DNA from: Loktanella sp. D2R18
GTDB lineage: Bacteria; Pseudomonadota; Alphaproteobacteria; Rhodobacterales; Rhodobacteraceae
DNA: 64,000 nt
Direction of reading: 5' to 3'
Assembly (NCBI RefSeq): GCF_003318235.1
Contig: NZ_QOCG01000032.1
Span: 1-64,000, forward strand
How positions within the stretch are numbered: the first letter of the stretch is position 1; every line of letters begins with the position of its first letter. The notes under the pieces were generated by a model. The model did no database searches. It saw only the letters and a list, made by a program, of their open reading frames with translations, and was not told where the DNA came from. The position numbers were made by a program, and so were the translations under genes. Below are positions 1 to 64,000 of the stretch, piece after piece.

Positions 1-156
1 TTCGAACGAAAGGTGGCTTAAACGAGCAATTGGGGCGGCACGAAAGCGGGACACGTCCATCTTCTCTTCCGACGAATAATGCTTGCGGGTAGCTCGTTTG
101 ATATCTTTGACGAGCTTCTCGCCAGGGCTTTTGCGTGTTCCAGTTGTCTGTCTCAT
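1..156 (-). pseudogene. IS3-family transposase OrfA, N-terminal fragment
   Basis: The ATG at 154-156 has GAGGAG just upstream on the minus strand. The first 32 codons give a basic, helix-forming N-terminus (KSPGEKLVKDIKRATRKHYS then SEEK) that I recognise from OrfA proteins of IS3-family elements common in Roseobacters. After SEEK the expected IRIVLDGLRGE-type helix-turn-helix sequence is absent. It is replaced by about 20 residues (DVSRFRAAPIARLSHLSF) that I do not recognise, and the window then ends. The frame stays open to base 1. OrfA is therefore probably interrupted or recombined near base 60. The identity of the first 32 codons is fairly secure; the nature of bases 1-60 is unknown. Confidence 0.55.
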
Positions 157-246
157 CTTCCACTCCTCAGTGGTTACGATGAACCAAGAACACTCTCTTA
201 TCAAATACGGCTATTTGGACCCATTAGCGCTGACGTCAGACAGTCA
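1..246 (-). mobile_element. IS3-family insertion sequence, one end only, runs off the window
   Basis: Read on the minus strand, a terminus beginning TGACTGTCTGAC near 246 is followed after about 90 bases by the start of an IS3-type orfA at 156. The terminal TG and the spacing to orfA fit the IS3 family. Only this end is in the window, so the partner inverted repeat and target duplication cannot be checked. The element lies over the 3' end of the membrane protein gene at 236-721, whose stop codon falls inside the element. The outer boundary at 246 is inferred from where the host coding sequence stops making sense. Confidence 0.6.
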
Positions 247-721
247 CGGCCAATACTTGTTGAAACAGAATTTCAACTGATTTTGGCAAATAGTACCAAG
301 CCGACGCGAACATGAAATCTGGCGGTTCAGAGGGCGCGCGCAATTCGGATACATTTGGCAAAAGCTGCAGGCCATAAACCACAAACAGTGCAAAGCACCC
401 AAGGATCGACACCAGGATCACCCCTTCGTGCATCTGTGTGTTGCGGTTCATACTTTCGGCAATCAAAGATCGGAAAGACCACAGCGCAATGGCGCTCCAA
501 GCAAGATAGTAGGCGGTGAATAGTATCGGCGCGCTATCATACCCGGCGTCGAACGCGAAACTATCTCTGATCAAGTAATAGCCTTGGCTTGAAACAAGCC
601 AGAGTATTGCCGCAATCATGACAGCATACCCCATCTGCCCCAACGCATTGGAGGCAAGCGCACCCCGACACGGCGCATTGATTGGAGTCGTTATGGCCAA
701 CGGCGGGTTTTCACCCTGCAT
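236..721 (-). pseudogene. Membrane protein of unknown function, 3' end cut off by IS element
   Basis: The open frame codes for 161 residues from an ATG at 721 with AAAGG nine bases upstream. A hydrophilic N-terminus of about 28 residues precedes three likely membrane segments, at about 30-50, 66-85 and 98-118, and a start of a further segment near the end. The last residues (VLAVTV and stop) are encoded by the inferred IS terminus, so the natural C-terminus is missing. I do not recognise the family. The gene sits with other accessory fragments (F-ATPase gamma relic, HdeD). It may still be transcribed, but the product is probably non-functional. Confidence 0.5.
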
Positions 722-740
722 GAGGCAAGACCTTTCTTAG

Positions 741-757
741 AACGCAGAATCTGCGTT
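741..757. promoter_or_regulatory. Perfect 7-bp dyad upstream of the truncated membrane gene
   Basis: AACGCAG-AAT-CTGCGTT is a perfect inverted repeat with a three-base centre, 20 bases upstream of the ATG at 721. It could be an operator for the membrane protein gene or, read on the plus strand, a short hairpin followed by TTTTC. The sequence does not decide between these. Confidence 0.35.
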
Positions 758-928
758 TTCTGGGATGTAGTAGCGGGGCACCTCCGACGCCTCGGACCCC
801 AGCATTTATACGGGGACGTCTGTGTTTTTTGTCGTTCAAAATTCAAGAACGCATCATGCGCCGCGCCGACCACATCGATGTGTGCAGTGTCTTCGGTGCT
901 AATTTACGCATAGATTCGAATTTGTTTC

Positions 929-942
929 GTGATCTAGGTCAA
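929..942. promoter_or_regulatory. FNR/Crp-type binding site candidate
   Basis: GTGATCTAGGTCAA matches eight of the ten conserved positions of the FNR box TTGAT-N4-ATCAA. It lies between the gamma-subunit relic and the truncated membrane gene. FnrL-type sites control low-oxygen genes in Rhodobacterales. No intact target gene lies directly next to it, so it may be a leftover of the decayed cluster. Bases 758-992 hold nothing else that I can support. Confidence 0.35.
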
Positions 943-992
943 AGGCAAATCATCGGACTAGGTGATGCGCGAACAAAGAGCCCTGTAAAAGC

Positions 993-1220
993 CTACCGAA
1001 CTTTATCACCGCGCTTGCGTCGCTTGTCCATTTTCAAGGCCTCAAACCCGATAATCACGTCCAAAAGTTCATTTGTAATTTCACTTTGGCGCATCGCACG
1101 TGTGTCAGATTTTAGCGCGCCTAACCTGTCATCAACCGATTGTTCTGCCTGCTGCATGATCGCAAGGCGCGCAATTTCATCGTCGAGTTCGACCTCCAAA
1201 GCCGTAATGTGCGCCCGAAT
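993..1220 (-). pseudogene. F-type ATPase gamma subunit, C-terminal relic
   Basis: The open frame is limited by a stop just upstream (about 1221-1223) and codes for roughly 75 residues. The pattern EIARLAIMQQAEQSVDDR, then RAMRQSEITNELLDVIIGFE, aligns with the C-terminal helix of F1 gamma subunits (E. coli has EQAARMVAMKAA and ARQASITQELTEIVSG). The rest of gamma, about 200 residues, is absent. No other ATPase subunit genes are nearby. The divergence from typical housekeeping AtpG suggests the second, N-ATPase-type cluster seen in some marine alphaproteobacteria; this sub-assignment is inference. A TTG at 1199 could act as a start, but a functional protein is unlikely. Confidence 0.55.
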
Positions 1221-1415
1221 TTAGTCGACGACATCAGACACGATTATATCTTTCTCCAAAGGATCGGTTATTTAAGGAGTCGGTGCGATTACATCGCGAA
1301 TTCACCGTAAGCACTACGTGCCTGCGCGCCGCAGACCGATGGGAAGTCTCTGCCAATTGCAATCAGTTCTTTCGTTTTGAGACAGAAAGCAATTTCAAAA
1401 ATTTCCGCATGTGGG
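1221..1415. other. Short region with no recognised gene
   Basis: A GTG with AAGGAG upstream at 1283 opens a plus-strand frame, but it runs antisense into the HdeD gene and resembles nothing I know. I see no promoter or terminator strong enough to name. Confidence 0.3.
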
Positions 1416-2000
1416 TCATGTCTCCCGCATGTTGCGCTGCATCACCGCTGCAGATCGGGCAATCAACACCATCGCCGTGCCGGTGCTCACAAAATCAATG
1501 CCAACCATCAACCCTAAGACCACCGCAGAGGCTTCGGGTAAGACTGCAAAGATATAGACGCCCAAAGCAATACTGATCAGCGCAGAAAACCCGGCCCATG
1601 CCCAACCGAGCGCTGGCCTGACCCACAAGGCAAAGATGGTGTGAACGATTCCGGTTATCAACAAGATCACAGCCACAAGAACCGTGAGCGCGACAAGCCC
1701 TTCGAGCGGGTAGGACAACAACAATATCCCGCCTATCAACGTGGCAAGAGCTGCACCAATACTCCACGCAAACAGACCCGTCCCGCGCAAAGAAAATGCA
1801 CCGATCACCGCAAGCGCGCCGCTGACTGTCAACAACCAACCGACCATCAATTCAACAACCAATGAGCTTAGAAGCGGGGCCGTAATCGCGGCGATCCCAA
1901 GCAGGATCATCACTACCCCGCCCCACAAAATGCCTTTGCGCATCTTTGTCACAAAAGCTGCGGGTCCTATGTTCAAAAATCCGTCGTGGTCGCTTTTCAT
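1416..2000 (-). CDS. HdeD family (DUF308) membrane protein
   Basis: 194 residues with about six hydrophobic segments separated by short polar turns, the layout of HdeD/DUF308 proteins, which are linked to acid and stress resistance in enterobacteria. Segments lie at about 24-44, 47-68, 78-98, 102-124, 132-152 and 158-178, preceded by a hydrophilic N-terminus containing KMRKG. The ATG at 2000 has AAGGAA upstream. It stands alone in a patch of decayed accessory genes. The biochemical role is not known for this family outside enteric bacteria, and no regulator is adjacent. Confidence 0.8.
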   Translation of the reverse strand: MKSDHDGFLNIGPAAFVTKMRKGILWGGVVMILLGIAAITAPLLSSLVVELMVGWLLTVSGALAVIGAFSLRGTGLFAWSIGAALATLIGGILLLSYPLEGLVALTVLVAVILLITGIVHTIFALWVRPALGWAWAGFSALISIALGVYIFAVLPEASAVVLGLMVGIDFVSTGTAMVLIARSAAVMQRNMRET

Positions 2001-2276
2001 GTTCTTTTCCTTCGCGCGCGAATGGGATCTGGATTAAGAAGCCGCAGCAAATGGCGCTATTTGCTCTAGCTATGGATATGGCATCACAACCCAAATGGCC
2101 GCTCAGAATTTAGAAGGCAATATCTTCTTGTTTTATCCGACGTCCGCACCCACAAAAGGATGCAGCGCTGCCGGATTTGATCCGCGTAATAATCTTTGTG
2201 GTAGTTGTCCAGCCGGCGCGCCAATGACACCCGCAGGACCGCCACCAATTACCCCGCGAAAATCTCACGCGGACAT
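2001..2276. other. Intergenic region without a supported gene
   Basis: This stretch separates the divergently placed HdeD start and the pgm stop. A plus-strand frame at 2095-2280 is rich in Pro, Gly and Cys and matches nothing I recognise. The inverted repeat CCGCG-N9-CGCGG around 2254-2272 could be a weak terminator for pgm. Confidence 0.3.
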
Positions 2277-3929
<1,653 letters not shown>

Positions 3930-4031
3930 CTACAGCGCGCATTATTGTCTGGGCGTTTTCTATGCCATTTAGGTACGCACGCACCGTGTCACGAAACCCA
4001 TCAGGAACCAACCCGCGGGTTTTGTCGTCGG

Positions 4032-4065
4032 AAAAATGGCGCCGTACCTATTACGTACGACGCCA
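4032..4065 (-). terminator. Rho-independent terminator after the polyol operon
   Basis: On the minus strand TGGCG and CGTAC arms pair with GTACG and CGCCA around a short loop, with one mismatch, followed by TTTTT. It lies 56 bases past the ATPase gene stop. Confidence 0.7.
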
Positions 4066-4080
4066 CAAGCCCATGCATTG

Positions 4081-4100
4081 AAAACCTAAATCGCTTTAGG
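4081..4100 (-). terminator. Second terminator-like hairpin
   Basis: CCTAAA-GCGA-TTTAGG followed by TTTT on the minus strand, immediately after the ATPase gene. Together with the hairpin at 4032-4065 it forms a tandem terminator. Confidence 0.5.
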
Positions 4101-4120
4101 CTAGGAGGTTCTACATAGGC

Positions 4121-5142
<1,022 letters not shown>

Positions 5143-5155
<13 letters not shown>

Positions 5156-6564
5156 GTTGCCTCCAATTCAGTAATTTCGCGCCGCAACGTAGCGGCAAAT
5201 TCAGGGTATGTTTCAGGTAGATCGCCCCAAAGCTGGCGACTGGTGATAAAGGCGTCTGTCCCAAGCATCGCTTTAAGATCGCTCCAGCTTGGTTCGACGT
5301 AGTCAAACGGGATTTTGCCAGCATCGACAAGGCGCGCAAACTGGTGCCAGCTCGCAATGCTACGGATCGCATGGACAGGCATAATTCCTTGCTTCAAGCA
5401 GCCCTCAAGCGTTGGACGCACAAAAATCGGAAATTTCGCCATGCCATCTGCGCAAATCCGCGCGACCGTGTCACCGATCGCTTTGTTCCCAAAGCGGCGG
5501 GCGATATCCGCAAGGTAATCTTCCTTCGAGAATGGCAACGCAATCGTCAGCGCGGGCAAGACTTCGTTTTGCTCAAACGCATGAAAATGATCGTTCAAAT
5601 GTGGGACACGCATCGCGGCGTCAAAGGTTTCAACACCCTCTAACGCAGCAAGATAGCAAAGCGCCGTATGCCCACCGTTCAATACGCGGATTTTAGTTTC
5701 CTCGTAAGGATCAACATCAGCCGTCACCGTGACGCCTGCTTGTGCGAGATCGGGCATCGTTGCGGCGGCCCGGTCTTGCAAAACCCATTGGGTAAAATCT
5801 TCGGCCATGATCGGCGACGTCACTGTAACCCCGACCATCTGGCTCAGCTCTTCACATAGTTCTTGCGGACTACGCGGTGTGATCCGGTCCACCATCGAAC
5901 AGGGGAAAGCAACGTTTTGCGCAACCCAACTGGCAAGCTGCGTATCGTTGCAAGCCTTCAAATAGGCCAACAAGTTGCGATGTAGCATCTTGCCATTCTG
6001 ACGAATATTATCGCAGCAGGCAATCGTGAGTGGTGAGCCGATGCTATCCATCCGGCCACGCAATGCAGCCCGCAGATAACCATAGACACTTTGGGGTTGC
6101 CCTCCGGAAACTTCGCCCGCGATCATCGGATCATCCGTGTTTAGATCGCCATTCGGGTCTGTGTAATACCCGCTTTCTGTCACCGTAATGGTCACCAGAT
6201 GTACCGATGCAGAGCTCAAGAGCTGCTCTGCCTCGGATTGTGCGATGCTCCAATCCACAAATTTCACATGCGAGCGTACACGCCGGAAATCGACGACATC
6301 ATCCGCCGAAATAGACTTCAGATAATAGCCATCATGCGTTTCGATGTCAGCATTTGCCTCCGCAAATTGCGCGGATTCTGATCCACGTAGGTTAACCGCC
6401 GCAATGCCCCAACGCAGGTCGCCAGATACATCCATATAATCATCAATATAGACCGCTTGGTGGGCGCGGTGAAACGCGCCGTAGCCAAGATGGACAATAC
6501 CCAGGTCACATGCGGATCTGTCATAGCTCGTAGCAGAGATATTCAAAGAGGGCGTAATCGACAT
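5143..6564 (-). CDS. mtlK: Mannitol dehydrogenase family oxidoreductase
   Basis: 473 residues of the long-chain polyol dehydrogenase family, which oxidises mannitol, arabitol or sorbitol to ketoses with NAD, or in the UxuB branch reduces fructuronate. The N-terminal part has VHLGYGAFHRAHQA, the nucleotide-binding signature of the family. The conserved KIRVLNGGHTALCY helix near residue 275 carries the catalytic region. The start chosen is the ATG at 6564, which shares one base with the permease stop (TAATG); an upstream in-frame start would overlap the permease by 54 bases. Location inside a SmoEFG-K operon supports a polyol substrate, while the nearby KDG kinase keeps fructuronate reductase possible. 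Confidence 0.85.
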
Positions 6565-7400
6565 TATTTCACAGCCCCGAATGTAAGGCCTTGGACCAGC
6601 TGCTTTTGGCAGAACCAACCGAGGATCACGATTGGCGCAATCGCCGCTGTCGACACCGCAGACAGACGCCCAAAGAACAGACCCTCTGGTGCGCGATTCC
6701 CTTCGATCAACTTTGACAAGGTCGCGGCATCAATCGTCGTTAGGCGCACGGTCCAATAGGCCTCGTTCCAGCAGAAGATGAATGTCAAAAGCGCCGTAGA
6801 TGCAATGCCTCCCCACGCCAATGGGATCAGAATATCCTTGATCTCACCCCATGTTGAAACACCGTCCATTTTACCCGCTTCGATGATCTCTTTCGGGATC
6901 TCTTTGAAGTAGGTGAACAACATCCAAATCACAATCGGCAGGTTGATCAGGCACAAGACCACGATGACCAGAAAATGCGTGTCAAAGATGCCAAGAAAGT
7001 TCTTGGTCAAGAATGTCATCGGATAAAGCACGGCCGCAGCGGGCAGCATTTTCGTCGAGAGCATCCACATCAGGATATCTTTGGTATGACGGCTGGGGTT
7101 AAACGCCATCGCATAGGCCGCCGGGACACCCACGGCCAAAGCGAATAGCGTCGCAAAGGTCGATGTGATCACCGAGTTGATCGCGAACTTCCAGTAGTCA
7201 TAGTTCTGGGTCATGTTCGTGTAGTTTTCCAGCGTCGGCGTAAAGCGGAACAGGTGTTCCGGTTTAACGGCGTCGGCATCTGTCTTAAAGCTGGTGAACA
7301 CCAGCCAAAAGATTGGAAAAAAGAAGATAAGGGCGACGATCCATGCCACGATGGGCCATGCGATTTTGCCAAAATTTGAACGTTCTGTAACGGCTGCCAT
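6564..7400 (-). CDS. smoG: Polyol ABC transporter permease (SmoG-like)
   Basis: 278 residues, the MalG-type inner-membrane permease of a carbohydrate ABC importer. Six membrane segments are visible. The EAA loop that contacts the ATPase is seen as EAGKMDGVSTWGEIKDILIP near residue 180. The ATG at 7400 lies 12 bases after the previous permease stop, and its stop overlaps the dehydrogenase start. With the gene upstream it should form the heterodimeric channel served by SmoK. No unusual features. Confidence 0.9.
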   Translation of the reverse strand: MAAVTERSNFGKIAWPIVAWIVALIFFFPIFWLVFTSFKTDADAVKPEHLFRFTPTLENYTNMTQNYDYWKFAINSVITSTFATLFALAVGVPAAYAMAFNPSRHTKDILMWMLSTKMLPAAAVLYPMTFLTKNFLGIFDTHFLVIVVLCLINLPIVIWMLFTYFKEIPKEIIEAGKMDGVSTWGEIKDILIPLAWGGIASTALLTFIFCWNEAYWTVRLTTIDAATLSKLIEGNRAPEGLFFGRLSAVSTAAIAPIVILGWFCQKQLVQGLTFGAVK

Positions 7401-7412
7401 GATCTTTTCCCC

Positions 7413-8351
7413 CTAGTCCATCAAGCTTTTGCCAACCATGCGCAGCAAGAAGATTGCGATGATATTGGCAAGGATGACGGCAAAGATGCCCGTGGCGCTT
7501 GCGGCACCAATGTTATTGGATGTGAATTCGCCGATCAGATACGGCAGGTTTTTATTCCCGTTCCCGCGGCTGACGATCTCAATCTCTGCGTAAAGTGACA
7601 GGTGAAAGATCGATTGGATCATCACGACGATCGCGATTGGCCGGGCCAAATGCGGCACTGTCAAATTGATGAACTGCGACCAAGGTGATGCCCCGTCAAG
7701 CGTCGCTGCTTCTTTTTGGCTTTCGTCTTCAGACTGCAACGATGTCATAAAGATCAGCACGGCAAATGGTGTCCACTGCCAAGCAACCATCATGATCACC
7801 GCATAGGCAGAGGTTTGCGTGGCCCGGAACGAGATCGGTTCAAGCGTCGGCCAGAGGTTAAAGAACCAGCCTAATACCGGGAAATCCCGCAGGCCATCGA
7901 CCAAATTATTGATACCACCAACTGCAATTCCTTGCAGGCCAAGCACCGGATCGAGGATCATGTTGATCCACAAAACTGCGTTCACGGCGGGCATCACAAA
8001 GAAAGGTGAGATCAGCAACACGCGAACGATGCCGCGGCCAGGGAAATTTCGGTTAATCAAAACCGCAATCGCAAGCCCCAAAACAACTGTGATGATCAAG
8101 ATACTGCCTACGATAAAAACCGAGTTTTGGATCGCGAATAGGAAATCCTTGGCCTTCAAGACGTAGGCATAGTTCCCAAAACCGCGCCAGTTACTCAGCG
8201 CGGGCGTGGTCCATTCGGGCCGGATGTTGCTGTTCAACACATACCGAATGAATGAGAAATAGAGCGTCATGCTCAGCGGGACCAGCATCCAGATCAACAA
8301 AAGTATGACCGCTGGCGTTTGAAGGATGCGGGGGAGCGTTCTTTTGGACAT
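7413..8351 (-). CDS. smoF: Polyol ABC transporter permease (SmoF-like)
   Basis: 312 residues, the MalF-type permease partner. The N-terminus MSKRTLPRILQTP leads into a first membrane segment, and the EAA loop is EAATLDGASPWSQFINLTVP near residue 215. An in-frame GTG at 8363 is a possible earlier start; the ATG at 8351 was preferred because it is a stronger start codon, but neither has a clear ribosome site. It is separated from the binding-protein gene by about 170 bases that contain a stable hairpin, so it may be expressed at a lower level than the binding protein. Confidence 0.88.
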   Translation of the reverse strand: MSKRTLPRILQTPAVILLLIWMLVPLSMTLYFSFIRYVLNSNIRPEWTTPALSNWRGFGNYAYVLKAKDFLFAIQNSVFIVGSILIITVVLGLAIAVLINRNFPGRGIVRVLLISPFFVMPAVNAVLWINMILDPVLGLQGIAVGGINNLVDGLRDFPVLGWFFNLWPTLEPISFRATQTSAYAVIMMVAWQWTPFAVLIFMTSLQSEDESQKEAATLDGASPWSQFINLTVPHLARPIAIVVMIQSIFHLSLYAEIEIVSRGNGNKNLPYLIGEFTSNNIGAASATGIFAVILANIIAIFLLRMVGKSLMD

Positions 8352-8474
8352 AGCTCGGGTCACCTATTCATTCGGGGTTGCGTAGTAATTATTGGGCGGG
8401 CGCTCATTCGGCGATCAGCACAAGATTGGATATGCCGCGATCAAGCCAAGCGATAAAGAGTTCTGCTAGGGTAA

Positions 8475-8501
8475 CAGGCCCGACGTGAACCGCCGGGCCT
8501 G
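8475..8501 (-). promoter_or_regulatory. Intercistronic hairpin between binding protein and permease
   Basis: CAGGCCCG and CGGGCCTG form a perfect 8-bp stem with an 11-base loop, about 20 bases past the stop of the binding-protein gene. No T-run follows on the minus strand. Such hairpins commonly protect the 3' end of binding-protein mRNA or attenuate read-through into the transporter genes. Confidence 0.65.
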
Positions 8502-8522
8502 CACCATTTCTGTCAAAGAGAG

Positions 8523-9818
8523 TTAGTAGTAACCCGCTTCGGACATGATTGAATCGGCCGCAGATTGCGCTGCTTCCAGAGCTTCGTCGACAGATTTCGC
8601 GCCAGACAATGCCGCTGCGATTTCTTGTGCGACCGCTGTACCCACTTCTGGGAACTCAGGGATCGAAGCGAACTGAACACCAACGTATGGCTTGATGTCT
8701 GTGGCTTCTGGTGCCGCAGATTCAATCGCTGCCAATTCTGCGGCTGCGAAAGGTGCAGCAGCTTGGAACTCAGGGATAGCATATGTTGATGCACGTGTCC
8801 CAGTTGGAACAGAACCCCAACCGAAGTCTGGGTGGTTACCAACAGCTTCGATATAGGCTTTCGATGTTGCCCATTCGATGAATGCCTTGGCTTCATCGGC
8901 AGTATCTGTGCCCGCAGGAACAGCCATTGCCCATGCCCACAGCCAGTTCGCACCAACAGGGTTACCAGCATTCGGAGACTGCGCGTATGCAACACCGTCT
9001 ACTTCAAGGAAAGAAGCCGCGATTGTCGCATCGATCCAAAGGCCACATTTGCCTTCGTTATAAAGCGCTAGGATCTCGTTGAAGGAGTTACCTTCAGAAC
9101 CCGGAGGGCCGTATGTGCCCAGCAGCTCAACGTAGAAGTTGATCGCAGCTTTCCATTCGTCTGAATCCAGTGTTGGACGCATTTCAGCATCGAACCATGC
9201 ACCGCCGAATGAGTTCACAACAGTCGTGACGAACGCCATGTTGTCGCCCCAGCCCGGCTTACCGCGCAGACATGCACCGTAAACCCCGTTGTCTGGGTCG
9301 TGCATTGCAGCGGCTGCTGCCATCACGTTGTCCCAGCTATCGTTGTCAGCGATTGATACGCCAGCCGCGTCAGTCAGGTCCTTGCGGTACATAACCATCG
9401 AAGATTCACCATAGAATGGTGCAGCGTAAAGCGTACCGTCAGCAGACAGACCGTTGCGCATTGCTGGCAGCATGTCGTCAACGTCGTAGTCAGCGCCGAA
9501 CTCAAGTGGTTCGATCCAACCTGCAGCACCCCAAATCGGCGCTTCTTGCATGCCGATGTTGATGATGTCGTACTGGCCGCCACCAGTTGCTGTGTCAGAC
9601 GTGACCTGCTCGCGCAGAACGCCTTCTTCCAGTGATACCCAGTTCAGAGTAACGCCAGTTTCAGCAGTGTAAGCTTCAGCGACAGTTTGCATGTTGATCA
9701 TGTGACCGTTGTTCACGATCGCGATTGTCAGCTCAGTTGCGTGACCTTCAGCAAATGCAGTAGTTGCAGTTGCAACAGTCATCGACAGACCGACAGCCGT
9801 GTTCATCAAAGATTTCAT
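8523..9818 (-). CDS. smoE: Polyol ABC transporter substrate-binding protein (SmoE-like)
   Basis: 431 residues of family 1 extracellular solute-binding proteins, which capture the sugar alcohol in the periplasm. A Sec signal peptide is visible: MKSLMNTAVGLSMTVATATT followed by AFAEGH, with probable cleavage after AFA near residue 24. The mature part has the usual two-lobed pattern with GLSADGTLYAAPFYGESS near residue 105. The ATG at 9818 follows the ribosome site GGGAGGAAAA. It is the first transporter gene after the LacI-type regulator, with about 100 bases between. The hairpin downstream suggests high expression relative to the permeases. Confidence 0.9.
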   Translation of the reverse strand: MKSLMNTAVGLSMTVATATTAFAEGHATELTIAIVNNGHMINMQTVAEAYTAETGVTLNWVSLEEGVLREQVTSDTATGGGQYDIINIGMQEAPIWGAAGWIEPLEFGADYDVDDMLPAMRNGLSADGTLYAAPFYGESSMVMYRKDLTDAAGVSIADNDSWDNVMAAAAAMHDPDNGVYGACLRGKPGWGDNMAFVTTVVNSFGGAWFDAEMRPTLDSDEWKAAINFYVELLGTYGPPGSEGNSFNEILALYNEGKCGLWIDATIAASFLEVDGVAYAQSPNAGNPVGANWLWAWAMAVPAGTDTADEAKAFIEWATSKAYIEAVGNHPDFGWGSVPTGTRASTYAIPEFQAAAPFAAAELAAIESAAPEATDIKPYVGVQFASIPEFPEVGTAVAQEIAAALSGAKSVDEALEAAQSAADSIMSEAGYY

Positions 9819-9870
9819 CTTTTTCCTCCCAGAAACAAATCTCCACTAGAAATATCCTGATCAGTTCTGG

Positions 9871-9900
9871 CCGCGCGGTCAACCAAAATTTTACGCGCGG
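9871..9900 (-). terminator. Inverted repeat between regulator and binding-protein gene
   Basis: CCGCGCG and CGCGCGG form a 7-bp stem with a 16-base A/T-rich spacer, just past the regulator stop. No T-run follows on the minus strand, so it may be a weak terminator or a regulator-binding dyad in the binding-protein promoter region. Confidence 0.35.
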
Positions 9901-9917
9901 AAACTTTTTAACCGGAA

Positions 9918-10940
9918 TTAAGCCGATTTTCGCATGATCAAATTGCCTTCAAAAAGAACAACTTTGTCTGTAATTTCATCACCTTCCAGATTTCCAAACA
10001 ACGTTTCAACAGCATGCTTAGAAATCGCTTCGTAGTCTTGTGAAATTGTTGTAAGCGGCGGGCAAGTGAACCTTGAGAACGGATGATCGTCCATTCCGGC
10101 AATGCGAATCGCGCTGTCTTCCTCGAACCCAACGGGTATTTTGCGCGCAAAACAGGCCGATATTAACCCGATCGCAAGACGGTCATTACTGCACAAAACT
10201 GTGTCACTCGGGAAGCCGTCACTGTCGATAACTTCAAGCCCTCCGTTCCGCCCAATCTCTTCAAAGTTCCACCCTTCCCCTGTGACACTCACGACCTGCG
10301 GGGCGTGGCCAAGGGCTTCCATAGCCGCGATATACCCTTGCCGACGTTTATTTGCGTTTGGGTTTGCTGGGTTCTGCATCTCAAAGAAACACGGCGGCGT
10401 ACCAGTCCGGCACAAATAGTCGACGATCAATCGACCAAACTGGAAATTATCCGACCCACCAAAGGAAAGCCCGATGTCAGGCAAATAACTATCGAACAAA
10501 ACAGTTGGAACTTTTTGACTGAATTTTTCGATCATCGCCTTGTCTGAATTGCGCCCCAATGGGGCGATCAACAGCCCGGCCGGTTTGAGCGACCGCAGGC
10601 TATCAAGAATTTCAACTTCTTGATCGCGATTCCCATGCGCACTGTACAGCGTTGGTTGATAGCCCGCGTCGATACAACGCCTTTCGACGTTACGCGCAAT
10701 TTCAGCAAAGAATGGGTCGGCAAGCGACGGGACAACAACGCCGATGTTACGGGTAAGTTTACGGTTTTGGTTCATCGCAAAAATATTTGGGCGGTAATCG
10801 TAGGTCTCAAGTGCCTGCTCAATCCGTTCGCGCGTCGTGTTGCGAACGGCATTGGGATCGTTGAAGTACTTGGAAATTGTTGGGCGCGAAATGCCGCTCG
10901 CCTTTGCAAAATCTTCCATATTTCGGATCTTGGTTTCCAT
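9918..10940 (-). CDS. LacI family transcriptional regulator of the polyol operon
   Basis: 340 residues. The N-terminal helix-turn-helix reads MEDFAKASGISRPTISKYFN, and the hinge helix region follows near residue 50 (YDYRPNIFAMNQNRKL). The periplasmic-binding-like effector domain starts with NIGVVVPSLADPFFAEIAR and runs to the end. The ATG at 10940 was chosen; an upstream TTG at 10985 adds 15 residues without a clear ribosome site. Its position directly upstream of the polyol transporter operon, on the same strand, suggests local control by a sugar or polyol effector. It is divergent from a FadR-type regulator, and the shared intergenic region carries three palindromes. Confidence 0.85.
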   Translation of the reverse strand: METKIRNMEDFAKASGISRPTISKYFNDPNAVRNTTRERIEQALETYDYRPNIFAMNQNRKLTRNIGVVVPSLADPFFAEIARNVERRCIDAGYQPTLYSAHGNRDQEVEILDSLRSLKPAGLLIAPLGRNSDKAMIEKFSQKVPTVLFDSYLPDIGLSFGGSDNFQFGRLIVDYLCRTGTPPCFFEMQNPANPNANKRRQGYIAAMEALGHAPQVVSVTGEGWNFEEIGRNGGLEVIDSDGFPSDTVLCSNDRLAIGLISACFARKIPVGFEEDSAIRIAGMDDHPFSRFTCPPLTTISQDYEAISKHAVETLFGNLEGDEITDKVVLFEGNLIMRKSA

Positions 10941-11060
10941 CACTTCAGTCGCCTTCGGTTCGATAATTGACACAAATTTGCGCAACTTATCAAAAACTTG
11001 TCGCGCGATAAAATCAAGTACAGATTTGTAATTTTCGTGAGACGGAAACAGAATTGCAAA

Positions 11061-11077
11061 TTTTGGTCATACCAAAA
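11061..11077. promoter_or_regulatory. Operator palindrome 1 (FadR/GntR type)
   Basis: TTTTGGT-CAT-ACCAAAA is a perfect dyad with a three-base centre. It fits the TNGTNNNACNA pattern bound by FadR-subfamily GntR regulators, and the gene at 11154 encodes such a protein. Confidence 0.7.
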
Positions 11078-11085
11078 ATACTTGA

Positions 11086-11103
11086 TTTTCTATATATAGA
11101 AAA
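11086..11103. promoter_or_regulatory. Central A/T palindrome midway between the two operators
   Basis: TTTTCTATATATAGAAAA is a perfect 18-base palindrome. Its centre lies 25-27 bases from the centres of both flanking operators. It may be a binding site for another protein, such as the LacI-type regulator, or part of the promoter (TTGATT at 11082 could be a -35). Confidence 0.5.
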
Positions 11104-11111
11104 ATAAACCC

Positions 11112-11130
11112 AATTTAGTCATACTAAATT
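11112..11130. promoter_or_regulatory. Operator palindrome 2 (FadR/GntR type)
   Basis: AATTTAGT-CAT-ACTAAATT is a perfect 19-base dyad with the same CAT centre as the site at 11061-11077. The centres are 52 bases apart, about five helical turns, so two dimers would lie on one face of the DNA. It sits 24 bases before the regulator start. Confidence 0.7.
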
Positions 11131-11153
11131 ACACAAACCCGGAGTTGGCAAAA

Positions 11154-11846
11154 GTGACTGGTCGCGCAGCAGATAGCGTCGTTAAAGCGATTTCAGGGCG
11201 TATTCACAGCGGCGTCCTTGCTGATGGTGACTTGCTGCCTGCTGAACGTGATCTCATGGAGGAATTTGGGATCAGCCGGACAGTCGCCCGCGAAGCGGTG
11301 CGCATTTTGGCCAGCCAAGGGCTCATAGCGGCCAAGCCACGTCACCGCCCTGTCATCCGAAAAGCTGGTTTCGAAGCTGCGTTTGACGCCGCAGGATCAA
11401 TCGTTGGCAACCTGTTGCAACACCCCGGTGGCGTGCACAATCTGTTCGACACGCGCATCATGCTCGAAGCTGCATTGGTACGCGAAGCTGCCCTATCCGC
11501 AGGTAAAAAGGACATTGTGAACTTAAAGACCGCACTTGCCGAGAATGGTGCGACTATTGATGACAACGATCGATTCTACCAGACCGACCAACAGTTCCAC
11601 GCGGTGCTTTACGATATCCCCGGCAACCCCGTGTACCCTGCCATTCACCGCGCCTATACGACTTGGCTTGCGCCGCAATGGGGACAAATGCCTCGCCTTG
11701 CCGACCGCAACCGGATCAATTTTGCATCGCATACCGCGATCATGGACGCGATTTTATTACGCGATCCTGATGCCGCTGAGGCCGCGTTACGCTCACATCT
11801 TGCCGACGCTTGGGACCAAGTGCGGCTGACTTTCGGAGACATCTAA
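11154..11846 (+). CDS. FadR/GntR family transcriptional regulator
   Basis: 230 residues. The winged helix-turn-helix spans about 3-70 with LLPAERDLMEEFGISRTVAREAVRIL, and the FCD effector domain follows, with the metal-ligand pattern D-x3-H-x-N-style residues (DQQFHAVLY, ASHTAIMDA, RSHLADAW). Such proteins repress sugar-acid or lactate genes and are released by the metabolite. The GTG at 11154 lies nine bases from GGAG; a TTG at 11145 directly abuts GGAG and is less likely. The stop is directly followed by the ATG of the KDG kinase, so the two form an operon, probably autoregulated through the palindromes upstream. UxuR- or KdgR-like control is an inference. Confidence 0.85.
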   Translation: MTGRAADSVVKAISGRIHSGVLADGDLLPAERDLMEEFGISRTVAREAVRILASQGLIAAKPRHRPVIRKAGFEAAFDAAGSIVGNLLQHPGGVHNLFDTRIMLEAALVREAALSAGKKDIVNLKTALAENGATIDDNDRFYQTDQQFHAVLYDIPGNPVYPAIHRAYTTWLAPQWGQMPRLADRNRINFASHTAIMDAILLRDPDAAEAALRSHLADAWDQVRLTFGDI

Positions 11847-12764
11847 ATGACGACTAAACGACCAATCCGCACCATCGCCTGCATCGGTGAAGTAATGATC
11901 GAACTGATCGCCAACCAAGATGGCAGCGCACGTGTTGGCGTTGCGGGTGATACTTATAACACCGCTGTTTATCTCGCGCGGGCGTTACGTGGCAGCAATA
12001 TAGCGGTATCCTATGTCACCGCATTGGGCACCGATCCTTACTCGGACCGCATTCACGCCGCGATCCAAAGCCACGGCTTGGATACATCATGCGTTGAACG
12101 CCGCTCCGGGCAGATGCCGGGCCTTTATGCGATTGATACTGATGAAACGGGCGAGCGTAGCTTTAGCTATTGGCGCTCTGCGGCGGCGGCACGGCAATTG
12201 TTCTCTCCGGGTGGAACTGTGTCGTTTGATGACCTGAACCGGTTTGACATGGTGCTGCTGACAGGGATTTCGATGGCGATTTTGCCACCTTCGATTCGGG
12301 AACAAGTGATTGCATGGGCCGAAGAATTCAGCGCCGCGGGTGGCACATTGGTTTACGATAGCAATCACCGTCCCCAGCTTTGGGAGGATATTCAAACCGC
12401 GCGTGACGTGAACACAGGAATGTGGCAACGCGCCGACATTGCCTTGCCTTCTGTAGATGACGAACAGGCGCTATTTGGCGATGCGAGCACAGAAGCCACA
12501 GTCGCCCGGCTGAACGATATCGGCGCGACAAAAGGCGCGCTGAAACGCGGGGAAGAGGGGCCGCTTGACCTATCAGGCACCCATGTCTTTGCGGTCCCCG
12601 CAGAGCCGATCAACGTCGTTGATACAACTGCGGCTGGCGATAGCTTTAACGCGGGCTACCTTGCTGCAATCGCGCGTGGCCAATCGCCCCTGCAAGCGAT
12701 GGCAGCTGGCCATGCATTAGCGGCCCGCGTCATTGCGACCCCCGGTGCAATTATTCCTGAATAG
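11847..12764 (+). CDS. kdgK: 2-dehydro-3-deoxygluconokinase (PfkB family)
   Basis: 305 residues of the ribokinase/PfkB family. It would phosphorylate 2-keto-3-deoxygluconate to KDPG for the Entner-Doudoroff pathway. The N-terminal CIGEVMIELIAN and GDTYNTAVYLARAL motifs are KdgK-like. The second PfkB signature, DTTAAGDSFNAGYLA near residue 258, includes the catalytic Asp and anion hole and has the TTAAGDSF form typical of KdgK. It starts directly after the regulator stop. Fructokinase is the main alternative, given the polyol dehydrogenase next door, but the motifs favour KDG. No uxuA or eda gene is present in the window. Confidence 0.8.
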   Translation: MTTKRPIRTIACIGEVMIELIANQDGSARVGVAGDTYNTAVYLARALRGSNIAVSYVTALGTDPYSDRIHAAIQSHGLDTSCVERRSGQMPGLYAIDTDETGERSFSYWRSAAAARQLFSPGGTVSFDDLNRFDMVLLTGISMAILPPSIREQVIAWAEEFSAAGGTLVYDSNHRPQLWEDIQTARDVNTGMWQRADIALPSVDDEQALFGDASTEATVARLNDIGATKGALKRGEEGPLDLSGTHVFAVPAEPINVVDTTAAGDSFNAGYLAAIARGQSPLQAMAAGHALAARVIATPGAIIPE

Positions 12765-12812
12765 GTTCGATGCTAGGTTAAAATAGCTGCATTCAATGGG
12801 TTTTTAAGTCAC

Positions 12813-14264
12813 CTATGCTTTGGGAGTATCTGGGTCGATAATTTCTGCATCTGGCGTTTCAATCGGCACAGGCAGATTTGGTTCTGCATCCTGCCCCACA
12901 ATCAGCGGCAACATTTCGGTGCCGGACGGCATTGCGATCTCGCTTGCGGGCGGGGTTTTCCAAGAAAGCGTATCAAACGCTCCGCAATTTTCGCAGGTCG
13001 GGGCCCATGCCGCGTGGATATGATGGCATTTATCACAAATCCACTGCGGGCCACGCGGCGCGGTCAACGCACGGGTCAACCAACCACGTACGACGGAATC
13101 TTCTGCGCCAGCGCCACGTTCAATCGCGGCCATCAGCGTCAGGCTGCGCGCTGTCGGATTTGTTTCAATCAGATCGCCCAAAGCGCGTTTGGCGGCTGGA
13201 AAATCTTCGGCAGCGATATGTAATTCAGCCAAAAGCATCTTTGTTTCGGGATGATCTGGTGTTGCCTTTATCAACCCGCGGAACCGTTTTAGCCGCTCTT
13301 GCGGAGTTTCATCGGGCACAATTTCGGCAAATGCTGTTGCAATATCTGGGTGCGGCTGCGCATTCCATGTCTTGGTCAAAACGCGGGTCGCGTAGCGCGC
13401 ATTATCCGCAACAATATAGCTGCGTGCAGCCATAATCGCGGCTGGGATCAAATCCGGCGATAGACGGTTGGCTTCAACCGCAGCTTCGCGAGCCTCGATT
13501 GTTTTTCCTTCATCCATGATGTCGCGCGCTTCGGACAGGGCCAAGACCGCATCACGGCGTTTATGTACATCACGCGGCAAATACCCTGATTTAAGCTTTG
13601 CGCCCAAGGTTTGGCGCGCGCCCGCCCAATCCGCCTTTTCTGCCTGCAACTGCAGCAAGACATCTTGGGTTTCTTCATGCTTTGGCTTCAAGGCAAACGC
13701 CTTTTGCGCCAACGCCATGGCTGTATCTGTGTCACCCTCGGACAGCTTTTGTTTCATGATCCCGCGCACACCGACAAAACGGGTTTTGTCGTTTTGCAGC
13801 AGCTTCTTATAGGTTTCTTCCGCCTTGCGGTGATCACCTGTCATTTCAGCCGCTTGTGCCGTCAACAGGTTCGTCAATTCTGGCTGGTTAAGGTATTTGT
13901 CCGCGCGGTTAGCCTTGGTCATCGCAAGGTGCCCTTCGCCTGACGCAAGCGCCATCATCCCTTCGGATAGGGCCTCGTAACCTTTGCGTTCGCGGTTACG
14001 GTCAAAGTACTTTGAAACTACCGTTTCATCATTATTCAAAACTTTAAAGAACACTATTAGAAATGTCAGTATCTTTAACCCAAGCCAAACCGTGACCACC
14101 AAAGCGACCAGCGCGAACACCATTTCAAGTGTGCTCAACGTGACTTCTTTGCCTGCGATGCCAATCGTGGCGCCCCCTTCGACATCCATCAGTAGCGTGG
14201 ATCCAAATGTCAGCGCAGTCACAGCGACAACGAAAGCAATAATTTTTATAAGAGACCAGAGCAT
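12813..14264 (-). CDS. HemY-like TPR membrane protein with C-terminal zinc ribbon
   Basis: 483 residues. Two membrane segments (about 5-25 and 46-70) start the HemY N-terminal domain, followed by tetratricopeptide-like helices to about residue 390. Near residue 410 comes a CDKC and CENC pair separated by ten residues, a probable zinc ribbon, and then an acidic, proline-rich tail. Proteobacterial HemY proteins are genetically linked to haem synthesis, but their biochemical role is unclear; this is not protoporphyrinogen oxidase. It is the last gene of a hemD-mitofilin-hemY unit, 11 bases after the mitofilin-like gene. The ribbon is common in alphaproteobacterial versions as far as I recall. 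Confidence 0.82.
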   Translation of the reverse strand: MLWSLIKIIAFVVAVTALTFGSTLLMDVEGGATIGIAGKEVTLSTLEMVFALVALVVTVWLGLKILTFLIVFFKVLNNDETVVSKYFDRNRERKGYEALSEGMMALASGEGHLAMTKANRADKYLNQPELTNLLTAQAAEMTGDHRKAEETYKKLLQNDKTRFVGVRGIMKQKLSEGDTDTAMALAQKAFALKPKHEETQDVLLQLQAEKADWAGARQTLGAKLKSGYLPRDVHKRRDAVLALSEARDIMDEGKTIEAREAAVEANRLSPDLIPAAIMAARSYIVADNARYATRVLTKTWNAQPHPDIATAFAEIVPDETPQERLKRFRGLIKATPDHPETKMLLAELHIAAEDFPAAKRALGDLIETNPTARSLTLMAAIERGAGAEDSVVRGWLTRALTAPRGPQWICDKCHHIHAAWAPTCENCGAFDTLSWKTPPASEIAMPSGTEMLPLIVGQDAEPNLPVPIETPDAEIIDPDTPKA

Positions 14265-14275
14265 AAATATCGCCT

Positions 14276-15442
14276 TTAATTGTCACTAAGGGTGGTAGAA
14301 AGCAGATCGATTGCCGATTGCGCGGCCGCGCGCATTTTAGCCCGAGCGAGCCAGTCCGACATTTCCGCGCGCGCAACTTCGGGAAGCCCGGCAATTTCAG
14401 CAAGCGCGTCAGACAGACGCCCCGCATCGATGGCCGCACCTGCGCGCGACAAGATCGCATCTGCATCGTCACCTTCGCGTGGCGCAGTCGACCGAACATC
14501 AAACTGATCGCGCAAAAATGCGCCAAAACCGCCAGTGTCTTCGCCTGAAACGCCTTCGGCGCGCGCCGTCGCAAGTGCCGTACGCGCCGCATCAGCATAG
14601 GTTTCGCGCAAATTCTGCAATGTCGGCACACCATCTTGGACCGCCAATAATGCCTCTGGCGCGCTTTGACCCAAGGCGGCTTCTAGATCGCCAAGCGCCG
14701 CGCCAAGTGGCGCGCCCGTTTCCAGGCCCGATTGCACGCGTGCCAAAGCGGCGCGACCCGCAGCATTGCGTGCCGCAAGGGCTGCGTTTTCTTCAATCGC
14801 GGCGGCTTCGGCCCGGGCGGCTTCCAACTGCGTTTCGGCGATATTTGTCATATCATCGATTTGGGCGCGTAGCGCGTCAAGCTCTGCCTGATAGGCAGCG
14901 GTGGAAGGTGCCACACCCTCGCCAATAACGCGTGGCTGATTTTCAAGCGTTGTGACCCGATCAGAAAGAGCATCAAGCGCAATGGTCACATCAGATTCAA
15001 GCGCATCTATTGCACCCGCAATTTCGTCTTGTGCAGTCGTAATGCCCGCTAAATCAACATCGGGGATTTGCGCGATTTGCTGACGCAAGCTATCAATTTC
15101 ACCCGCCTGAGTTGCTAGTTGATCAGCGTAAGACGTATCGGTGGCTGGTTTCGTCAAGGATGCAACACCAAACCCAATCGCACCAGCAATCACGCCACCG
15201 AGCAGCAGAGGAATAAATCCGCTGGCACGTTTTTCTGGGACAGGCTGCTGCTGAAGTACGGGTGCAGGCGTTGGCTCTGGCGCAACTGCCTTAGGTTCTG
15301 GTGGCGCTGGCTCCGGCTGAACGGATTCCGTTGCGTAAATCTCGGCCGGAATAGAATCAATATGGGGTTTTGCGTCGTCCAACGATTCTGTTGCCACGTT
15401 TTCTGGCGCTTTTTGCACCTTTTTAGATGGCTGTTTTGCCAC
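14276..15442 (-). CDS. Mitofilin (Mic60)-like inner membrane protein
   Basis: 388 residues. An Ala/Pro/Glu-rich cytoplasmic N-terminus of about 80 residues precedes a single membrane segment (FIPLLLGGVIAGAIGFGVAS), then a long coiled coil from about 105 to 230 and a C-terminal helical domain. This is the layout of alphaproteobacterial mitofilin homologues, which shape membrane invaginations and contact outer-membrane proteins. The GTG at 15442 with GGAAGG nine bases upstream was chosen; an in-frame ATG at 15490 has no such site. Position between hemD and hemY is characteristic of alphaproteobacteria. Confidence 0.8.
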   Translation of the reverse strand: MAKQPSKKVQKAPENVATESLDDAKPHIDSIPAEIYATESVQPEPAPPEPKAVAPEPTPAPVLQQQPVPEKRASGFIPLLLGGVIAGAIGFGVASLTKPATDTSYADQLATQAGEIDSLRQQIAQIPDVDLAGITTAQDEIAGAIDALESDVTIALDALSDRVTTLENQPRVIGEGVAPSTAAYQAELDALRAQIDDMTNIAETQLEAARAEAAAIEENAALAARNAAGRAALARVQSGLETGAPLGAALGDLEAALGQSAPEALLAVQDGVPTLQNLRETYADAARTALATARAEGVSGEDTGGFGAFLRDQFDVRSTAPREGDDADAILSRAGAAIDAGRLSDALAEIAGLPEVARAEMSDWLARAKMRAAAQSAIDLLSTTLSDN

Positions 15443-15517
15443 AATAATACCCTTCCAGCGAACATACTCGCAGTTTACGCTAATATTCACTTACTTTACC
15501 CCGGAGATGAGAGGCTC

Positions 15518-16231
15518 TCAACCTTCGGTATTGTCTTTCAATAGCGCATCCAGACGCGCAACGGTCGCGTCAACCATCGCACGTCCACTGGGTTGCACCG
15601 CAATGCCGGTCGTTTGTGCATTCATGCGTCCCACCGCCCGTTTTATCTGCTCACTCATTACGACAACGTGTAGAGGCGCGAAAAATGGCCCTTGTTCATT
15701 CAATATGGTGGCTGTTCGCGTAGAAAACAGGGGCAATACGACAGGAAGCTTCCCTTTTAGCGCATTTTTCGATTCGGCAGTCAATGTAAGGGGGCGCTGA
15801 TCATAAGCGATAATATCCGCACAAGGGATACCAGATTCGTTCAAACGTCGCGCGACGTTTTCTTGCACATGACGCCCCCGAATATGCGCCAATCGGCCGC
15901 AGGGCGCTGCCTGCATTATCATCTGTGCCAACCCGGCTGCATCGCCCGGCCCTGTAATTGTTGCGAACCCCGCGCTTTTAGCCCGTTCGGTCGTCCTGGG
16001 ACCAACGCACCATGCGGTCAAACCGCGGGGTAGCGCCAGCACATCTACCGCCTGCGCAGAGGTAAAGATGACCCCGGTGATTTCGGACAGATCGTCGGCT
16101 ACTGGCAGCGGTACAATTTCAAGCAGAGGCGATGTAATAAACCGAACCTGATCGCCAAATCTGTCACGCAATTGACCCACAAATGCCTTTGCGATTGGCG
16201 CGGGTCTTGTCACGATCAGGGTCGGGGTCAT
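15518..16231 (-). CDS. hemD: Uroporphyrinogen-III synthase
   Basis: 237 residues, the usual HemD length. It closes and isomerises hydroxymethylbilane to uroporphyrinogen III in haem, bacteriochlorophyll and cobalamin synthesis. HemD sequences are poorly conserved. The N-terminal [18 protein letters not shown], the central [13 protein letters not shown] and the C-terminal [20 protein letters not shown] region fit the family. The ATG at 16231 was chosen because it begins directly with the family core; the longer frame would run into tsaD. It is divergent from tsaD and heads the mitofilin-hemY unit. The usual hemC neighbour is not in this window. Confidence 0.82.
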
Positions 16232-16298
16232 CTGCTCACCATTGTTCGGAGTGTCGCGCGATGTTACCTGCCTAGCACACACAAGCAAAGAGCCGCAC

Positions 16299-17375
16299 AT
16301 GACCCTGACCCTTCTTGGAATAGAAAGCAGCTGCGATGATACCGCCGCCGCCGTGGTACGTGGCACAGATGTGCTTGCCTCTGTGGTTTATGGGCAGACG
16401 ACGCTGCACGCCGATTTTGGCGGTGTCGTCCCTGAAATCGCGGCCCGCGCCCATGCCGAAAAACTTGACCTTTGTATCGAAGAAGCATTGCAAAAATCGG
16501 GTCTAACACTGCCAGAATTGGATGGGATTGCCGTAACAGCTGGCCCCGGATTGATCGGTGGTGTGCTGTCAGGCGTGATGTGTGCCAAAGGATTATCCGC
16601 CGCAACAGGCTTGCCGTTAATCGGCGTGAATCATCTTGCGGGGCACGCATTAACACCGCGCCTGACTGATCAGGTGCCATACCCCTATTTGATGCTACTT
16701 GTATCAGGCGGACATTGTCAGTTCCTGATTGCCGAATCCCACGACACCTATCAACGCATCGGTGGCACAATTGATGACGCCCCCGGCGAAGCCTTTGATA
16801 AAACCGCACGGATTTTAGGCCTGCCGCAACCCGGTGGGCCTTCGGTTGAAAAAACGGCAGCAGCAGGCGATGCAAAACGGTTCAAGCTACCGCGTCCACT
16901 GTTGAACCAAACAGGATGTGACATGTCATTTTCCGGGCTCAAAACCGCGATCTTGCGTGCCCGTGATAGTGTCGTTGCCGAAAAAGGCGGGTTAACCCCG
17001 CAAGATCAAGCCGACCTTTGCGCGGGTTTCCAATCAGCGGTCACTGACGTCTTGATCGAAAAGACACGGCGCGCGATGGAGATTTATCTCGCGCTGAACC
17101 CCGAAAAACGCAGTTTTGCAATTGCAGGTGGGGTCGCTGCAAACGGGGCCATTCGGGATGGATTGATGCAGCTTTGCGCTGGATTAGACACTGATTTTGT
17201 CGCACCACCGCTGAACCTTTGCACAGATAACGCCGCAATGATCGCCTATGCTGGAATCGAAATGATGCAAGCGGGGCACCGTGATGATTTGACGCTTTCT
17301 GCGCGTCCGCGATGGCCCCTTGACCAACGGGCGGCGCCCATGCTCGGATCGGGAAAAAAAGGGGCGAAGGCATGA
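16299..17375 (+). CDS. tsaD: tRNA N6-threonylcarbamoyladenosine transferase
   Basis: 358 residues. It transfers the threonylcarbamoyl group to A37 of ANN-decoding tRNAs, working with TsaB and TsaE. The ASKHA-fold start is [16 protein letters not shown], the metal-binding HxxxH is seen in NHLAGHAL, and the ATP loop region follows as [10 protein letters not shown]. Further conserved stretches are [17 protein letters not shown] and [14 protein letters not shown], plus a C-terminal [12 protein letters not shown]. The ATG at 16299 was chosen over an upstream frame. Its stop overlaps the gpsA start by four bases (ATGA), so both are one operon. Confidence 0.95.
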
Positions 17376-18334
17376 AGATTGGGATCGTTGGTGGCGGTGC
17401 GTTTGGCACTGCACTTGGGGTGGCGCTTGCACTTGATGGTAATGACATCGCGCTTTGGGCGCGGAATGCCGATGCTGTCACAGCAATGCAAAACACGCGT
17501 AGCAATGCCAAACTGCCCGGTGTAACCTTACCCAAAAATATATCGACTTCAGCTAAGTTAGAGACTGTTTTTAGCTGCGACATCTTGTTGTTGGCAATCC
17601 CGGCACAAACCTTGCCTGCGTTCTTGAATGCCCATGCTGCCCAGCTGTCTGGCAAATACCTTGTAGCGTGCTGCAAGGGCATCGACTTAACCCGCATGAC
17701 GGGCCCAGCCAGCACAATCCGCGATCTCGTGCCGGATGCGACCGCAGCCATGCTAACCGGACCCAGCTTTGCGGCAGATATTGCGCGTGGGCTGCCGACG
17801 GCGCTAACGCTCGCTTGTGCAGATGATGCACATGGGGCGATTTTGCAAACCGCACTTTCGACCACATCACTTCGGATTTACAGAACGACAGACACAGTGG
17901 GCGCGGAATTGGGTGGCGCGCTGAAAAACGTGATGGCAATCGCATCAGGCGTGGCCATTGGCGCCGGGCTTGGCGAAAGTGCCCGCGCGGCTTTGATCAC
18001 CCGCGGGTTTCCCGAAATGCAGCGGCTCGCCACAGAATTGGGTGGGCAAGCGGATACGCTGTCTGGGCTATCCGGTTTTGGCGATCTGGTGCTAACTTGC
18101 ACATCCGAACAATCACGCAATTTTCGCTATGGGCTCGCTCTTGGACGTGGTGAAAGCTTTGACAGTGACACCACTGTTGAAGGGGCCGCAACCGCCCGCG
18201 CCGTGCGCCAACTTGCGCGCGATCTAGACATTGATATGCCGATCTGCACAGTTGTCGCAGATCTAACCGAAGATAAAACCGATGTGATGCGCGCGCTAAA
18301 TGCACTGCTATCACGGCCACTAAAGGAAGAATAA
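17372..18334 (+). CDS. gpsA: Glycerol-3-phosphate dehydrogenase [NAD(P)+]
   Basis: 320 residues. It reduces dihydroxyacetone phosphate to sn-glycerol 3-phosphate for phospholipid synthesis. The Rossmann loop is [17 protein letters not shown] at the N-terminus, the catalytic Lys region is [20 protein letters not shown] near residue 185, and [20 protein letters not shown] is the conserved substrate-binding segment. It overlaps tsaD by four bases and its stop is directly followed by the YciI gene. This tsaD-gpsA-YciI-EVE order is usual for Rhodobacterales. Confidence 0.95.
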
Positions 18335-18607
18335 ATGCGTTTTGCACTCATGACGACAGACAAACCCGGTGCGCTGCAAGTACGGCTTGATAATCGCGAC
18401 GCCCATTTAGCATATATAGCGGATACAGGCGTTGTCGAAATGGCGGGGCCATTTCTAGACGACAGCGACCAAATGTGCGGGTCTCTTATTGTGCTAGAGG
18501 TCGCTGATCTGGCCGCAGCCCAAGCCTGGGCCGACAATGATCCTTATGCCATAGCTGGGCTTTTCAGCGACGTGCGGATCCAAGCCTGGAAAAAGGTCGT
18601 CGGCTAA
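18335..18607 (+). CDS. YciI family protein
   Basis: 90 residues forming a ferredoxin-like alpha/beta fold typical of YciI. The conserved N-terminal strand MRFALMTTDKPGA, the H-x-x-Y pattern AHLAYIAD, the MAGPFLDD loop and the C-terminal VRIQAWKKVV are all visible. YciI proteins resemble muconolactone isomerase, and the conserved His/Asp pair may be catalytic, but the cellular role is unknown. It starts directly after gpsA and shares one base with the next start, so it is in the same operon. Confidence 0.85.
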   Translation: MRFALMTTDKPGALQVRLDNRDAHLAYIADTGVVEMAGPFLDDSDQMCGSLIVLEVADLAAAQAWADNDPYAIAGLFSDVRIQAWKKVVG

Positions 18608-19026
18608 TGGCACATTGGCTGTTCAAATCTGAGCCTGACGTTTGGGGCTGGGACAAACAAGTCGCCAAAGGCAAAGCCGGAGAAGAGTGGGACGGTGTGC
18701 GCAACTACCAAGCGCGCAACAACATGCGCGCGATGAAGCTGGGCGATCGGGGGTTTTTCTACCACTCGCGCAGCGGGCTTGAGATCGTTGGCATTGTCGA
18801 GGTGTGTGCCGAAGCCCACCAAGACAGTACCACCGACGACGCGCGCTGGGATTGCGTAGATATCAAGGCGATCCGCCCCTTCATAACCCCGGTGACGCTG
18901 GCGCAAATCAAAGAAGACGCGCGCTTGCAGGACATGGCGCTGGTAAAGTCTTCGCGCCTGTCTGTGCAGCCCGTCACCGATATAGAATGGGATATCGTCT
19001 GCGCCCTTGGAAACACAAAACCCTAG
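18607..19026 (+). CDS. EVE domain-containing protein
   Basis: 139 residues made of a single EVE (PUA-like) domain. The start WLFKSEPDVWGWD and the pattern WDGVRNYQARNNMRAMKLGD, then FFYHS, are hallmarks. EVE domains read modified bases in DNA or RNA. In bacteria some act next to restriction systems, but stand-alone copies near gpsA are a core feature of alphaproteobacteria. The gene overlaps the YciI stop by one base and ends the operon. Its target base is not known. Confidence 0.88.
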   Translation: MAHWLFKSEPDVWGWDKQVAKGKAGEEWDGVRNYQARNNMRAMKLGDRGFFYHSRSGLEIVGIVEVCAEAHQDSTTDDARWDCVDIKAIRPFITPVTLAQIKEDARLQDMALVKSSRLSVQPVTDIEWDIVCALGNTKP

Positions 19027-19075
19027 CGTGATGGGGCAAAGCGCCGCATAATCCTACCAAATGGGAGGTTATCTA

Positions 19076-19471
19076 ATGGCTATTCTTTCAATTGTCGTCG
19101 CGACAATCGCGGCATTTGCATTTGGCGCAGCCTATTACATGGTGCTTGCAAAACCATGGATGGCAGCGGCAGGCATCAAGGTTGGGGCAGACGGAAAACC
19201 TGAAAACGGGGCGAATCCGACTCCTTACATCGTTTCATTCATCTGCATTCTGCTTGTCGCAGGGATGACACGGCATGTTTTTGCGCTTTCGGGAATCGAA
19301 ACAGCGGGCAAAGGGCTGCAAGCTGGGTTAGGTATTGGGCTGTTTCTTATTACGCCGTGGATTTTCATCAACACGGGTTATTCTGATCGGCCGTGGAAGC
19401 TTGCCGTGATCGATGGTGGCTACGCGACTGCAGCCGCGGCAATCATCGGTTTAGTGTTAACGCTGTTTTAA
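19076..19471 (+). CDS. DUF1761 family membrane protein
   Basis: 131 residues with four hydrophobic segments at about 2-24, 48-66, 78-98 and 108-130. The conserved FGAAYYMVLAKPWMAA motif after the first segment and PWIFINTGYSDRPWKL before the last mark it as DUF1761. The function is unknown. The ATG at 19076 was chosen because GGGAGG lies nine bases upstream; a longer frame would begin inside that ribosome site. It is followed directly by a hairpin with a T-run. Confidence 0.8.
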   Translation: MAILSIVVATIAAFAFGAAYYMVLAKPWMAAAGIKVGADGKPENGANPTPYIVSFICILLVAGMTRHVFALSGIETAGKGLQAGLGIGLFLITPWIFINTGYSDRPWKLAVIDGGYATAAAAIIGLVLTLF

Positions 19472-19506
19472 AAAAGGGGGCTCAGACATAGCCCGAACCC
19501 CCTTTT
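19472..19506. terminator. Strong hairpin, terminator on both strands
   Basis: GGGGG and CCCCC arms, extended by A-T pairs, end in TTTT on the plus strand and TTTTTT on the minus strand. It can end the DUF1761 transcript and also any minus-strand transcript from the 19.5-19.6 kb intergenic region. Confidence 0.8.
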
Positions 19507-19570
19507 CACCCCGCGTGTTCCTAAGCCACCACACGCATATGAATATCTAGGTCCGGGCCTACTGATCCTG
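19472..19570 (-). ncRNA. Candidate small RNA in the DUF1761-DUF2853 gap
   Basis: On the minus strand a promoter-like pair (TTGCTA near 19595, TTAAGT 17 bases on) is followed by about 100 bases that end in the strong hairpin with TTTTTT at 19472. A second stem, GCGTGT with ACACGC, lies inside. The terminator of DUF2853 at 19637-19661 lies upstream, so this is not simply its 3' UTR. I do not recognise an RNA family; 6S RNA, SRP RNA and tmRNA features are absent. This is inference from structure only. Confidence 0.35.
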
Positions 19571-19636
19571 ATCCCTACTTAACTACAAAATTCAGTATCT
19601 AGCAAAGATTTAGCGCGGCGCATTTAATTCAAATGC

Positions 19637-19661
19637 AAAACGCCCGCGCAATGGCGGGCGT
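19637..19661 (-). terminator. Terminator of the DUF2853 gene
   Basis: ACGCCCGC-CATTGC-GCGGGCGT followed by TTT on the minus strand, 23 bases past the stop. Confidence 0.8.
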
Positions 19662-19683
19662 ATCTTAACGTAATAACAAAGAC

Positions 19684-20025
19684 TTATCCGTAGATGGCCT
19701 CTTTGCCGAAATGCTTTGTCAGCATGTAGTACACAACCGCGCGGTATTTGTTGCGCTCTGATTGGCCATAAGTAGTCAGCACGGAATCAATGGCTGTATC
19801 AAGTTCGGCACTGTCTTTGAGGCCAAGCTTCTTGATCAGGAAATTGTTTTTTACTGTCTCAATTTCATCGGGTTGGCTGGCGGCAACGGTTGACGCGTCG
19901 GCGTTATAGATCGCAGGGCCGCAGCCGATTGTAACCTTCGTCAGCAAATCCATATCTGGTGTGATGCCGCATTTGTTTTTCAGGTCGTCTGCGTATTTTG
20001 CGATTAAATCGTCTCGTTTACCCAT
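19684..20025 (-). CDS. DUF2853 family protein
   Basis: 113 residues, soluble and helical. The conserved stretch KYADDLKNKCGITPDMDLL near the start and NFLIKKLGL, then SERNKYRAVVYYMLTKHF near the end, are typical of this small alphaproteobacterial family of unknown function. The ATG at 20025 has GGGGAC upstream. An upstream in-frame extension to 20202 would overlap the neighbouring pseudogene and is rejected. It has its own terminator. Confidence 0.8.
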   Translation of the reverse strand: MGKRDDLIAKYADDLKNKCGITPDMDLLTKVTIGCGPAIYNADASTVAASQPDEIETVKNNFLIKKLGLKDSAELDTAIDSVLTTYGQSERNKYRAVVYYMLTKHFGKEAIYG

Positions 20026-20152
20026 GAAATTGTCCCCAGTGTTGATATTTTGAATTGATCGACGTCGCGCGCTTTTGCCGCGCTGAGTGCACGTTAACGG
20101 GGGATATTGTTGCACGTAAAGAAAAAACCCTACATGCGGCAATCTTTCGCCG

Positions 20153-20862
20153 TCAGCGACACAGCCCCCAACCCCGCGATTGCAGATGAAAATGGTCCGC
20201 ATGAAGCGCGTTGTACTCTGGCGAGAGCGTAAGCTTGAAGAAGCTGCAAGCGCCGTCCCGCGCGGCCCGAAGAAACTGCGCTTGGGATGTGTTCCCGTCC
20301 CAATCTCGGATCAAAGATATCCGTTCCCCGTTTGAAAATTGAAACCCACTGATATCAATCGCCTCAGCTGTGGCGTGGGTGCTCATGCTTGTGCTGTTGC
20401 CATCAACGGTCCGCATCGCACGGCGGGTTGCAAGCTGTGGTATTCCCACATCGCCATCCGCAGCGCGATTGCGCACCTTGTTTCGACCTCGGCCAATTTG
20501 GCTTGCCCGACCGCGGATAGCGCGACCCTATCTTGGATATGACACTGATCGGAAATCACCATGTCGCTCATCGGTGTAAACGACGAATACCCATCTAGTG
20601 CAGCAAGACATAGCGCCGGATCATCCGATGCGCGCGATAGCTTCCATGTCGTCAGGGGCGTTATCGCGTCGTCAATACGCAACGGTTGCACTGGATTCCA
20701 ACCTCGTGGCAACGGGGTTTCAGGATGCACAAACATCCCATAACCGCCCGCTAACAGCGTCATCGCAAAGAAAAACGCGACCACCCCACGCAAAATGGGA
20801 TGGTCGCGTTTTTTGGTTTCTACTGCGGCCCGGGCCTTCGCCTGACGAATGCTATGCCGCAT
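20153..20862 (-). pseudogene. Extensin-like family protein, broken by an internal deletion
   Basis: The first part (20862 to about 20390) has a membrane anchor (VVAFFFAMTLLAGGYGMFV) and the extensin-like domain up to CAIALRMAMWEYHSLQPA. In this frame the protein then ends early. The remainder, from MRTVDGNSTSMSTHATA to the very C-terminus ALHADHFHLQSRGWGLCR, continues in another frame down to 20153. Family members have about 20 extra residues between these two blocks, so the lesion looks like an out-of-frame deletion near 20430 rather than a single-base slip. Extensin-like_C proteins are probable cell-wall enzymes related to peptidases. The downstream half keeps the conserved SxHATAxAID and HxDHFH residues. 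Confidence 0.75.
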
Positions 20863-20868
20863 GATCGC

Positions 20869-22260
20869 TTAGTAGCGGTAGTGTTCAGGCTTAAACGGCC
20901 CTTCGACGGTCACACCGATATAGTCCGCTTGCTCTTTACGAAGCGTCGACAGCTTCACGCCAATCCGATCAAGGTGCAAACGCGCAACTTTTTCGTCCAA
21001 ATGCTTTGGCAGGATAAACACGCCCGGCGCATATTCGTCGCCTTTGGTCCAGATTTCGATCTGCGCAAGAACTTGGTTCGTGAATGACGCCGACATCACA
21101 AATGACGGGTGGCCGGTTGCGTTCCCAAGGTTCAACAAACGCCCTTCAGAGAGCAAGATCAAACGGCTACCCGACGGCATCTCGATCATGTCGACCTGTT
21201 CTTTGATGTTGGTCCATTTGTGGTTTTTCAGCGCGGCAACCTGAATTTCATTGTCGAAGTGGCCGATGTTCCCAACGATTGCCATATCCTTCATCTCGCG
21301 CATGTGCTCGATCCGGATGACGTCCTTGTTGCCCGTGGTCGTGATGAACACATCCGCGCTATCGACGACATCTTCAAGAACGACAACTTCGAACCCGTCC
21401 ATCGCAGCCTGAAGCGCGCAAATTGGGTCAACTTCCGTCACTTTCACACGCGCACCAGCGCCGGACAGGGACGCAGCCGACCCTTTGCCCACATCGCCAT
21501 AACCGCACACAACCGCAACTTTACCGGCCAGCATTGTATCCGTTGCACGGCGAATACCGTCGACCAGCGATTCCTTACAGCCGTATTTATTGTCGAACTT
21601 CGACTTGGTCACCGAATCGTTCACGTTGATTGCCGGGAAAGGCAGTTCGCCTTTCTTGTGCAGATCATAAAGGCGGTGAACGCCTGTTGTTGTTTCTTCG
21701 GACACGCCTTTGATGGCTTCGCGTGTTTTGGTAAACCAGCCCGGAGTTTCGGCCATACGCTTTTTGATTTGCGCAAAAATGGCTTCTTCTTCCTCAGAAG
21801 TCGGAACGGAAAGCACATCTTCGCCAGCTTCGGCGCGCGCACCCAGCAGGATGTATAACGTCGCATCGCCACCGTCGTCCAAAATCATGTTAGCGCCGTC
21901 GGGGAATTGGAACGACCGATCAAGATAGTCCCAATGTTCGACAAGTGACTGACCTTTAATCGCAAATACAGGCGTGCCGCCTGCCGCAATCGCCGCAGCG
22001 GCGTGATCTTGTGTTGAAAAGATATTGCAAGACGCCCAACGTACGTCCGCGCCCAGCGCGACCAATGTTTCGATTAACACGGCGGTTTGGATCGTCATGT
22101 GCAACGATCCCACAATCCGCGATCCCGCAAGCGGTTTGCTTTCTCCATATTCCGCTCGCAGCGCCATCAGCCCCGGCATTTCAGTTTCGGCAATATCCAG
22201 CTCTTTGCGGCCAAAGGCAGCGAGGTCGATATCTTTTACGACGTAATCTTGCGACATCAT
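20869..22260 (-). CDS. ahcY: Adenosylhomocysteinase
   Basis: 463 residues. It hydrolyses S-adenosylhomocysteine to adenosine and homocysteine, keeping methylation reactions running. The NAD-binding loop [10 protein letters not shown], the substrate motifs [15 protein letters not shown] and [13 protein letters not shown] (with the catalytic Lys) and the C-terminal [19 protein letters not shown] are all intact. The start is one of two adjacent ATGs at 22258-22260 behind AGGAGA. I looked for an SAH riboswitch in the 100-base leader and did not find its conserved core. Divergent from the HD hydrolase gene. Confidence 0.96.
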
Positions 22261-22367
22261 TCATTCTCCTAGAAAGGTTGCGCGCCAATACCACCGCAAA
22301 CAGCTTGCTACAATCCAAAGCCACGTATTATCCAGATCATTCAACATTAGATTAAGGCAGAATCACT

Positions 22368-22958
22368 ATGAAGCAACCACGCGCGTGGCAACGGATGCTT
22401 TCGGGGCGCAGGCTGGACCTGCTAGACCCAACCCCGGTCGACATCGAAATCGCTGATATCGCGCATGGCTTGGCTTTTGTCGCACGTTGGAACGGGCAAA
22501 CGCGGGGTGATTTTGCTTATTCCGTGGCCGAGCATTCGCTGCTTGTGACTGATATCTTTGCACGGCAGCAGCCCAGCGCCCCAGTGAAATGGCAACTGGC
22601 CGCGCTTTTGCATGACGCACCTGAATATGTGATCGGCGATATGATTAGCCCAGTCAAAGCCGCTGTTGGCCCTGATTACGGCGCATTGGATGATCGGCTG
22701 ACTGCCGCCATCCACATTCGCTTTGGCCTGCCCGCGCAGATCCCCGTCGCGATCAAGCGTCAAATCAAAAAGGCCGACAAGCTATCAGCTTGGCTTGAAG
22801 CCGTGCAAATTGCTGGATTTACGGAAGCCGAGGCAAACAAACTGTTCGGCAAGCAGGACCCAGCCTTGACCAAGCAATTGTCGATCCATTTGCGCCCGCC
22901 AATGGAAGTGCGCGACGACTTTACCGCAAGACACAAACAACTGATGGATACCCTATGA
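22368..22958 (+). CDS. HD domain phosphohydrolase (YfbR-like)
   Basis: 196 residues. The HD metal site is seen as YSVAEHSLLV, ALLHDAPEYVIGD and KKADKLSAWLEA, in the order His, HD, Asp. This pattern resembles YfbR, a 5'-deoxyribonucleotidase, and related HD hydrolases. It likely hydrolyses a nucleotide monophosphate, but the substrate is inferred. Its last four bases overlap the GNAT gene start, so both are cotranscribed. Confidence 0.83.
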   Translation: MKQPRAWQRMLSGRRLDLLDPTPVDIEIADIAHGLAFVARWNGQTRGDFAYSVAEHSLLVTDIFARQQPSAPVKWQLAALLHDAPEYVIGDMISPVKAAVGPDYGALDDRLTAAIHIRFGLPAQIPVAIKRQIKKADKLSAWLEAVQIAGFTEAEANKLFGKQDPALTKQLSIHLRPPMEVRDDFTARHKQLMDTL

Positions 22959-23446
22959 TTGTTCGCCTCGCGACACCCGCCGACGCTGCTCACATGACCA
23001 CATTGCTCAACGCGATTATCGGAGTTGGCGGGTCAACGGCGCATGAAACGCCATTTACTGTCGAAAAGATGCTGTCTGACTATATCCTGCCGCCTGCGCT
23101 GGTCTGTTGTCACGTTGCTGAAAACGCGGGCAAAGTTGTTGGATTCCAGTGGCTGGGATGGCCGCGAAATCCCGATGATCCAATGCCCAAAGGTTGGGGC
23201 GTTATCGCAAGCTTTGTCGCGCCAGAGGCGGCAGGCATGGGTGTTGGACAGGGCCTGTTTGCTGCTACAAAATCTGCAGCGAACACGGCGGATGTTGCAG
23301 TGATCGACGCAACAATCCGCGCCGATAACGTCGCTGGATTGCGCTATTACGGCGGGCTTGGATTCCAAGACTATGATCGGTTGATCGATATCCCGCTGCG
23401 CGACGGCACGAAAGTAGATCGGATCCGCAAGCGGTTTGATCTTTAG
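22955..23446 (+). CDS. GNAT family N-acetyltransferase
   Basis: 163 residues with a single GNAT fold. The acetyl-CoA binding motif is in FVAPEAAGMGVGQGLFAATK near residue 90, and the C-terminal part has RADNVAGLRYYGGLGFQDY, typical of the family. The substrate cannot be told from the sequence. It overlaps the HD hydrolase stop by four bases. Its stop interlocks with the stop of the convergent export lipoprotein gene (TTAG), with no terminator between them. Confidence 0.85.
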   Translation: MIVRLATPADAAHMTTLLNAIIGVGGSTAHETPFTVEKMLSDYILPPALVCCHVAENAGKVVGFQWLGWPRNPDDPMPKGWGVIASFVAPEAAGMGVGQGLFAATKSAANTADVAVIDATIRADNVAGLRYYGGLGFQDYDRLIDIPLRDGTKVDRIRKRFDL

Positions 23447-24792
23447 TTCGCAGCGAGTGCTGCGCCACCGGTAATCAATGACGGAACCATCTGCTGCACA
23501 ACCCGGTGCCACCGTGTAACCGGTTGCTCAGCGATAAAGATGATATCGTTGGGGCGTAGGTTCATCTGTGTCGCCAAGACCAAATTGGCGACATTGCGCG
23601 CATCAAGCTGCCACGCCGTAACAGCGCCATCGTAACCCGCGCGCAGCACATAGATTTGCGCAGGGTTCGCGGTTTGGCTGGTAAAGCCCCCTTCAGAAAA
23701 CAACGCATCGGCCAATGTCGCCTCGCGCCCGAACGGCAAGGTAAACCGCCCCGGTGCGATGACTTCACCGGTTAGGTAAACATCGTCGCGCGCGACAGCA
23801 TCAAGCGCCAGTTGATCCTGAAAATTCGTACGGCGCACTGCCAACGTCGCGCGGCGCTGGTTCAGTTCGGCGGTCAATGCCGCCACTGCTTGCGCCCGTG
23901 CTTGGTTCCGCGTTTGCGCCAAGGTGATCTGCTGCTCAAAATATACCTGCGCCCGCTCAAGTGAAAATTCAGTATCGATATAGATACTATCCCCGCCCAA
24001 AAGTCGTATTTTGTGAAATTCTGGCGTCGTCAAATATTCGGACAGCAACAACTGATAAAGTGAGCCACCGCGATAAATTCGGATCGACACGTCGGTCCCA
24101 TCAGACACGGCGACACCGCCAGCACGTGAAATTGCTTCATCCAGGTATATTGGTGTGAGCGTGATCGGAATCGAAACTGGTGCCGCCACCGCACCTCCGA
24201 TCACGACGGACTGCGCATGAAACTCTGCCATTTCTAAGCTAAACGTCGGGTCGATCCGCGCGCTCACAAAGCTCTCGAAAAGACGGGCTTCTGCTTGCGC
24301 GAGCGTCAGATCAAGCAGCATGACCCGGCCAACTGCGGGAATGGAGATCATCCCATCATCTTGGACCGTATATGTCGCTTTCTCGTCTGGCGGAGCCGAA
24401 GATGTATCGCGGTTTGTTTCTGGCTGTGTCGTTAACCTGACGATGTCACCGATGCCAATTTTATAGGGCTCTGGGTCAACCTGTGGCGGGATGCGCGTCG
24501 CCAATTGCCGGGGTTGCGGCGCGTCGCCTAGCACAGGCAAAACGCCCATCCCTTGCACCCCATTGCTAGCGTTTGCCGCGATTTGCTGTGTAAATGCCGC
24601 CGGAATTGCGCGTGGGCTATAGGGTGACTGATTGGCCGTTTCGATGGCTTGGGCCGTCAAGGGTACGACCGTAACAACCCCGTCTTCTGCTTGAACCTTG
24701 GGCGATACATATGCGGCCCCGCACCCCTGCAAAACAAGGACTGCGAACAGCATTAAGCATAGGCGTACATCGTGAATCGCTTGACCAAGCAA
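23443..24792 (-). CDS. Polysaccharide export outer-membrane lipoprotein (Wza-like)
   Basis: About 449 residues. A lipoprotein signal ends in VLVLQGC, with the Cys as lipid anchor. A Poly_export domain follows (IGIGDIVRLTTQ near residue 95 of the mature protein) and then SLBB-type repeats, including VYLTGEVIAPGRFTLPFGRE. Wza-type proteins form the outer-membrane channel for capsule or exopolysaccharide export. The start is uncertain: TTG at 24792 has AGGA upstream and gives a good signal peptide, ATG at 24753 gives a very short one. No Wzc kinase or flippase is adjacent. It is divergent from a GGDEF-EAL protein, which suggests c-di-GMP input. Confidence 0.85.
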   Translation of the reverse strand: MLGQAIHDVRLCLMLFAVLVLQGCGAAYVSPKVQAEDGVVTVVPLTAQAIETANQSPYSPRAIPAAFTQQIAANASNGVQGMGVLPVLGDAPQPRQLATRIPPQVDPEPYKIGIGDIVRLTTQPETNRDTSSAPPDEKATYTVQDDGMISIPAVGRVMLLDLTLAQAEARLFESFVSARIDPTFSLEMAEFHAQSVVIGGAVAAPVSIPITLTPIYLDEAISRAGGVAVSDGTDVSIRIYRGGSLYQLLLSEYLTTPEFHKIRLLGGDSIYIDTEFSLERAQVYFEQQITLAQTRNQARAQAVAALTAELNQRRATLAVRRTNFQDQLALDAVARDDVYLTGEVIAPGRFTLPFGREATLADALFSEGGFTSQTANPAQIYVLRAGYDGAVTAWQLDARNVANLVLATQMNLRPNDIIFIAEQPVTRWHRVVQQMVPSLITGGAALAAN

Positions 24793-24940
24793 AATGAAAT
24801 TATTCCTACCAACATCCCCAACGCCCAAGATGCGTCAAGATTGGTTAATGATTACTTAATAGGAGGAGCTCGCAGGCACCTAACCTTACCTTAAGCAATC
24901 CAGTTCAACTTGCATGGCCAAACCCCATAGGATTCGGTTG

Positions 24941-26992
24941 ATGCAATTTTTGCGACCCATTGCGCATCGCGCTCGGAAAATATTCACCCTGCGCCGCCCA
25001 GAACGGCTCTGGATTCATTCGTGTGCGGCGCTACTCATCATCTTGGCCTTGCTGGGCACGACCCAATATATCAACCACACCATCATTGATCGTCAGCTCA
25101 TCGCTGAAACGGGGATCAAGACCTCGCAATCGCAAATCACCTACGCACATGAGATATTATTGATCGCAGAACGCATGACATCGGGGCGCGTCAGCTCTGC
25201 TGCGCCTATTGAAAAAGCGATCAAACAGTTTGAACGCAGTTACGCCATGACCGTTTTTGGGAGTCTTTGGACGGACGAGCAACGAACACACTACTTTGGT
25301 TCCGCTGAACCACTGCATGCTCTCATCGCCGAATTTGTCGATATTTCGTCAAGATTTAGCACGGCCACCCCAGCGCAATATGCTGGGTTAACGCGACAGC
25401 TCAATGATCTCTACACTCACCGCGGTTTGGGAAACGGGCTCGATTCTGCGGCCGCCCTGATGGAGCAAGAGGCCCATGCAGATGCCATTCGTCTCTCTAA
25501 ATGGCAACGTAGCGTGCTGATAGTTTCAGCGCTTGCACTTCTTGCAGAGGCGATCTTTATCTTTGTGCCCACACATCTCGCCGTGCAGTCAACGATAGGG
25601 AAACTACACAGACAAACAAAATCGCTCCGCGATTCACAACATGAACTGCGGCAAATGAACCGCAAGTTGGAACATACCGCCCACCAGGACCCGCTCACCG
25701 GTTTACCCAACCGCGCCCATCTGGCGACCTACCTTGGACGCATGAACAAAGAAGAAAAAAGCATAGGTCTTTCGGTTCTGTTTGTGGGGTTAGATAATTT
25801 TAAGGCAGTCAACAATTCAGCTGGGCATGATTTTGGAGATGAACTGCTCATCACCGTCGGGCGCGCACTGCAAAGTTGCGTCGACGACGACAATATCGTC
25901 GCGCGCGTTGGCGGGGACGAATTTGTACTTGTCACGCATGAGCCCGCACATGTGATGATCGAGAGAATACGGGCATTGTTCGCGGATCCATTCGAGGTAA
26001 AGGGCCGTCGTATTCCGATTCACGCGAGCATCGGTTACCTAAAACTTGCCACAAATTCTGAAGACCCGATCAACACGATTGCGGACGCGTCAATTGCCAT
26101 TCAAACTGCGAAAAATTCTGGTGAAAACAAAACGCTTCAGTTTGAAAAATCGCTGCGGGACAATGTAGAACGCATGCGCTCCTTACAAGCGGAACTTGCG
26201 AATGCAATCAAACAAGGTGAGATTGAACCTTGGTTCCAGCCACAGGTCCGCTTGTCGGACGGGCATCTGCATGGGGCCGAGGTTCTGGCACGATGGCGCC
26301 ACCCAACGCTCGGCTTATTAACCCCTGATCTGTTCATCCCTGCCGCAGAGCGTGCAGGGCTCGTCATCGACATGGATCATAGTATTTGGCGCGCGGCGAT
26401 GGCGCATGCGGTATTGTGGCAAAAGGAAAACCTTTGGCATCCCAGTATTTCGTTAAACGCCGCACCTGAAACAATTTCGGATCCGCATCTTATTGAACGG
26501 CTTTTATTAGAGCTGCAACGTTCCGGGCTTGGGGTCGATCAGATTATTGTCGAGGTGCTAGAAACCACACTTATCAACGGTGCGGATGACATGGCAGCAA
26601 TCAACATCGATAGTCTTTCTGAATGTGGCATTAGTCTGGAGCTCGATGATTTTGGAACAGGCTACGCCTCGCTCGCGAAACTCACGCAATTACCACTTGA
26701 TGGGATTAAGCTGGATCGCTCGTTGGTGGCCCCGCTTCCCGATGCAAAGGCCGATAGTATTGTGCGCGCAATTCTTGCTTTGGCTTCAGAACTTGGGCTG
26801 CAAGTTATCGCAGAGGGCGTCGAAGAAGACATCCAAGCCACGCATCTTAACGCGCGCGGTTGCGCAGTTGCCCAAGGGTACGGTTATGCGAAACCCATGC
26901 CGGCCGAAGAATTCCGTGTCTGGTTAAAAACCCATGCAAATGCCCCGCTACATATCGCGCCGCGCGTCGCGCAAGTGATCTCGTCACCTTGA
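24941..26992 (+). CDS. Membrane GGDEF-EAL protein (c-di-GMP turnover)
   Basis: 683 residues. Two membrane segments flank a periplasmic sensor region of about 145 residues with no recognised domain. The GGDEF domain has an intact GGDEF motif at residues 324-328 and no RxxD inhibitory site before it. The EAL domain has EVL at 447-449, then LDDFGTGYASL, GIKLDRSLV and IAEGVEE, which keep the catalytic Glu, Asp and Lys residues. Both synthesis and hydrolysis of c-di-GMP are therefore possible. The ATG at 24941 has AGGA eight bases upstream; an ATG at 24914 without a ribosome site is the alternative. Divergent from the Wza-like gene with about 150 bases between. Confidence 0.88.
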   Translation: MQFLRPIAHRARKIFTLRRPERLWIHSCAALLIILALLGTTQYINHTIIDRQLIAETGIKTSQSQITYAHEILLIAERMTSGRVSSAAPIEKAIKQFERSYAMTVFGSLWTDEQRTHYFGSAEPLHALIAEFVDISSRFSTATPAQYAGLTRQLNDLYTHRGLGNGLDSAAALMEQEAHADAIRLSKWQRSVLIVSALALLAEAIFIFVPTHLAVQSTIGKLHRQTKSLRDSQHELRQMNRKLEHTAHQDPLTGLPNRAHLATYLGRMNKEEKSIGLSVLFVGLDNFKAVNNSAGHDFGDELLITVGRALQSCVDDDNIVARVGGDEFVLVTHEPAHVMIERIRALFADPFEVKGRRIPIHASIGYLKLATNSEDPINTIADASIAIQTAKNSGENKTLQFEKSLRDNVERMRSLQAELANAIKQGEIEPWFQPQVRLSDGHLHGAEVLARWRHPTLGLLTPDLFIPAAERAGLVIDMDHSIWRAAMAHAVLWQKENLWHPSISLNAAPETISDPHLIERLLLELQRSGLGVDQIIVEVLETTLINGADDMAAINIDSLSECGISLELDDFGTGYASLAKLTQLPLDGIKLDRSLVAPLPDAKADSIVRAILALASELGLQVIAEGVEEDIQATHLNARGCAVAQGYGYAKPMPAEEFRVWLKTHANAPLHIAPRVAQVISSP

Positions 26993-27046
26993 GGAATGTT
27001 ATGATAGCCCCTATTTGATGAGAAGCATCGCCAAAAGGATTCCACC

Positions 27047-27658
27047 GTGGCTAACCATCTCTATCAAAATGATCTGCCTGACGGGCTTGACCTTGGACCA
27101 ATCGTCGCAATCGACTGCGAAACCATGGGGCTAAACCCACATCGTGACCGTCTATGCCTTGTGCAGATGTCCAGCGGTGACGGCTATTGCCATATGGTTC
27201 AGATCGCAATTGGGCAAACAACAGCCCCAAACCTATGCGCGATGTTGACCGACACTAATGTACTCAAACTGTTTCACTTTGGTCGCTTTGATATAGCCGC
27301 ACTTTTTCACGCGTTTGGCGCGCTCGCTACTCCAGTCTATTGCACGAAAATCGCCTCAAAGCTGGTCCGCACATATACCGAACGCCATGGGTTGCGTAAC
27401 TTGCTGCAAGAAATGATCGGCGTCGATATTTCTAAATATCAACAACAAAGCGATTGGGGCGCAACCGATCTTACGGAGGCGCAGCTAAATTATGCGGCCT
27501 CTGATGTCTTGTATTTGCACCAGCTGAAATCAGCGCTTGATACACGGCTTGCGCGCGAAGACCGCACGCAGATCGCCCAAGCATGTTTTGACTTCCTACC
27601 AACACGGGCACAACTAGACCTTGCAGGTTGGCCCGAAACAGATATTTTCGCGCATTGA
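27047..27658 (+). CDS. rnd: Ribonuclease D, short form
   Basis: 203 residues with a single DEDD 3'-5' exonuclease domain. AIDCETMGL gives the first Asp and Glu, LFHFGRFDIAALF the second Asp, and YAASDVLYLHQL the Tyr-Asp of the DEDDy class. The C-terminal HRDC domains of enteric RNase D are missing, as is common for short alphaproteobacterial versions. It trims 3' ends of structured RNA. The start at 27047 is a GTG behind AAAGGA. Its TGA overlaps the kdsD ATG (TGATG), placing it at the head of an LPS gene operon. Confidence 0.9.
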   Translation: MANHLYQNDLPDGLDLGPIVAIDCETMGLNPHRDRLCLVQMSSGDGYCHMVQIAIGQTTAPNLCAMLTDTNVLKLFHFGRFDIAALFHAFGALATPVYCTKIASKLVRTYTERHGLRNLLQEMIGVDISKYQQQSDWGATDLTEAQLNYAASDVLYLHQLKSALDTRLAREDRTQIAQACFDFLPTRAQLDLAGWPETDIFAH

Positions 27659-28626
27659 TGGAAAACACAGAAAAATTTCTCGCCACAGGGCGCCGGGTCA
27701 TAACCGAAGAAGCTGCAGGTCTTACGCAGCTTGCAGACGATCTTGGCAATGGGTTCGCCGCGGCGGTTACGCTACTGTTAACCGTAAAAGGGCGCGTGAT
27801 CGTATCGGGGATGGGAAAATCAGGCCATATCGCCCGCAAAATCGCAGCGACATTTGCCAGCACAGGCACGCCGGCACATTTTGTCCACCCGGCAGAGGCA
27901 AGCCACGGCGATCTGGGCATGATGACTGAAGACGATGTTGTGCTTGTCTTGTCCAATTCGGGCGAAACACCCGAACTTGCAGATATGGTGACCTATACAC
28001 GGCGCTTTGGTATCCCGATGATCGGCATTGCAAGTCGCGCAGAAAGCACCTTGTTGCAGCAATCTGACGTGCAAATTCTTTTGCCCAAACGCGGCGAAGC
28101 CTGCGGATCAGGCGTGGTTCCGACCACATCCACGACCATGACCCTCGCGCTGGGTGACGCGCTCGCCGTAGCGCTCATGGAACATCGCAAGTTCACGTCT
28201 GAGAATTTCCGCAAATTTCATCCCGGCGGCAAATTGGGCGCTCAGTTGGCCAGCGTGTCCGATCTCATGCATGTTGGCGCGACAATACCAACGGTAACCA
28301 CTGATACGCCGATGACCGAGACATTGCTTGCGATCAGCCAAAAGGGGTTTGGCGTTGTCGCCGTTTTGGACGACAACCAGACGCTTGTTGGGATCGTGAC
28401 CGATGGGGATTTGAGGCGGCACATGGACGGTTTGCTTAATCTCACAGCGGGTGAAGTTATGACCCGAAATCCGGCGACGGTGTCAATTCATGCGCTCGCC
28501 GCTGAGGCGCTTGCGATCATGAATGATCGTAAGATCACCTGCCTATTTGCCGCCCACCCAGATTCCCCGCGCAAGCTGGCCGGGGTCCTGCATATCCATG
28601 ACTGCTTGCGTGCAGGCGTCGTCTAA
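27658..28626 (+). CDS. kdsD: Arabinose-5-phosphate isomerase
   Basis: 322 residues. It converts ribulose 5-phosphate to arabinose 5-phosphate, the first step to Kdo for LPS or capsule. The SIS domain (about 40-170) shows VSGMGKSGHIARKIA and LSNSGETPEL. Two CBS domains follow from about 210, with GIVTDGDLRRH and TCLFAAH. The ATG at 27658 was chosen because it overlaps the rnd stop; an earlier start would overlap more. Two bases separate its stop from lptC. KdsB for Kdo activation lies about 10 kb downstream. Confidence 0.93.
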   Translation: MENTEKFLATGRRVITEEAAGLTQLADDLGNGFAAAVTLLLTVKGRVIVSGMGKSGHIARKIAATFASTGTPAHFVHPAEASHGDLGMMTEDDVVLVLSNSGETPELADMVTYTRRFGIPMIGIASRAESTLLQQSDVQILLPKRGEACGSGVVPTTSTTMTLALGDALAVALMEHRKFTSENFRKFHPGGKLGAQLASVSDLMHVGATIPTVTTDTPMTETLLAISQKGFGVVAVLDDNQTLVGIVTDGDLRRHMDGLLNLTAGEVMTRNPATVSIHALAAEALAIMNDRKITCLFAAHPDSPRKLAGVLHIHDCLRAGVV

Positions 28627-28627
28627 A

Positions 28628-29227
28628 ATGGGTGGACGCGATAACATCTATTCGCAAATCGTCAATCTCGCGAAGATTATTCTGCCGATTGGGGCTATCG
28701 GGCTTTTGTCGACACTGTTCTTGTTCGCCCGCGCGCCCGGCGAACCGACGCAGTTAGATATGACCGAAGTAACTGAAATCGCCCGCGAACAGCGGCTTTC
28801 TGCGCCACGATTTTCAGGCGTCACTGATGATGGCGCGACCCTGTCCATCTCAGCGCGCGCCGCGCATCCAAGCCCGGCAGATCCCGCAGTTATTCACACC
28901 GACGATATGCGCATGCAAATGAATAACCCTGATGGCAGCAATATTATCATCACCACCATCAGCGGAGAGCTAAACGGCCCTGAGAAAATCGCGCGTTTCG
29001 TTGGTATTGCCCATTTGGAAACCTCGTCTGGCTATGCGATGGAAACCAATGGGATCACCGCAGCACTCGACACCGGGGTGATTACGTCTGACGGTCATCT
29101 TGAGGTCCGCGCGCCTTTGGGCGAATTAACTGCGGGCAAGGTCACGTTTCAAATGGCCAGCGGTGGCGCCATCCAGCAGATGCTATTCACCAATGGCGTT
29201 AAACTGATATACACACCGCAAGAATGA
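28628..29227 (+). CDS. lptC: LPS export system protein LptC
   Basis: 199 residues. A single N-terminal membrane anchor (IVNLAKIILPIGAIGLLSTLFLFA near residues 10-33) is followed by a periplasmic beta-jellyroll. LptC passes LPS from the LptBFG extractor to LptA. The sequence is typical of the divergent alphaproteobacterial form, recognised by its place between kdsD and lptA. The ATG at 28628 lies one base after the kdsD stop. Confidence 0.85.
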   Translation: MGGRDNIYSQIVNLAKIILPIGAIGLLSTLFLFARAPGEPTQLDMTEVTEIAREQRLSAPRFSGVTDDGATLSISARAAHPSPADPAVIHTDDMRMQMNNPDGSNIIITTISGELNGPEKIARFVGIAHLETSSGYAMETNGITAALDTGVITSDGHLEVRAPLGELTAGKVTFQMASGGAIQQMLFTNGVKLIYTPQE

Positions 29228-29253
29228 TGCGTTCAAAATAGGAAACCTGCCAA

Positions 29254-29739
29254 GTGTTCAGAAAATTCGCGATCTTGTCGACCTTCCTTTTGTCACTTGC
29301 GGGTCCCGTGCTGGCGCAGACCAACATTGATTTGGGCGGCATGACCGTAGATACATCGGCAGCAATCGAGGTCACCGCTGATAGCTTGGCCGTTGACCAA
29401 GAGAATGGCACAGCCCAATTCACCGGCAATGTCATCATTGGGCAAGGCGATCTGCGCCTATCCGCGGGTGCCGTCGAAGTGGTCTATGGGACTGAAAACA
29501 GCGAGATTGCACAGTTGATCGCGACAGGTGGCGTGACTTTTGTCACCGCAACCGAAGCCGCAGAGGCACAAAACGCCGAATACGATATCACAACGGGGCT
29601 ATTAACCCTGACGGGTGACGTTTTGCTAACCCAAGGCGCCAGCGCAATTTCCGCGCAAAGCATGGTCGTCAATGTCGAAACCGGAACGGCATCTATGGAA
29701 GGGCGCGTGCGCACAGTTCTTCAGCAGGGCGACAACTGA
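29254..29739 (+). CDS. lptA: LPS periplasmic bridge protein LptA
   Basis: 161 residues. A Sec signal peptide (FRKFAILSTFLLSLAGPVLAQ) precedes an OstA-type beta-jellyroll with VTADSLAVDQENGTAQFTGN and VVNVETGTASMEG. LptA polymerises into the bridge that carries LPS across the periplasm. The start at 29254 is a GTG; 26 bases separate it from lptC. Its stop overlaps the lptB start by one base. Confidence 0.88.
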   Translation: MFRKFAILSTFLLSLAGPVLAQTNIDLGGMTVDTSAAIEVTADSLAVDQENGTAQFTGNVIIGQGDLRLSAGAVEVVYGTENSEIAQLIATGGVTFVTATEAAEAQNAEYDITTGLLTLTGDVLLTQGASAISAQSMVVNVETGTASMEGRVRTVLQQGDN

Positions 29740-30488
29740 TGGACGGCTCCACTATGGATGGCGGCACGGGCCTCAAAATCGTTAATCTGCGCAAAAGCTA
29801 CCGTAAGCGCCCTGTAATCCGCGACGTCACGATTGATTTGGGCCGCGGAGAGGTTGTCGCACTTCTTGGCCCAAACGGGTCTGGAAAAACAACCTGTTTT
29901 TATTCAATCGCTGGTCTTGTCACCCCCGAGGGCGGCAAAGTCATCATTGACGGGCGCGACGTGACATTGTTGCCCATGTATCGGCGCGCGCAGCTCGGTA
30001 TAGGGTACCTCCCGCAAGAGATGTCAATTTTCCGGGGTATGAGCGTCGAAGATAACATCTTATCGATACTCGAAATCGCACTGAAAGATCATCATAAACG
30101 GCGCGAACGGCTCGAAGAATTGCTTTCTGAATTTTCAATCGAACATCTGCGGCGCGCCTCTGCGATGGCACTGTCGGGTGGGGAACGCCGCCGGGTTGAA
30201 ATCGCGCGATGTCTTGCTGCGGGGCCCAAATACGTCTTGCTTGATGAACCATTTGCCGGTGTTGACCCTATTGCTGTTGGTGAAATCAGGCATCTTGTTG
30301 CTGACCTAAAAAACCGCGGGATTGGCGTGCTAATCACCGACCACAACGTCCAAGAAACACTCCAAATCGTTGACCGTGCTTACATTCTGCATGACGGCAC
30401 AGTCCTGATGAATGGCACCACCGACGAAGTCATCGCCGATGAAAATGTGCGGCGCGTATATCTAGGCGATAGTTTCCGCGTGAACTGA
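29739..30488 (+). CDS. lptB: LPS export ABC transporter ATP-binding protein LptB
   Basis: 249 residues. Walker A is LLGPNGSGKTTCFYS near residue 45, the signature is LSGGERRRVEIARCL, and Walker B is YVLLDEPFAGVDPIAV. LptB drives LPS extraction with LptF and LptG, which are not in this window. The ATG at 29739 directly follows lptA, and a second in-frame ATG lies five codons on. In many alphaproteobacteria rpoN follows lptB; here the next gene is hpf after 234 bases. Confidence 0.95.
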   Translation: MDGSTMDGGTGLKIVNLRKSYRKRPVIRDVTIDLGRGEVVALLGPNGSGKTTCFYSIAGLVTPEGGKVIIDGRDVTLLPMYRRAQLGIGYLPQEMSIFRGMSVEDNILSILEIALKDHHKRRERLEELLSEFSIEHLRRASAMALSGGERRRVEIARCLAAGPKYVLLDEPFAGVDPIAVGEIRHLVADLKNRGIGVLITDHNVQETLQIVDRAYILHDGTVLMNGTTDEVIADENVRRVYLGDSFRVN

Positions 30489-30585
30489 TTCTTTGTTCAC
30501 AATGGCGGCTGAGATATTGACAAGCTTCGTTTTTCGTCGCCAACTGTAAGAGATGACTAACCCGGTTTCTTCTCTCATGACTCGG

Positions 30586-30601
30586 CTGGCGCCTGCGCCA
30601 G
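30586..30601. repeat. Perfect dyad after lptB
   Basis: CTGGCGC-CT-GCGCCAG is a perfect inverted repeat 98 bases past the lptB stop. There is no T-run, so it may be a binding site or a processing hairpin rather than a terminator. The rest of 30489-30722 is A/T-rich and probably holds the hpf promoter. Confidence 0.4.
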
Positions 30602-30722
30602 GGTCTAAGAATAAAGCAAATGAAATTGGGCTGTTATCGTTTTCTACCGACTAGATGCGCGTTAACGTCACCTCTAGATTTGAGGTGTATTGCGTATCTG
30701 CAACCATAAGATAGGAGAAACG

Positions 30723-31298
30723 ATGCGGTATCAAATCAGCGGTAAGCAAATCGACATTGGCGAAGCACTGCAGACACATGTAAAATCAGAGCTCGGTGAT
30801 ATTCTTGGAAAATACGCCGGGCGCCCAACTGATGCATATGTCGTTTTCTCCAAGTCTGGGCATGAATATGTCTGCGAATCCGTTGTGCATCTTTCGACAG
30901 GACTGACAGCGCAAGCCACAGGAAAGGCATCAGAAATTTACGCCGCTTTCGATAGCAGCGGGGAAAAAATGGACAAACAACTGCGCCGTTATAAGCGCCG
31001 TCTCAAGGACCATCATTCCGGCCGGTCACAACCTGTTGAACTTTCTGATGCTGGGTCATATATCCTCGAGCCAAGAGACGAGTCAGATGAGGCTGCGCAG
31101 GATACCGTTAACGCTATGATTGTAGCGGAGATGGAAACAAAAATCCCATCGCTCTCGGTTGGTGAAGCGGTGATGCAAATGGAAATCGCAAGTGCCCCGG
31201 TGCTGGTGTTCCGCAATGAGAAACACAATGGAGTTAACGTCGTCTATCGACGTGACGACGGAAATATTGGCTGGATTGACCCCAAATCATTGGGCTAA
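30723..31298 (+). CDS. hpf: Ribosome hibernation-promoting factor, long form
   Basis: 191 residues, the long form. The N-terminal HPF/RaiA domain (about 1-100) starts MRYQISGKQIDIGEALQTHV, and the C-terminal dimerisation domain (about 130-191) has PVLVFRNEKHNGVNVVYRR. The long form joins two 70S ribosomes into inactive 100S particles in stationary phase. The ATG at 30723 follows TAGGAGA; an upstream GTG is rejected. It forms a unit with ptsN, 32 bases downstream. Confidence 0.92.
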   Translation: MRYQISGKQIDIGEALQTHVKSELGDILGKYAGRPTDAYVVFSKSGHEYVCESVVHLSTGLTAQATGKASEIYAAFDSSGEKMDKQLRRYKRRLKDHHSGRSQPVELSDAGSYILEPRDESDEAAQDTVNAMIVAEMETKIPSLSVGEAVMQMEIASAPVLVFRNEKHNGVNVVYRRDDGNIGWIDPKSLG

Positions 31299-31330
31299 TC
31301 CCCCAGTAAATTTGGTGAGAGAAACAACCG

Positions 31331-31795
31331 ATGCAAGTTGCAGACATCCTCAAGCCGGACGCGGTGAAAACCATCGCGTCTTGCACCAGTAAAAAGCGGC
31401 TGTTTCACGACTTGGGCGAGATGGCGAACACAAGCTATGGTTTGAACCCAACCCATGTTATCGATGCTCTCATCGAACGCGAGGGGCTTGGACCAACCGG
31501 TGTCGGGCATGGTATCGCATTGCCCCATGCCCGCCTGCACGGCGTAAATGAAGTTCAGGGTATTTTTCTACGTCTTGAAAAGCCTTTGAACTTTGACTCT
31601 GTTGATCGCCAGCCCGTCGACCTTGTATTTTGCCTGATTGCACCTGAAAATGCAGGCGTTGAACACCTTAAAGCGCTTGCGTTGATATCACGTACCCTGC
31701 GTGATGACGCGATTTGCGCAAAACTGCGCGCGAATAGTGATGCCGCCACACTGCACACAATTTTGACCGCAGAGCAGTCGTCGCAAGCCGCTTAG
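31331..31795 (+). CDS. ptsN: PTS IIA-like nitrogen-regulatory protein PtsN
   Basis: 154 residues, EIIA-Ntr fold. The phosphorylated His lies in GHGIALPHARL near residue 66. PtsN receives phosphate from PtsP and NPr and regulates potassium uptake, nitrogen and envelope genes. In many proteobacteria it is linked to rpoN, which is absent here. Its TAG stop interlocks with the stop of the convergent sulfotransferase gene (TTAG), and I see no terminator between them. Confidence 0.92.
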   Translation: MQVADILKPDAVKTIASCTSKKRLFHDLGEMANTSYGLNPTHVIDALIEREGLGPTGVGHGIALPHARLHGVNEVQGIFLRLEKPLNFDSVDRQPVDLVFCLIAPENAGVEHLKALALISRTLRDDAICAKLRANSDAATLHTILTAEQSSQAA

Positions 31796-33225
31796 GCCCA
31801 GTTTCCGAACCCAAACGCTGCGTAGTCACGCGCATAGGCAGCACGCGTGGCATCCTCGATCACCCCATCGTAGATCGCGACCAATCGGTTGTGGTGTTGA
31901 TGAACGGTGCCACCCAGCAGCGGCATAGACTCAATTCCTACCTGTGCCGCAAGCACTGCAAGTTCGTCGCCAAGACTGTCTTCTCGACAAATCACGTCAG
32001 GGAGTGAAATCGTAGCGATGCCTTGCAAAAGGGAGAGCTGGCTAGACCAAGCTGGGTCAACCCGAATGGCCGTTTGCCCCCCCAGATTTTGACGCAAAAA
32101 CTGCAGAAATCCCAAAAACGCTGCGCGATGCGCCGTGTTGCTATATGTATTCGTATCCGTTAGGTCCGGCAACGGCTCTGGAATCGGGAGTTTGTGAACC
32201 CTGCGCAAATTGGCGCGAATGCCGGGAAGACTTTCCGGTCCATCGGATAAAATACAGTCGCAAAACGCGGCATGTGCGCGGGCCACCGGATGCCGCAGCA
32301 CGGTAAAACTACGGTAGCCGGCATGGGTTTCTTGCCATGTGCGCAATGTTTTTTGGGTAAACTTGCGACGCAATTCGCGTGGCCGCGTCGCTTCAACATC
32401 AGCGAGCCAGCGCCGCACCTCCCAGTCCGGCCCCGACCGTAACGGCATAAACAGAAGCCCCGCTTTGTCTGACGCGACATATGTTGGCACGGCCGCACCA
32501 CGCCGTGGTTCAAAATTCGGGGTCCGCGATAGATCAAACCGATCCAACGGCCCAAGCGCCGCTTTCATCGTGTCAAAATTGCTCACGCGCTGATCAAGCG
32601 GCTCAGGGTTTTGTTTCTTCATCTTTTTATCAAGCCCATCAAGACGCGCATCAACGCCCAAAAATGCGGCTAAGCCGTTTAAGATTTCCACGTCGCGTAG
32701 GTCGTCATAACCAATATAGAATGCCGTTTGCCCGCTGGTCTGTAGCCTGCGTTGAATATCCAACTGAAACTCTTGCAGCCGCGCCAGTAGCGCCTCAAAC
32801 TCTTCTGAATCAAAAGCAATTTGTAACGATTTTGCATTCGTCGCATTGGTCAGCTTCCATTGCCCCGTCGCCCGCGCGGATTTCCAGCTCACGTAGCTGT
32901 CCAGCGGGTTGCGCGTCAGAATAATCTTGGCACAGCGCGGGTCATCCATGCATATGGTTAATGCGCGCGGATCATGATTATGAAAGAATCGAAACCCAAC
33001 TAAACCGTCATCCGCGACGATTTTTGTGATAAGTGCGGAGGGGTCCGCGTCACGATCATCTCGTGACATTCCAAGCAGATCATCCGTTTTGGGGTAACCG
33101 ATAAACGCGGGGTTAAAGGCTTCTCCGTGGCAGGTTACCCCTTCCAGCGCGTTCAAATTCGCTTCAAGAAAATTGGACCCTGTCCGCATTTCCGCCAGGA
33201 TAATGAAATAGTCAAATTTGGTCAT
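31792..33225 (-). CDS. Double-domain sulfotransferase
   Basis: 477 residues. The first half (about 1-240) is Stf0/NodH-like, with the PAPS 5'-phosphosulfate loop in LAEMRTGSNFLEANL and the 3'-phosphate motif in ILTRNPLDSYVSWKSA. The second half (about 260-477) looks like a second sulfotransferase: FTVLRHPVARAHAAF resembles a 3'-phosphate motif, and the C-terminal RAAYARDYAAFGF fits the family end, but its first loop (FMPLRSGPDWEVRRWL) lacks a clear PAPS-binding pattern. One active and one degenerate domain seems likely. It overlaps the glycosyltransferase gene upstream by four bases, so sulfation of the same glycan is the simple inference. Confidence 0.75.
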   Translation of the reverse strand: MTKFDYFIILAEMRTGSNFLEANLNALEGVTCHGEAFNPAFIGYPKTDDLLGMSRDDRDADPSALITKIVADDGLVGFRFFHNHDPRALTICMDDPRCAKIILTRNPLDSYVSWKSARATGQWKLTNATNAKSLQIAFDSEEFEALLARLQEFQLDIQRRLQTSGQTAFYIGYDDLRDVEILNGLAAFLGVDARLDGLDKKMKKQNPEPLDQRVSNFDTMKAALGPLDRFDLSRTPNFEPRRGAAVPTYVASDKAGLLFMPLRSGPDWEVRRWLADVEATRPRELRRKFTQKTLRTWQETHAGYRSFTVLRHPVARAHAAFCDCILSDGPESLPGIRANLRRVHKLPIPEPLPDLTDTNTYSNTAHRAAFLGFLQFLRQNLGGQTAIRVDPAWSSQLSLLQGIATISLPDVICREDSLGDELAVLAAQVGIESMPLLGGTVHQHHNRLVAIYDGVIEDATRAAYARDYAAFGFGNWA

Positions 33226-34925
33226 TTGTGGCCAACTACATAAGATCGCGGTTCAGAAACCACAGTCGCCCGACGATGCATTTCTTCCGAAAGATGACCT
33301 GTCAAAAATGGGTGCATCCCTTGATTTTTGAGCTCTTGCAGAAACGCTGGCAAGCCGCCTAAATCAACCATTTCAGGAAGTTGCCCAAGCGCATGGGCCT
33401 TGTGTCCTCCGATTTGATCAACAAGCATTTGCAAGATATCGCGTGGGTTTTCAAGAAAATCCGCCAAAGTATAGATATGGATGCGCGCATGTGCGTCAGG
33501 CGCGCGTAGTGCGTTCAGAAATTGGTTTTCGCGACGCTGCAAACGCGCGGCTTCAGTCCTCACCTCCGCTGCAGACCGACCTGATAAGAACAATGGAATC
33601 GACCAAGCGCCAGAGATCACCCAAACGCGCGCGTTGGTATCATGTGCCAGAAACCATCGGATAGACTGTGTATCCGCAGGCCCAAACATAAAGCATTGAT
33701 ATTGATCACGCGTGGTCCACATCAAATTTGTTAAAAATCCTTGCGCATTGTAATCGCGCAAGCGCGCACTGTCAGACAGCGCGCCGCGAAACACCGCTGC
33801 ACCATCTGCAAAATGGGCCTTATCCTTTGCATAAAGATGCCCGTGAACGGTTGCCTCGGTTTGCAGCGCAAGCCAGTTCTGAAAACCTGGAAACAGCGCG
33901 TCAAAGCCCTGCATTACCGAAAACGGCGCGGCAGCGATCCCGTTTGCCTTTTGCATATTCGGAAAACGGCTATGCATATATAGACCTGCCCGCCCGCGCG
34001 TACGGCGCTCAACCGCTTTGTCGAAAATGCGGTCCACTGTGCCCGTACTCGGCCTTACAGCACCCGCTGCCTTATCCGTCGCGCAGGGAAAACTTTCATA
34101 GAGCACCTGTGCATTTGGCCAAATTTTACGCGCGACAAAGCAACCAGAGCGTCGTAATATTTCTACGTGATCATCGTAAAAGATATGCGGCTTCCCCTGA
34201 AAATCGAATTTTGACAACGTCAGTGATCGACTTTGGATGCGTGCTGCATGTTTACGTGCAAGCGTTTGAAAATAGCTTTCGTCAGGGATCCAAACCCGTT
34301 GGAAATATCGGTCATATCTGCGCCGAAGTGGGTCGTTCAAAATCGCCTCAAGCGTCTTACGCGTCAGACACCACCACTGCGATCCCATATGTGGCACTAA
34401 ACCCTTTGGGGTTCGCCGCTTGATCCCAATGATCTGCTGCAACCGAACATAGCCGTCAAACATCCGCCGCCGCCGTTTCCAAGCAAAAGGGAAACGCAGG
34501 GTAAATCGTTCACGATCAAGCCCACCGATCGTCCAAGGGACGTCAGCGGTCGTGGCGCTTTCGATGAAATCGGTTTGAGGGCTGGCATCCAAAAATGCGC
34601 GCAGTTCCGAGATTGGGCGAAGTGGCAGGCAGGAACCGGACGCCAAAAAGACGCGCCCCACTTGTTCAAACTCAGCCAACAAATGCTGCACGGCGTCTTG
34701 CGTGGCCGCAACCAGCCCCCACATGCCCCATTCGCAACGGTGACGCGTGCTAAACCGGACGTCAGCCAGATCATCCAAATTTGCAACAAAGCTATCATAG
34801 GTCGTGTCATCGACATTGCTATCGACATGTATCGCCACCGGACACCCGCCCTCAGACCAATGGCGCACCATCTGTTCTGCACGGTCAAAATCCGTATGTA
34901 CCAATATGACGACACCTAAACTCAT
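33222..34925 (-). CDS. Glycosyltransferase, core-2/I-branching type with extra C-terminal domain
   Basis: 567 residues. The first about 300 residues resemble beta-1,6-N-acetylglucosaminyltransferase-like (GT14) enzymes: VVILVHTDFDRAEQMVRHW at the start, FLASGSCLPLRP, and MGSQWWCLTRKTLEAIL then WIPDESYFQTL. The remaining about 260 residues have the conserved domain seen in Roseobacter relatives, with FMFGPADTQSIRWFLAHD. It likely adds a sugar branch to a surface glycan. It overlaps both neighbours by four bases (ATGA), so it is translationally coupled to the glycosyltransferase before and the sulfotransferase after it. The sugar substrate is unknown. Confidence 0.78.
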   Translation of the reverse strand: MSLGVVILVHTDFDRAEQMVRHWSEGGCPVAIHVDSNVDDTTYDSFVANLDDLADVRFSTRHRCEWGMWGLVAATQDAVQHLLAEFEQVGRVFLASGSCLPLRPISELRAFLDASPQTDFIESATTADVPWTIGGLDRERFTLRFPFAWKRRRRMFDGYVRLQQIIGIKRRTPKGLVPHMGSQWWCLTRKTLEAILNDPLRRRYDRYFQRVWIPDESYFQTLARKHAARIQSRSLTLSKFDFQGKPHIFYDDHVEILRRSGCFVARKIWPNAQVLYESFPCATDKAAGAVRPSTGTVDRIFDKAVERRTRGRAGLYMHSRFPNMQKANGIAAAPFSVMQGFDALFPGFQNWLALQTEATVHGHLYAKDKAHFADGAAVFRGALSDSARLRDYNAQGFLTNLMWTTRDQYQCFMFGPADTQSIRWFLAHDTNARVWVISGAWSIPLFLSGRSAAEVRTEAARLQRRENQFLNALRAPDAHARIHIYTLADFLENPRDILQMLVDQIGGHKAHALGQLPEMVDLGGLPAFLQELKNQGMHPFLTGHLSEEMHRRATVVSEPRSYVVGHK

Positions 34926-35965
34926 GCCCAGTTCCCCTTGGACATCAAGCCGAGCGCCTCAAGCTGGCGCCAGTTCAAATATTGTTCGCTCCACTGGCAC
35001 CAGATTTCCGGATCGTTATCAGCACCGGCATAGGATTTATATTCTCGCCCAGCACCATAGTGTTCGGCGCGTTCCGCTTCTTGACTGGCGCGCGGGCCAA
35101 AGGTGTTCAGAAACTTTGCGTGCAACAATACCCCGGACGTTTTCTCACCCCCATTTTGCCCGTAAACAAGGTTTAGCCCGCGCGGCAAAAGCATGTGGGT
35201 AGAGCTGACATAGGTGAAATCACGATCCCATTTAACGAAGGGAATTTTGTTCAATGCCGGGGCTTGTCTGGGTTTTTCTGCAAAGAAAACGCGTGCGCGC
35301 GCCCCCCCTTGAATCCACAAATTGCGGTAAAAATCATTGCGCTTGAGCGTGTAATTTCCTGGATCAAACCAATTGGCAAGTTTGAACGGGTCCGCGCCGC
35401 GTTGGTAAACCGCGTCACTGACTTGCCCTTTTGGATACATATCCAGCATCATCGTGCCGAACGACCGGACTTCTGACGCTTCAAGCCAATCGGCCAAGGC
35501 CCGCACAGGCCGTGTATCGCAAAACGGGTAGACAAAAAATTCGTCGACATCGACAGTTAATACCCAGTGGCCATGCGCGTATTTCCCTTGCAAATAGGTT
35601 AACCAATCCATCCCAAAACGCGATTTACCATAGTGTGCATCCGTTTTCCAAAGCGACACATCCGGCTGACCTGCGACATACGCGTCGCCGCCATCATCGC
35701 TGCCGTTGTCGACCAAAAGAAAGTGGGTCACCCCCAGTTTGCGGTAATAGTCCAAGAAAAACGGCAGTCGGATATCTTCGTTTCGAAACGTACAGCATAG
35801 CAGGATATCAGATGGGGTAATTTGCGCTGTGCGATCTTGGATAGGGGTCAATTCACGACCTTTACGGCGCGCGCGTATTTTCCAACGTTTCCGCCGTAAT
35901 CGCAGCCGATATGATGTCCAAACCCCCAAAATGTATCCCTCTCTAACGCCATTCACCCGGCGCAA
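34922..35965 (-). CDS. Glycosyltransferase family 2-like protein (paralogue A)
   Basis: 347 residues. A very basic N-terminus (YRLRLRRKRWKIRARRKGRE) leads into a GT-A domain: CTFRNEDIRLPFFLDYYRKLG, HFLLVDNGSDDGG and the metal-binding VDVDEFFVYP. It is a close paralogue of the gene just upstream, aligning nearly end to end, down to GNWA versus GEWR at the C-terminus. The ATG at 35965 lies 22 bases inside the upstream gene. Such proteins add sugars to surface polysaccharides; no membrane segment is visible, so it acts at the cytoplasmic face. Confidence 0.8.
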   Translation of the reverse strand: MRRVNGVREGYILGVWTSYRLRLRRKRWKIRARRKGRELTPIQDRTAQITPSDILLCCTFRNEDIRLPFFLDYYRKLGVTHFLLVDNGSDDGGDAYVAGQPDVSLWKTDAHYGKSRFGMDWLTYLQGKYAHGHWVLTVDVDEFFVYPFCDTRPVRALADWLEASEVRSFGTMMLDMYPKGQVSDAVYQRGADPFKLANWFDPGNYTLKRNDFYRNLWIQGGARARVFFAEKPRQAPALNKIPFVKWDRDFTYVSSTHMLLPRGLNLVYGQNGGEKTSGVLLHAKFLNTFGPRASQEAERAEHYGAGREYKSYAGADNDPEIWCQWSEQYLNWRQLEALGLMSKGNWA

Positions 35966-36968
35966 TCAGCCCAAGCTCAACGAGCTGTTCCCACCCTTTA
36001 TAGGTCATAGACCTATCGGTCCACAAATCAGGGCCTGCAATCAAACCCTGATAATATTCCGCATAAAGCGCACTATTCTCGAAATGCTGCTGTCGATCCA
36101 TTTCCTCGGACGAACGGGGTGCGATATCGGGCAGAAATTTGGTATGCAACAAGACGCCCGTCATCTTTGTCTTTGATGGCCAGTCGAACACCTGATTCAA
36201 CCGTCGCGGCAGCATGTGATGGGTCGAAGTCACATAAACATTGCGCCAGTGCCATTTGACTAGTGGGGTTTTATTCAGGCTCGGCGCCCGATCTGGGTCA
36301 GCTTGGAAAAACACGCGGTCACGCACCCCGCCTTGAATCCATTGGTTGCCGAATACCGGATGCACCCGATGCCGATACCCCGATCCATCAAACCAGCCCA
36401 GCGCAGTAACAGGGTCTTGTCCTTGTTTATAAGATACATTGGTTAACGGCCCCTGAGGATACATATCCAACATCAACGCACCAAATGTGGGCAAACCTTG
36501 TGAATCGAGATGGGCCGTCAACGCTTGCAAATCGCGGCTGTCGCTTTGCGGATAGACCAGCAATTCATCAGCATCGACAGTCAAACACCAGTGATCCGAT
36601 CCATATTGCCATTGCAGCCAACCTAACCAATCCATGCCAAACCGCGATAATTTGTAACTATGCGATGTGGTCCACAGAGAAACGTCAGATTGCTTGGCTA
36701 GAAAATCGGCCGTACCATCCGTGCTAGCGTTATCCACGATAAGAAAATGTGCGACGCCAAGCTTGCGGTAATAGTCCAAAAAATGCGGCAACCGCAGCAT
36801 TTCATTGCGCACCGTCGAAAACGCCAGAATTGCACCGGGCGTGATCTGTTTAGTACGATTGGAACGCAGTTCAATCTGCTTGCGGTTGCGCCAAATGCGC
36901 AACAGAATGCGCCGCCGTTTCCAGCGCAAACGGTACGCTAACCATGCATCCGTGAACTTCGCGCGCAA
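35943..36968 (-). CDS. Glycosyltransferase family 2-like protein (paralogue B)
   Basis: 341 residues with the same layout as the next gene: a basic N-terminus (YRLRWKRRRILLRIWRNRK), then FSTVRNEMLRLPHFLDYYRK, HFLIVDNASTDGTADF and VDADELLVYP as donor and metal site. The shared blocks DYYRKLGV, SRFGMDWL and LMLDMYP mark a tandem duplication. It starts 16 bases after galU and overlaps paralogue A by 23 bases. Differences around the acceptor region (SYRHRV versus NYTLKR) suggest a different acceptor or donor. Confidence 0.8.
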   Translation of the reverse strand: MRAKFTDAWLAYRLRWKRRRILLRIWRNRKQIELRSNRTKQITPGAILAFSTVRNEMLRLPHFLDYYRKLGVAHFLIVDNASTDGTADFLAKQSDVSLWTTSHSYKLSRFGMDWLGWLQWQYGSDHWCLTVDADELLVYPQSDSRDLQALTAHLDSQGLPTFGALMLDMYPQGPLTNVSYKQGQDPVTALGWFDGSGYRHRVHPVFGNQWIQGGVRDRVFFQADPDRAPSLNKTPLVKWHWRNVYVTSTHHMLPRRLNQVFDWPSKTKMTGVLLHTKFLPDIAPRSSEEMDRQQHFENSALYAEYYQGLIAGPDLWTDRSMTYKGWEQLVELGLIAPGEWR

Positions 36969-36984
36969 TCTTTCCCCTTGCTGC

Positions 36985-37866
36985 CTAAGCAGGCAATTTC
37001 AAATCTTTCAGGAACGTTGTTAACTCGTCACGCAGTTCAGGCCTGTTCAATGCAAATGACACCGTCGCTTGCAAAAATCCTGCCTTTGACCCGCAATCGA
37101 ACCGCTCCCCTTCGAACTTAAACCCAAAGATGTCACGTCCAGTGGTCAGCTCATAAGCGATCGCGTCAGTGAGCTGGATTTCACCACCAGCACCGCGTTC
37201 GATCTTTTCAAAATTTTGCATAATACGTGGCGTCAAAATATAACGCCCAATCACAGCAAGATTTGATGGCGCCGTGCCGGGGGCAGGTTTTTCGACCATG
37301 CCTTTAACCTCAACAACCGATCCTTCGTCACTGATTACATCCAAAATTCCATAGGACGATGTTTTTTCTGGCGCGACTTCCATCGCAGCAACCATTGCAC
37401 CGCCTGTGTCTTGATAGGCTTCGATCATCTGTTGCAGACAAGGTTTCTCTGCCGCGATCACATCATCAGGCAGGATAACCGCAAACGGTTCATCGCCAAT
37501 CAATTTGCGCGCGCAAGACACAGCATGCCCGAGGCCAAGCGCCTTGTGCTGACGGATATAGGCAATCGCACCGCTGTCCATATTGGTGGCTTGCAAGGTT
37601 TCAAGCAGCTCTGTCTTGCCCGATTTGCGCAACGACGATGCCAATTCAGGAGAATGATCAAAATAATCTTCGAGCGCAGATTTCCCGCGTGACGTCACAA
37701 AAATAAAGTCTTCGATCCCCGCAGCCCGGGCCTCGTCAATCGCGTATTGGATCAACGGGCGATCCACCAAGGTCATAATTTCTTTGGGGACAGATTTGGT
37801 TGCGGGCAAAAACCGCGTTCCCATGCCAGCCACTGGAAAAATTGCTTTGGTTACTTTTCTTTTCAT
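36985..37866 (-). CDS. galU: UTP-glucose-1-phosphate uridylyltransferase
   Basis: 293 residues. It makes UDP-glucose from glucose 1-phosphate. The nucleotide loop is FPVAGMGTRFLPATKSVPKE, followed by LVDRPLIQYAIDEA and the substrate motif GLGHAVSCARKLIGDEPFAV. The Mg site is ILPDDVI, and KFEGERFDCGSKAGFLQA is at the C-terminal end. The ATG at 37866 is good. It lies just upstream of four glycan-assembly genes on the same strand, which suggests it supplies their donor sugar. Confidence 0.95.
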   Translation of the reverse strand: MKRKVTKAIFPVAGMGTRFLPATKSVPKEIMTLVDRPLIQYAIDEARAAGIEDFIFVTSRGKSALEDYFDHSPELASSLRKSGKTELLETLQATNMDSGAIAYIRQHKALGLGHAVSCARKLIGDEPFAVILPDDVIAAEKPCLQQMIEAYQDTGGAMVAAMEVAPEKTSSYGILDVISDEGSVVEVKGMVEKPAPGTAPSNLAVIGRYILTPRIMQNFEKIERGAGGEIQLTDAIAYELTTGRDIFGFKFEGERFDCGSKAGFLQATVSFALNRPELRDELTTFLKDLKLPA

Positions 37867-37953
37867 GTCCGTGCCTCTTTATTACTTACACTCAGCGTAG
37901 TGCCGATGGTCGTGGGCCTAAAGGGAATTTTTCTAGCTTTTATGCCCCAGCGG

Positions 37954-38754
37954 CTAAGCATCGCCCATTTCTTGCAACATTGCCTCAATAAGTGGCACAT
38001 CTTCAGGATTGTTTAATTCCCAAAACTGACGACCCTTTCCCTCAACTTCGACGCAAAGCACGGGCGTACCGCGCTCCAAGAACCGGAGCTGTTCCAGACC
38101 TTCGAGCTGCTCGAGCGGCCCTGCGTCCCATGTCGGATAGGATAAAAGCGCATCGGGTCGGTAAGCGTAGACACCCACATGGTGAAACACAGGCGTTTCA
38201 TCCGCATCCTCATAGGTCTTACCCGTATAGGGGATCACCTCTTTTGAGAAATAAAGCGCATTGTTACTCTTTCCAAACACGGCCGTGGTGCCCCCAACGC
38301 GACCGGCGCGGCGATCAGCCATAAAGCTGTTTAAGGCGCGCCCTTCGGTCCGTAAAACAGGCGTTGCCACGTCTGCTTGCGGGTTGGCACGTAGCCCAGC
38401 AACAAGATCTTCGACGAACCACGCAGGTGTTAGCGGCGCATCACCTTGTAAATTCACGACAATGTCGTAGCCGCCACCGATATTTGCGACCGCTTCGGCA
38501 CAGCGTTCGGTCCCGTTTTGGCAATCAACCGATGTCATCACCACCTCGGCCCCAAAGTCGCGCGCAGCTTCCGCGATACGGTCATCGTCCGTCGCGATCA
38601 CAACCCGATCGACACCTTTCACTTGCATCGCGGCATCCCAAGACCGGCGGATCAGCGTTTTCGCAATCCCATCAGCCCCGCGCAATTCAACAAGCGGCTT
38701 GCCAGGATAGCGGGTCGATGCATAGCGCGCTGGGACAACGATAAGGACAGGCAT
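37954..38754 (-). CDS. kdsB: 3-deoxy-manno-octulosonate cytidylyltransferase
   Basis: 266 residues, usual for KdsB. It activates Kdo as CMP-Kdo for LPS or capsule. The N-terminal VVPARYASTRYPGKPL, the NLQGDAPL metal loop and HVGVYAYRPDALLSY near residue 190 match the family. It starts at the cysQ stop (one-base overlap), so the two are coupled. Together with kdsD at 27.7 kb it covers two steps of the Kdo pathway in this window. Confidence 0.93.
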   Translation of the reverse strand: MPVLIVVPARYASTRYPGKPLVELRGADGIAKTLIRRSWDAAMQVKGVDRVVIATDDDRIAEAARDFGAEVVMTSVDCQNGTERCAEAVANIGGGYDIVVNLQGDAPLTPAWFVEDLVAGLRANPQADVATPVLRTEGRALNSFMADRRAGRVGGTTAVFGKSNNALYFSKEVIPYTGKTYEDADETPVFHHVGVYAYRPDALLSYPTWDAGPLEQLEGLEQLRFLERGTPVLCVEVEGKGRQFWELNNPEDVPLIEAMLQEMGDA

Positions 38755-39551
38755 TATCCTTGCTCCAACGTGACACCCGGCGACAGCGCAATAAAGAATG
38801 GGTTTTCGAAAATAGGTTTGCCATAGGTCAGCGGCGTATGATCATCAAACCGCACCACCTGCCCGCCGGCCCCTGTCAGTACGGCATGCCCGGCAGCCGT
38901 GTCCCATTCCATCGTGCGACCAAGACGTGGATAAAGATCGGCCTCGCCCGTTGCGACCAGACAGAATTTCAACGATGACCCTGCGCTTTTCATGTCTTGG
39001 ACATTGTATTTATTGATATAATCATCTGTCGCTTGATCCCGGTGGGATTTGGACGCAACGATCAAAAGCGCGCTATTGTCCGGCTTGGACACCTGCAAAG
39101 GCGCCGTTTCACCAACCATATCTTTCGCAAACACGCCAGTTTCCTCGACCGAAACGCCCGCCGCATCGGTATAAAACAGCCGCTCTTTGGCGGGAGCATA
39201 AACGATCCCGCGGACCGGGACGCCATCAACCACATAAGCAATGTTCACCGTAAAATCTCCGCGCCGTTTGATGAATTCTTTGGTCCCATCCAACGGGTCA
39301 ACGATTAAAAACGTGCTAACGGATTGACCGTGCGAGTCTGACTGCTCCTCGGTCACAAGCGGCACATCAGGGAATGCCGCACGCAGGCCTGCGCTGATGA
39401 TTGCATCGGCCGCTTCATCTGCTGCAGTTACCGGGCTTTCATCGCTTTTCGCGCGCACATCAAAATCATCGGCAGCGTAGATTTCCATAATCTTATCGCC
39501 CGCCAAAAGCGCGAGTTCCCGCATCACGGTGTTCAGTTTCTCAAAATCCAT
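38754..39551 (-). CDS. cysQ: 3'(2'),5'-bisphosphate nucleotidase
   Basis: 265 residues of the inositol monophosphatase-like family. It removes the 3'-phosphate from PAP, the by-product of PAPS-dependent sulfation and sulfate reduction. The metal site is VTEEQSD followed by IVDPLDGTKEFIKRRGDFTVN, and the C-terminal motif is EWDTAAGHAVLTGAGGQ. It heads the cysQ-kdsB pair directly upstream of galU and the sulfotransferase operon, which fits a role in clearing PAP from that sulfotransferase. A more general role in cysteine synthesis remains possible. Confidence 0.92.
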   Translation of the reverse strand: MDFEKLNTVMRELALLAGDKIMEIYAADDFDVRAKSDESPVTAADEAADAIISAGLRAAFPDVPLVTEEQSDSHGQSVSTFLIVDPLDGTKEFIKRRGDFTVNIAYVVDGVPVRGIVYAPAKERLFYTDAAGVSVEETGVFAKDMVGETAPLQVSKPDNSALLIVASKSHRDQATDDYINKYNVQDMKSAGSSLKFCLVATGEADLYPRLGRTMEWDTAAGHAVLTGAGGQVVRFDDHTPLTYGKPIFENPFFIALSPGVTLEQG

Positions 39552-39655
39552 CGCGGGGGTCCTGTTTATTGAATAATTAGGGTGTGGCGGTTATGAAGGC
39601 TTGATCCAATGACGGCAAGCCAATCCTAGCGCAGGCACAGAGCGAAAGCATCACC

Positions 39656-40480
39656 ATGTTTCAAACCCGCCGGAATGTGTCGACCTTAGGCAGCTTTTTC
39701 AGCAATCTCGACCTGATTTACGAAGTCACCGTGCGATCTGTGCGCGGTGGCCACAGAAATGCTGTCGTCGGCCTTGTTTTGACTATTTTACAAAGCCTTG
39801 TTTTGGTGGCCGTATTCTTGGTGATGTTCATGGTCGTCGGGGTGCGCAGTTGTCCGATACCGGGCGAAGATTTCCTGATCTACATCATGTCCGGCGTGAT
39901 GCTGTTTCGTACACATGTCCAATCCGTTAAGGCGACCCAAGGGGCTAACGATGCATTGGCGCCGATGATGCTTTATGCGCCAATGAACCCGATTGTGACG
40001 ATATGCGCATCAGCGCTTGCAACATTGTATCAACAGCTTTTGGCGATTTTGGTCGTCTTAACAGTCTACCATTGCGCAGTTACCCCGATCTATATCGACA
40101 ATCCGATTGGCGCGATGGGAATGTTTTTGCTCGCGTGGTTTTCGGGATGCTGCATCGGGGTTCTATTTCTTGCCATTACGCCATGGTTTCCACGTACAAT
40201 GGCCATTGTCGGGCAACTCTATCGCCGCATGAATATGATTGCTTCTGGTAAGATGTTTTTGGTAAACTCTCTGCCTGCAAGCATGATCGCGATGTTTGAC
40301 TGGAACCCCTTGTTCCACATTATCGACCAAAACAAAGGCTTTGTTTTTCTGGATTATAACCCACATTTCACCACAATTTCTTACCCATTGCAGGTATCAC
40401 TGGTCTTCTTGGTTCTCGGCATGATGGGCATGTTTTTCACGCGGCAACATGTTTCTGCCAGTTGGAGCATGGGGAAGTAG
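39656..40480 (+). CDS. Polysaccharide ABC export permease (KpsM-like)
   Basis: 274 residues with six likely membrane segments, the ABC-2 export permease type. Segments lie at about 41-65, 74-92, 121-142, 152-178, 205-222 and 242-262, with an amphipathic N-terminus. KpsM-type permeases move capsule or O-antigen-like polymers across the inner membrane. The partner ATPase (KpsT-like) is not in this window. It is divergent from cysQ with 104 bases between. Bases after the stop carry an A/T-rich dyad. Confidence 0.8.
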   Translation: MFQTRRNVSTLGSFFSNLDLIYEVTVRSVRGGHRNAVVGLVLTILQSLVLVAVFLVMFMVVGVRSCPIPGEDFLIYIMSGVMLFRTHVQSVKATQGANDALAPMMLYAPMNPIVTICASALATLYQQLLAILVVLTVYHCAVTPIYIDNPIGAMGMFLLAWFSGCCIGVLFLAITPWFPRTMAIVGQLYRRMNMIASGKMFLVNSLPASMIAMFDWNPLFHIIDQNKGFVFLDYNPHFTTISYPLQVSLVFLVLGMMGMFFTRQHVSASWSMGK

Positions 40481-40511
40481 GGCGTTCGCCAACATCTCTT
40501 AACTTTCCCCG

Positions 40512-40533
40512 AACAAAAAACCGATTTTTTGTT
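40512..40533. repeat. A/T-rich inverted repeat after the export permease gene
   Basis: AACAAAAAA-CCGA-TTTTTTGTT is a perfect 9-bp dyad with a four-base loop, 32 bases past the stop. The stem is A/T only, so it is a weak hairpin, but it ends in a T-run and may act as a terminator before the dnaK promoter. Confidence 0.45.
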
Positions 40534-40553
40534 GTTTTGTTGAGCCCAGAGCG

Positions 40554-40582
40554 CTTGCAGCCCCGATTATGCATCCCTATAT
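40554..40582 (+). promoter_or_regulatory. Sigma-32 (RpoH)-type promoter of dnaK
   Basis: CTTG at 40554-40557 and CCTATAT at 40576-40582 are separated by 18 bases after the TTG. This fits the heat-shock promoter pattern of alphaproteobacteria (TTG, 17-18 bases, CYTATNT). It is about 112 bases before the dnaK ATG. A short hairpin (GGGG-GTT-CCCC) lies in the leader near 40605-40617. Confidence 0.65.
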
Positions 40583-40693
40583 ACGCCTAGATCACTTGTT
40601 TAGGGGGGTTCCCCTGATCAACAGAACGTAACTGGTGCGGGTGCCGAAACGGGTTCGCGCTACTCAAACTGCCTAAAGTAAGGGATTTGAAAA

Positions 40694-42598
40694 ATGGCCA
40701 AAGTTATTGGTATCGACCTCGGAACGACAAACTCTTGTATTGCCATCATGGATGGCTCTAAACCACGCGTGATTGAAAACGCCGAAGGTGCGCGCACAAC
40801 GCCATCTATCGTTGCGTTCACCGACGACGAACGCCTTGTCGGTCAGCCTGCGAAACGTCAGGCCGTCACCAACCCAGAAAACACAATCTTTGCTGTGAAA
40901 CGTTTGATTGGCCGTCGTTTTGACGATGCCGATCTGGCGAAAGAAAAGAAAAACATGCCGTTTGAAATCGTCAATGGCGGCAACGGCGATGCGTGGGTTG
41001 AATCCAAAGGTGAGAAATACTCCCCTAGCCAGATTTCTGCTTTCATTCTTGGTAAGATGAAAGAAACCGCCGAAAGCTACCTTGGCGAAGACGTCACACA
41101 AGCGGTTATCACCGTTCCTGCGTATTTCAACGACGCTCAGCGTCAGGCAACAAAAGACGCCGGCAAAATCGCGGGCCTCGAAGTGCTGCGCATCATCAAC
41201 GAGCCAACAGCGGCTGCGCTGGCATATGGCCTTGATAAAGAAGACACACAAACAATCGCGGTCTATGACCTTGGCGGTGGTACATTCGATGTGACCATCC
41301 TCGAAATCGACGACGGCCTGTTCGAAGTGAAATCTACCAATGGTGACACATTCCTTGGTGGTGAAGACTTTGACATGCGCATCGTGAACTACCTCGCGGA
41401 TGAGTTCAAAAAAGAGCACTCAGTCGATCTGACTCAAGACAAGATGGCGTTGCAGCGTCTTAAAGAAGCTGCGGAAAAAGCGAAAATCGAACTGTCTTCG
41501 TCTTCCAGCACCGAAATCAACCAACCGTTTATCTCTATGGGATCAAACGGCCAACCATTGCACATGGTCATGAAACTGACCCGCGCGAAACTGGAATCGC
41601 TTGTTCTGGACCTGATCAAAAACTCGATCAAACCATGTAAAGATGCGATCAAAGATGCTGGCCTGTCCGTTGGCGACATCGACGAAGTTGTTCTTGTGGG
41701 TGGTATGACCCGCATGCCGCGCGTCAAAGAAGAAGTCGGTAAGTTCTTTGGCAAAGAGCCGCACCAGGGTGTGAACCCGGATGAAGTTGTTGCCATGGGT
41801 GCCGCCATTCAGGCCGGCGTTCTGCAAGGCGACGTGAAAGACGTTGTTCTGCTCGACGTGACACCATTGTCATTGGGCATCGAAACATTGGGCGGTGTGT
41901 TCACACGTTTGATCGATCGCAACACAACGATCCCAACGAAAAAATCGCAGGTTTTCTCAACTGCCGAAGACAACCAAAACGCGGTGACCCTGCGTGTCTT
42001 CCAAGGTGAGCGTGAAATGGCCGCCGACAACAAAATGTTGGGCCAGTTCAACCTCGAAGAAATCCCACCCGCACCTCGCGGCCTGCCACAGATCGAAGTG
42101 ACCTTTGACATCGACGCCAACGGCATCGTTGAAGTAGGCGCCAAAGACAAAGGTACCGGCAAGGAACAGAAAATCACGATCCAAGCCTCTGGTGGTCTGT
42201 CAGATGACGACATCGAAGCAATGGTGAAAGACGCGGAAGATAACGCCGAGGCCGATAAAGATCGCCGCGAGCTTATCGAGGCCAAGAACCAAGCCGAAAG
42301 CCTGATCCACTCGACCGAAAAGTCGATGGAAGAGCATTCTGACAAGGTCGATCCAACAACCATCGAAGCCATCGAATTGGCCATCGCTGCGTTGAAAGAC
42401 GATCTTGAAGACGGCACCGCCGAAAAGATCAAATCGGGCATCCAGAACGTCACAGAATCTGCGATGAAACTGGGTGAAGCCATCTATAAATCCAGCCAAG
42501 AAGAGGCCGGAGAGGCCGAGCCCGACGCGCCAGCCGCCGATGAAGAAATTCTCGACGCTGACTTCGAAGATCTGGATGACGACAAGCGCGACAACTAA
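40694..42598 (+). CDS. dnaK: Chaperone DnaK (Hsp70)
   Basis: 634 residues. The ATPase domain starts [16 protein letters not shown], with [15 protein letters not shown] and [17 protein letters not shown]; the substrate-binding domain and the lid follow, ending in an acidic tail ([10 protein letters not shown]). It folds proteins with DnaJ and GrpE. The ATG at 40694 follows AAGGGA. A strong terminator lies between it and dnaJ, so dnaJ is expressed partly by read-through or from its own promoter. Confidence 0.97.
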
Positions 42599-42621
42599 GC
42601 CAGCGCTGTCTTAGGAAAGAG

Positions 42622-42650
42622 GACCGGCCCACCACCGGGCCGGTCTTTTT
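42622..42650 (+). terminator. Rho-independent terminator between dnaK and dnaJ
   Basis: GACCGGCCC-ACCACC-GGGCCGGTC is a perfect 9-bp stem followed by TTTTT, 24 bases past the dnaK stop. Confidence 0.85.
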
Positions 42651-42673
42651 CCATTCCCAAGGGGGAAATTATC

Positions 42674-43822
42674 ATGGCAAAACGTGACTATTACGAGGTT
42701 CTTGGTGTCGCAAAAGGCGCCGATGCGGCGGCCATCAAAAAGGGCTATCGCCAAAAGGCGAAAGAATTGCACCCTGACCGCAATGCCGACGACCCGACCG
42801 CTGAAACCAAATTCAAAGAAGCCAACGAGGCTTACGAAGTCCTGAAAGACGCCGAGAAGAAAGCAGCTTATGACCGTTATGGTCACGCAGCCTTTGAAAA
42901 CGGCATGGGCGGTGGAGGGCAGCGTCCGGGTGGCGGTCAAGGCGACTTTGGCAGCGCATTTTCGGATGTGTTCGACGACCTGTTCGGCGATTTTATGGGC
43001 GGCAACCGTGGCGGCGGTGGGCGTCGCGGCGGCGCACAACGTGGCAATGATCTACGCTACAACTTGCGCATTAGCCTCGAAGAAGCCTTTGCTGGCCTCA
43101 CAAAAACGGTGAATGTCCCAACTGCGGTCAGCTGCGAGGTCTGCAGCGGCACGGGTGCCGAAGGTGGATCAGAACCCCAAACCTGCCCAACTTGTGCGGG
43201 CATGGGAAAGGTCCGCGCACAACAAGGTTTCTTTACCGTTGAACGCACCTGCCCAACCTGTTCTGGCATGGGGCAAACCATTAAGGACCCATGTAAAGCT
43301 TGTCATGGTCAGGGCCGCGTCGAGAAAGAAAAATCGCTTTCCGTCAACATTCCTGCTGGCGTCGAAACTGGCACGCGTATCCGTCTTGCTGGCGAAGGCG
43401 AAGCCGGAATGCGCGGCGGCCCGACTGGCGATCTTTACATCTTTATCGAGGTCAAAGATCACGCGCTGTTCGAACGCGAAGCCAATAACCTGTTCTGCCG
43501 CGTGCCGGTATCGATGGCGACCGCCGCTTTGGGTGGCGAAATCGAAGTGCCGACCATCGATGGTGGCCGTAGCCGCGTAAAAGTACCCGAAGGGTCGCAA
43601 TCAGGGCGGCAAATGCGCTTGCGTAGCAAAGGGATGCCCGCCCTACGCGGGGCCGGTAGCGGCGACATGTTCATCGAACTCGCCGTTGAAACCCCTGTTA
43701 AACTGACGGCGCGCCAGCGTGAGCTTCTCAAAGAATTCGACGAGCTAAGCGAAGAAAACAACCCGCATGGGTCGAGCTTCTTTACCTCTGTCAAAAGCTT
43801 TTGGGACTCGATGAAAGGTTAA
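42674..43822 (+). CDS. dnaJ: Chaperone DnaJ (Hsp40)
   Basis: 382 residues. The J domain has LHPDRN near residue 33, the Gly-rich linker spans about 76-120, and four zinc repeats follow ([32 protein letters not shown]). The C-terminal substrate domains begin at [14 protein letters not shown]. It delivers clients to DnaK and stimulates its ATPase. The ATG at 42674 follows AAGGGGGAA. A terminator lies just after the stop. Confidence 0.96.
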
Positions 43823-43824
43823 GA

Positions 43825-43852
43825 TAAGGTCCCGGATCGTACCGGGGCCTTA
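43825..43852 (+). terminator. Terminator after dnaJ
   Basis: AAGGTCCCGG and CCGGGGCCTT pair with one G-T, followed by ATT. It starts three bases past the stop. Confidence 0.65.
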
Positions 43853-43891
43853 TTCACGCTTCATTAACCGATACCGGCGAACAATTGGGAT

Positions 43892-44650
43892 ATGTCCCAT
43901 TTTGCCGAATCGCGCTCTCTTTTTGCTGACATTGATGACGTTGTGGTGCCCGCCAAGGCGCGCGCACCTTCCTATCTGCGCGACCACCGCAAACGGTTGC
44001 GCGATCGGTTCCTAAACGGCGGCGCGACAGCCATCCCCGACTATGAACTGCTTGAATTAATCCTCTTTCGTGCGATCCCACGCCAAGATGTGAAACCGTT
44101 GGCACACTTGCTGATTCAAACCTTCGGTGACTTTAATCGCGTCGTATCAGCGCCCGTAAGGCAACTGACGCAGGTCCGGGGCGTCGGCGAATCTGTAGCG
44201 ACTGAATTGAAAATTGTCGAAGCAGCGGCGCACCGTCTTGCCCGCGCGAAAGTAATGCAACGCCATGTGGTATCCAGTTGGGACGCGTTGTTGAACTATT
44301 GCCACACGACAATGGCCCACCGCGATACAGAACAATTTCGCATCCTGTTTTTGGATACCAAGAACACAATTATTGCCGACGAAGAACAGGCAAAAGGCAC
44401 GCTTGATCACGTGCCAGTCTATCCACGCGAGGTCGTCAAACGCGCGTTAGAGCTAAATGCAGCTGCATTGATATTGGTGCATAATCATCCTTCAGGTGAT
44501 CCAACGCCATCGGCCGCCGATATCGACATGACCGCGCAGGTTAACCGCGCTGCGCAGGCGCTTGGCATCACACTGCATGATCATCTTATTGTTGGAAAGT
44601 CTTGCGAAACCAGCTTTCGTGCACAGGGGTATCTGGGCGCGGATGCTTAA
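43892..44650 (+). CDS. radC: DNA repair protein RadC (JAMM/MPN family)
   Basis: 252 residues. An N-terminal helix-hairpin-helix region with LLIQTFGDFNRVV and VRGVGESVATELK precedes the MPN domain, with the JAMM metal motif AALILVHNHPSGDPTPSAAD near residue 205. The true role of RadC is unclear; the original link to repair was disputed. The ATG at 43892 is good. Its stop interlocks with that of the convergent unknown gene (TTAA), with no terminator between them. Confidence 0.9.
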   Translation: MSHFAESRSLFADIDDVVVPAKARAPSYLRDHRKRLRDRFLNGGATAIPDYELLELILFRAIPRQDVKPLAHLLIQTFGDFNRVVSAPVRQLTQVRGVGESVATELKIVEAAAHRLARAKVMQRHVVSSWDALLNYCHTTMAHRDTEQFRILFLDTKNTIIADEEQAKGTLDHVPVYPREVVKRALELNAAALILVHNHPSGDPTPSAADIDMTAQVNRAAQALGITLHDHLIVGKSCETSFRAQGYLGADA

Positions 44651-45636
44651 CGCACGAGACTTGTATAGGGCGCAATCGCATCCGGCAGCATAACGAATTC
44701 ACCCGCTGAACTGCAGGCCGGCACCTGAATTGACACATCAATCGGCACCCATATTCGTCCTGAAACCACATGGATAAGTTGCGTACTAAACAAACGACCA
44801 CAGTTTTGCAGGGTGACCATCAGGCCAACCGGCATCGTTACGGAAATATCAGCTCGATCAAAACGCGCCGGATACGAGTAAACTTCAGCCTGATAAGGAA
44901 TATCAGCGGTGTGCGTCCCATGGCTTGTCACAAACCCATGCTGCCCCATCGTCGCCAGCTCCGCCGTATGGCTCGAGCCTGTCCAAATATGCCCCGGTTG
45001 GCCAATGCTTGCCCCAACCTCTAGCACGTGCAGTTGCAACTTATCGGCGCCACGCCATTGCAGAATTGTGCGGTCATATTGCGAAACATCCGGCGCGTAG
45101 ATCGCCACACGCGCAAATTCAACGTTATCAAATAAGACAGATATCTGCGCGTCTTGTGCCATAATCGGGAGAGTGACTTCAGCGGTGCCCAATCCGTCTG
45201 TACGCGATGAGAACCGCAAGCTTTCATGCAAGATGACAAAATCTGCATTCAGGTGACATGGTGCCTGCACCGTCAAAAGCGCCATTTCGGCAGGTTTCTC
45301 GGTCGCTGAAAGCATCACTTTACAAGCATCTTCGATCGCGGGTACAGCCGAGATCGTACCCATTGCGGGCGCGGTTTCCTCTGTATTTGTCTCACGCACA
45401 AGCGCAACGTGTTGAACGTTTGAAATGTGGTCGACAAGCCTATGCGCATTTTCGGGCACGCCAAAAACCGAACTCGTTTGGCTGTTCGTCACAACTGTCA
45501 CGGCCCGCGGTACAGCCGTGCGGGCCGGTGTGCTCGCTCCATCCGAGGGTGTTTCCCCAATTTGAACCAAAAACCCAAGACCAAGCGCGGCCGCAACTGT
45601 CGACAAAACCGTCCTATATGTGATCGTGCGCGCCAT
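44647..45636 (-). CDS. Periplasmic protein of unknown function beside secA
   Basis: 329 residues. A signal peptide or anchor (TYRTVLSTVAAALGLGFLVQI) is followed by an Ala/Thr/Pro-rich stretch and then two beta-rich regions. Four cysteines (CKV, PCHL, NCGR, PACSS) could form disulfides in the periplasm. I recognise it only as a conserved neighbour of secA in Roseobacters, sometimes labelled translocase by position; nothing in the sequence supports that. The repeated thread of hydrophobic strands suggests a beta-sandwich. Encoded in the same direction as secA, 69 bases past its stop. Confidence 0.55.
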   Translation of the reverse strand: MARTITYRTVLSTVAAALGLGFLVQIGETPSDGASTPARTAVPRAVTVVTNSQTSSVFGVPENAHRLVDHISNVQHVALVRETNTEETAPAMGTISAVPAIEDACKVMLSATEKPAEMALLTVQAPCHLNADFVILHESLRFSSRTDGLGTAEVTLPIMAQDAQISVLFDNVEFARVAIYAPDVSQYDRTILQWRGADKLQLHVLEVGASIGQPGHIWTGSSHTAELATMGQHGFVTSHGTHTADIPYQAEVYSYPARFDRADISVTMPVGLMVTLQNCGRLFSTQLIHVVSGRIWVPIDVSIQVPACSSAGEFVMLPDAIAPYTSLVR

Positions 45637-45705
45637 AGCGATTCCGTTAACCCTTCACAGTGGCAAACAGTCTAGCAGCGTCTGGCAACGGGTCTAAGCA
45701 TTAAT

Positions 45706-48384
45706 TCACGCAAAGCGACCGTGGCAATGCTTGAATTTTTTACCTGATCCACAGGGGCAATCGTCATTCCGCGAAGGATTACCCCATGTGGTCGTATCGT
45801 TTTCGTCAAAACTAGGGAGCGCATTACCCGTTGTGGCCGCCGCCACTGCGGCCGCCTGCTGCTGCTGCATTGCCTGCGCGATCATGGCCTCTTGTTCTTC
45901 TTTAGACATCGGGCGAATCCGCGACAATTGTTTTGTCACATCTGCGCGCAAACCATCCAAGAGACTTTCAAACAATTGGAAGCCTTCGGTTTTATATTCG
46001 TTCAACGGATCTCGCTGCGCGTATCCGCGAAAACCAACAACCGACCGCAAGTGGTTCAGCGTCAACAGATGCTCACGCCATTTACTATCGATCGTTTGCA
46101 GCAATATCTGTTTTTCAACACGGCGCATTGTTTCATCGCCAAAACTTTCTGTTTTTTCAGCCATGAATTTGTCGCAAGCGTCTTCAAGACGTTCAACAAT
46201 GTCACCATCATCAACACCTTCTTCAGACACCCATTCTGCGACGGGTAAATCAAGCCCAAGCTGCTCTTTCACGGCCGTTTGCAACCCTTCTCCATCCCAT
46301 TGATCTGCATAGCTTTTTGCAGGGATGTAGTCGCCGACCAGATCGTCTATCACCTGATCGCGCATATCTTTGGTAATGTCGGACAGGTCCGTTGCTTCCA
46401 TGATATCGCGGCGCTGCGAAAAGATCGCTTTGCGCTGATCATTCATCACGTCATCGTATTTCAACAGCTGCTTACGGATGTCAAAGTTGCGCGCTTCGAC
46501 CTTTGCCTGCGCGCGTTCCAGAGATTTATTGACCCAAGGGTGCACAATCGCTTCGCCGTCTTTCATACCCAATCCGGACAACACTTTATCAAGCCGTTCA
46601 GACCCGAAAATCCGCATCAGATCATCATCGAGCGAGAGGAAGAACGACGACCGCCCCGGATCACCCTGACGACCAGAACGGCCCCGCAGCTGGTTATCAA
46701 TCCGGCGGCTTTCGTGGCGTTCTGTCGCCAAAACAAACAGCCCACCTGCATTTTTGACGGCTTTTTCATCAGTATCGTGAGCGGCTTCAATCTGTGCGCG
46801 GATCGCTGCGTGATCGCCCTCGGGATTGGCGGCGATAGCTTCCATGATCGCGAATTCGACGTTACCTCCCAGCTTAATGTCAGTCCCTCGACCCGCCATG
46901 TTGGTGGCGATAGTTACAGCGTTCAGACGGCCGGCGTCCGCAACAATCTGCGCTTCTTGTTCATGTTGGCGGGCGTTCAACACGTTGAATTTAATGCCTT
47001 CAGCACCGAGAAGTTGTGCAAGATGCTCTGACTTTTCAATCGAAGTCGTCCCAACCAAAATCGGTTGCCCAGTGGCATGTGCCTCTTTGATTTCTTTGAC
47101 GACGCCTTCGAATTTTTCTTTGGCGGTGCGATAAACCTGATCATGTTCGTCAACCCGCGCAATCGGACGGTTGGTGGGCACTTCAACCACGCCAAGCCCG
47201 TAAATTTCCATGAATTCTTCGGCTTCCGTTGTCGCGGTCCCTGTCATGCCACCCAGTTTTTCGTATAGGCGGAAATAGTTCTGGAATGTGACCGACGCCA
47301 ATGTGACGTTCTCGGGTTTGATCGCGACGCCTTCTTTGGCTTCAATCGCCTGATGCAACCCGTCAGACAGCCGGCGTCCATCCATCATCCGGCCCGTGAA
47401 TTCATCAATTAAAACAACCTGGTTGTTGCGCACGATGTAGTTGTCATCACGCGTGAACAGCTTATGCGCTTTCAGCGCTTGGTTCACGTGGTGGACCAAG
47501 GTCGCACTTTCCGGATCGTATAGCGTTTGACCTTCAGGAAGCAGGCCCAATTCGGTCAATCGCGCTTCAAGGAAATCGTTACCCTCATCAGTGAATGTCG
47601 TCTGTTTGGTCTTTTCGTCCAGCGTATAGTGTTCTTCGAGAATTTCCGGAATGACCTTATCCATAGTCGCGTACATTTCGCTACGATCTTCGGCAGGGCC
47701 GGAAATGATCAGCGGTGTCCGTGCTTCATCGATCAGAATACTGTCGACCTCGTCCACAATCGCGAAATTGTGGGGGCGTTGGTACATCTGTGACAGCTCG
47801 GATTTCATGTTGTCGCGCAGATAATCAAAGCCAAGTTCGTTGTTCGTGGCATAGGTCACGTCACAGGCGTAGGCTTCTTTCTTTTCGTCATCCGGCTGAT
47901 TGGGCACAACAACGCCAGTTTTCAGACCCAATGCACCGTAAACTTTGCTCATCCATTCAGCGTCGCGGCTGGCAAGATAATCGTTCACGGTCACGATGTG
48001 CACGCCTTTGCCTGTCAGCGCATTTAGATAGGCCGCAAATGTCGCCATAAGGGTTTTACCCTCACCGGTTTTCATCTCGGAAATGTTACCTTGATGCAGG
48101 AATATCCCGCCCATCAACTGCGTATCAAAGGCACGCAGGCCCAAAGAACGTTTGGCCGCTTCGCGACAGTTGGCAAAGGCTTCCGGCAGCAGTTTATCAA
48201 GGCTTTCGCCACTCATGGCGCGTTTTGCGAGCGCCTCTGTCTTGTTTTTGATGTCTTCGTCAGAAAGGGCTTCGAACTCAGGCTCAAGCGCGTTGATCTG
48301 CGCGACCAGCGGGCGAACAGCCTTCACTTTGCGGTCGTTGGCGGTACCAAACACCTTTTTGGTAATCGTTCCAATACCCAGCAT
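45706..48384 (-). CDS. secA: Preprotein translocase ATPase SecA
   Basis: 892 residues. It drives secretory proteins through SecYEG. Walker A is [20 protein letters not shown] near residue 105, the DEAD-type Walker B is [16 protein letters not shown] near 205, and the helicase motif [10 protein letters not shown] is present in the second ATPase domain. The zinc site [13 protein letters not shown] is at the C-terminus. The ATG at 48384 begins [13 protein letters not shown], behind CGGAG. The frame stays open 543 bases further upstream, but that part is antisense to the parvulin gene and is rejected. Confidence 0.97.
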
Positions 48385-48568
48385 ATTCACTCCGGCGGCG
48401 CATCTGCGCCTGTCTGACATCAAATTAAGACGAGGCCGCTTGTAGGCCCGCGACTGGCCACATACAAAGGGCCAAGAGCCAGCCCCGTCGAGGCATCTTA
48501 GGGATGTAAGGGGCCGGATATGCAGTGTCAACGCCACGCACCCGCGTGGATCATTTAGGGATCGATTT

Positions 48569-49414
48569 ATGCTGAAACATGTTACATTTTTGGGTGCAAC
48601 CGCGCTGACAATGTCATTGTCAGGAACCGCATTTGCCCAAGACGACGTAACAGTCGACACCGTCATCGCGACTGTCGGCGAAACTGAGATCACATTGGGC
48701 GAAGTGCTGATCGCACGCACCGAATTGCCAGAACAATACGCGCAGTTTCCCGAAGAAGTGTTATTTGAGGGATTGATTGACCAATTGATCCAACAGCAGC
48801 TTCTTGCAGATACTGTCGAAGACGCCCCTGCCACTGTGCTATATGCGCTCAAAAACGAAGAGCGCACGTTGCTTGCGGGTGCGGCAATTACTGTTGTCGC
48901 CGAAGCCGCGATTACACCAGACATCATTCAAGCTGCCTACGACGAACGCTTTGCGAACGCCGAAGAACTTCCGGAATTCCACGCGGCGCATCTTTTGGTT
49001 GAAACAGAAGAAGAAGCAATCGCCGCAAAGAACCGCATTGATGAGGGCGAAGAATTTGCAGATGTTGCGCGCGCCGTGTCCACGGGTCCAACTGGCCCAA
49101 ATGGTGGTGATCTTGGTTGGTTCGGACCCGGTGCAATGGTCCCCGAATTTGAAACCGCCATCACCGAACTTGAAGTCGGCGGCGTGTCTGATCCGTTTGA
49201 AACCCAGTTTGGTTGGCACCTTGCAACATTGCTTGAAGAGCGCGTGCAACCACGTCCGACGCTCGAAGAAATGACCCCGCAGTTGACCGGCGAATTGCAA
49301 GAGGCTGCAATCACCGCGCATCTTGAACAGCTTGCCGCTGATTCAAATGTCATAAAGCCCGAAGAAGGTCAGTTCGACGCCACCATCATCAGCCGTTTCG
49401 ACCTGCTGGATTGA
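48569..49414 (+). CDS. Parvulin-type peptidyl-prolyl isomerase
   Basis: 281 residues. A signal peptide ([20 protein letters not shown] then AFAQ) precedes a SurA-like N-terminal helical part and one parvulin domain at about 135-230: [35 protein letters not shown] and [15 protein letters not shown]. It assists folding of outer-membrane or periplasmic proteins. Divergent from secA, and four bases upstream of argJ, so it may share its transcript. Confidence 0.9.
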
Positions 49415-49418
49415 TCGC

Positions 49419-50633
49419 GTGACTGTTTCACCGCTTGCCCCCGCGCAATTTCCGGACCTTCCGGAAATTGACGGCGTCACTTTTGCGTCAGCCGCAGCCG
49501 GTGTACGCTACGCTGGACGTACCGACGTGATGTTGGCTTGCCTTTCCGCCGGCAGCGCGATTGCCGGCGTCTTCACCCGTTCCGCGACGCGGTCAGCAAA
49601 TGTATTAGATTGTCAGGCGAAATTGGGCGGTGACCCAAGCGGGCCAGCGGCGATTATTGTGAATTCCGGAAACTCAAATGCGTTCACAGGAAAGCGTGGC
49701 GACGATAGTGTTGTCGCGATTTGCGATGCCGTGGCATCAACGTTGTCAATTGACGCCGCGCGCGTCTTTACTGCGTCAACCGGGGTGATTGGCGAACGGC
49801 TTCCGCATGATCGGATTACAGCAAAAATCGCAGAGCTTGCGGCGAACCAAAGCGCGGACAAGATCGAAGACGCGGCGCGCGCCATCATGACCACAGACAC
49901 CTTTCCCAAAGGCGCGAGTACAACGGTGATAATCGCCGGCAAACCCGTGAAAATCGCCGGAATCGCCAAAGGTTCAGGCATGATCGCTCCCGATATGGCG
50001 ACAATGCTGGTTTATCTGTTCACCGATGCCAAAATTGCCCAAACCGATTTGCAGCAAGTCGTCAGCGAACAGAACGACAAAACCTTCAACTGCATCACGG
50101 TTGATAGCGATACGTCTACTTCTGACAGTCTTATTCTTGCGGCAACTGGCGCATCTGACGTCGATGTCACTGGAAACAGCGATTTCGTTGATGCACTACA
50201 CGGCGTGATGCTTGATCTTTCACATCAAGTCGTGCGCGACGGCGAAGGCGCGACCAAGTTCGTGACTGTCGATGTCACCGGTGCTGCCGATGCCAAAGAT
50301 GCGCGCAAAGTCGCCATGGCCATTGCCAATTCACCCTTGGTCAAAACCGCCGTCGCAGGCGAGGACGCCAATTGGGGCCGTATCGTCATGGCGGTCGGGA
50401 AATCTGGGGCTGCGGCAGATCGTGATCGTTTATCCATTCGCTTTGGTGATATTCTCGTCGCTGAAAGCGGCTGGCGCGCACCCGATTATTCCGAAGAGGT
50501 CGCGAGCGCCTATATGAAGAACCAAGAGCTAACGATTGGTGTCGATCTTGGGCTTGGAACCGGCGCATCAACCGTTTGGACCTGCGACTTGACCCACGGC
50601 TATATCGATATCAACGCGGATTATCGGTCGTGA
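49419..50633 (+). CDS. argJ: Glutamate N-acetyltransferase / amino-acid acetyltransferase
   Basis: 404 residues. It recycles acetyl groups between acetylornithine and glutamate in arginine synthesis. The precursor cleaves itself before the nucleophile Thr in GMIAPDMATMLVYLFTDA near residue 195, giving alpha and beta chains. Other conserved parts are IVNSGNSNAFTGKRG and AGEDANWGRIVMAVGKSG. The start at 49419 is a GTG four bases after the parvulin stop. It overlaps mutT by four bases (GTGA). Confidence 0.94.
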   Translation: MTVSPLAPAQFPDLPEIDGVTFASAAAGVRYAGRTDVMLACLSAGSAIAGVFTRSATRSANVLDCQAKLGGDPSGPAAIIVNSGNSNAFTGKRGDDSVVAICDAVASTLSIDAARVFTASTGVIGERLPHDRITAKIAELAANQSADKIEDAARAIMTTDTFPKGASTTVIIAGKPVKIAGIAKGSGMIAPDMATMLVYLFTDAKIAQTDLQQVVSEQNDKTFNCITVDSDTSTSDSLILAATGASDVDVTGNSDFVDALHGVMLDLSHQVVRDGEGATKFVTVDVTGAADAKDARKVAMAIANSPLVKTAVAGEDANWGRIVMAVGKSGAAADRDRLSIRFGDILVAESGWRAPDYSEEVASAYMKNQELTIGVDLGLGTGASTVWTCDLTHGYIDINADYRS

Positions 50634-51028
50634 AGACCGTGCTTGTCTCCGCAGTTGCCTTGATTGATCCTGACGGGCGCGTGCTTTTAGCACAGCGCCC
50701 TGCGGGCAAATCTATGGCCGGGCTATGGGAATTTCCTGGCGGCAAAATTGAACCAGGTGAAACGCCCGAAGCCGCGCTCATCCGCGAACTGCACGAAGAG
50801 CTTGGCATTGAAACATGGGGTTCATGCCTTGCGCCGCTTACTTTCGCGAGCCACAGCTATGATGATTTTCACCTGCTGATGCCGCTGTTTGCCTGTCGTA
50901 AATGGGATGGCACACCACAGGCTCGCGAGGGTCAGGTACTGAAATGGGTGCGCCCAAATGATATGCGCGATTACCCAATGCCAGCGGCAGATGTGCCGCT
51001 AATCCCCATCTTGCGCGACTGGTTATAA
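50630..51028 (+). CDS. mutT: (d)NTP pyrophosphohydrolase MutT
   Basis: 132 residues. The Nudix box is GGKIEPGETPEAALIRELHE then ELGIE near residue 38, preceded by RPAGKSMAGLWEFPG. MutT removes 8-oxo-dGTP. The GTG at 50630 overlaps the argJ TGA, so it is translationally coupled; a longer frame lies inside argJ. A terminator follows. Confidence 0.9.
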   Translation: MKTVLVSAVALIDPDGRVLLAQRPAGKSMAGLWEFPGGKIEPGETPEAALIRELHEELGIETWGSCLAPLTFASHSYDDFHLLMPLFACRKWDGTPQAREGQVLKWVRPNDMRDYPMPAADVPLIPILRDWL

Positions 51029-51033
51029 ACGAC

Positions 51034-51061
51034 AAAGGGCGGCCCGCTGGACCGCCCCTTT
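51034..51061. terminator. Terminator between mutT and infB
   Basis: GGGCGG and CCGCCC pair around a nine-base loop, flanked by AAA and TTT. It separates the convergent mutT and infB genes and can serve both strands. Confidence 0.75.
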
Positions 51062-51081
51062 ATTTATTGACGTTATGCCCC

Positions 51082-53577
51082 CTACAGGTTGCGTTCGACT
51101 TCTTCACGCTCGAAGATTTCGATCACATCGTCTGGGCGGATATCGTCGTAGTTTTCAAACGCCATACCACATTCTTGACCTGACTGCACTTCGGGGACTT
51201 CATCCTTGAAGCGTTTCAGTGTCTTCAGCGTACCTTCGTGGATAACCACGTTGTCGCGCAGTAGGCGCACACCAGCTGAGCGGCGTGCGACACCTTCGGT
51301 GACGATACAGCCGGCAACCTTACCGACGTTCGATACCTTAAAGACTTCTTTGATGGACGCGTAACCGATGAATTTCTCGCGAATCTCAGCGGAAAGCAAA
51401 CCAGAGGCCGCTGCCTTAACATCGTCCACAAGATCGTAGATCACCGAATAATAACGGATCTCAACGCCTTTTTGGTTGGCTGTGTTCCGTGCAGATGTGT
51501 TTGCACGTACGTTAAAGCCAAACACTGGGGCGCCCGATGCTTCGGCCAGACCAATGTCGGTTTCTGTGATCGCGCCAACGCCCGAATGCAGAACCCGCAC
51601 GCGGACTTCGTCGTTACCGATTTTCTCCATCGCTTGCACGATCGCTTCGGCAGAGCCCTGCACATCGGCTTTAACGACCACAGGCAATTCGTTGACGTTT
51701 TCGTTTTGCTTGGCGTTTGCCATCAACTGTTCAAGCGTCGTCGCAGCACCCGCCGCAGCACGTTTTTCTTTCGCTGCCTTTTCACGATATTCCGCGATTT
51801 CACGTGCTTGCGCGTCGGTATCAACCACGTTCAGCACGTCGCCCGCTTCGGGTGTGCCATTGAGGCCAAGAACCTCGACAGGCACGGCAGGGCCAGCTTC
51901 AGTCACGCGCTCACCTTTATCATTGATCAACGCACGGACCTTACCGTGCTGTTCACCAACAACAAAAATGTCGCCTTGGCGCAGGGTACCGTTTTGGATC
52001 AAAACAGTTGCGACCGGACCGCGACCAACATCAAGCTGCGCCTCGATCACCGCACCTTCGGCAGAACGATTAGGGTTGGCTTTCAGTTCTAGAATTTCAG
52101 CCTGTAACGCAATCGCTTCAAGCAACGTATCCAGACCTTGGCCTGTCATCGCTGACACTTCGACGTCTTGCACATCGCCAGACATCTTTTCAACAATCAC
52201 CTCGTGTTGCAACAAATCTGTACGTACTTTGTCGGCGTTTGCTGCTGGCTTATCGATCTTGTTGATCGCGACAATCATCGGTACTTTCGCGGCTTTCGCG
52301 TGATTAATCGCCTCGATGGTTTGTGGCATCACCGCATCATCAGCAGCCACAACAAGTACAACAATATCAGTCACATGCGCACCGCGTGACCGCATTGACG
52401 TAAACGCCGCGTGACCCGGTGTATCAAGGAATGACAAAACAGCACCGCTGTCTGTTGTCACCTGATAAGCACCGATATGCTGTGTGATCCCGCCAGCTTC
52501 GCCAGCGACAACTTTTGCATTCCGGATCGCATCAAGAAGTGATGTTTTACCATGGTCAACATGGCCCATGATCGTGATGATCGGCGGACGCGGTTGCAGA
52601 TCTTTTGGATCATCATCAATCTTGGTGATCACATCTTCGACGTCCGCATCAGAAACGCGGACAACGGTGTGGCCAAATTCTTCGATGATCAGCTCGGCTG
52701 TGTCCGCGTCGATGGTTTGGTTCTGGGTCGCCATGATGCCATTTGTCATCAAGGCCTTTACCACATCTGCCACACGTTCGGACATCCGGTTTGCCAATTC
52801 TGAAACGGTGATCGCTTCGGGCAGGGCAACGTCGCGGAATACCTTTTCACGCTCAGCCGAAACACCCATTGCTTTGGCGCGGGCACGGTCTTGTTTACGC
52901 TTCATCGCAGCCATTGAACGCTGACGGCCACCTTCGCGGCCTGCCGTTGCATTGTTGAGCGTTAGCTTACCAGAACGACGGCCATCGTTGGCGCCACCAC
53001 GACCGGGTTTTGCTTTGGCTGCTTTGTCACGGCTTGGTGCGTCGCGGTCTGTTTTACGTGGCGCAGAAGATGGGCGTGTAACGGCGGTTTCGCCAGGCGC
53101 GGCAGCGGCAGCAGGGGCAGCGGCGGGCGCATCTGCTTTGGCTTTAGCTTTTGCAGCTTCGGCACGCTTGCGTTCTTCTTCTTCGGCTTTTGCCTTAGCG
53201 CGCTCCTCGCGGGCTTTTTCTTCAGCTTCTTTTGCTTCGATCTCGGCGCGGCGTGCTTCGCGTTCAGCGGCGCGGGCTTTTTCTTCGGCTTCGCGCTTTG
53301 CTTTTTCTTCTGTCTCGCGGGCCTTCGCCATCGCGAGCGCCTTCATCCGGCGTTCGAGTTCGACATCTGAAATGCCTGCAGGACGTTTTGAAGGGTCGCC
53401 ACCAATGGGGCCGGAACCACCTGTTGGTTTGGCTGCGCCGGGTTTTGGTACCACAACGCGTTTACGCTTGGTTTCCACCACGACATTCTTGGTCCGCCCA
53501 TGGCTAAAACTTTGTTTCACGTTGCTTGGACGCGAACCACCGAGACCGAGTGTCTTTTTACCGTCGTTATCGCTCAT
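51082..53577 (-). CDS. infB: Translation initiation factor IF-2
   Basis: 831 residues. A long Ala/Lys/Glu-rich N-terminal region (about 90-200, coiled and repetitive) precedes the G domain: [27 protein letters not shown] and NKIDKP. Domain II and the C-terminal fMet-tRNA binding domain ([18 protein letters not shown]) follow. It places initiator tRNA on the 30S subunit. The start at 53577 overlaps the stop of the upstream YlxR-type gene by four bases. Last gene of the rimP-nusA-ylxR-infB operon; rbfA is not in the window. Confidence 0.96.
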
Positions 53578-54209
53578 TTAGCTTCTATATCCTTCCCGGA
53601 GGCCGTATCGCCACCGTCCACTTCGCGTAAGCCACGTAGCCTTGTGGCTTCCTCTACAACACGATTGCTGAGTCCGCCAGTCGCAAGCGCGCCATGTATC
53701 ACACTTTGCCGCCCAAAAGCCAAACCCAATTCTTCGGCTGTGAAGCAGCCAAAGTACCGGGCACCTTCAGGCGTCCATAATTTTGCTTTGCCCCGTTCGG
53801 ACCCATTAGAGGCCTGAACCAAGACTCGAACCCGCTCGCCACCAGCGAGCCATCCTTTAACCTTTTCAAACCCACAGACCGCGCGGCCCGATTTACGCGT
53901 CATCGCGATCAAATCCACCGCGTGACGTGAAATTTGCCGTTCTACTTCGGCGGTCAGACCGTCAGGAACGGTGACCGCTTGTTTGGCAGAGCGTGAAAAC
54001 TGCCCTTTGTTTGCCGCATCTAACGCTTCGCGTGTTGACGAAACATACATGCCGCGGCCGGGCAATTTACCAAGAACATCGGGATAGACCTGATCATCGG
54101 GCCCCACAACAAACCGAACCAGCCCAGCCTTTGGCTGCGCTTCGCCGGTGACGATACACTTACGTGTCGCCGCGTCATCTTTTGCTTTGTTGTGGCCGCC
54201 ACGCGCCAT
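53574..54209 (-). CDS. YlxR/L7Ae fusion RNA-binding protein
   Basis: 211 residues. The N-terminal YlxR (DUF448) domain has [20 protein letters not shown] and [11 protein letters not shown]. The C-terminal half (about 100-190) is L7Ae/L30e-like, with [20 protein letters not shown]. The fusion is usual in alphaproteobacteria. It probably binds RNA or RNase P. It lies between nusA (24 bases) and infB (four-base overlap). Confidence 0.88.
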
Positions 54210-54233
54210 GATCTATTCCCTCAAAGGGCCTGA

Positions 54234-55844
54234 TTAGGCCTCTTCTTCCTCTGTCAGTTCTTCTTCTTCGGCCTCAGCTTCAAGCTCAGCCGGATCAACC
54301 CAGCCCAACATGACGCGAGCGGTCATGACCATGTTTTGCGCTTCTTCCAAAGACACTTCAAACGGTTCCAGAACGCCGTCATCTTTGCTGCGCTCGCCAT
54401 CGACGATGGTCCAGCCGCCAGCCAGTTCCCAGTCTGCGCAGGTTGCAAAATCTTCCAGCGTTTTCACGCCGTCTTTGCCCAGTGCTTCTAGCATATCTGG
54501 AGTCAGGCCTTCGAAGTTCACAAGGCTGTCTTCAACACCCAACGCGCGGGCTGCATCCATTGCTTTTTTCGCTTTGGCTTCAAGATAGTCGCGCGCACGT
54601 GCCTGCAATTCGCTGGCAGTATCGCCGTCAACGCCTTCAATCACGGTCAGTTCGTCAACTTCGACATAGGCCACCTCTTCGAGGTTTGTGAACCCTTCGG
54701 AAACCAATAGTTGGGCAAAGAACTCGTCCAGATCAAGAGTGTCCATGAACAATTTCGTGCGCAGCTCAAACTCCGCCTGACGACGCTTGCTCTCTTCTTC
54801 TTCGGTCAGAATGTCGATGTCCAAGCCAGTCAATTGTGACGCAAGGCGCACGTTTTGGCCACGACGGCCAATCGCCAATGACAGCTGTTCGTCAGGAACA
54901 ACAACTTCGATTTTGCCAGCTTCTTCGTCTAGAACAACTTTGGATACTTCGGCCGGCTGCAACGCGTTCACAAGGAAAGTCGGCATGTCTTCATTCCAAG
55001 GAATGATGTCGATCTTTTCGCCCTGCAATTCGTTCACAACAGCCTGAACACGTGATCCGCGCATACCGACGCAGGCACCGACAGGATCAATAGAGTTATC
55101 GTACGAAATCACAGCAATTTTCGCGCGTGAACCCGGGTCGCGGGCAACGGCCTTAATGTCGATCACGCCTTCATAGATTTCAGGCACTTCCATTTTGAAC
55201 AGCTCGGCCATGAACTCTGGCGCTGTCCGTGAAAGGAAAATCTGCGGTCCGCGCTGTTCGCGACGAACTTCTTTGATGTAGCAGCGGATACGGTCGTTCG
55301 GGCGGTAAGCCTCGCGGCCGATCTTTTCGTTGCGACGCAAGACAGCTTCGCCAGCGCCCACATCCACGATGACGTTGCCGTATTCTTCGCGCTTAACCAG
55401 CGCGTTGATGATTGTGCCGGCCTTGTCTTTGAATTCTTCGTATTGCTTGTCACGCTCCGCTTCGCGGACTTTTTGCAAGATCACCTGCTTGGCAGATTGC
55501 GCAGCGATCCGACCCAGTTCAACAGGTGGGACTTCTTCGACGAACTGCTGCCCCACTTCGGGATCTTCCATGTATTCGCGGGCTTGCTCGACGGTGAATT
55601 CAGCCTGATAGTTTTCAAGCTCTTCTTCCTCAACAACCGTACGCACACGTGTAAACGTGGCTTTACCGGTCTTACGGTCGATATCCACACGGATGTCCAT
55701 TTCAGCGCCGTAGCGAGACTTTGCAGCCCGCGCGAGCGATTCTTCCATCGCTTCAACAACCAAGCCGGGCTCGATGTTTTTTTCACGTGCGACGGCTTCG
55801 GCCGTTTGCAAAAGCTCCAGCTGGTTCGCGGAAGTATATGCCAT
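54234..55844 (-). CDS. nusA: Transcription termination/antitermination factor NusA
   Basis: 536 residues. The N-terminal RNA polymerase-binding domain is followed by S1 (about 130-200), KH1 and KH2 (GACVGMRGSRVQAVVNELQG and SLAIGRRGQNVRLASQL). Two C-terminal acidic repeat-like domains follow (VDELTVIEGVDGDTASELQ, then LTPDMLEALGKDGVKTLED), and the tail is Glu-rich. The ATG at 55844 shares one base with the rimP stop. Confidence 0.95.
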   Translation of the reverse strand: MAYTSANQLELLQTAEAVAREKNIEPGLVVEAMEESLARAAKSRYGAEMDIRVDIDRKTGKATFTRVRTVVEEEELENYQAEFTVEQAREYMEDPEVGQQFVEEVPPVELGRIAAQSAKQVILQKVREAERDKQYEEFKDKAGTIINALVKREEYGNVIVDVGAGEAVLRRNEKIGREAYRPNDRIRCYIKEVRREQRGPQIFLSRTAPEFMAELFKMEVPEIYEGVIDIKAVARDPGSRAKIAVISYDNSIDPVGACVGMRGSRVQAVVNELQGEKIDIIPWNEDMPTFLVNALQPAEVSKVVLDEEAGKIEVVVPDEQLSLAIGRRGQNVRLASQLTGLDIDILTEEEESKRRQAEFELRTKLFMDTLDLDEFFAQLLVSEGFTNLEEVAYVEVDELTVIEGVDGDTASELQARARDYLEAKAKKAMDAARALGVEDSLVNFEGLTPDMLEALGKDGVKTLEDFATCADWELAGGWTIVDGERSKDDGVLEPFEVSLEEAQNMVMTARVMLGWVDPAELEAEAEEEELTEEEEA

Positions 55845-56419
55845 CAGGTGTTCTCCTCACCATCAATTATGGTTTCAATCTCATCAAATTGGGCTTCGTC
55901 GATTTGGCCCGCATCTTTACGACCGCGCAAAACATCGCGGATCAATTCATCTGTCAGTACCAGTTTGGCGTCTGACAGCCATTCAAATTTCAGACCAATC
56001 GTCCCTTCGGGGATCGTGATCAACACTTCGTCACCTTCAACGCCAGCAAGCGGGCCTTTGAAACGGCGACGGCCATCAATCAATTCGTCGGTTTCGATCT
56101 TGGCCTCAAAGCCTTCCCATTGCGCGAAATCTTTGAACCGTGTCAGCGGGCGGTCAATGCCCGGGCTAGAGACTTCAAGGTTATAAACATCAACAATCGG
56201 GTCTTCGACATCCAAAACCGCGCTCAGCGCCGTGGACACATGCCCGCAATCGTCGACTTCCATCGTGCCATCAGGCTTTTGCACCATGATTTGCAGGATG
56301 CTTTCCTTGCCAGTCATCAAACGCACACGCACGACTTCGAACCCCATGTCTTCGACGACGGGGGTGATAATTTCAGCGATACGGCGGTCAATGGCCGCTT
56401 TGGCGATCAGGTCGTTCAT
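55844..56419 (-). CDS. rimP: Ribosome maturation factor RimP
   Basis: 191 residues. [20 protein letters not shown] starts the N-terminal domain, with [10 protein letters not shown]; the central [20 protein letters not shown] and [17 protein letters not shown] are family hallmarks. It helps 30S assembly. The ATG at 56419 was chosen because the longer frame crosses a terminator hairpin at 56434-56458. First gene of the nusA-infB operon. Confidence 0.92.
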
Positions 56420-56433
56420 ATCTCTCTCAAGCA

Positions 56434-56458
56434 CAAAAAAACGGGCGCGCGGCCCGTT
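56434..56458 (-). terminator. Hairpin with T-run directly before rimP
   Basis: AACGGGC and GCCCGTT pair around five bases, followed on the minus strand by TTTTTTT, 15 bases before the rimP ATG. It looks like a complete intrinsic terminator, so it could be an attenuator in the rimP leader. I find no tRNA gene upstream of it. Confidence 0.7.
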
Positions 56459-56579
56459 GATGTTTCCCGGTGGAACCTTGGGTTTGGAAGCCAACGTGCC
56501 GCTATTACCGACCATATACGCCCACGAAGGTGAGTCTGCAACCCCTTGCGGGCGCGATCAGTATCCAAACACCAAAGCC

Positions 56580-56608
56580 AAAACGCCCCACCTTTCGGCA
56601 GGGCGTTT
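56580..56608 (-). terminator. Terminator after the peptide-binding protein gene
   Basis: AAACGCCC and GGGCGTTT pair around a 12-base segment, followed by T residues on the minus strand, 23 bases past the stop. Confidence 0.75.
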
Positions 56609-56631
56609 CGATTGTATCAGTGGAGTAGCGT

Positions 56632-58173
56632 TTACGCGACAGACCAGCGCTCTGCCATACGTGCGTTATCCATCTGCCAGATGTTCCCAACAACTTCAGG
56701 AGATACGATCCGGTTGTTCACGGCTTGCACGTAGTTCGCGAACATTGGGATCAATGTGCCGCCTTCTGTGCTCAGGATTTGCTGCATTTCATAGTACTGA
56801 CCGCGGCGGACATCACTATCAAGTTCAGCGCGTGCATTTACCAGAAGCTCTTCGAAGCGTGGGTTATCCCACATGCTGTCATTCCATGGAACGCCAGCTG
56901 CATAGGCAGATGAGAACATCCAATCTTCGGTCGCGCGACCAGACCAGTAGCATGCGCAGAATGGCTTTTTCAGCCAAACGTTTGACCAGTAACCATCGGC
57001 AGGCTCTTGCACTACGTTGATATCAATGCCGCCCGCAGATGCAGATGCTTGGAACAATTGTGCAGCGTCTACAGCACCCTCAAACGCGGCATTTGACGCA
57101 GACAGATCAATGCTCAGACCATCAAGACCAGCCTGTTGCAAGTGATACCGCGCCTTATCGGGATCGTACGCCAGCTGCTCCATTTCAGCATGATAATACT
57201 GGTTCGCTGGGCCGATTGGGCTGTCGTTACCAACTTTACCGTGACCAAGCAGGATCTTGTCGACCATTTCCTGACGGTTGATGCCGTATTTCAGCGCCTG
57301 ACGCACGTTAACGTCGTCAAATGGGGCGGTGTTTGTGTGCATCGGGAAAGTGTAGTGCTGGTTGCCCGTTACTTCTTGGATACGCACAGCAGGATTGGCC
57401 TTAAGCAGTGCTTCAGCCTTAAAGTCGATCCGGTTTACCGCATCGACCTGACCCGTCAGCAATGCGTTCATACGCGCAGTGTTGTCGTTGATCGCGATGT
57501 ATTCGATTTCTTCGAAGAAACCAGCATCGTCACCTTTATAGTGGTTTTCGTAACGCTTACCGACAAAACGCACACCCGGATCAAATGCAGCAACTTCGTA
57601 AAGCCCTGTACCGATCCCTTTTTCGATCGCTTCTTCAATTTGGCCAGCGGGATAGATCAGCAGGTGATAGTCAGACATCAGATATGGGAAATCCGCGTTG
57701 CCAGATTCCAGTGTGAATTGCACCTGATGTTCGGTAATTTTAGTCATTTCAGTAATCGCTGCAACGATTGGCTGCGCGGCAGATTTAGAGCCTTCGACCA
57801 CGTGCATCTGAAGCGATTCAATCACATCGTCAGCACCAAATGCCTTGCCGTTGTGGAATGTCACACCTTGGCGCAGGTTAAATGTCCATACTTTTGCATC
57901 GGGACTTGCTTCCCAGCTTTCTGCCAATTCGCCCTTTAGTAGGCCATCTGCGCCGTTTTCAGTAAGACAATCAAACACACACCCCATGGCAGAGGCAATC
58001 ATGAACAAATCAGAGTGCGTGCGCCCATCCCAGCTGTCAGATGTGTTGGCACCGTTAAGGCCAGCGGTGAGTTTACCACCACGTGATTGCGCACGTGCAG
58101 GCAGGCCCGTCAGGCCCAGTACGCCAGCAGCGACACCCGTTTTCAATAGACCGCGTCTACTAATTCCATTCAT
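56632..58173 (-). CDS. ABC transporter substrate-binding protein, family 5 (peptide type)
   Basis: 513 residues of the DppA/OppA family. The N-terminus SRRGLLKTGVAAGVLGLTG has a twin-arginine motif, suggesting Tat export, with cleavage near ARAQ. The conserved ELAESWEASPDAKVWTFNLR and VTFHNGKAFGADDV regions are present. It binds a peptide or related solute in the periplasm. Unusually it is the last gene of the cluster, 73 bases after the ATPase, with its own terminator. The ATG at 58173 has AGGAG upstream. The substrate is not known. Confidence 0.9.
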   Translation of the reverse strand: MNGISRRGLLKTGVAAGVLGLTGLPARAQSRGGKLTAGLNGANTSDSWDGRTHSDLFMIASAMGCVFDCLTENGADGLLKGELAESWEASPDAKVWTFNLRQGVTFHNGKAFGADDVIESLQMHVVEGSKSAAQPIVAAITEMTKITEHQVQFTLESGNADFPYLMSDYHLLIYPAGQIEEAIEKGIGTGLYEVAAFDPGVRFVGKRYENHYKGDDAGFFEEIEYIAINDNTARMNALLTGQVDAVNRIDFKAEALLKANPAVRIQEVTGNQHYTFPMHTNTAPFDDVNVRQALKYGINRQEMVDKILLGHGKVGNDSPIGPANQYYHAEMEQLAYDPDKARYHLQQAGLDGLSIDLSASNAAFEGAVDAAQLFQASASAGGIDINVVQEPADGYWSNVWLKKPFCACYWSGRATEDWMFSSAYAAGVPWNDSMWDNPRFEELLVNARAELDSDVRRGQYYEMQQILSTEGGTLIPMFANYVQAVNNRIVSPEVVGNIWQMDNARMAERWSVA

Positions 58174-58246
58174 TTGTCATTCTCCTAGTTAGCTTGCTCG
58201 AGCGATAGTTTGCCCGTTTGTTCCATTCAAAAATAGACGATTCGTT

Positions 58247-59893
58247 TTACATCTTATCAACCGCAGCATCGCCGATATTATCTACACCGCGTTCCTCAAG
58301 CAGATTAGTGAGCCAATCTGGGTCCATTTCCGGGACCGAACTAAGCAACAAATCAGTATATGCATGGTGCGGCGGTTTGAACATATCGGCTTTTGGCCCT
58401 TGCTCCACAACGCGCCCATCTTTCATGACGACGACTTCATCCGCAATTGCGCGAACCGTCGCCAAATCATGGGTGATAAACATATAGGTCAGACCAAGAT
58501 TATCTTGCAAATTTGCCAAAAGCCGCAAAATGCCTTCGGCAACGAGCTGATCAAGTGCGGATGTGACCTCATCGCAGATAATAAACTTTGGCTCTGCGGC
58601 CAAAGCGCGGGCGATGCCGATCCGCTGTTTTTGGCCGCCTGAAAGCTCTGAAGGCAGACGGTTGTAGTATTCCGTCGGCTCTAGCTCAATTTGTTCTAGC
58701 AATTGGTCGACACGTTTGCGTTTTTCTGCACCTGTCAGACCTAGGTAGAATTGCACAGGTCGCGCAATAATTTGCCCAATCGACATGCGCGGGTTCAGCG
58801 CTGTGTCAGCCATTTGGTAAATCATCTGAACCTGACGCAGTTGATCTTTGCTGCGCTTCTTATAGCTGGCTGGCAGCGTTTCACCTTCAAGCAAAACCTG
58901 ACCCGCTGTTGGCGGCAGCAATCCGGTGATACACCGCGCTGTCGTGGATTTGCCTGAGCCAGATTCACCGACGACCGCGACGGTTCGCCCTGCATGCATA
59001 TCAAAGCTGACATCATGCAAGACCTTCGCGGTGCCATAAGATGCGTCAACATTCTTGATGCTGACCAACGGGACCGCACCTGTCGCAACGGCCGGTTTTT
59101 TTGGGCGTTCAAAGCTGCGTACGGCCCAGAGCGATTTTGTATATTCCTGTGTTGGCGCGCTCAACATCGTTCGGGTATCCGACGTTTCGACCTCGTCGCC
59201 CTTTAGCAAGACCTTAATCCGGTCGGACATTTGCGCAACAACAGCCAAGTCATGGGTGATATAAATCGCTGCCGTGCGAAATTGGGTCACAATATCACGG
59301 ATCGCGGAAAGCACCTCGATCTGCGTGGTCACATCAAGCGCCGTGGTTGGTTCATCAAAGATAATCAGATCAGGGCGGCACGACATCGCCATCGCAGTCA
59401 TCGCGCGCTGCAATTGCCCACCGGACACCTGATGCGGGTAGCGAAAGCCGATTTCATCTGGATTGGGCAACCGCAATTTGCGGTAAAGCTCCATCCCGTC
59501 TTCTTCACTTTCACCACGGTCCATAACCCCATGCTGCATCGGAGCCTCGACGTGCTGATCAATCAACCGGTGTGCGGGGTTAAAGCTGGCAGCCGCGGAT
59601 TGCGCAACATAAGCGATACGTTTGCCCAGCAGGCCACGTTTTACAGCGGCGGATGCAGTCAACAAATCAATACCGTCAAATTCCACGCTGCCGCCGCTAA
59701 TCCGAACGCCGTCACGGGTATACCCCATTGCGGCAAGGCCCATCGTTGATTTCCCAGCACCGGATTCACCGATAAGTCCCAGCACTTCGCCGCGGGCAAG
59801 GGTCAAATCAACACCGTTGATAATTGGGTTCCACGTCTCGTCGCTGCGGCCTTCGATCTCGACGCCGCGCATTTTCAAAAGCGGTTCAGTCAT
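58247..59893 (-). CDS. Peptide-type ABC transporter, fused double ATPase
   Basis: 548 residues with two complete nucleotide-binding domains in one chain, equal to DppD plus DppF. Domain one has LIGESGAGKSTMGLA and VSGGQLQRAMTAMA; domain two has VVGESGSGKSTTARC and LSGGQKQRIGIARAL, each with its own Walker B (LIIFDEPTTALD, FIICDEVTSALD). It powers uptake of peptide-like solutes. The second Walker B has V where P is usual, a small change. Overlaps the permease stop by four bases. Confidence 0.93.
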   Translation of the reverse strand: MTEPLLKMRGVEIEGRSDETWNPIINGVDLTLARGEVLGLIGESGAGKSTMGLAAMGYTRDGVRISGGSVEFDGIDLLTASAAVKRGLLGKRIAYVAQSAAASFNPAHRLIDQHVEAPMQHGVMDRGESEEDGMELYRKLRLPNPDEIGFRYPHQVSGGQLQRAMTAMAMSCRPDLIIFDEPTTALDVTTQIEVLSAIRDIVTQFRTAAIYITHDLAVVAQMSDRIKVLLKGDEVETSDTRTMLSAPTQEYTKSLWAVRSFERPKKPAVATGAVPLVSIKNVDASYGTAKVLHDVSFDMHAGRTVAVVGESGSGKSTTARCITGLLPPTAGQVLLEGETLPASYKKRSKDQLRQVQMIYQMADTALNPRMSIGQIIARPVQFYLGLTGAEKRKRVDQLLEQIELEPTEYYNRLPSELSGGQKQRIGIARALAAEPKFIICDEVTSALDQLVAEGILRLLANLQDNLGLTYMFITHDLATVRAIADEVVVMKDGRVVEQGPKADMFKPPHHAYTDLLLSSVPEMDPDWLTNLLEERGVDNIGDAAVDKM

Positions 59894-61089
59894 TCTTTGA
59901 GCCCCGATGATTTATACAGCATCCAGTCCACCACAAAGTTCACGGCTACCGTTAGCAGCGCAATTGCGCCCGCCGCCAAAAGTGGCGCAGTGGCTGCCAA
60001 TGGTGCAAACTGCGCATAGTTCACAAAGCCACTAAGATCGCGCACCATGGTTCCCCAATCAGCCAAAGGTGGTTGGATACCCACACCAAGGAACGACAGC
60101 GCTGCAATTGTCAAAAACACAAAGCAAAAGCGCAGTCCAAATTCAGCAAGCAGCGGCGCCGTTGCGTTGGGCAGGATTTCTTTGAAGATGATATATCCAA
60201 AACCCTCACCACGCAGTTTTGCGGCCTCGATGTAATCCATCACAACGATGTTTTGCCCAACGGCACGCGAAAGACGAAACACGCGGGTACTATCAATCAC
60301 TGCGATGATCAGCACCATAAACACGGTTAATGGAATACCCAATTGCGGGGCCCAAACGCTCGCGATTGTCATCAACAACAGCGCAAAGATCAGCGATGGA
60401 ATGGCCATCAAAACATCGACCAAGCGCGAAAGAATTTGATCCAACCAACCACCAAAGGTCGCTGCCAGAAAGCCAAACGTGCCGCCAAGAAAGAAGGCTA
60501 GAAGGGTCGTCGCAAAGGCGATGCCAACGGTGTTTTGTGCGCCGTAAATTAACCGGCTTAGGATATCGCGCCCAATTTGGTCCGTACCCAAAGGAAAGTC
60601 GGGGTTACCGCCCAGCGCAGGATCACCACCCGGGGTGATATTAGCTGCAACACCGGGGATAATTTGTTCTTGGCCGTAGGGGGCCAGAACCCCTGCGAAA
60701 ATAGCAAGAATAGCGTAGATCAAGATAATCAGCACACCAAAGGCGGCCGTTAGCGGCATATCGCGGAACATTTTGCGTGACCATGCTGTTCCAACAGCGC
60801 GCCCTGCGGTCCGAAATAGCCACGCGGCAATCGCAAAGATGATGAACCCTTCGATACCGATCCGCAAAAAGAAGAATTTATTCGCAATCGCCGGGTCGCT
60901 GCTGCGACCTTGCATATACGCCCACACCAGCCAGCCCAGAATGAGGGCAGCGACAACATAGCCGTAAGCCACGCCAAACGGCATATCGCGAAACTTGGGC
61001 GTTTGACCTGTCACTTGCTGACCCGCAAAACGGAATGTCCACGCCAATACGCCCATGCCGACCAATGTCGCTACAATCCATAACATCAT
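59890..61089 (-). CDS. Peptide-type ABC permease (DppC-like) with extended N-terminus
   Basis: 399 residues, about 100 longer than typical DppC. The usual permease core is at about 125-399, with GTDQIGRDILSRLIYGAQNT and the EAA loop EAAKLRGEGFGYIIFKEILP. The extra N-terminus holds about three membrane segments. A motif is repeated: KFRDMPFGVAYGYV near residue 32 and MFRDMPLTAAFGVL near 115, suggesting an internal duplication of the first membrane unit. It overlaps both neighbours by four bases. It acts with the DppB-like permease. Confidence 0.9.
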   Translation of the reverse strand: MMLWIVATLVGMGVLAWTFRFAGQQVTGQTPKFRDMPFGVAYGYVVAALILGWLVWAYMQGRSSDPAIANKFFFLRIGIEGFIIFAIAAWLFRTAGRAVGTAWSRKMFRDMPLTAAFGVLIILIYAILAIFAGVLAPYGQEQIIPGVAANITPGGDPALGGNPDFPLGTDQIGRDILSRLIYGAQNTVGIAFATTLLAFFLGGTFGFLAATFGGWLDQILSRLVDVLMAIPSLIFALLLMTIASVWAPQLGIPLTVFMVLIIAVIDSTRVFRLSRAVGQNIVVMDYIEAAKLRGEGFGYIIFKEILPNATAPLLAEFGLRFCFVFLTIAALSFLGVGIQPPLADWGTMVRDLSGFVNYAQFAPLAATAPLLAAGAIALLTVAVNFVVDWMLYKSSGLKE

Positions 61090-62078
61090 TTCGGGTGCCT
61101 CAGACGTGGGTTGGACAGGATCGACATGATGTCAGCCGTCAGGTTCAAAAGAATATACGCGGCGGCAAAAATCATGCAGCAGGCTTGTACAACAGGAATA
61201 TCGCGGGTTTTCACACTGTCTACGAACAGCTGCCCAATACCCGGATACACAAATACCACTTCGACCACGACAACACCCGTGATCAAATAGGCGAGGTTCA
61301 ACGCAACTACGTTGATGATCGGCGCAAGCGCGTTTGGTAGCGCGTGTTTCACAATCACGCGCATCGGCGACATCCCCTTAAGCCGCGCCATTTCGATATA
61401 TGGGCTGGCAAGCAGGTTAATAATTGCGGCACGCGTCATCCGCATCATATGCGCCGTCACAACAAGCGTCAGCACAAGCGCAGGTAGCATTGATTTGTTC
61501 AATCGTTCGCCAAACGCCATCCCGTCATAGATATTCGACAATGATGGGAAAATTGGGTTCAGCACCGCCAGAAACAAAATCAACACATAAGCAAGAAAGA
61601 ATTCTGGGCTTGAGATTGACGTCAGCGTGAAAATATTGGCCGCCCGGTCAAATACTGAGTTCCGGTATAGCGCCGCCAAGACCCCCAGCCCCACAGCAAG
61701 CGGCACGGCGAATGCCGCGGTGACCGCAGCAAGGAACATCGTGTTGGCAAAGCGCGGCGCGATTTGTTGCGCAACCGTCGTGACCCCTGACGAGGTCCCA
61801 CTGAAACTGGCAGCGTTTGCGCTTGCAAAACTGGACCCAAAGTCACCCTGCACAACACCAGCCAGCCAGCTAAAATAGCGTGTCACAAGCGGTTGGTCCA
61901 AACCCAGATCGCGGCGGATTGCAGCGACAGATTCTTCGGTTGCGCCTTGACCAAGGATCGCTTGCGCAAAATCCCCCGGCAACATGTTCACGGCGACAAA
62001 AATGACCACGGAAACGATCAGCAAAGTGACCAAGCCCAGCGCAAGGCGCTGCAAGATAATCTTAAGAACGGTGTGCAA
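61086..62078 (-). CDS. Peptide-type ABC permease (DppB-like)
   Basis: 330 residues. The first membrane segment (LVTLLIVSVVIFVAVNMLPG) and the LGQGATEESVAAIRRDLGLD loop after it are the DppB signature. The EAA loop is EMARLKGMSPMRVIVKHALP near 225. It is the first gene of the operon. The ATG at 62078 lies downstream of about 70 bases that separate it from the peptidase gene on the same strand. Confidence 0.9.
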   Translation of the reverse strand: MHTVLKIILQRLALGLVTLLIVSVVIFVAVNMLPGDFAQAILGQGATEESVAAIRRDLGLDQPLVTRYFSWLAGVVQGDFGSSFASANAASFSGTSSGVTTVAQQIAPRFANTMFLAAVTAAFAVPLAVGLGVLAALYRNSVFDRAANIFTLTSISSPEFFLAYVLILFLAVLNPIFPSLSNIYDGMAFGERLNKSMLPALVLTLVVTAHMMRMTRAAIINLLASPYIEMARLKGMSPMRVIVKHALPNALAPIINVVALNLAYLITGVVVVEVVFVYPGIGQLFVDSVKTRDIPVVQACCMIFAAAYILLNLTADIMSILSNPRLRHPK

Positions 62079-62147
62079 AGTATCGCATTCCCAATTGGTT
62101 AAGCGACACCTTAACGGCGTGAAACAACTTGTAAACCCTTGTAAACT

Positions 62148-63143
62148 CTAAAGCCCGGTGAAAGATTGTGCGGAATTGTAACGATCCATGCAGTGAACAA
62201 GGGCCGCACTAATCGCTGGTTCTGACAATGCATGCCCAGCGCGCGCAACCATAATTAAGCGCGAATTTCCCCATAATTTCGAGAGTTTGTGCGCAGAATC
62301 CGGTGGACAAATCATATCGTAACGCCCCTGCACAATCACGCCGGGAATATGTGCGATTTTGGCCAATTGGTCTGGGTGTAAAATTTGTTGTGATTTGTCC
62401 AAAAAACCATCGTTTACAAAATAGTGGTTTTCAAGCCGTGCAAAGGCGCGCGCGTACTCTGCAGGGGCATCACCTGTAACTCCGTCGCTTCCAATCGCGG
62501 CAAGCGCATTTTCCCACGCCGTCCATGCCCGCGCGTATTTCACTTCTTCTGCGTGATCACCGCTGAAAAGACGTCTGTGATAGGCCGCTACAAAATCACC
62601 ATGCTCATCTATAGGAATCAATGATGCAAAGCGGTCCCAAAGCTCTGGCCAAAATCGGCCCGCACCACCGCCATAAAACCAATCAAGCTCTGGTTGCGTC
62701 ATCAAGAACACGCCGCGCAAAACCAAGGCGCGCACTTTTTCGGGATAGGCTTGCGCATAGATCAACGCCAGCGTCGCCCCCCAACTGCCGCCAAAGACGA
62801 CCCAATCATCGATACCAAGGGTTTGCCGGATCAATTCAATATCCGCCACCAGATGCCAGGTAGTATTCGCGACAACGCTGGCATGGGGCCGTGATTTACC
62901 GCAACCTCGCTGATCAAAAAGAACAATCCTGTAGATTGATGGATCAAAATATCGGCGCATCGCAGGGCTACAGCCGCCGCCCGGCCCACCATGCAAGACC
63001 ACTACCGGGATGCCATTTGGGTTGCCGCATTGTTCAACATAAACATTATGCCCGTCGCCCACATCCAACATACGGCGGTCGAACGGGTCCAAAGCTGGAT
63101 AAAGATACGCGTATGCGCTTTTATGCCCTACGGTTTTGTCCAT
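62148..63143 (-). CDS. pip: Proline iminopeptidase
   Basis: 331 residues, the usual length. An alpha/beta hydrolase that removes N-terminal proline from peptides. The oxyanion loop is [14 protein letters not shown], the nucleophile elbow is [13 protein letters not shown], the catalytic Asp is in [10 protein letters not shown], and the His in RAGHALSEP. The ATG at 63143 was chosen, with AGGG upstream; the longer frame would cover the ubiG start. It lies just upstream of the peptide ABC operon on the same strand, which fits use of imported peptides. Confidence 0.93.
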
Positions 63144-63192
63144 AATCACCCTATATCCTACGTGTAACGCACTGACCATCCGGAGCCAGCAC

Positions 63193-63939
63193 ATGTCTGC
63201 CACCAATACCGTCGACCCATCCGAGATCGCCAAATTCGAGGCAATGGCCGCAGAGTGGTGGGATTTGAACGGGAAATTCAAGCCCTTGCACATGATGAAT
63301 CCGATCCGATTGGACTATATCACTCGTCAAATTGCCGCTGAATTTGGGCGTGATCTGACCAAGCCGAACCCGTTCAACGGATTGCGCATCCTTGATATCG
63401 GTTGTGGTGGCGGGCTGCTTTGTGAACCAATGGCGCGGTTGGGCGCAACAATTGTCGGGGCAGATGCAGCTGAGCGCAATATTTCCGTCGCCAAGGTTCA
63501 TGCGGCCCAATCCGGGCTAGACATAGATTATCGCTTTGTCACAGCCGAAGCGCTTGCTGCGGATGGGGAACAATTTGATGTCGTCCTTAACATGGAAGTT
63601 ATCGAACACGTGGCCGACCCTCTCGGGTTTTTGACCGCCTGCCAACAGCTGCTAAAGCCGGGAGGCATCCAGATTTGTTCAACCATCAATCGCAATCCAA
63701 AGTCCTTTGGCATGGCAATTATCGGTGCCGAATGGATCATGCGGTGGCTTCCCAAAGGCACGCATGAATGGGCAAAATTTATCACACCTGATGAGCTTTA
63801 TAAGCTGATAGAAAACGCCGGCCTCACCCCCGTGGATCGCAAAGGGTTTGTCTTCAACTTTGCGCAATTTACTTGGTCAATCTCTGATCGGGATCTGTCG
63901 GTAAATTATGTCACAACGGCACTGAAGCCCGCGACGTGA
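63193..63939 (+). CDS. ubiG: 3-demethylubiquinone O-methyltransferase
   Basis: 248 residues. It performs both O-methylations in ubiquinone synthesis. The start has [20 protein letters not shown], the SAM loop is [20 protein letters not shown], and the [13 protein letters not shown] motif follows. The ATG at 63193 follows CGGAG. Divergent from pip with 49 bases between, so the promoters overlap. The last 60 bases of the window hold no feature I can name. Confidence 0.95.
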
Positions 63940-64000
63940 CATCCCGTTCTTTTCATGCACTCTATAAGTGTAGCTAGATTGAAAGTCGCCCCAATTGAGT

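Follow-up and report, generated by a model that had tools for sequence, protein, structure and literature searches.

The window analysed here is a 64,000-nucleotide stretch of DNA from Loktanella sp. D2R18 (NZ_QOCG01000032.1, positions 1-64,000, forward strand). All seven minus-strand genes that a preliminary description had placed at 31792-39551 are present in an open reading frame check of the window, and their families were recovered by Pfam and NCBIfam matches (Table 1). The four assembly genes, which encode the glycosyltransferases and the sulfotransferase, are linked by overlaps of 4, 4 and 23 bases, the same range as described before. They are separated from galU by a gap of 16 bases, and 87 bases lie between galU and kdsB. 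One flank of the locus encodes a protein of the LptA family, an LptB-like ABC ATPase and an isomerase of the KpsF/KdsD family, which are found in most loci; ptsN and dnaK-dnaJ are other flank genes retained, like the lpt genes. Scans of the sequence for promoters (9 found, 8.5 expected from shuffling) and terminators (16 and 12.5) gave numbers similar to those of shuffled sequences.

Table 1 Features of the locus and its surroundings in the window.
Feature	Position	Strand	Basis
cysQ, PAP phosphatase	38754-39551	-	TIGR01331 over cut-off
kdsB, CMP-Kdo synthetase	37954-38754	-	NF003950 over cut-off
galU, UDP-glucose supply	36985-37866	-	TIGR01099 over cut-off
GT2_4 glycosyltransferase a	35943-36968	-	PF13704
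GT2_4 glycosyltransferase b	34922-35965	-	PF13704
GT14 (Branch) glycosyltransferase fused to DUF5927	33222-34925	-	PF02485 + PF19349
DUF5927 domain, residues 266-564	33234-34130	-	PF19349
Two-domain sulfotransferase	31792-33225	-	Profile of 35-member set
Sulfotransferase N domain, residues 1-239, NodH/Stf0-like	32509-33225	-	
Sulfotransferase C domain, residues 248-477, Sulfotransfer_2-like, degenerate donor motifs	31795-32484	-	
KpsM-like capsule ABC permease, divergent	39656-40480	+	NF050053 below cut-off; PDB 8tsh_C
Wza/KpsD-like outer-membrane export protein, candidate partner	23443-24828	-	Poly_export + SLBB

Conservation and joint loss of the genes

Conservation of the gene order across relatives had been named beforehand as a refutation test. 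Among 78 loci examined, the order and strands of five marker genes are those of the window in all 60 loci that hold all five. The 4-base overlap between the GT2_4 and GT14 genes recurs in 65 of 77 loci, and the two observations together disfavour a chance arrangement. Two GT2_4 places are present in 31 of the 78 loci, one in 46, and none in one; in the window, GT2_4 b is 47% identical to its neighbour GT2_4 a. The sulfotransferase gene adjoins that of GT14 in 73 of 73 fetched loci containing both, with a gap of -8 to 128 bases.

Presence and absence of the genes were surveyed in 292 genomes of the order. Of these, 282 have both GT14-DUF5927 and KpsM, and the other 10 lack both. DUF5927 is matched in 283 genomes, one match being a 35-bit scrap and the other 282 having E ≤ 3.9e-45; these 282 also match KpsM at E ≤ 3.4e-47. 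The KpsM search of the 10 genomes without the module gave no match in five and E values of at least 1.2e-8 in the other five. The sulfotransferase is matched in 279 of the 292 genomes at E ≤ 1e-3, with one of them (G198) reaching 1.8e-15 only, which leaves 278 at the level of orthologues. It is missing from all 10 genomes that lack the module, and the GT2_4 genes are gone from the stretches fetched from these genomes. Four genomes have lost the sulfotransferase alone, and in them the ends of the GT14 and ptsN matches are 45-97 bases apart. Because these four keep GT14 and KpsM, sulfation looks like a decoration of the glycan. A gene tree holding nine of the 10 genomes without the module requires seven losses, at least four of which are forced by starred branches; the count comes from a quickly built three-protein tree, and these genomes cluster to some degree in it (a count as low in 15 of 500 shuffles). 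The builder and exporter genes thus disappear jointly, in several lineages. In a class-wide genome draw, DUF5927 was matched in five members of the family and in none of the other 380 genomes, the kinship of 360 of which is unlisted.

Around kdsB in the 10 genomes without the module, the fetched stretches contain kdsB in 10, cysQ in eight and galU in seven. The three genes, which the preliminary description had counted as dedicated parts of the module, therefore are mostly housekeeping neighbours. It had also regarded the position of CysQ beside a sulfotransferase as a functional fit; this adjacency is weak evidence, because the three genes mostly outlast the assembly genes and KpsM, and the idea that CysQ is tied directly to the sulfotransferase was rejected, since cysQ is present in eight of 10 stretches from genomes without the sulfotransferase. 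All 57 genomes checked encode APS kinase, whether or not they have the sulfotransferase; therefore, PAPS supply does not track the sulfotransferase and was rejected as a linked trait. CysQ, KdsB (which has one match in the genome of Loktanella sp. D2R18) and GalU would provide general precursor supply and PAP clearance. The limits of the module differ accordingly from those first drawn, and it comprises KpsM, the sulfotransferase, GT14-DUF5927 and either one or two GT2_4 enzymes. The proposed tie of the assembly and sulfotransferase genes to the KpsM permease is upheld by the shared order and by the co-loss of GT14-DUF5927 and KpsM.

Domains of the assembly enzymes

The GT14 half exceeds the PF02485 cut-off of 23.4 with 67 bits, and its fold is similar to that of core-2 GnT 2gak_B (Z 25.1, 267 residues aligned, rmsd 2.8). 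The fused DUF5927 domain is without sulfotransferase donor motifs. When cut domains were compared by hhalign, DUF5927 matched the N domain of the neighbouring sulfotransferase with a probability of 75.6 and E of 2.4e-5 over 181 columns; the match is weaker in global mode (probability 21.6, E 2e-4). Only the cut domains matched, and profile comparison of the whole proteins gave no match. A search with the DUF5927 domain alone against PDB and Pfam gave no sulfotransferase match, and the structure search with GT14-DUF5927 is uninformative on the fold of DUF5927, its lists being taken up by matches to the GT14 half. The DUF5927 domain may have a sulfotransferase fold, diverged and devoid of the donor motifs. 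DUF5928 of a Paracoccus relative was rejected as a further sulfotransferase-like domain; it is one sequence, with E of 0.041 to the N domain and at best 0.012 to DUF5927, which is no signal. No paper on DUF5927 was found in open PubMed Central, such absence being weak evidence.

The description of the neighbouring protein as a double sulfotransferase has support from the family: both halves are backed by a set of 35 members, whereas the window protein alone has only sub-threshold matches, below every Pfam cut-off. In the 35-member set, the N half matches PDB 9vki, "LPS sulfotransferase NodH", with E of 1e-13. The fold of the N domain is similar to that of Stf0 (Z 12.5, 194 residues aligned, rmsd 4.3) and to those of heparan 3-O-sulfotransferases (Z about 12). 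Residues 14-18 (RTGSN loop), R105 and S113, which we take to be the 5' and 3' phosphate-binding motifs of PAPS sulfotransferases, are identical in 74 of 74 sequences. PF03567 is matched by the C half of 28 of the 35 members at E ≤ 0.1 (best 1.2e-9; residues 284-435 of the window protein), and the C domain of the window protein scores 18.2 bits, under the cut-off of 22. As judged from sequence, the N domain is an intact NodH/Stf0-like PAPS sulfotransferase domain and the C domain is degenerate. Comparison of the two halves by hhalign (E 0.0023, probability 12.6) established no duplication. Other sulfotransferases were matched in 54 of 57 genomes.

Genes of the exporter

KpsM scores 48.6 bits against the NF050053 cut-off of 300 and, being below this NCBIfam equivalog cut-off, is a distant relative; it matches PDB 8tsh_C with E of 5.7e-9. 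A KpsT query of the module loci revealed no KpsT beside KpsM, the best match having about 30% identity and E of 1e-12. Five other ABC ATPases in five loci, including L179, which is without KpsM, were rejected as KpsT because, on reading, they resemble uptake or multidrug/type I types.

A KpsT-class ATPase is encoded at E ≤ 7.4e-37 in 282 of the 282 genomes with the module. Among the 10 genomes without it, six have only matches with E of at least 2.5e-16, two have matches of about 1e-28 and two of about 1e-70. The co-loss of KpsT is not clean, because of the two genomes with a strong and the two with a middling KpsT; the strong ones probably belong to another capsule locus. Thirteen module-bearing genomes inspected in full, 12 of which were picked for being without a stronger KpsT class, contain one ATPase each at E of 1e-38 to 1e-43, with the next at about 1e-15; the genome of Loktanella sp. 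D2R18 has a further ATPase at 7e-63. In this genome, kpsT precedes a KpsE-family gene and kdsA at a locus unlinked to the module. In 12 relatives searched by tblastn, the KpsE-family gene lies next to kpsT in 12, and kdsA is shared by 10. KpsE scores 178.5 and 181.8 bits with TIGR01010 in the two relatives checked, under the cut-off of 437.5, and matches PDB 8tsh_E with E of 1.4e-28; KpsT of Loktanella sp. D2R18 matches PDB 8tsi_A with E of 1.2e-39. The partners of KpsM are likely to be this kpsT-kpsE-kdsA cluster elsewhere in the genome, a pairing suggested by co-occurrence.

The export route originally proposed comprised KpsM and a Wza-like lipoprotein. KpsM co-occurs with GT14-DUF5927; however, the Wza-like gene, 14.8 kb from KpsM in the window, is near the locus in only two of the 64 loci for which 9.5 kb or more beyond the sulfotransferase was available, and was rejected as a conserved partner.

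Proposed function and relation to known systems

We favour the reading that the module is half of a split-locus, ABC-transporter-dependent (KpsMTE-type) system for a probably sulfated surface glycan, and that this system is core to Rhodobacteraceae. The glycan would be assembled in the cytoplasm by GT14-DUF5927 and one or two GT2_4 enzymes, with a lipid or Kdo-lipid as the acceptor. The family, motifs and fold of the NodH/Stf0-like domain suggest that it transfers sulfate from PAPS, with the glycan as the putative acceptor. KpsM, together with the unlinked KpsT and KpsE, would then export the product, a role proposed because KpsM and GT14 are lost together and KpsM, KpsT and KpsE all match one solved complex. 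Sulfation and surface location of the glycan are predictions from the gene content.

It is unlikely that the enzymes instead decorate or extend the core or O-chain of lipopolysaccharide, the N domain being a lipopolysaccharide sulfotransferase like 9vki and the permease exporting an O-chain-like glycan or being a mere neighbour. The flank genes of lipopolysaccharide transport type (LptA family, LptB-like ATPase) and the KpsF/KdsD-family isomerase, in most loci, the adjacent kdsB and the name of the solved structure closest to the sulfotransferase would fit such a role; however, the best matches of KpsM, KpsT and KpsE are to a capsule exporter. Furthermore, kdsB is retained in all 10 genomes that lost the module, and Kdo activation therefore continues without it. 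That the sulfotransferase targets a small molecule or a glycolipid that stays unexported, its operon position being historical, is improbable: an orthologue is present in 278 of the 282 module genomes, always beside GT14 in the fetched loci containing both, the gene is gone wherever the module is lost, and heparan sulfotransferases are also among the near folds, even though four genomes lost it alone and the nearest fold, Stf0 (1tex), has a structure with the small sugar trehalose. The flanking lpt genes, ptsN and dnaK-dnaJ are kept as well, as expected of a frozen housekeeping region without common function, but KpsM, GT14 and the sulfotransferase vanish jointly genome-wide in several lineages, with the GT2_4 genes also gone from the fetched stretches, while cysQ-kdsB-galU mostly stay; this explanation is disfavoured and very improbable.

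A more specific form of the surface-glycan reading is tentative. It holds that the module belongs to a near-universal Rhodobacteraceae "core capsule" in which a split-locus KpsMTE exporter operates with a dedicated assembly line and three sulfotransferase folds devoted to one glycan, only one of them active: DUF5927, a catalytically dead sulfotransferase domain serving GT14 as an acceptor-holding module, and the adjacent active NodH-like sulfotransferase with its degenerate second domain. Rhodobacteraceae form a large, mostly marine family that is very common, and if the proposal is true they share one undescribed, probably sulfated surface glycan. Candidate roles of such a core capsule would be the shared attachment of phages or gene-transfer agents, surface colonisation and marine sulfated-carbon cycling. 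DUF5927 would gain a testable identity, and KpsM, KpsT and KpsE of scattered loci would be assigned to one machine. Searches of open PubMed Central found no paper on the signature genes of the module and none joining Roseobacter sulfotransferase, lipopolysaccharide and glycosyltransferase; papers on LPS sulfotransferase, NodH or LpsS are rhizobial by title, and none on roseophage receptors fits by title. The accessible text of one paper on R. sphaeroides transposons mentions neither kdsB nor galU. These absences are weak evidence. A paper on the gene-transfer-agent receptor concerns a different capsule cluster, and the accessible part of its text contains neither "sulfo" nor "glycosyltransferase" (PMC10218006).

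The N domain has sequence, fold and donor-loop residues in common with NodH, Stf0 and LPS sulfotransferases (9vki, 1tex); unlike these, it is fused at its C-terminal side to a second, degenerate Sulfotransfer_2-like domain. Residues 1-286 of GT14-DUF5927 have the fold of the GT14 enzymes core-2 GnT (2gak) and xylosyltransferase 1 (6ej7), which differ in lacking the fusion to DUF5927. On Shinella and Rhizobium tropici plasmids (L186-L188), a GT14 gene overlaps a GT2_4 gene as it does here, with DUF5927 matches at E of 2.3e-5, 1e-4 and 1.1e-4, none of which reaches the 27-bit cut-off. The R. tropici plasmid encodes a KpsM-type ABC-2 permease some 4 kb away from GT14; by contrast with the module, these pairs are plasmid-borne and include no sulfotransferase (in Shinella, one is located 4-5 kb on). 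Capsules usually vary from strain to strain, whereas KpsM and GT14-DUF5927 are carried by 282 of 292 genomes here. The ABC-exported sulfated capsule of Vibrio sp. KMM 8419 is, in the accessible part of its description, encoded with sulfotransferases, PAPS genes and a kpsT apart from kpsDME (PMC11641403). The separation of kpsT from kpsM and the presence of a sulfotransferase are shared with the module; however, the Vibrio cluster, as described there, has other glycosyltransferase families, with no GT14 named, in an 80-gene strain-variable region. According to the accessible text on the KpsMT-KpsE capsule secretion system (8TSH series), the glycan is synthesised inside the cell while attached to a lipid anchor, in most cases through a Kdo linker of KpsS/KpsC, and KpsMT exports it with KpsE and KpsD (PMC11041684). 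Homologues of KpsM, KpsT and KpsE are present in Rhodobacteraceae; unlike in that system as described there, KpsM is encoded beside glycosyltransferases, and KpsT, KpsE and KdsA at another locus.

Gene order and distribution of the locus

The seven open reading frames that the preliminary description combined into one sulfated surface-glycan module are present where it had placed them. CysQ, KdsB, and GalU are assigned above the cut-off when the window proteins are searched against Pfam and NCBIfam, and Pfam identifies two PF13704 (GT2_4) glycosyltransferases and a single protein that joins PF02485 (GT14) to PF19349 (DUF5927). The sulfotransferase, when searched by itself, has only sub-threshold sulfotransferase matches. 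Among the scanned genomes, the closest named relative of the window is Yoonia sp. I 8.24, at 92% for the sulfotransferase.

A survey of 292 genomes from the order, which share a single family code, finds the sulfotransferase in 279 of them, mostly with one match per genome; this count includes a match at paralogue level in genome G198 (E 1.8e-15). In a 385-genome sample of the class, DUF5927 was found in five genomes, all of them family members, and was absent from the other 380, with kinship listed for only 20 of these.

Seventy-eight stretches were fetched: 60 from 60 genomes, approximately one per genus, and 18 picked as divergent or sulfotransferase-less. The recurring order is lptC-lptA-lptB-hpf-ptsN, followed by genes for the sulfotransferase, GT14-DUF5927, and GT2_4, then galU, kdsB, and cysQ, and finally kpsM-dnaK-dnaJ. 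The flanking genes lptA, lptB (as an ABC ATPase), hpf, ptsN, dnaK, dnaJ, and radC are named from Pfam, and lptC, which has no Pfam match, from its place and by reading. All 60 loci that contain ptsN, sulfotransferase, GT14, cysQ, and kpsM match the window in order and strands, which bears out the conserved gene order; the remaining 18 stretches miss at least one of the five markers within the stretch. One GT2_4 place is found in 46 loci, two in 31, and none in one (n = 78, including four stretches shorter than 20 kb). The GT2_4 and GT14 genes overlap by exactly four bases in 65 of 77 loci, and the spacing from GT14 to the sulfotransferase is −8 to 128 bases, with an overlap in just 7 of 73. 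The radC gene of R. capsulatus is tabulated as competence-expressed among gene-transfer-agent recipient genes (PMC10218006).

Limits of the module and its loss

KpsM (E ≤ 3.4e-47) and DUF5927 (E ≤ 3.9e-45) occur in the same 282 genomes and are missing from the same 10, where the few genomes with a broken or split GT14, such as G117 (E 1.5e-61), are counted as carrying the module. In the 10 genomes without it, KpsM has no match in five and matches only at E ≥ 1.2e-8 in five. The sulfotransferase lacks a match in 13 of the 292 genomes, of which G059, G221, and G239 keep DUF5927, G075 retains just a 35-bit scrap of it, and the other nine lack it. The kdsB region was fetched from G075 and these nine. 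It contains kdsB in all ten, and cysQ in at least eight and galU in at least seven, the latter two being lower bounds, with two stretches of only 13.4 and 13 kb. The KpsM, sulfotransferase, GT14, and GT2_4 genes are all absent from the ten stretches, save for scraps in the G075 locus, which is the module caught in decay. Because KpsM and the assembly genes are lost jointly while kdsB, cysQ, and galU mostly remain, they form a unit apart from their housekeeping neighbours. The module proposed earlier is thus supported for the assembly genes and their tie to the permease but not for cysQ, kdsB, and galU.

When module loss is mapped on a quick kdsB-cysQ-galU tree (82 rows, including nine of the ten genomes without the module; data for L184 are missing), it needs seven changes, at least four of which are forced by starred branches. 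The losses are somewhat clustered, with 15 of 500 shuffles as low. In stretches L071, L072, L073, and L086, the sulfotransferase alone is gone, and the GT14 and ptsN matches lie 45–97 bases apart.

Shinella plasmids and Rhizobium tropici encode a GT14 protein with a sub-threshold DUF5927 match and an overlapping GT2_4 gene; therefore, the GT2_4 and GT14 pair also exists without the rest of the module. The R. tropici GT2_4 is 43–44% identical to that of the window. An ABC-2 permease approximately 4 kb away, with 28% identity to a plasmid KpsM, is surrounded by genes that read as transposase-like. The Paracoccus plasmid locus is a second GT14 and sulfotransferase pairing within the order.

Coordinates of individual features in the window and in fetched stretches
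Feature	Location	Description
radC	window 43892-44650	downstream of dnaK-dnaJ; Pfam
G075 remnants	L088:8503-9621	GT14-DUF5927 and GT2_4 scraps of 31-52 residues; KpsM absent
R. tropici GT2_4	L188:6509-7987	about 145 extra N-terminal residues relative to the window's, from listed start codon
Paracoccus plasmid pair	L189:7028-9569	GT14-DUF5928 gene divergent to Sulfotransfer_2 gene; adjoins rpmF-plsX and ketoacyl synthase gene
Second KpsT and KpsE-like pair	L220 (G000:C8:60300-80299)	window's own genome; 37% and 28% relative to core KpsT and KpsE

The two-domain sulfotransferase and DUF5927

With a set of 35 relatives, the N-terminal half of the sulfotransferase matches PDB 9vki, 'LPS sulfotransferase NodH' (E 1e-13), and 28 of the 35 have a Sulfotransfer_2 match at E ≤ 0.1, corresponding to residues 284–435 of the window protein. 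In the predicted structure (mean pLDDT 85.6, pTM 0.51), residues 2–241 superpose on sulfotransferases, including Stf0 (Z 12.5, 194 aligned residues, rmsd 4.3). The donor loop RTGSN (14–18), R105, and S113 are invariant in 74 of 74 sequences. In the second domain, H312 and P313 are kept in all 74 and R311 in 65; the place of the expected motif lysine, by our own reading of the alignment, is occupied by I, V, L, or M, and there is no conserved serine near 319–320 in the 74 aligned sequences. The second domain was judged by what we take to be the canonical sulfotransferase motifs, lysine included. The designation 'double sulfotransferase' therefore appears appropriate for the fold family, but is probably wrong for activity, because the second domain has neither the expected lysine nor the conserved serine.

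DUF5927 may be a diverged sulfotransferase-like domain, which is a good lead rather than a result. Its predicted secondary structure elements follow, in our reading, the sulfotransferase order. When its profile was compared with that of the adjacent N domain, the probability was 63.8 and E 6.7e-5, and with more divergent members 75.6 and E 2.4e-5 over 181 columns; the best E of the controls (15 other locus families, the GT14 half, the C domain, and two reversed profiles) was 0.032. In the profile alignment, counterparts of the RTGSN loop and second-motif arginine are missing from DUF5927. Searches of PDB and Pfam with DUF5927 alone returned no sulfotransferase match, comparison of the uncut GT14-DUF5927 and sulfotransferase profiles gave no match, and the whole-model fold search was occupied by matches to the GT14 half. 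That DUF5927 is only a dock for the sulfotransferase is argued against by four genomes that keep DUF5927 after the loss of the sulfotransferase gene.

A proposed exporter split over two loci and its relation to known capsules

Candidates for KpsT were scored, up to ten per genome, with a Thioclava plasmid protein as the query. All 282 genomes with the module have an ATPase at E ≤ 7.4e-37; of the ten without it, six have matches only at E ≥ 2.5e-16, two at about 1e-28, and two at about 1e-70, the last probably belonging to another capsule locus. Thirteen genomes with the module were viewed in full, the window's own and 12 picked for a weaker-class best match, and in every one a single ATPase scores E 1e-38 to 1e-43, with the next near 1e-15; the window's own genome has an additional ATPase at 7e-63. 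Its second KpsT and KpsE-like pair is apparently another capsule locus.

The unlinked locus of this genome has the order kpsT, KpsE-family gene, and kdsA. Among 12 relatives of this locus, tblastn identified kpsT (64–84% identity) and the KpsE-family gene (41–52%) in all 12, and kdsA in 10. Scores of the exporter genes fall well short of their named families' cut-offs; the best PDB matches of KpsM, KpsT, and KpsE alike are chains of the 8TSH series, the KpsMT-KpsE complex (PMC11041684). From the co-occurrence and the shared best match, we infer that KpsM and the unlinked KpsT and KpsE form one machine.

The favoured product of the assembly genes is an exported, probably sulfated surface glycan, but it may instead be LPS. 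Sulfotransfer_3 proteins are present in 54 of the 57 genomes checked, and other sulfation therefore goes on. Sulfated, ABC-exported capsules are already known, including one with kpsT apart from kpsDME (PMC11641403). In open PubMed Central, we found neither an account of DUF5927 nor a description of a family-wide core module of such make-up with its exporter split over two loci.
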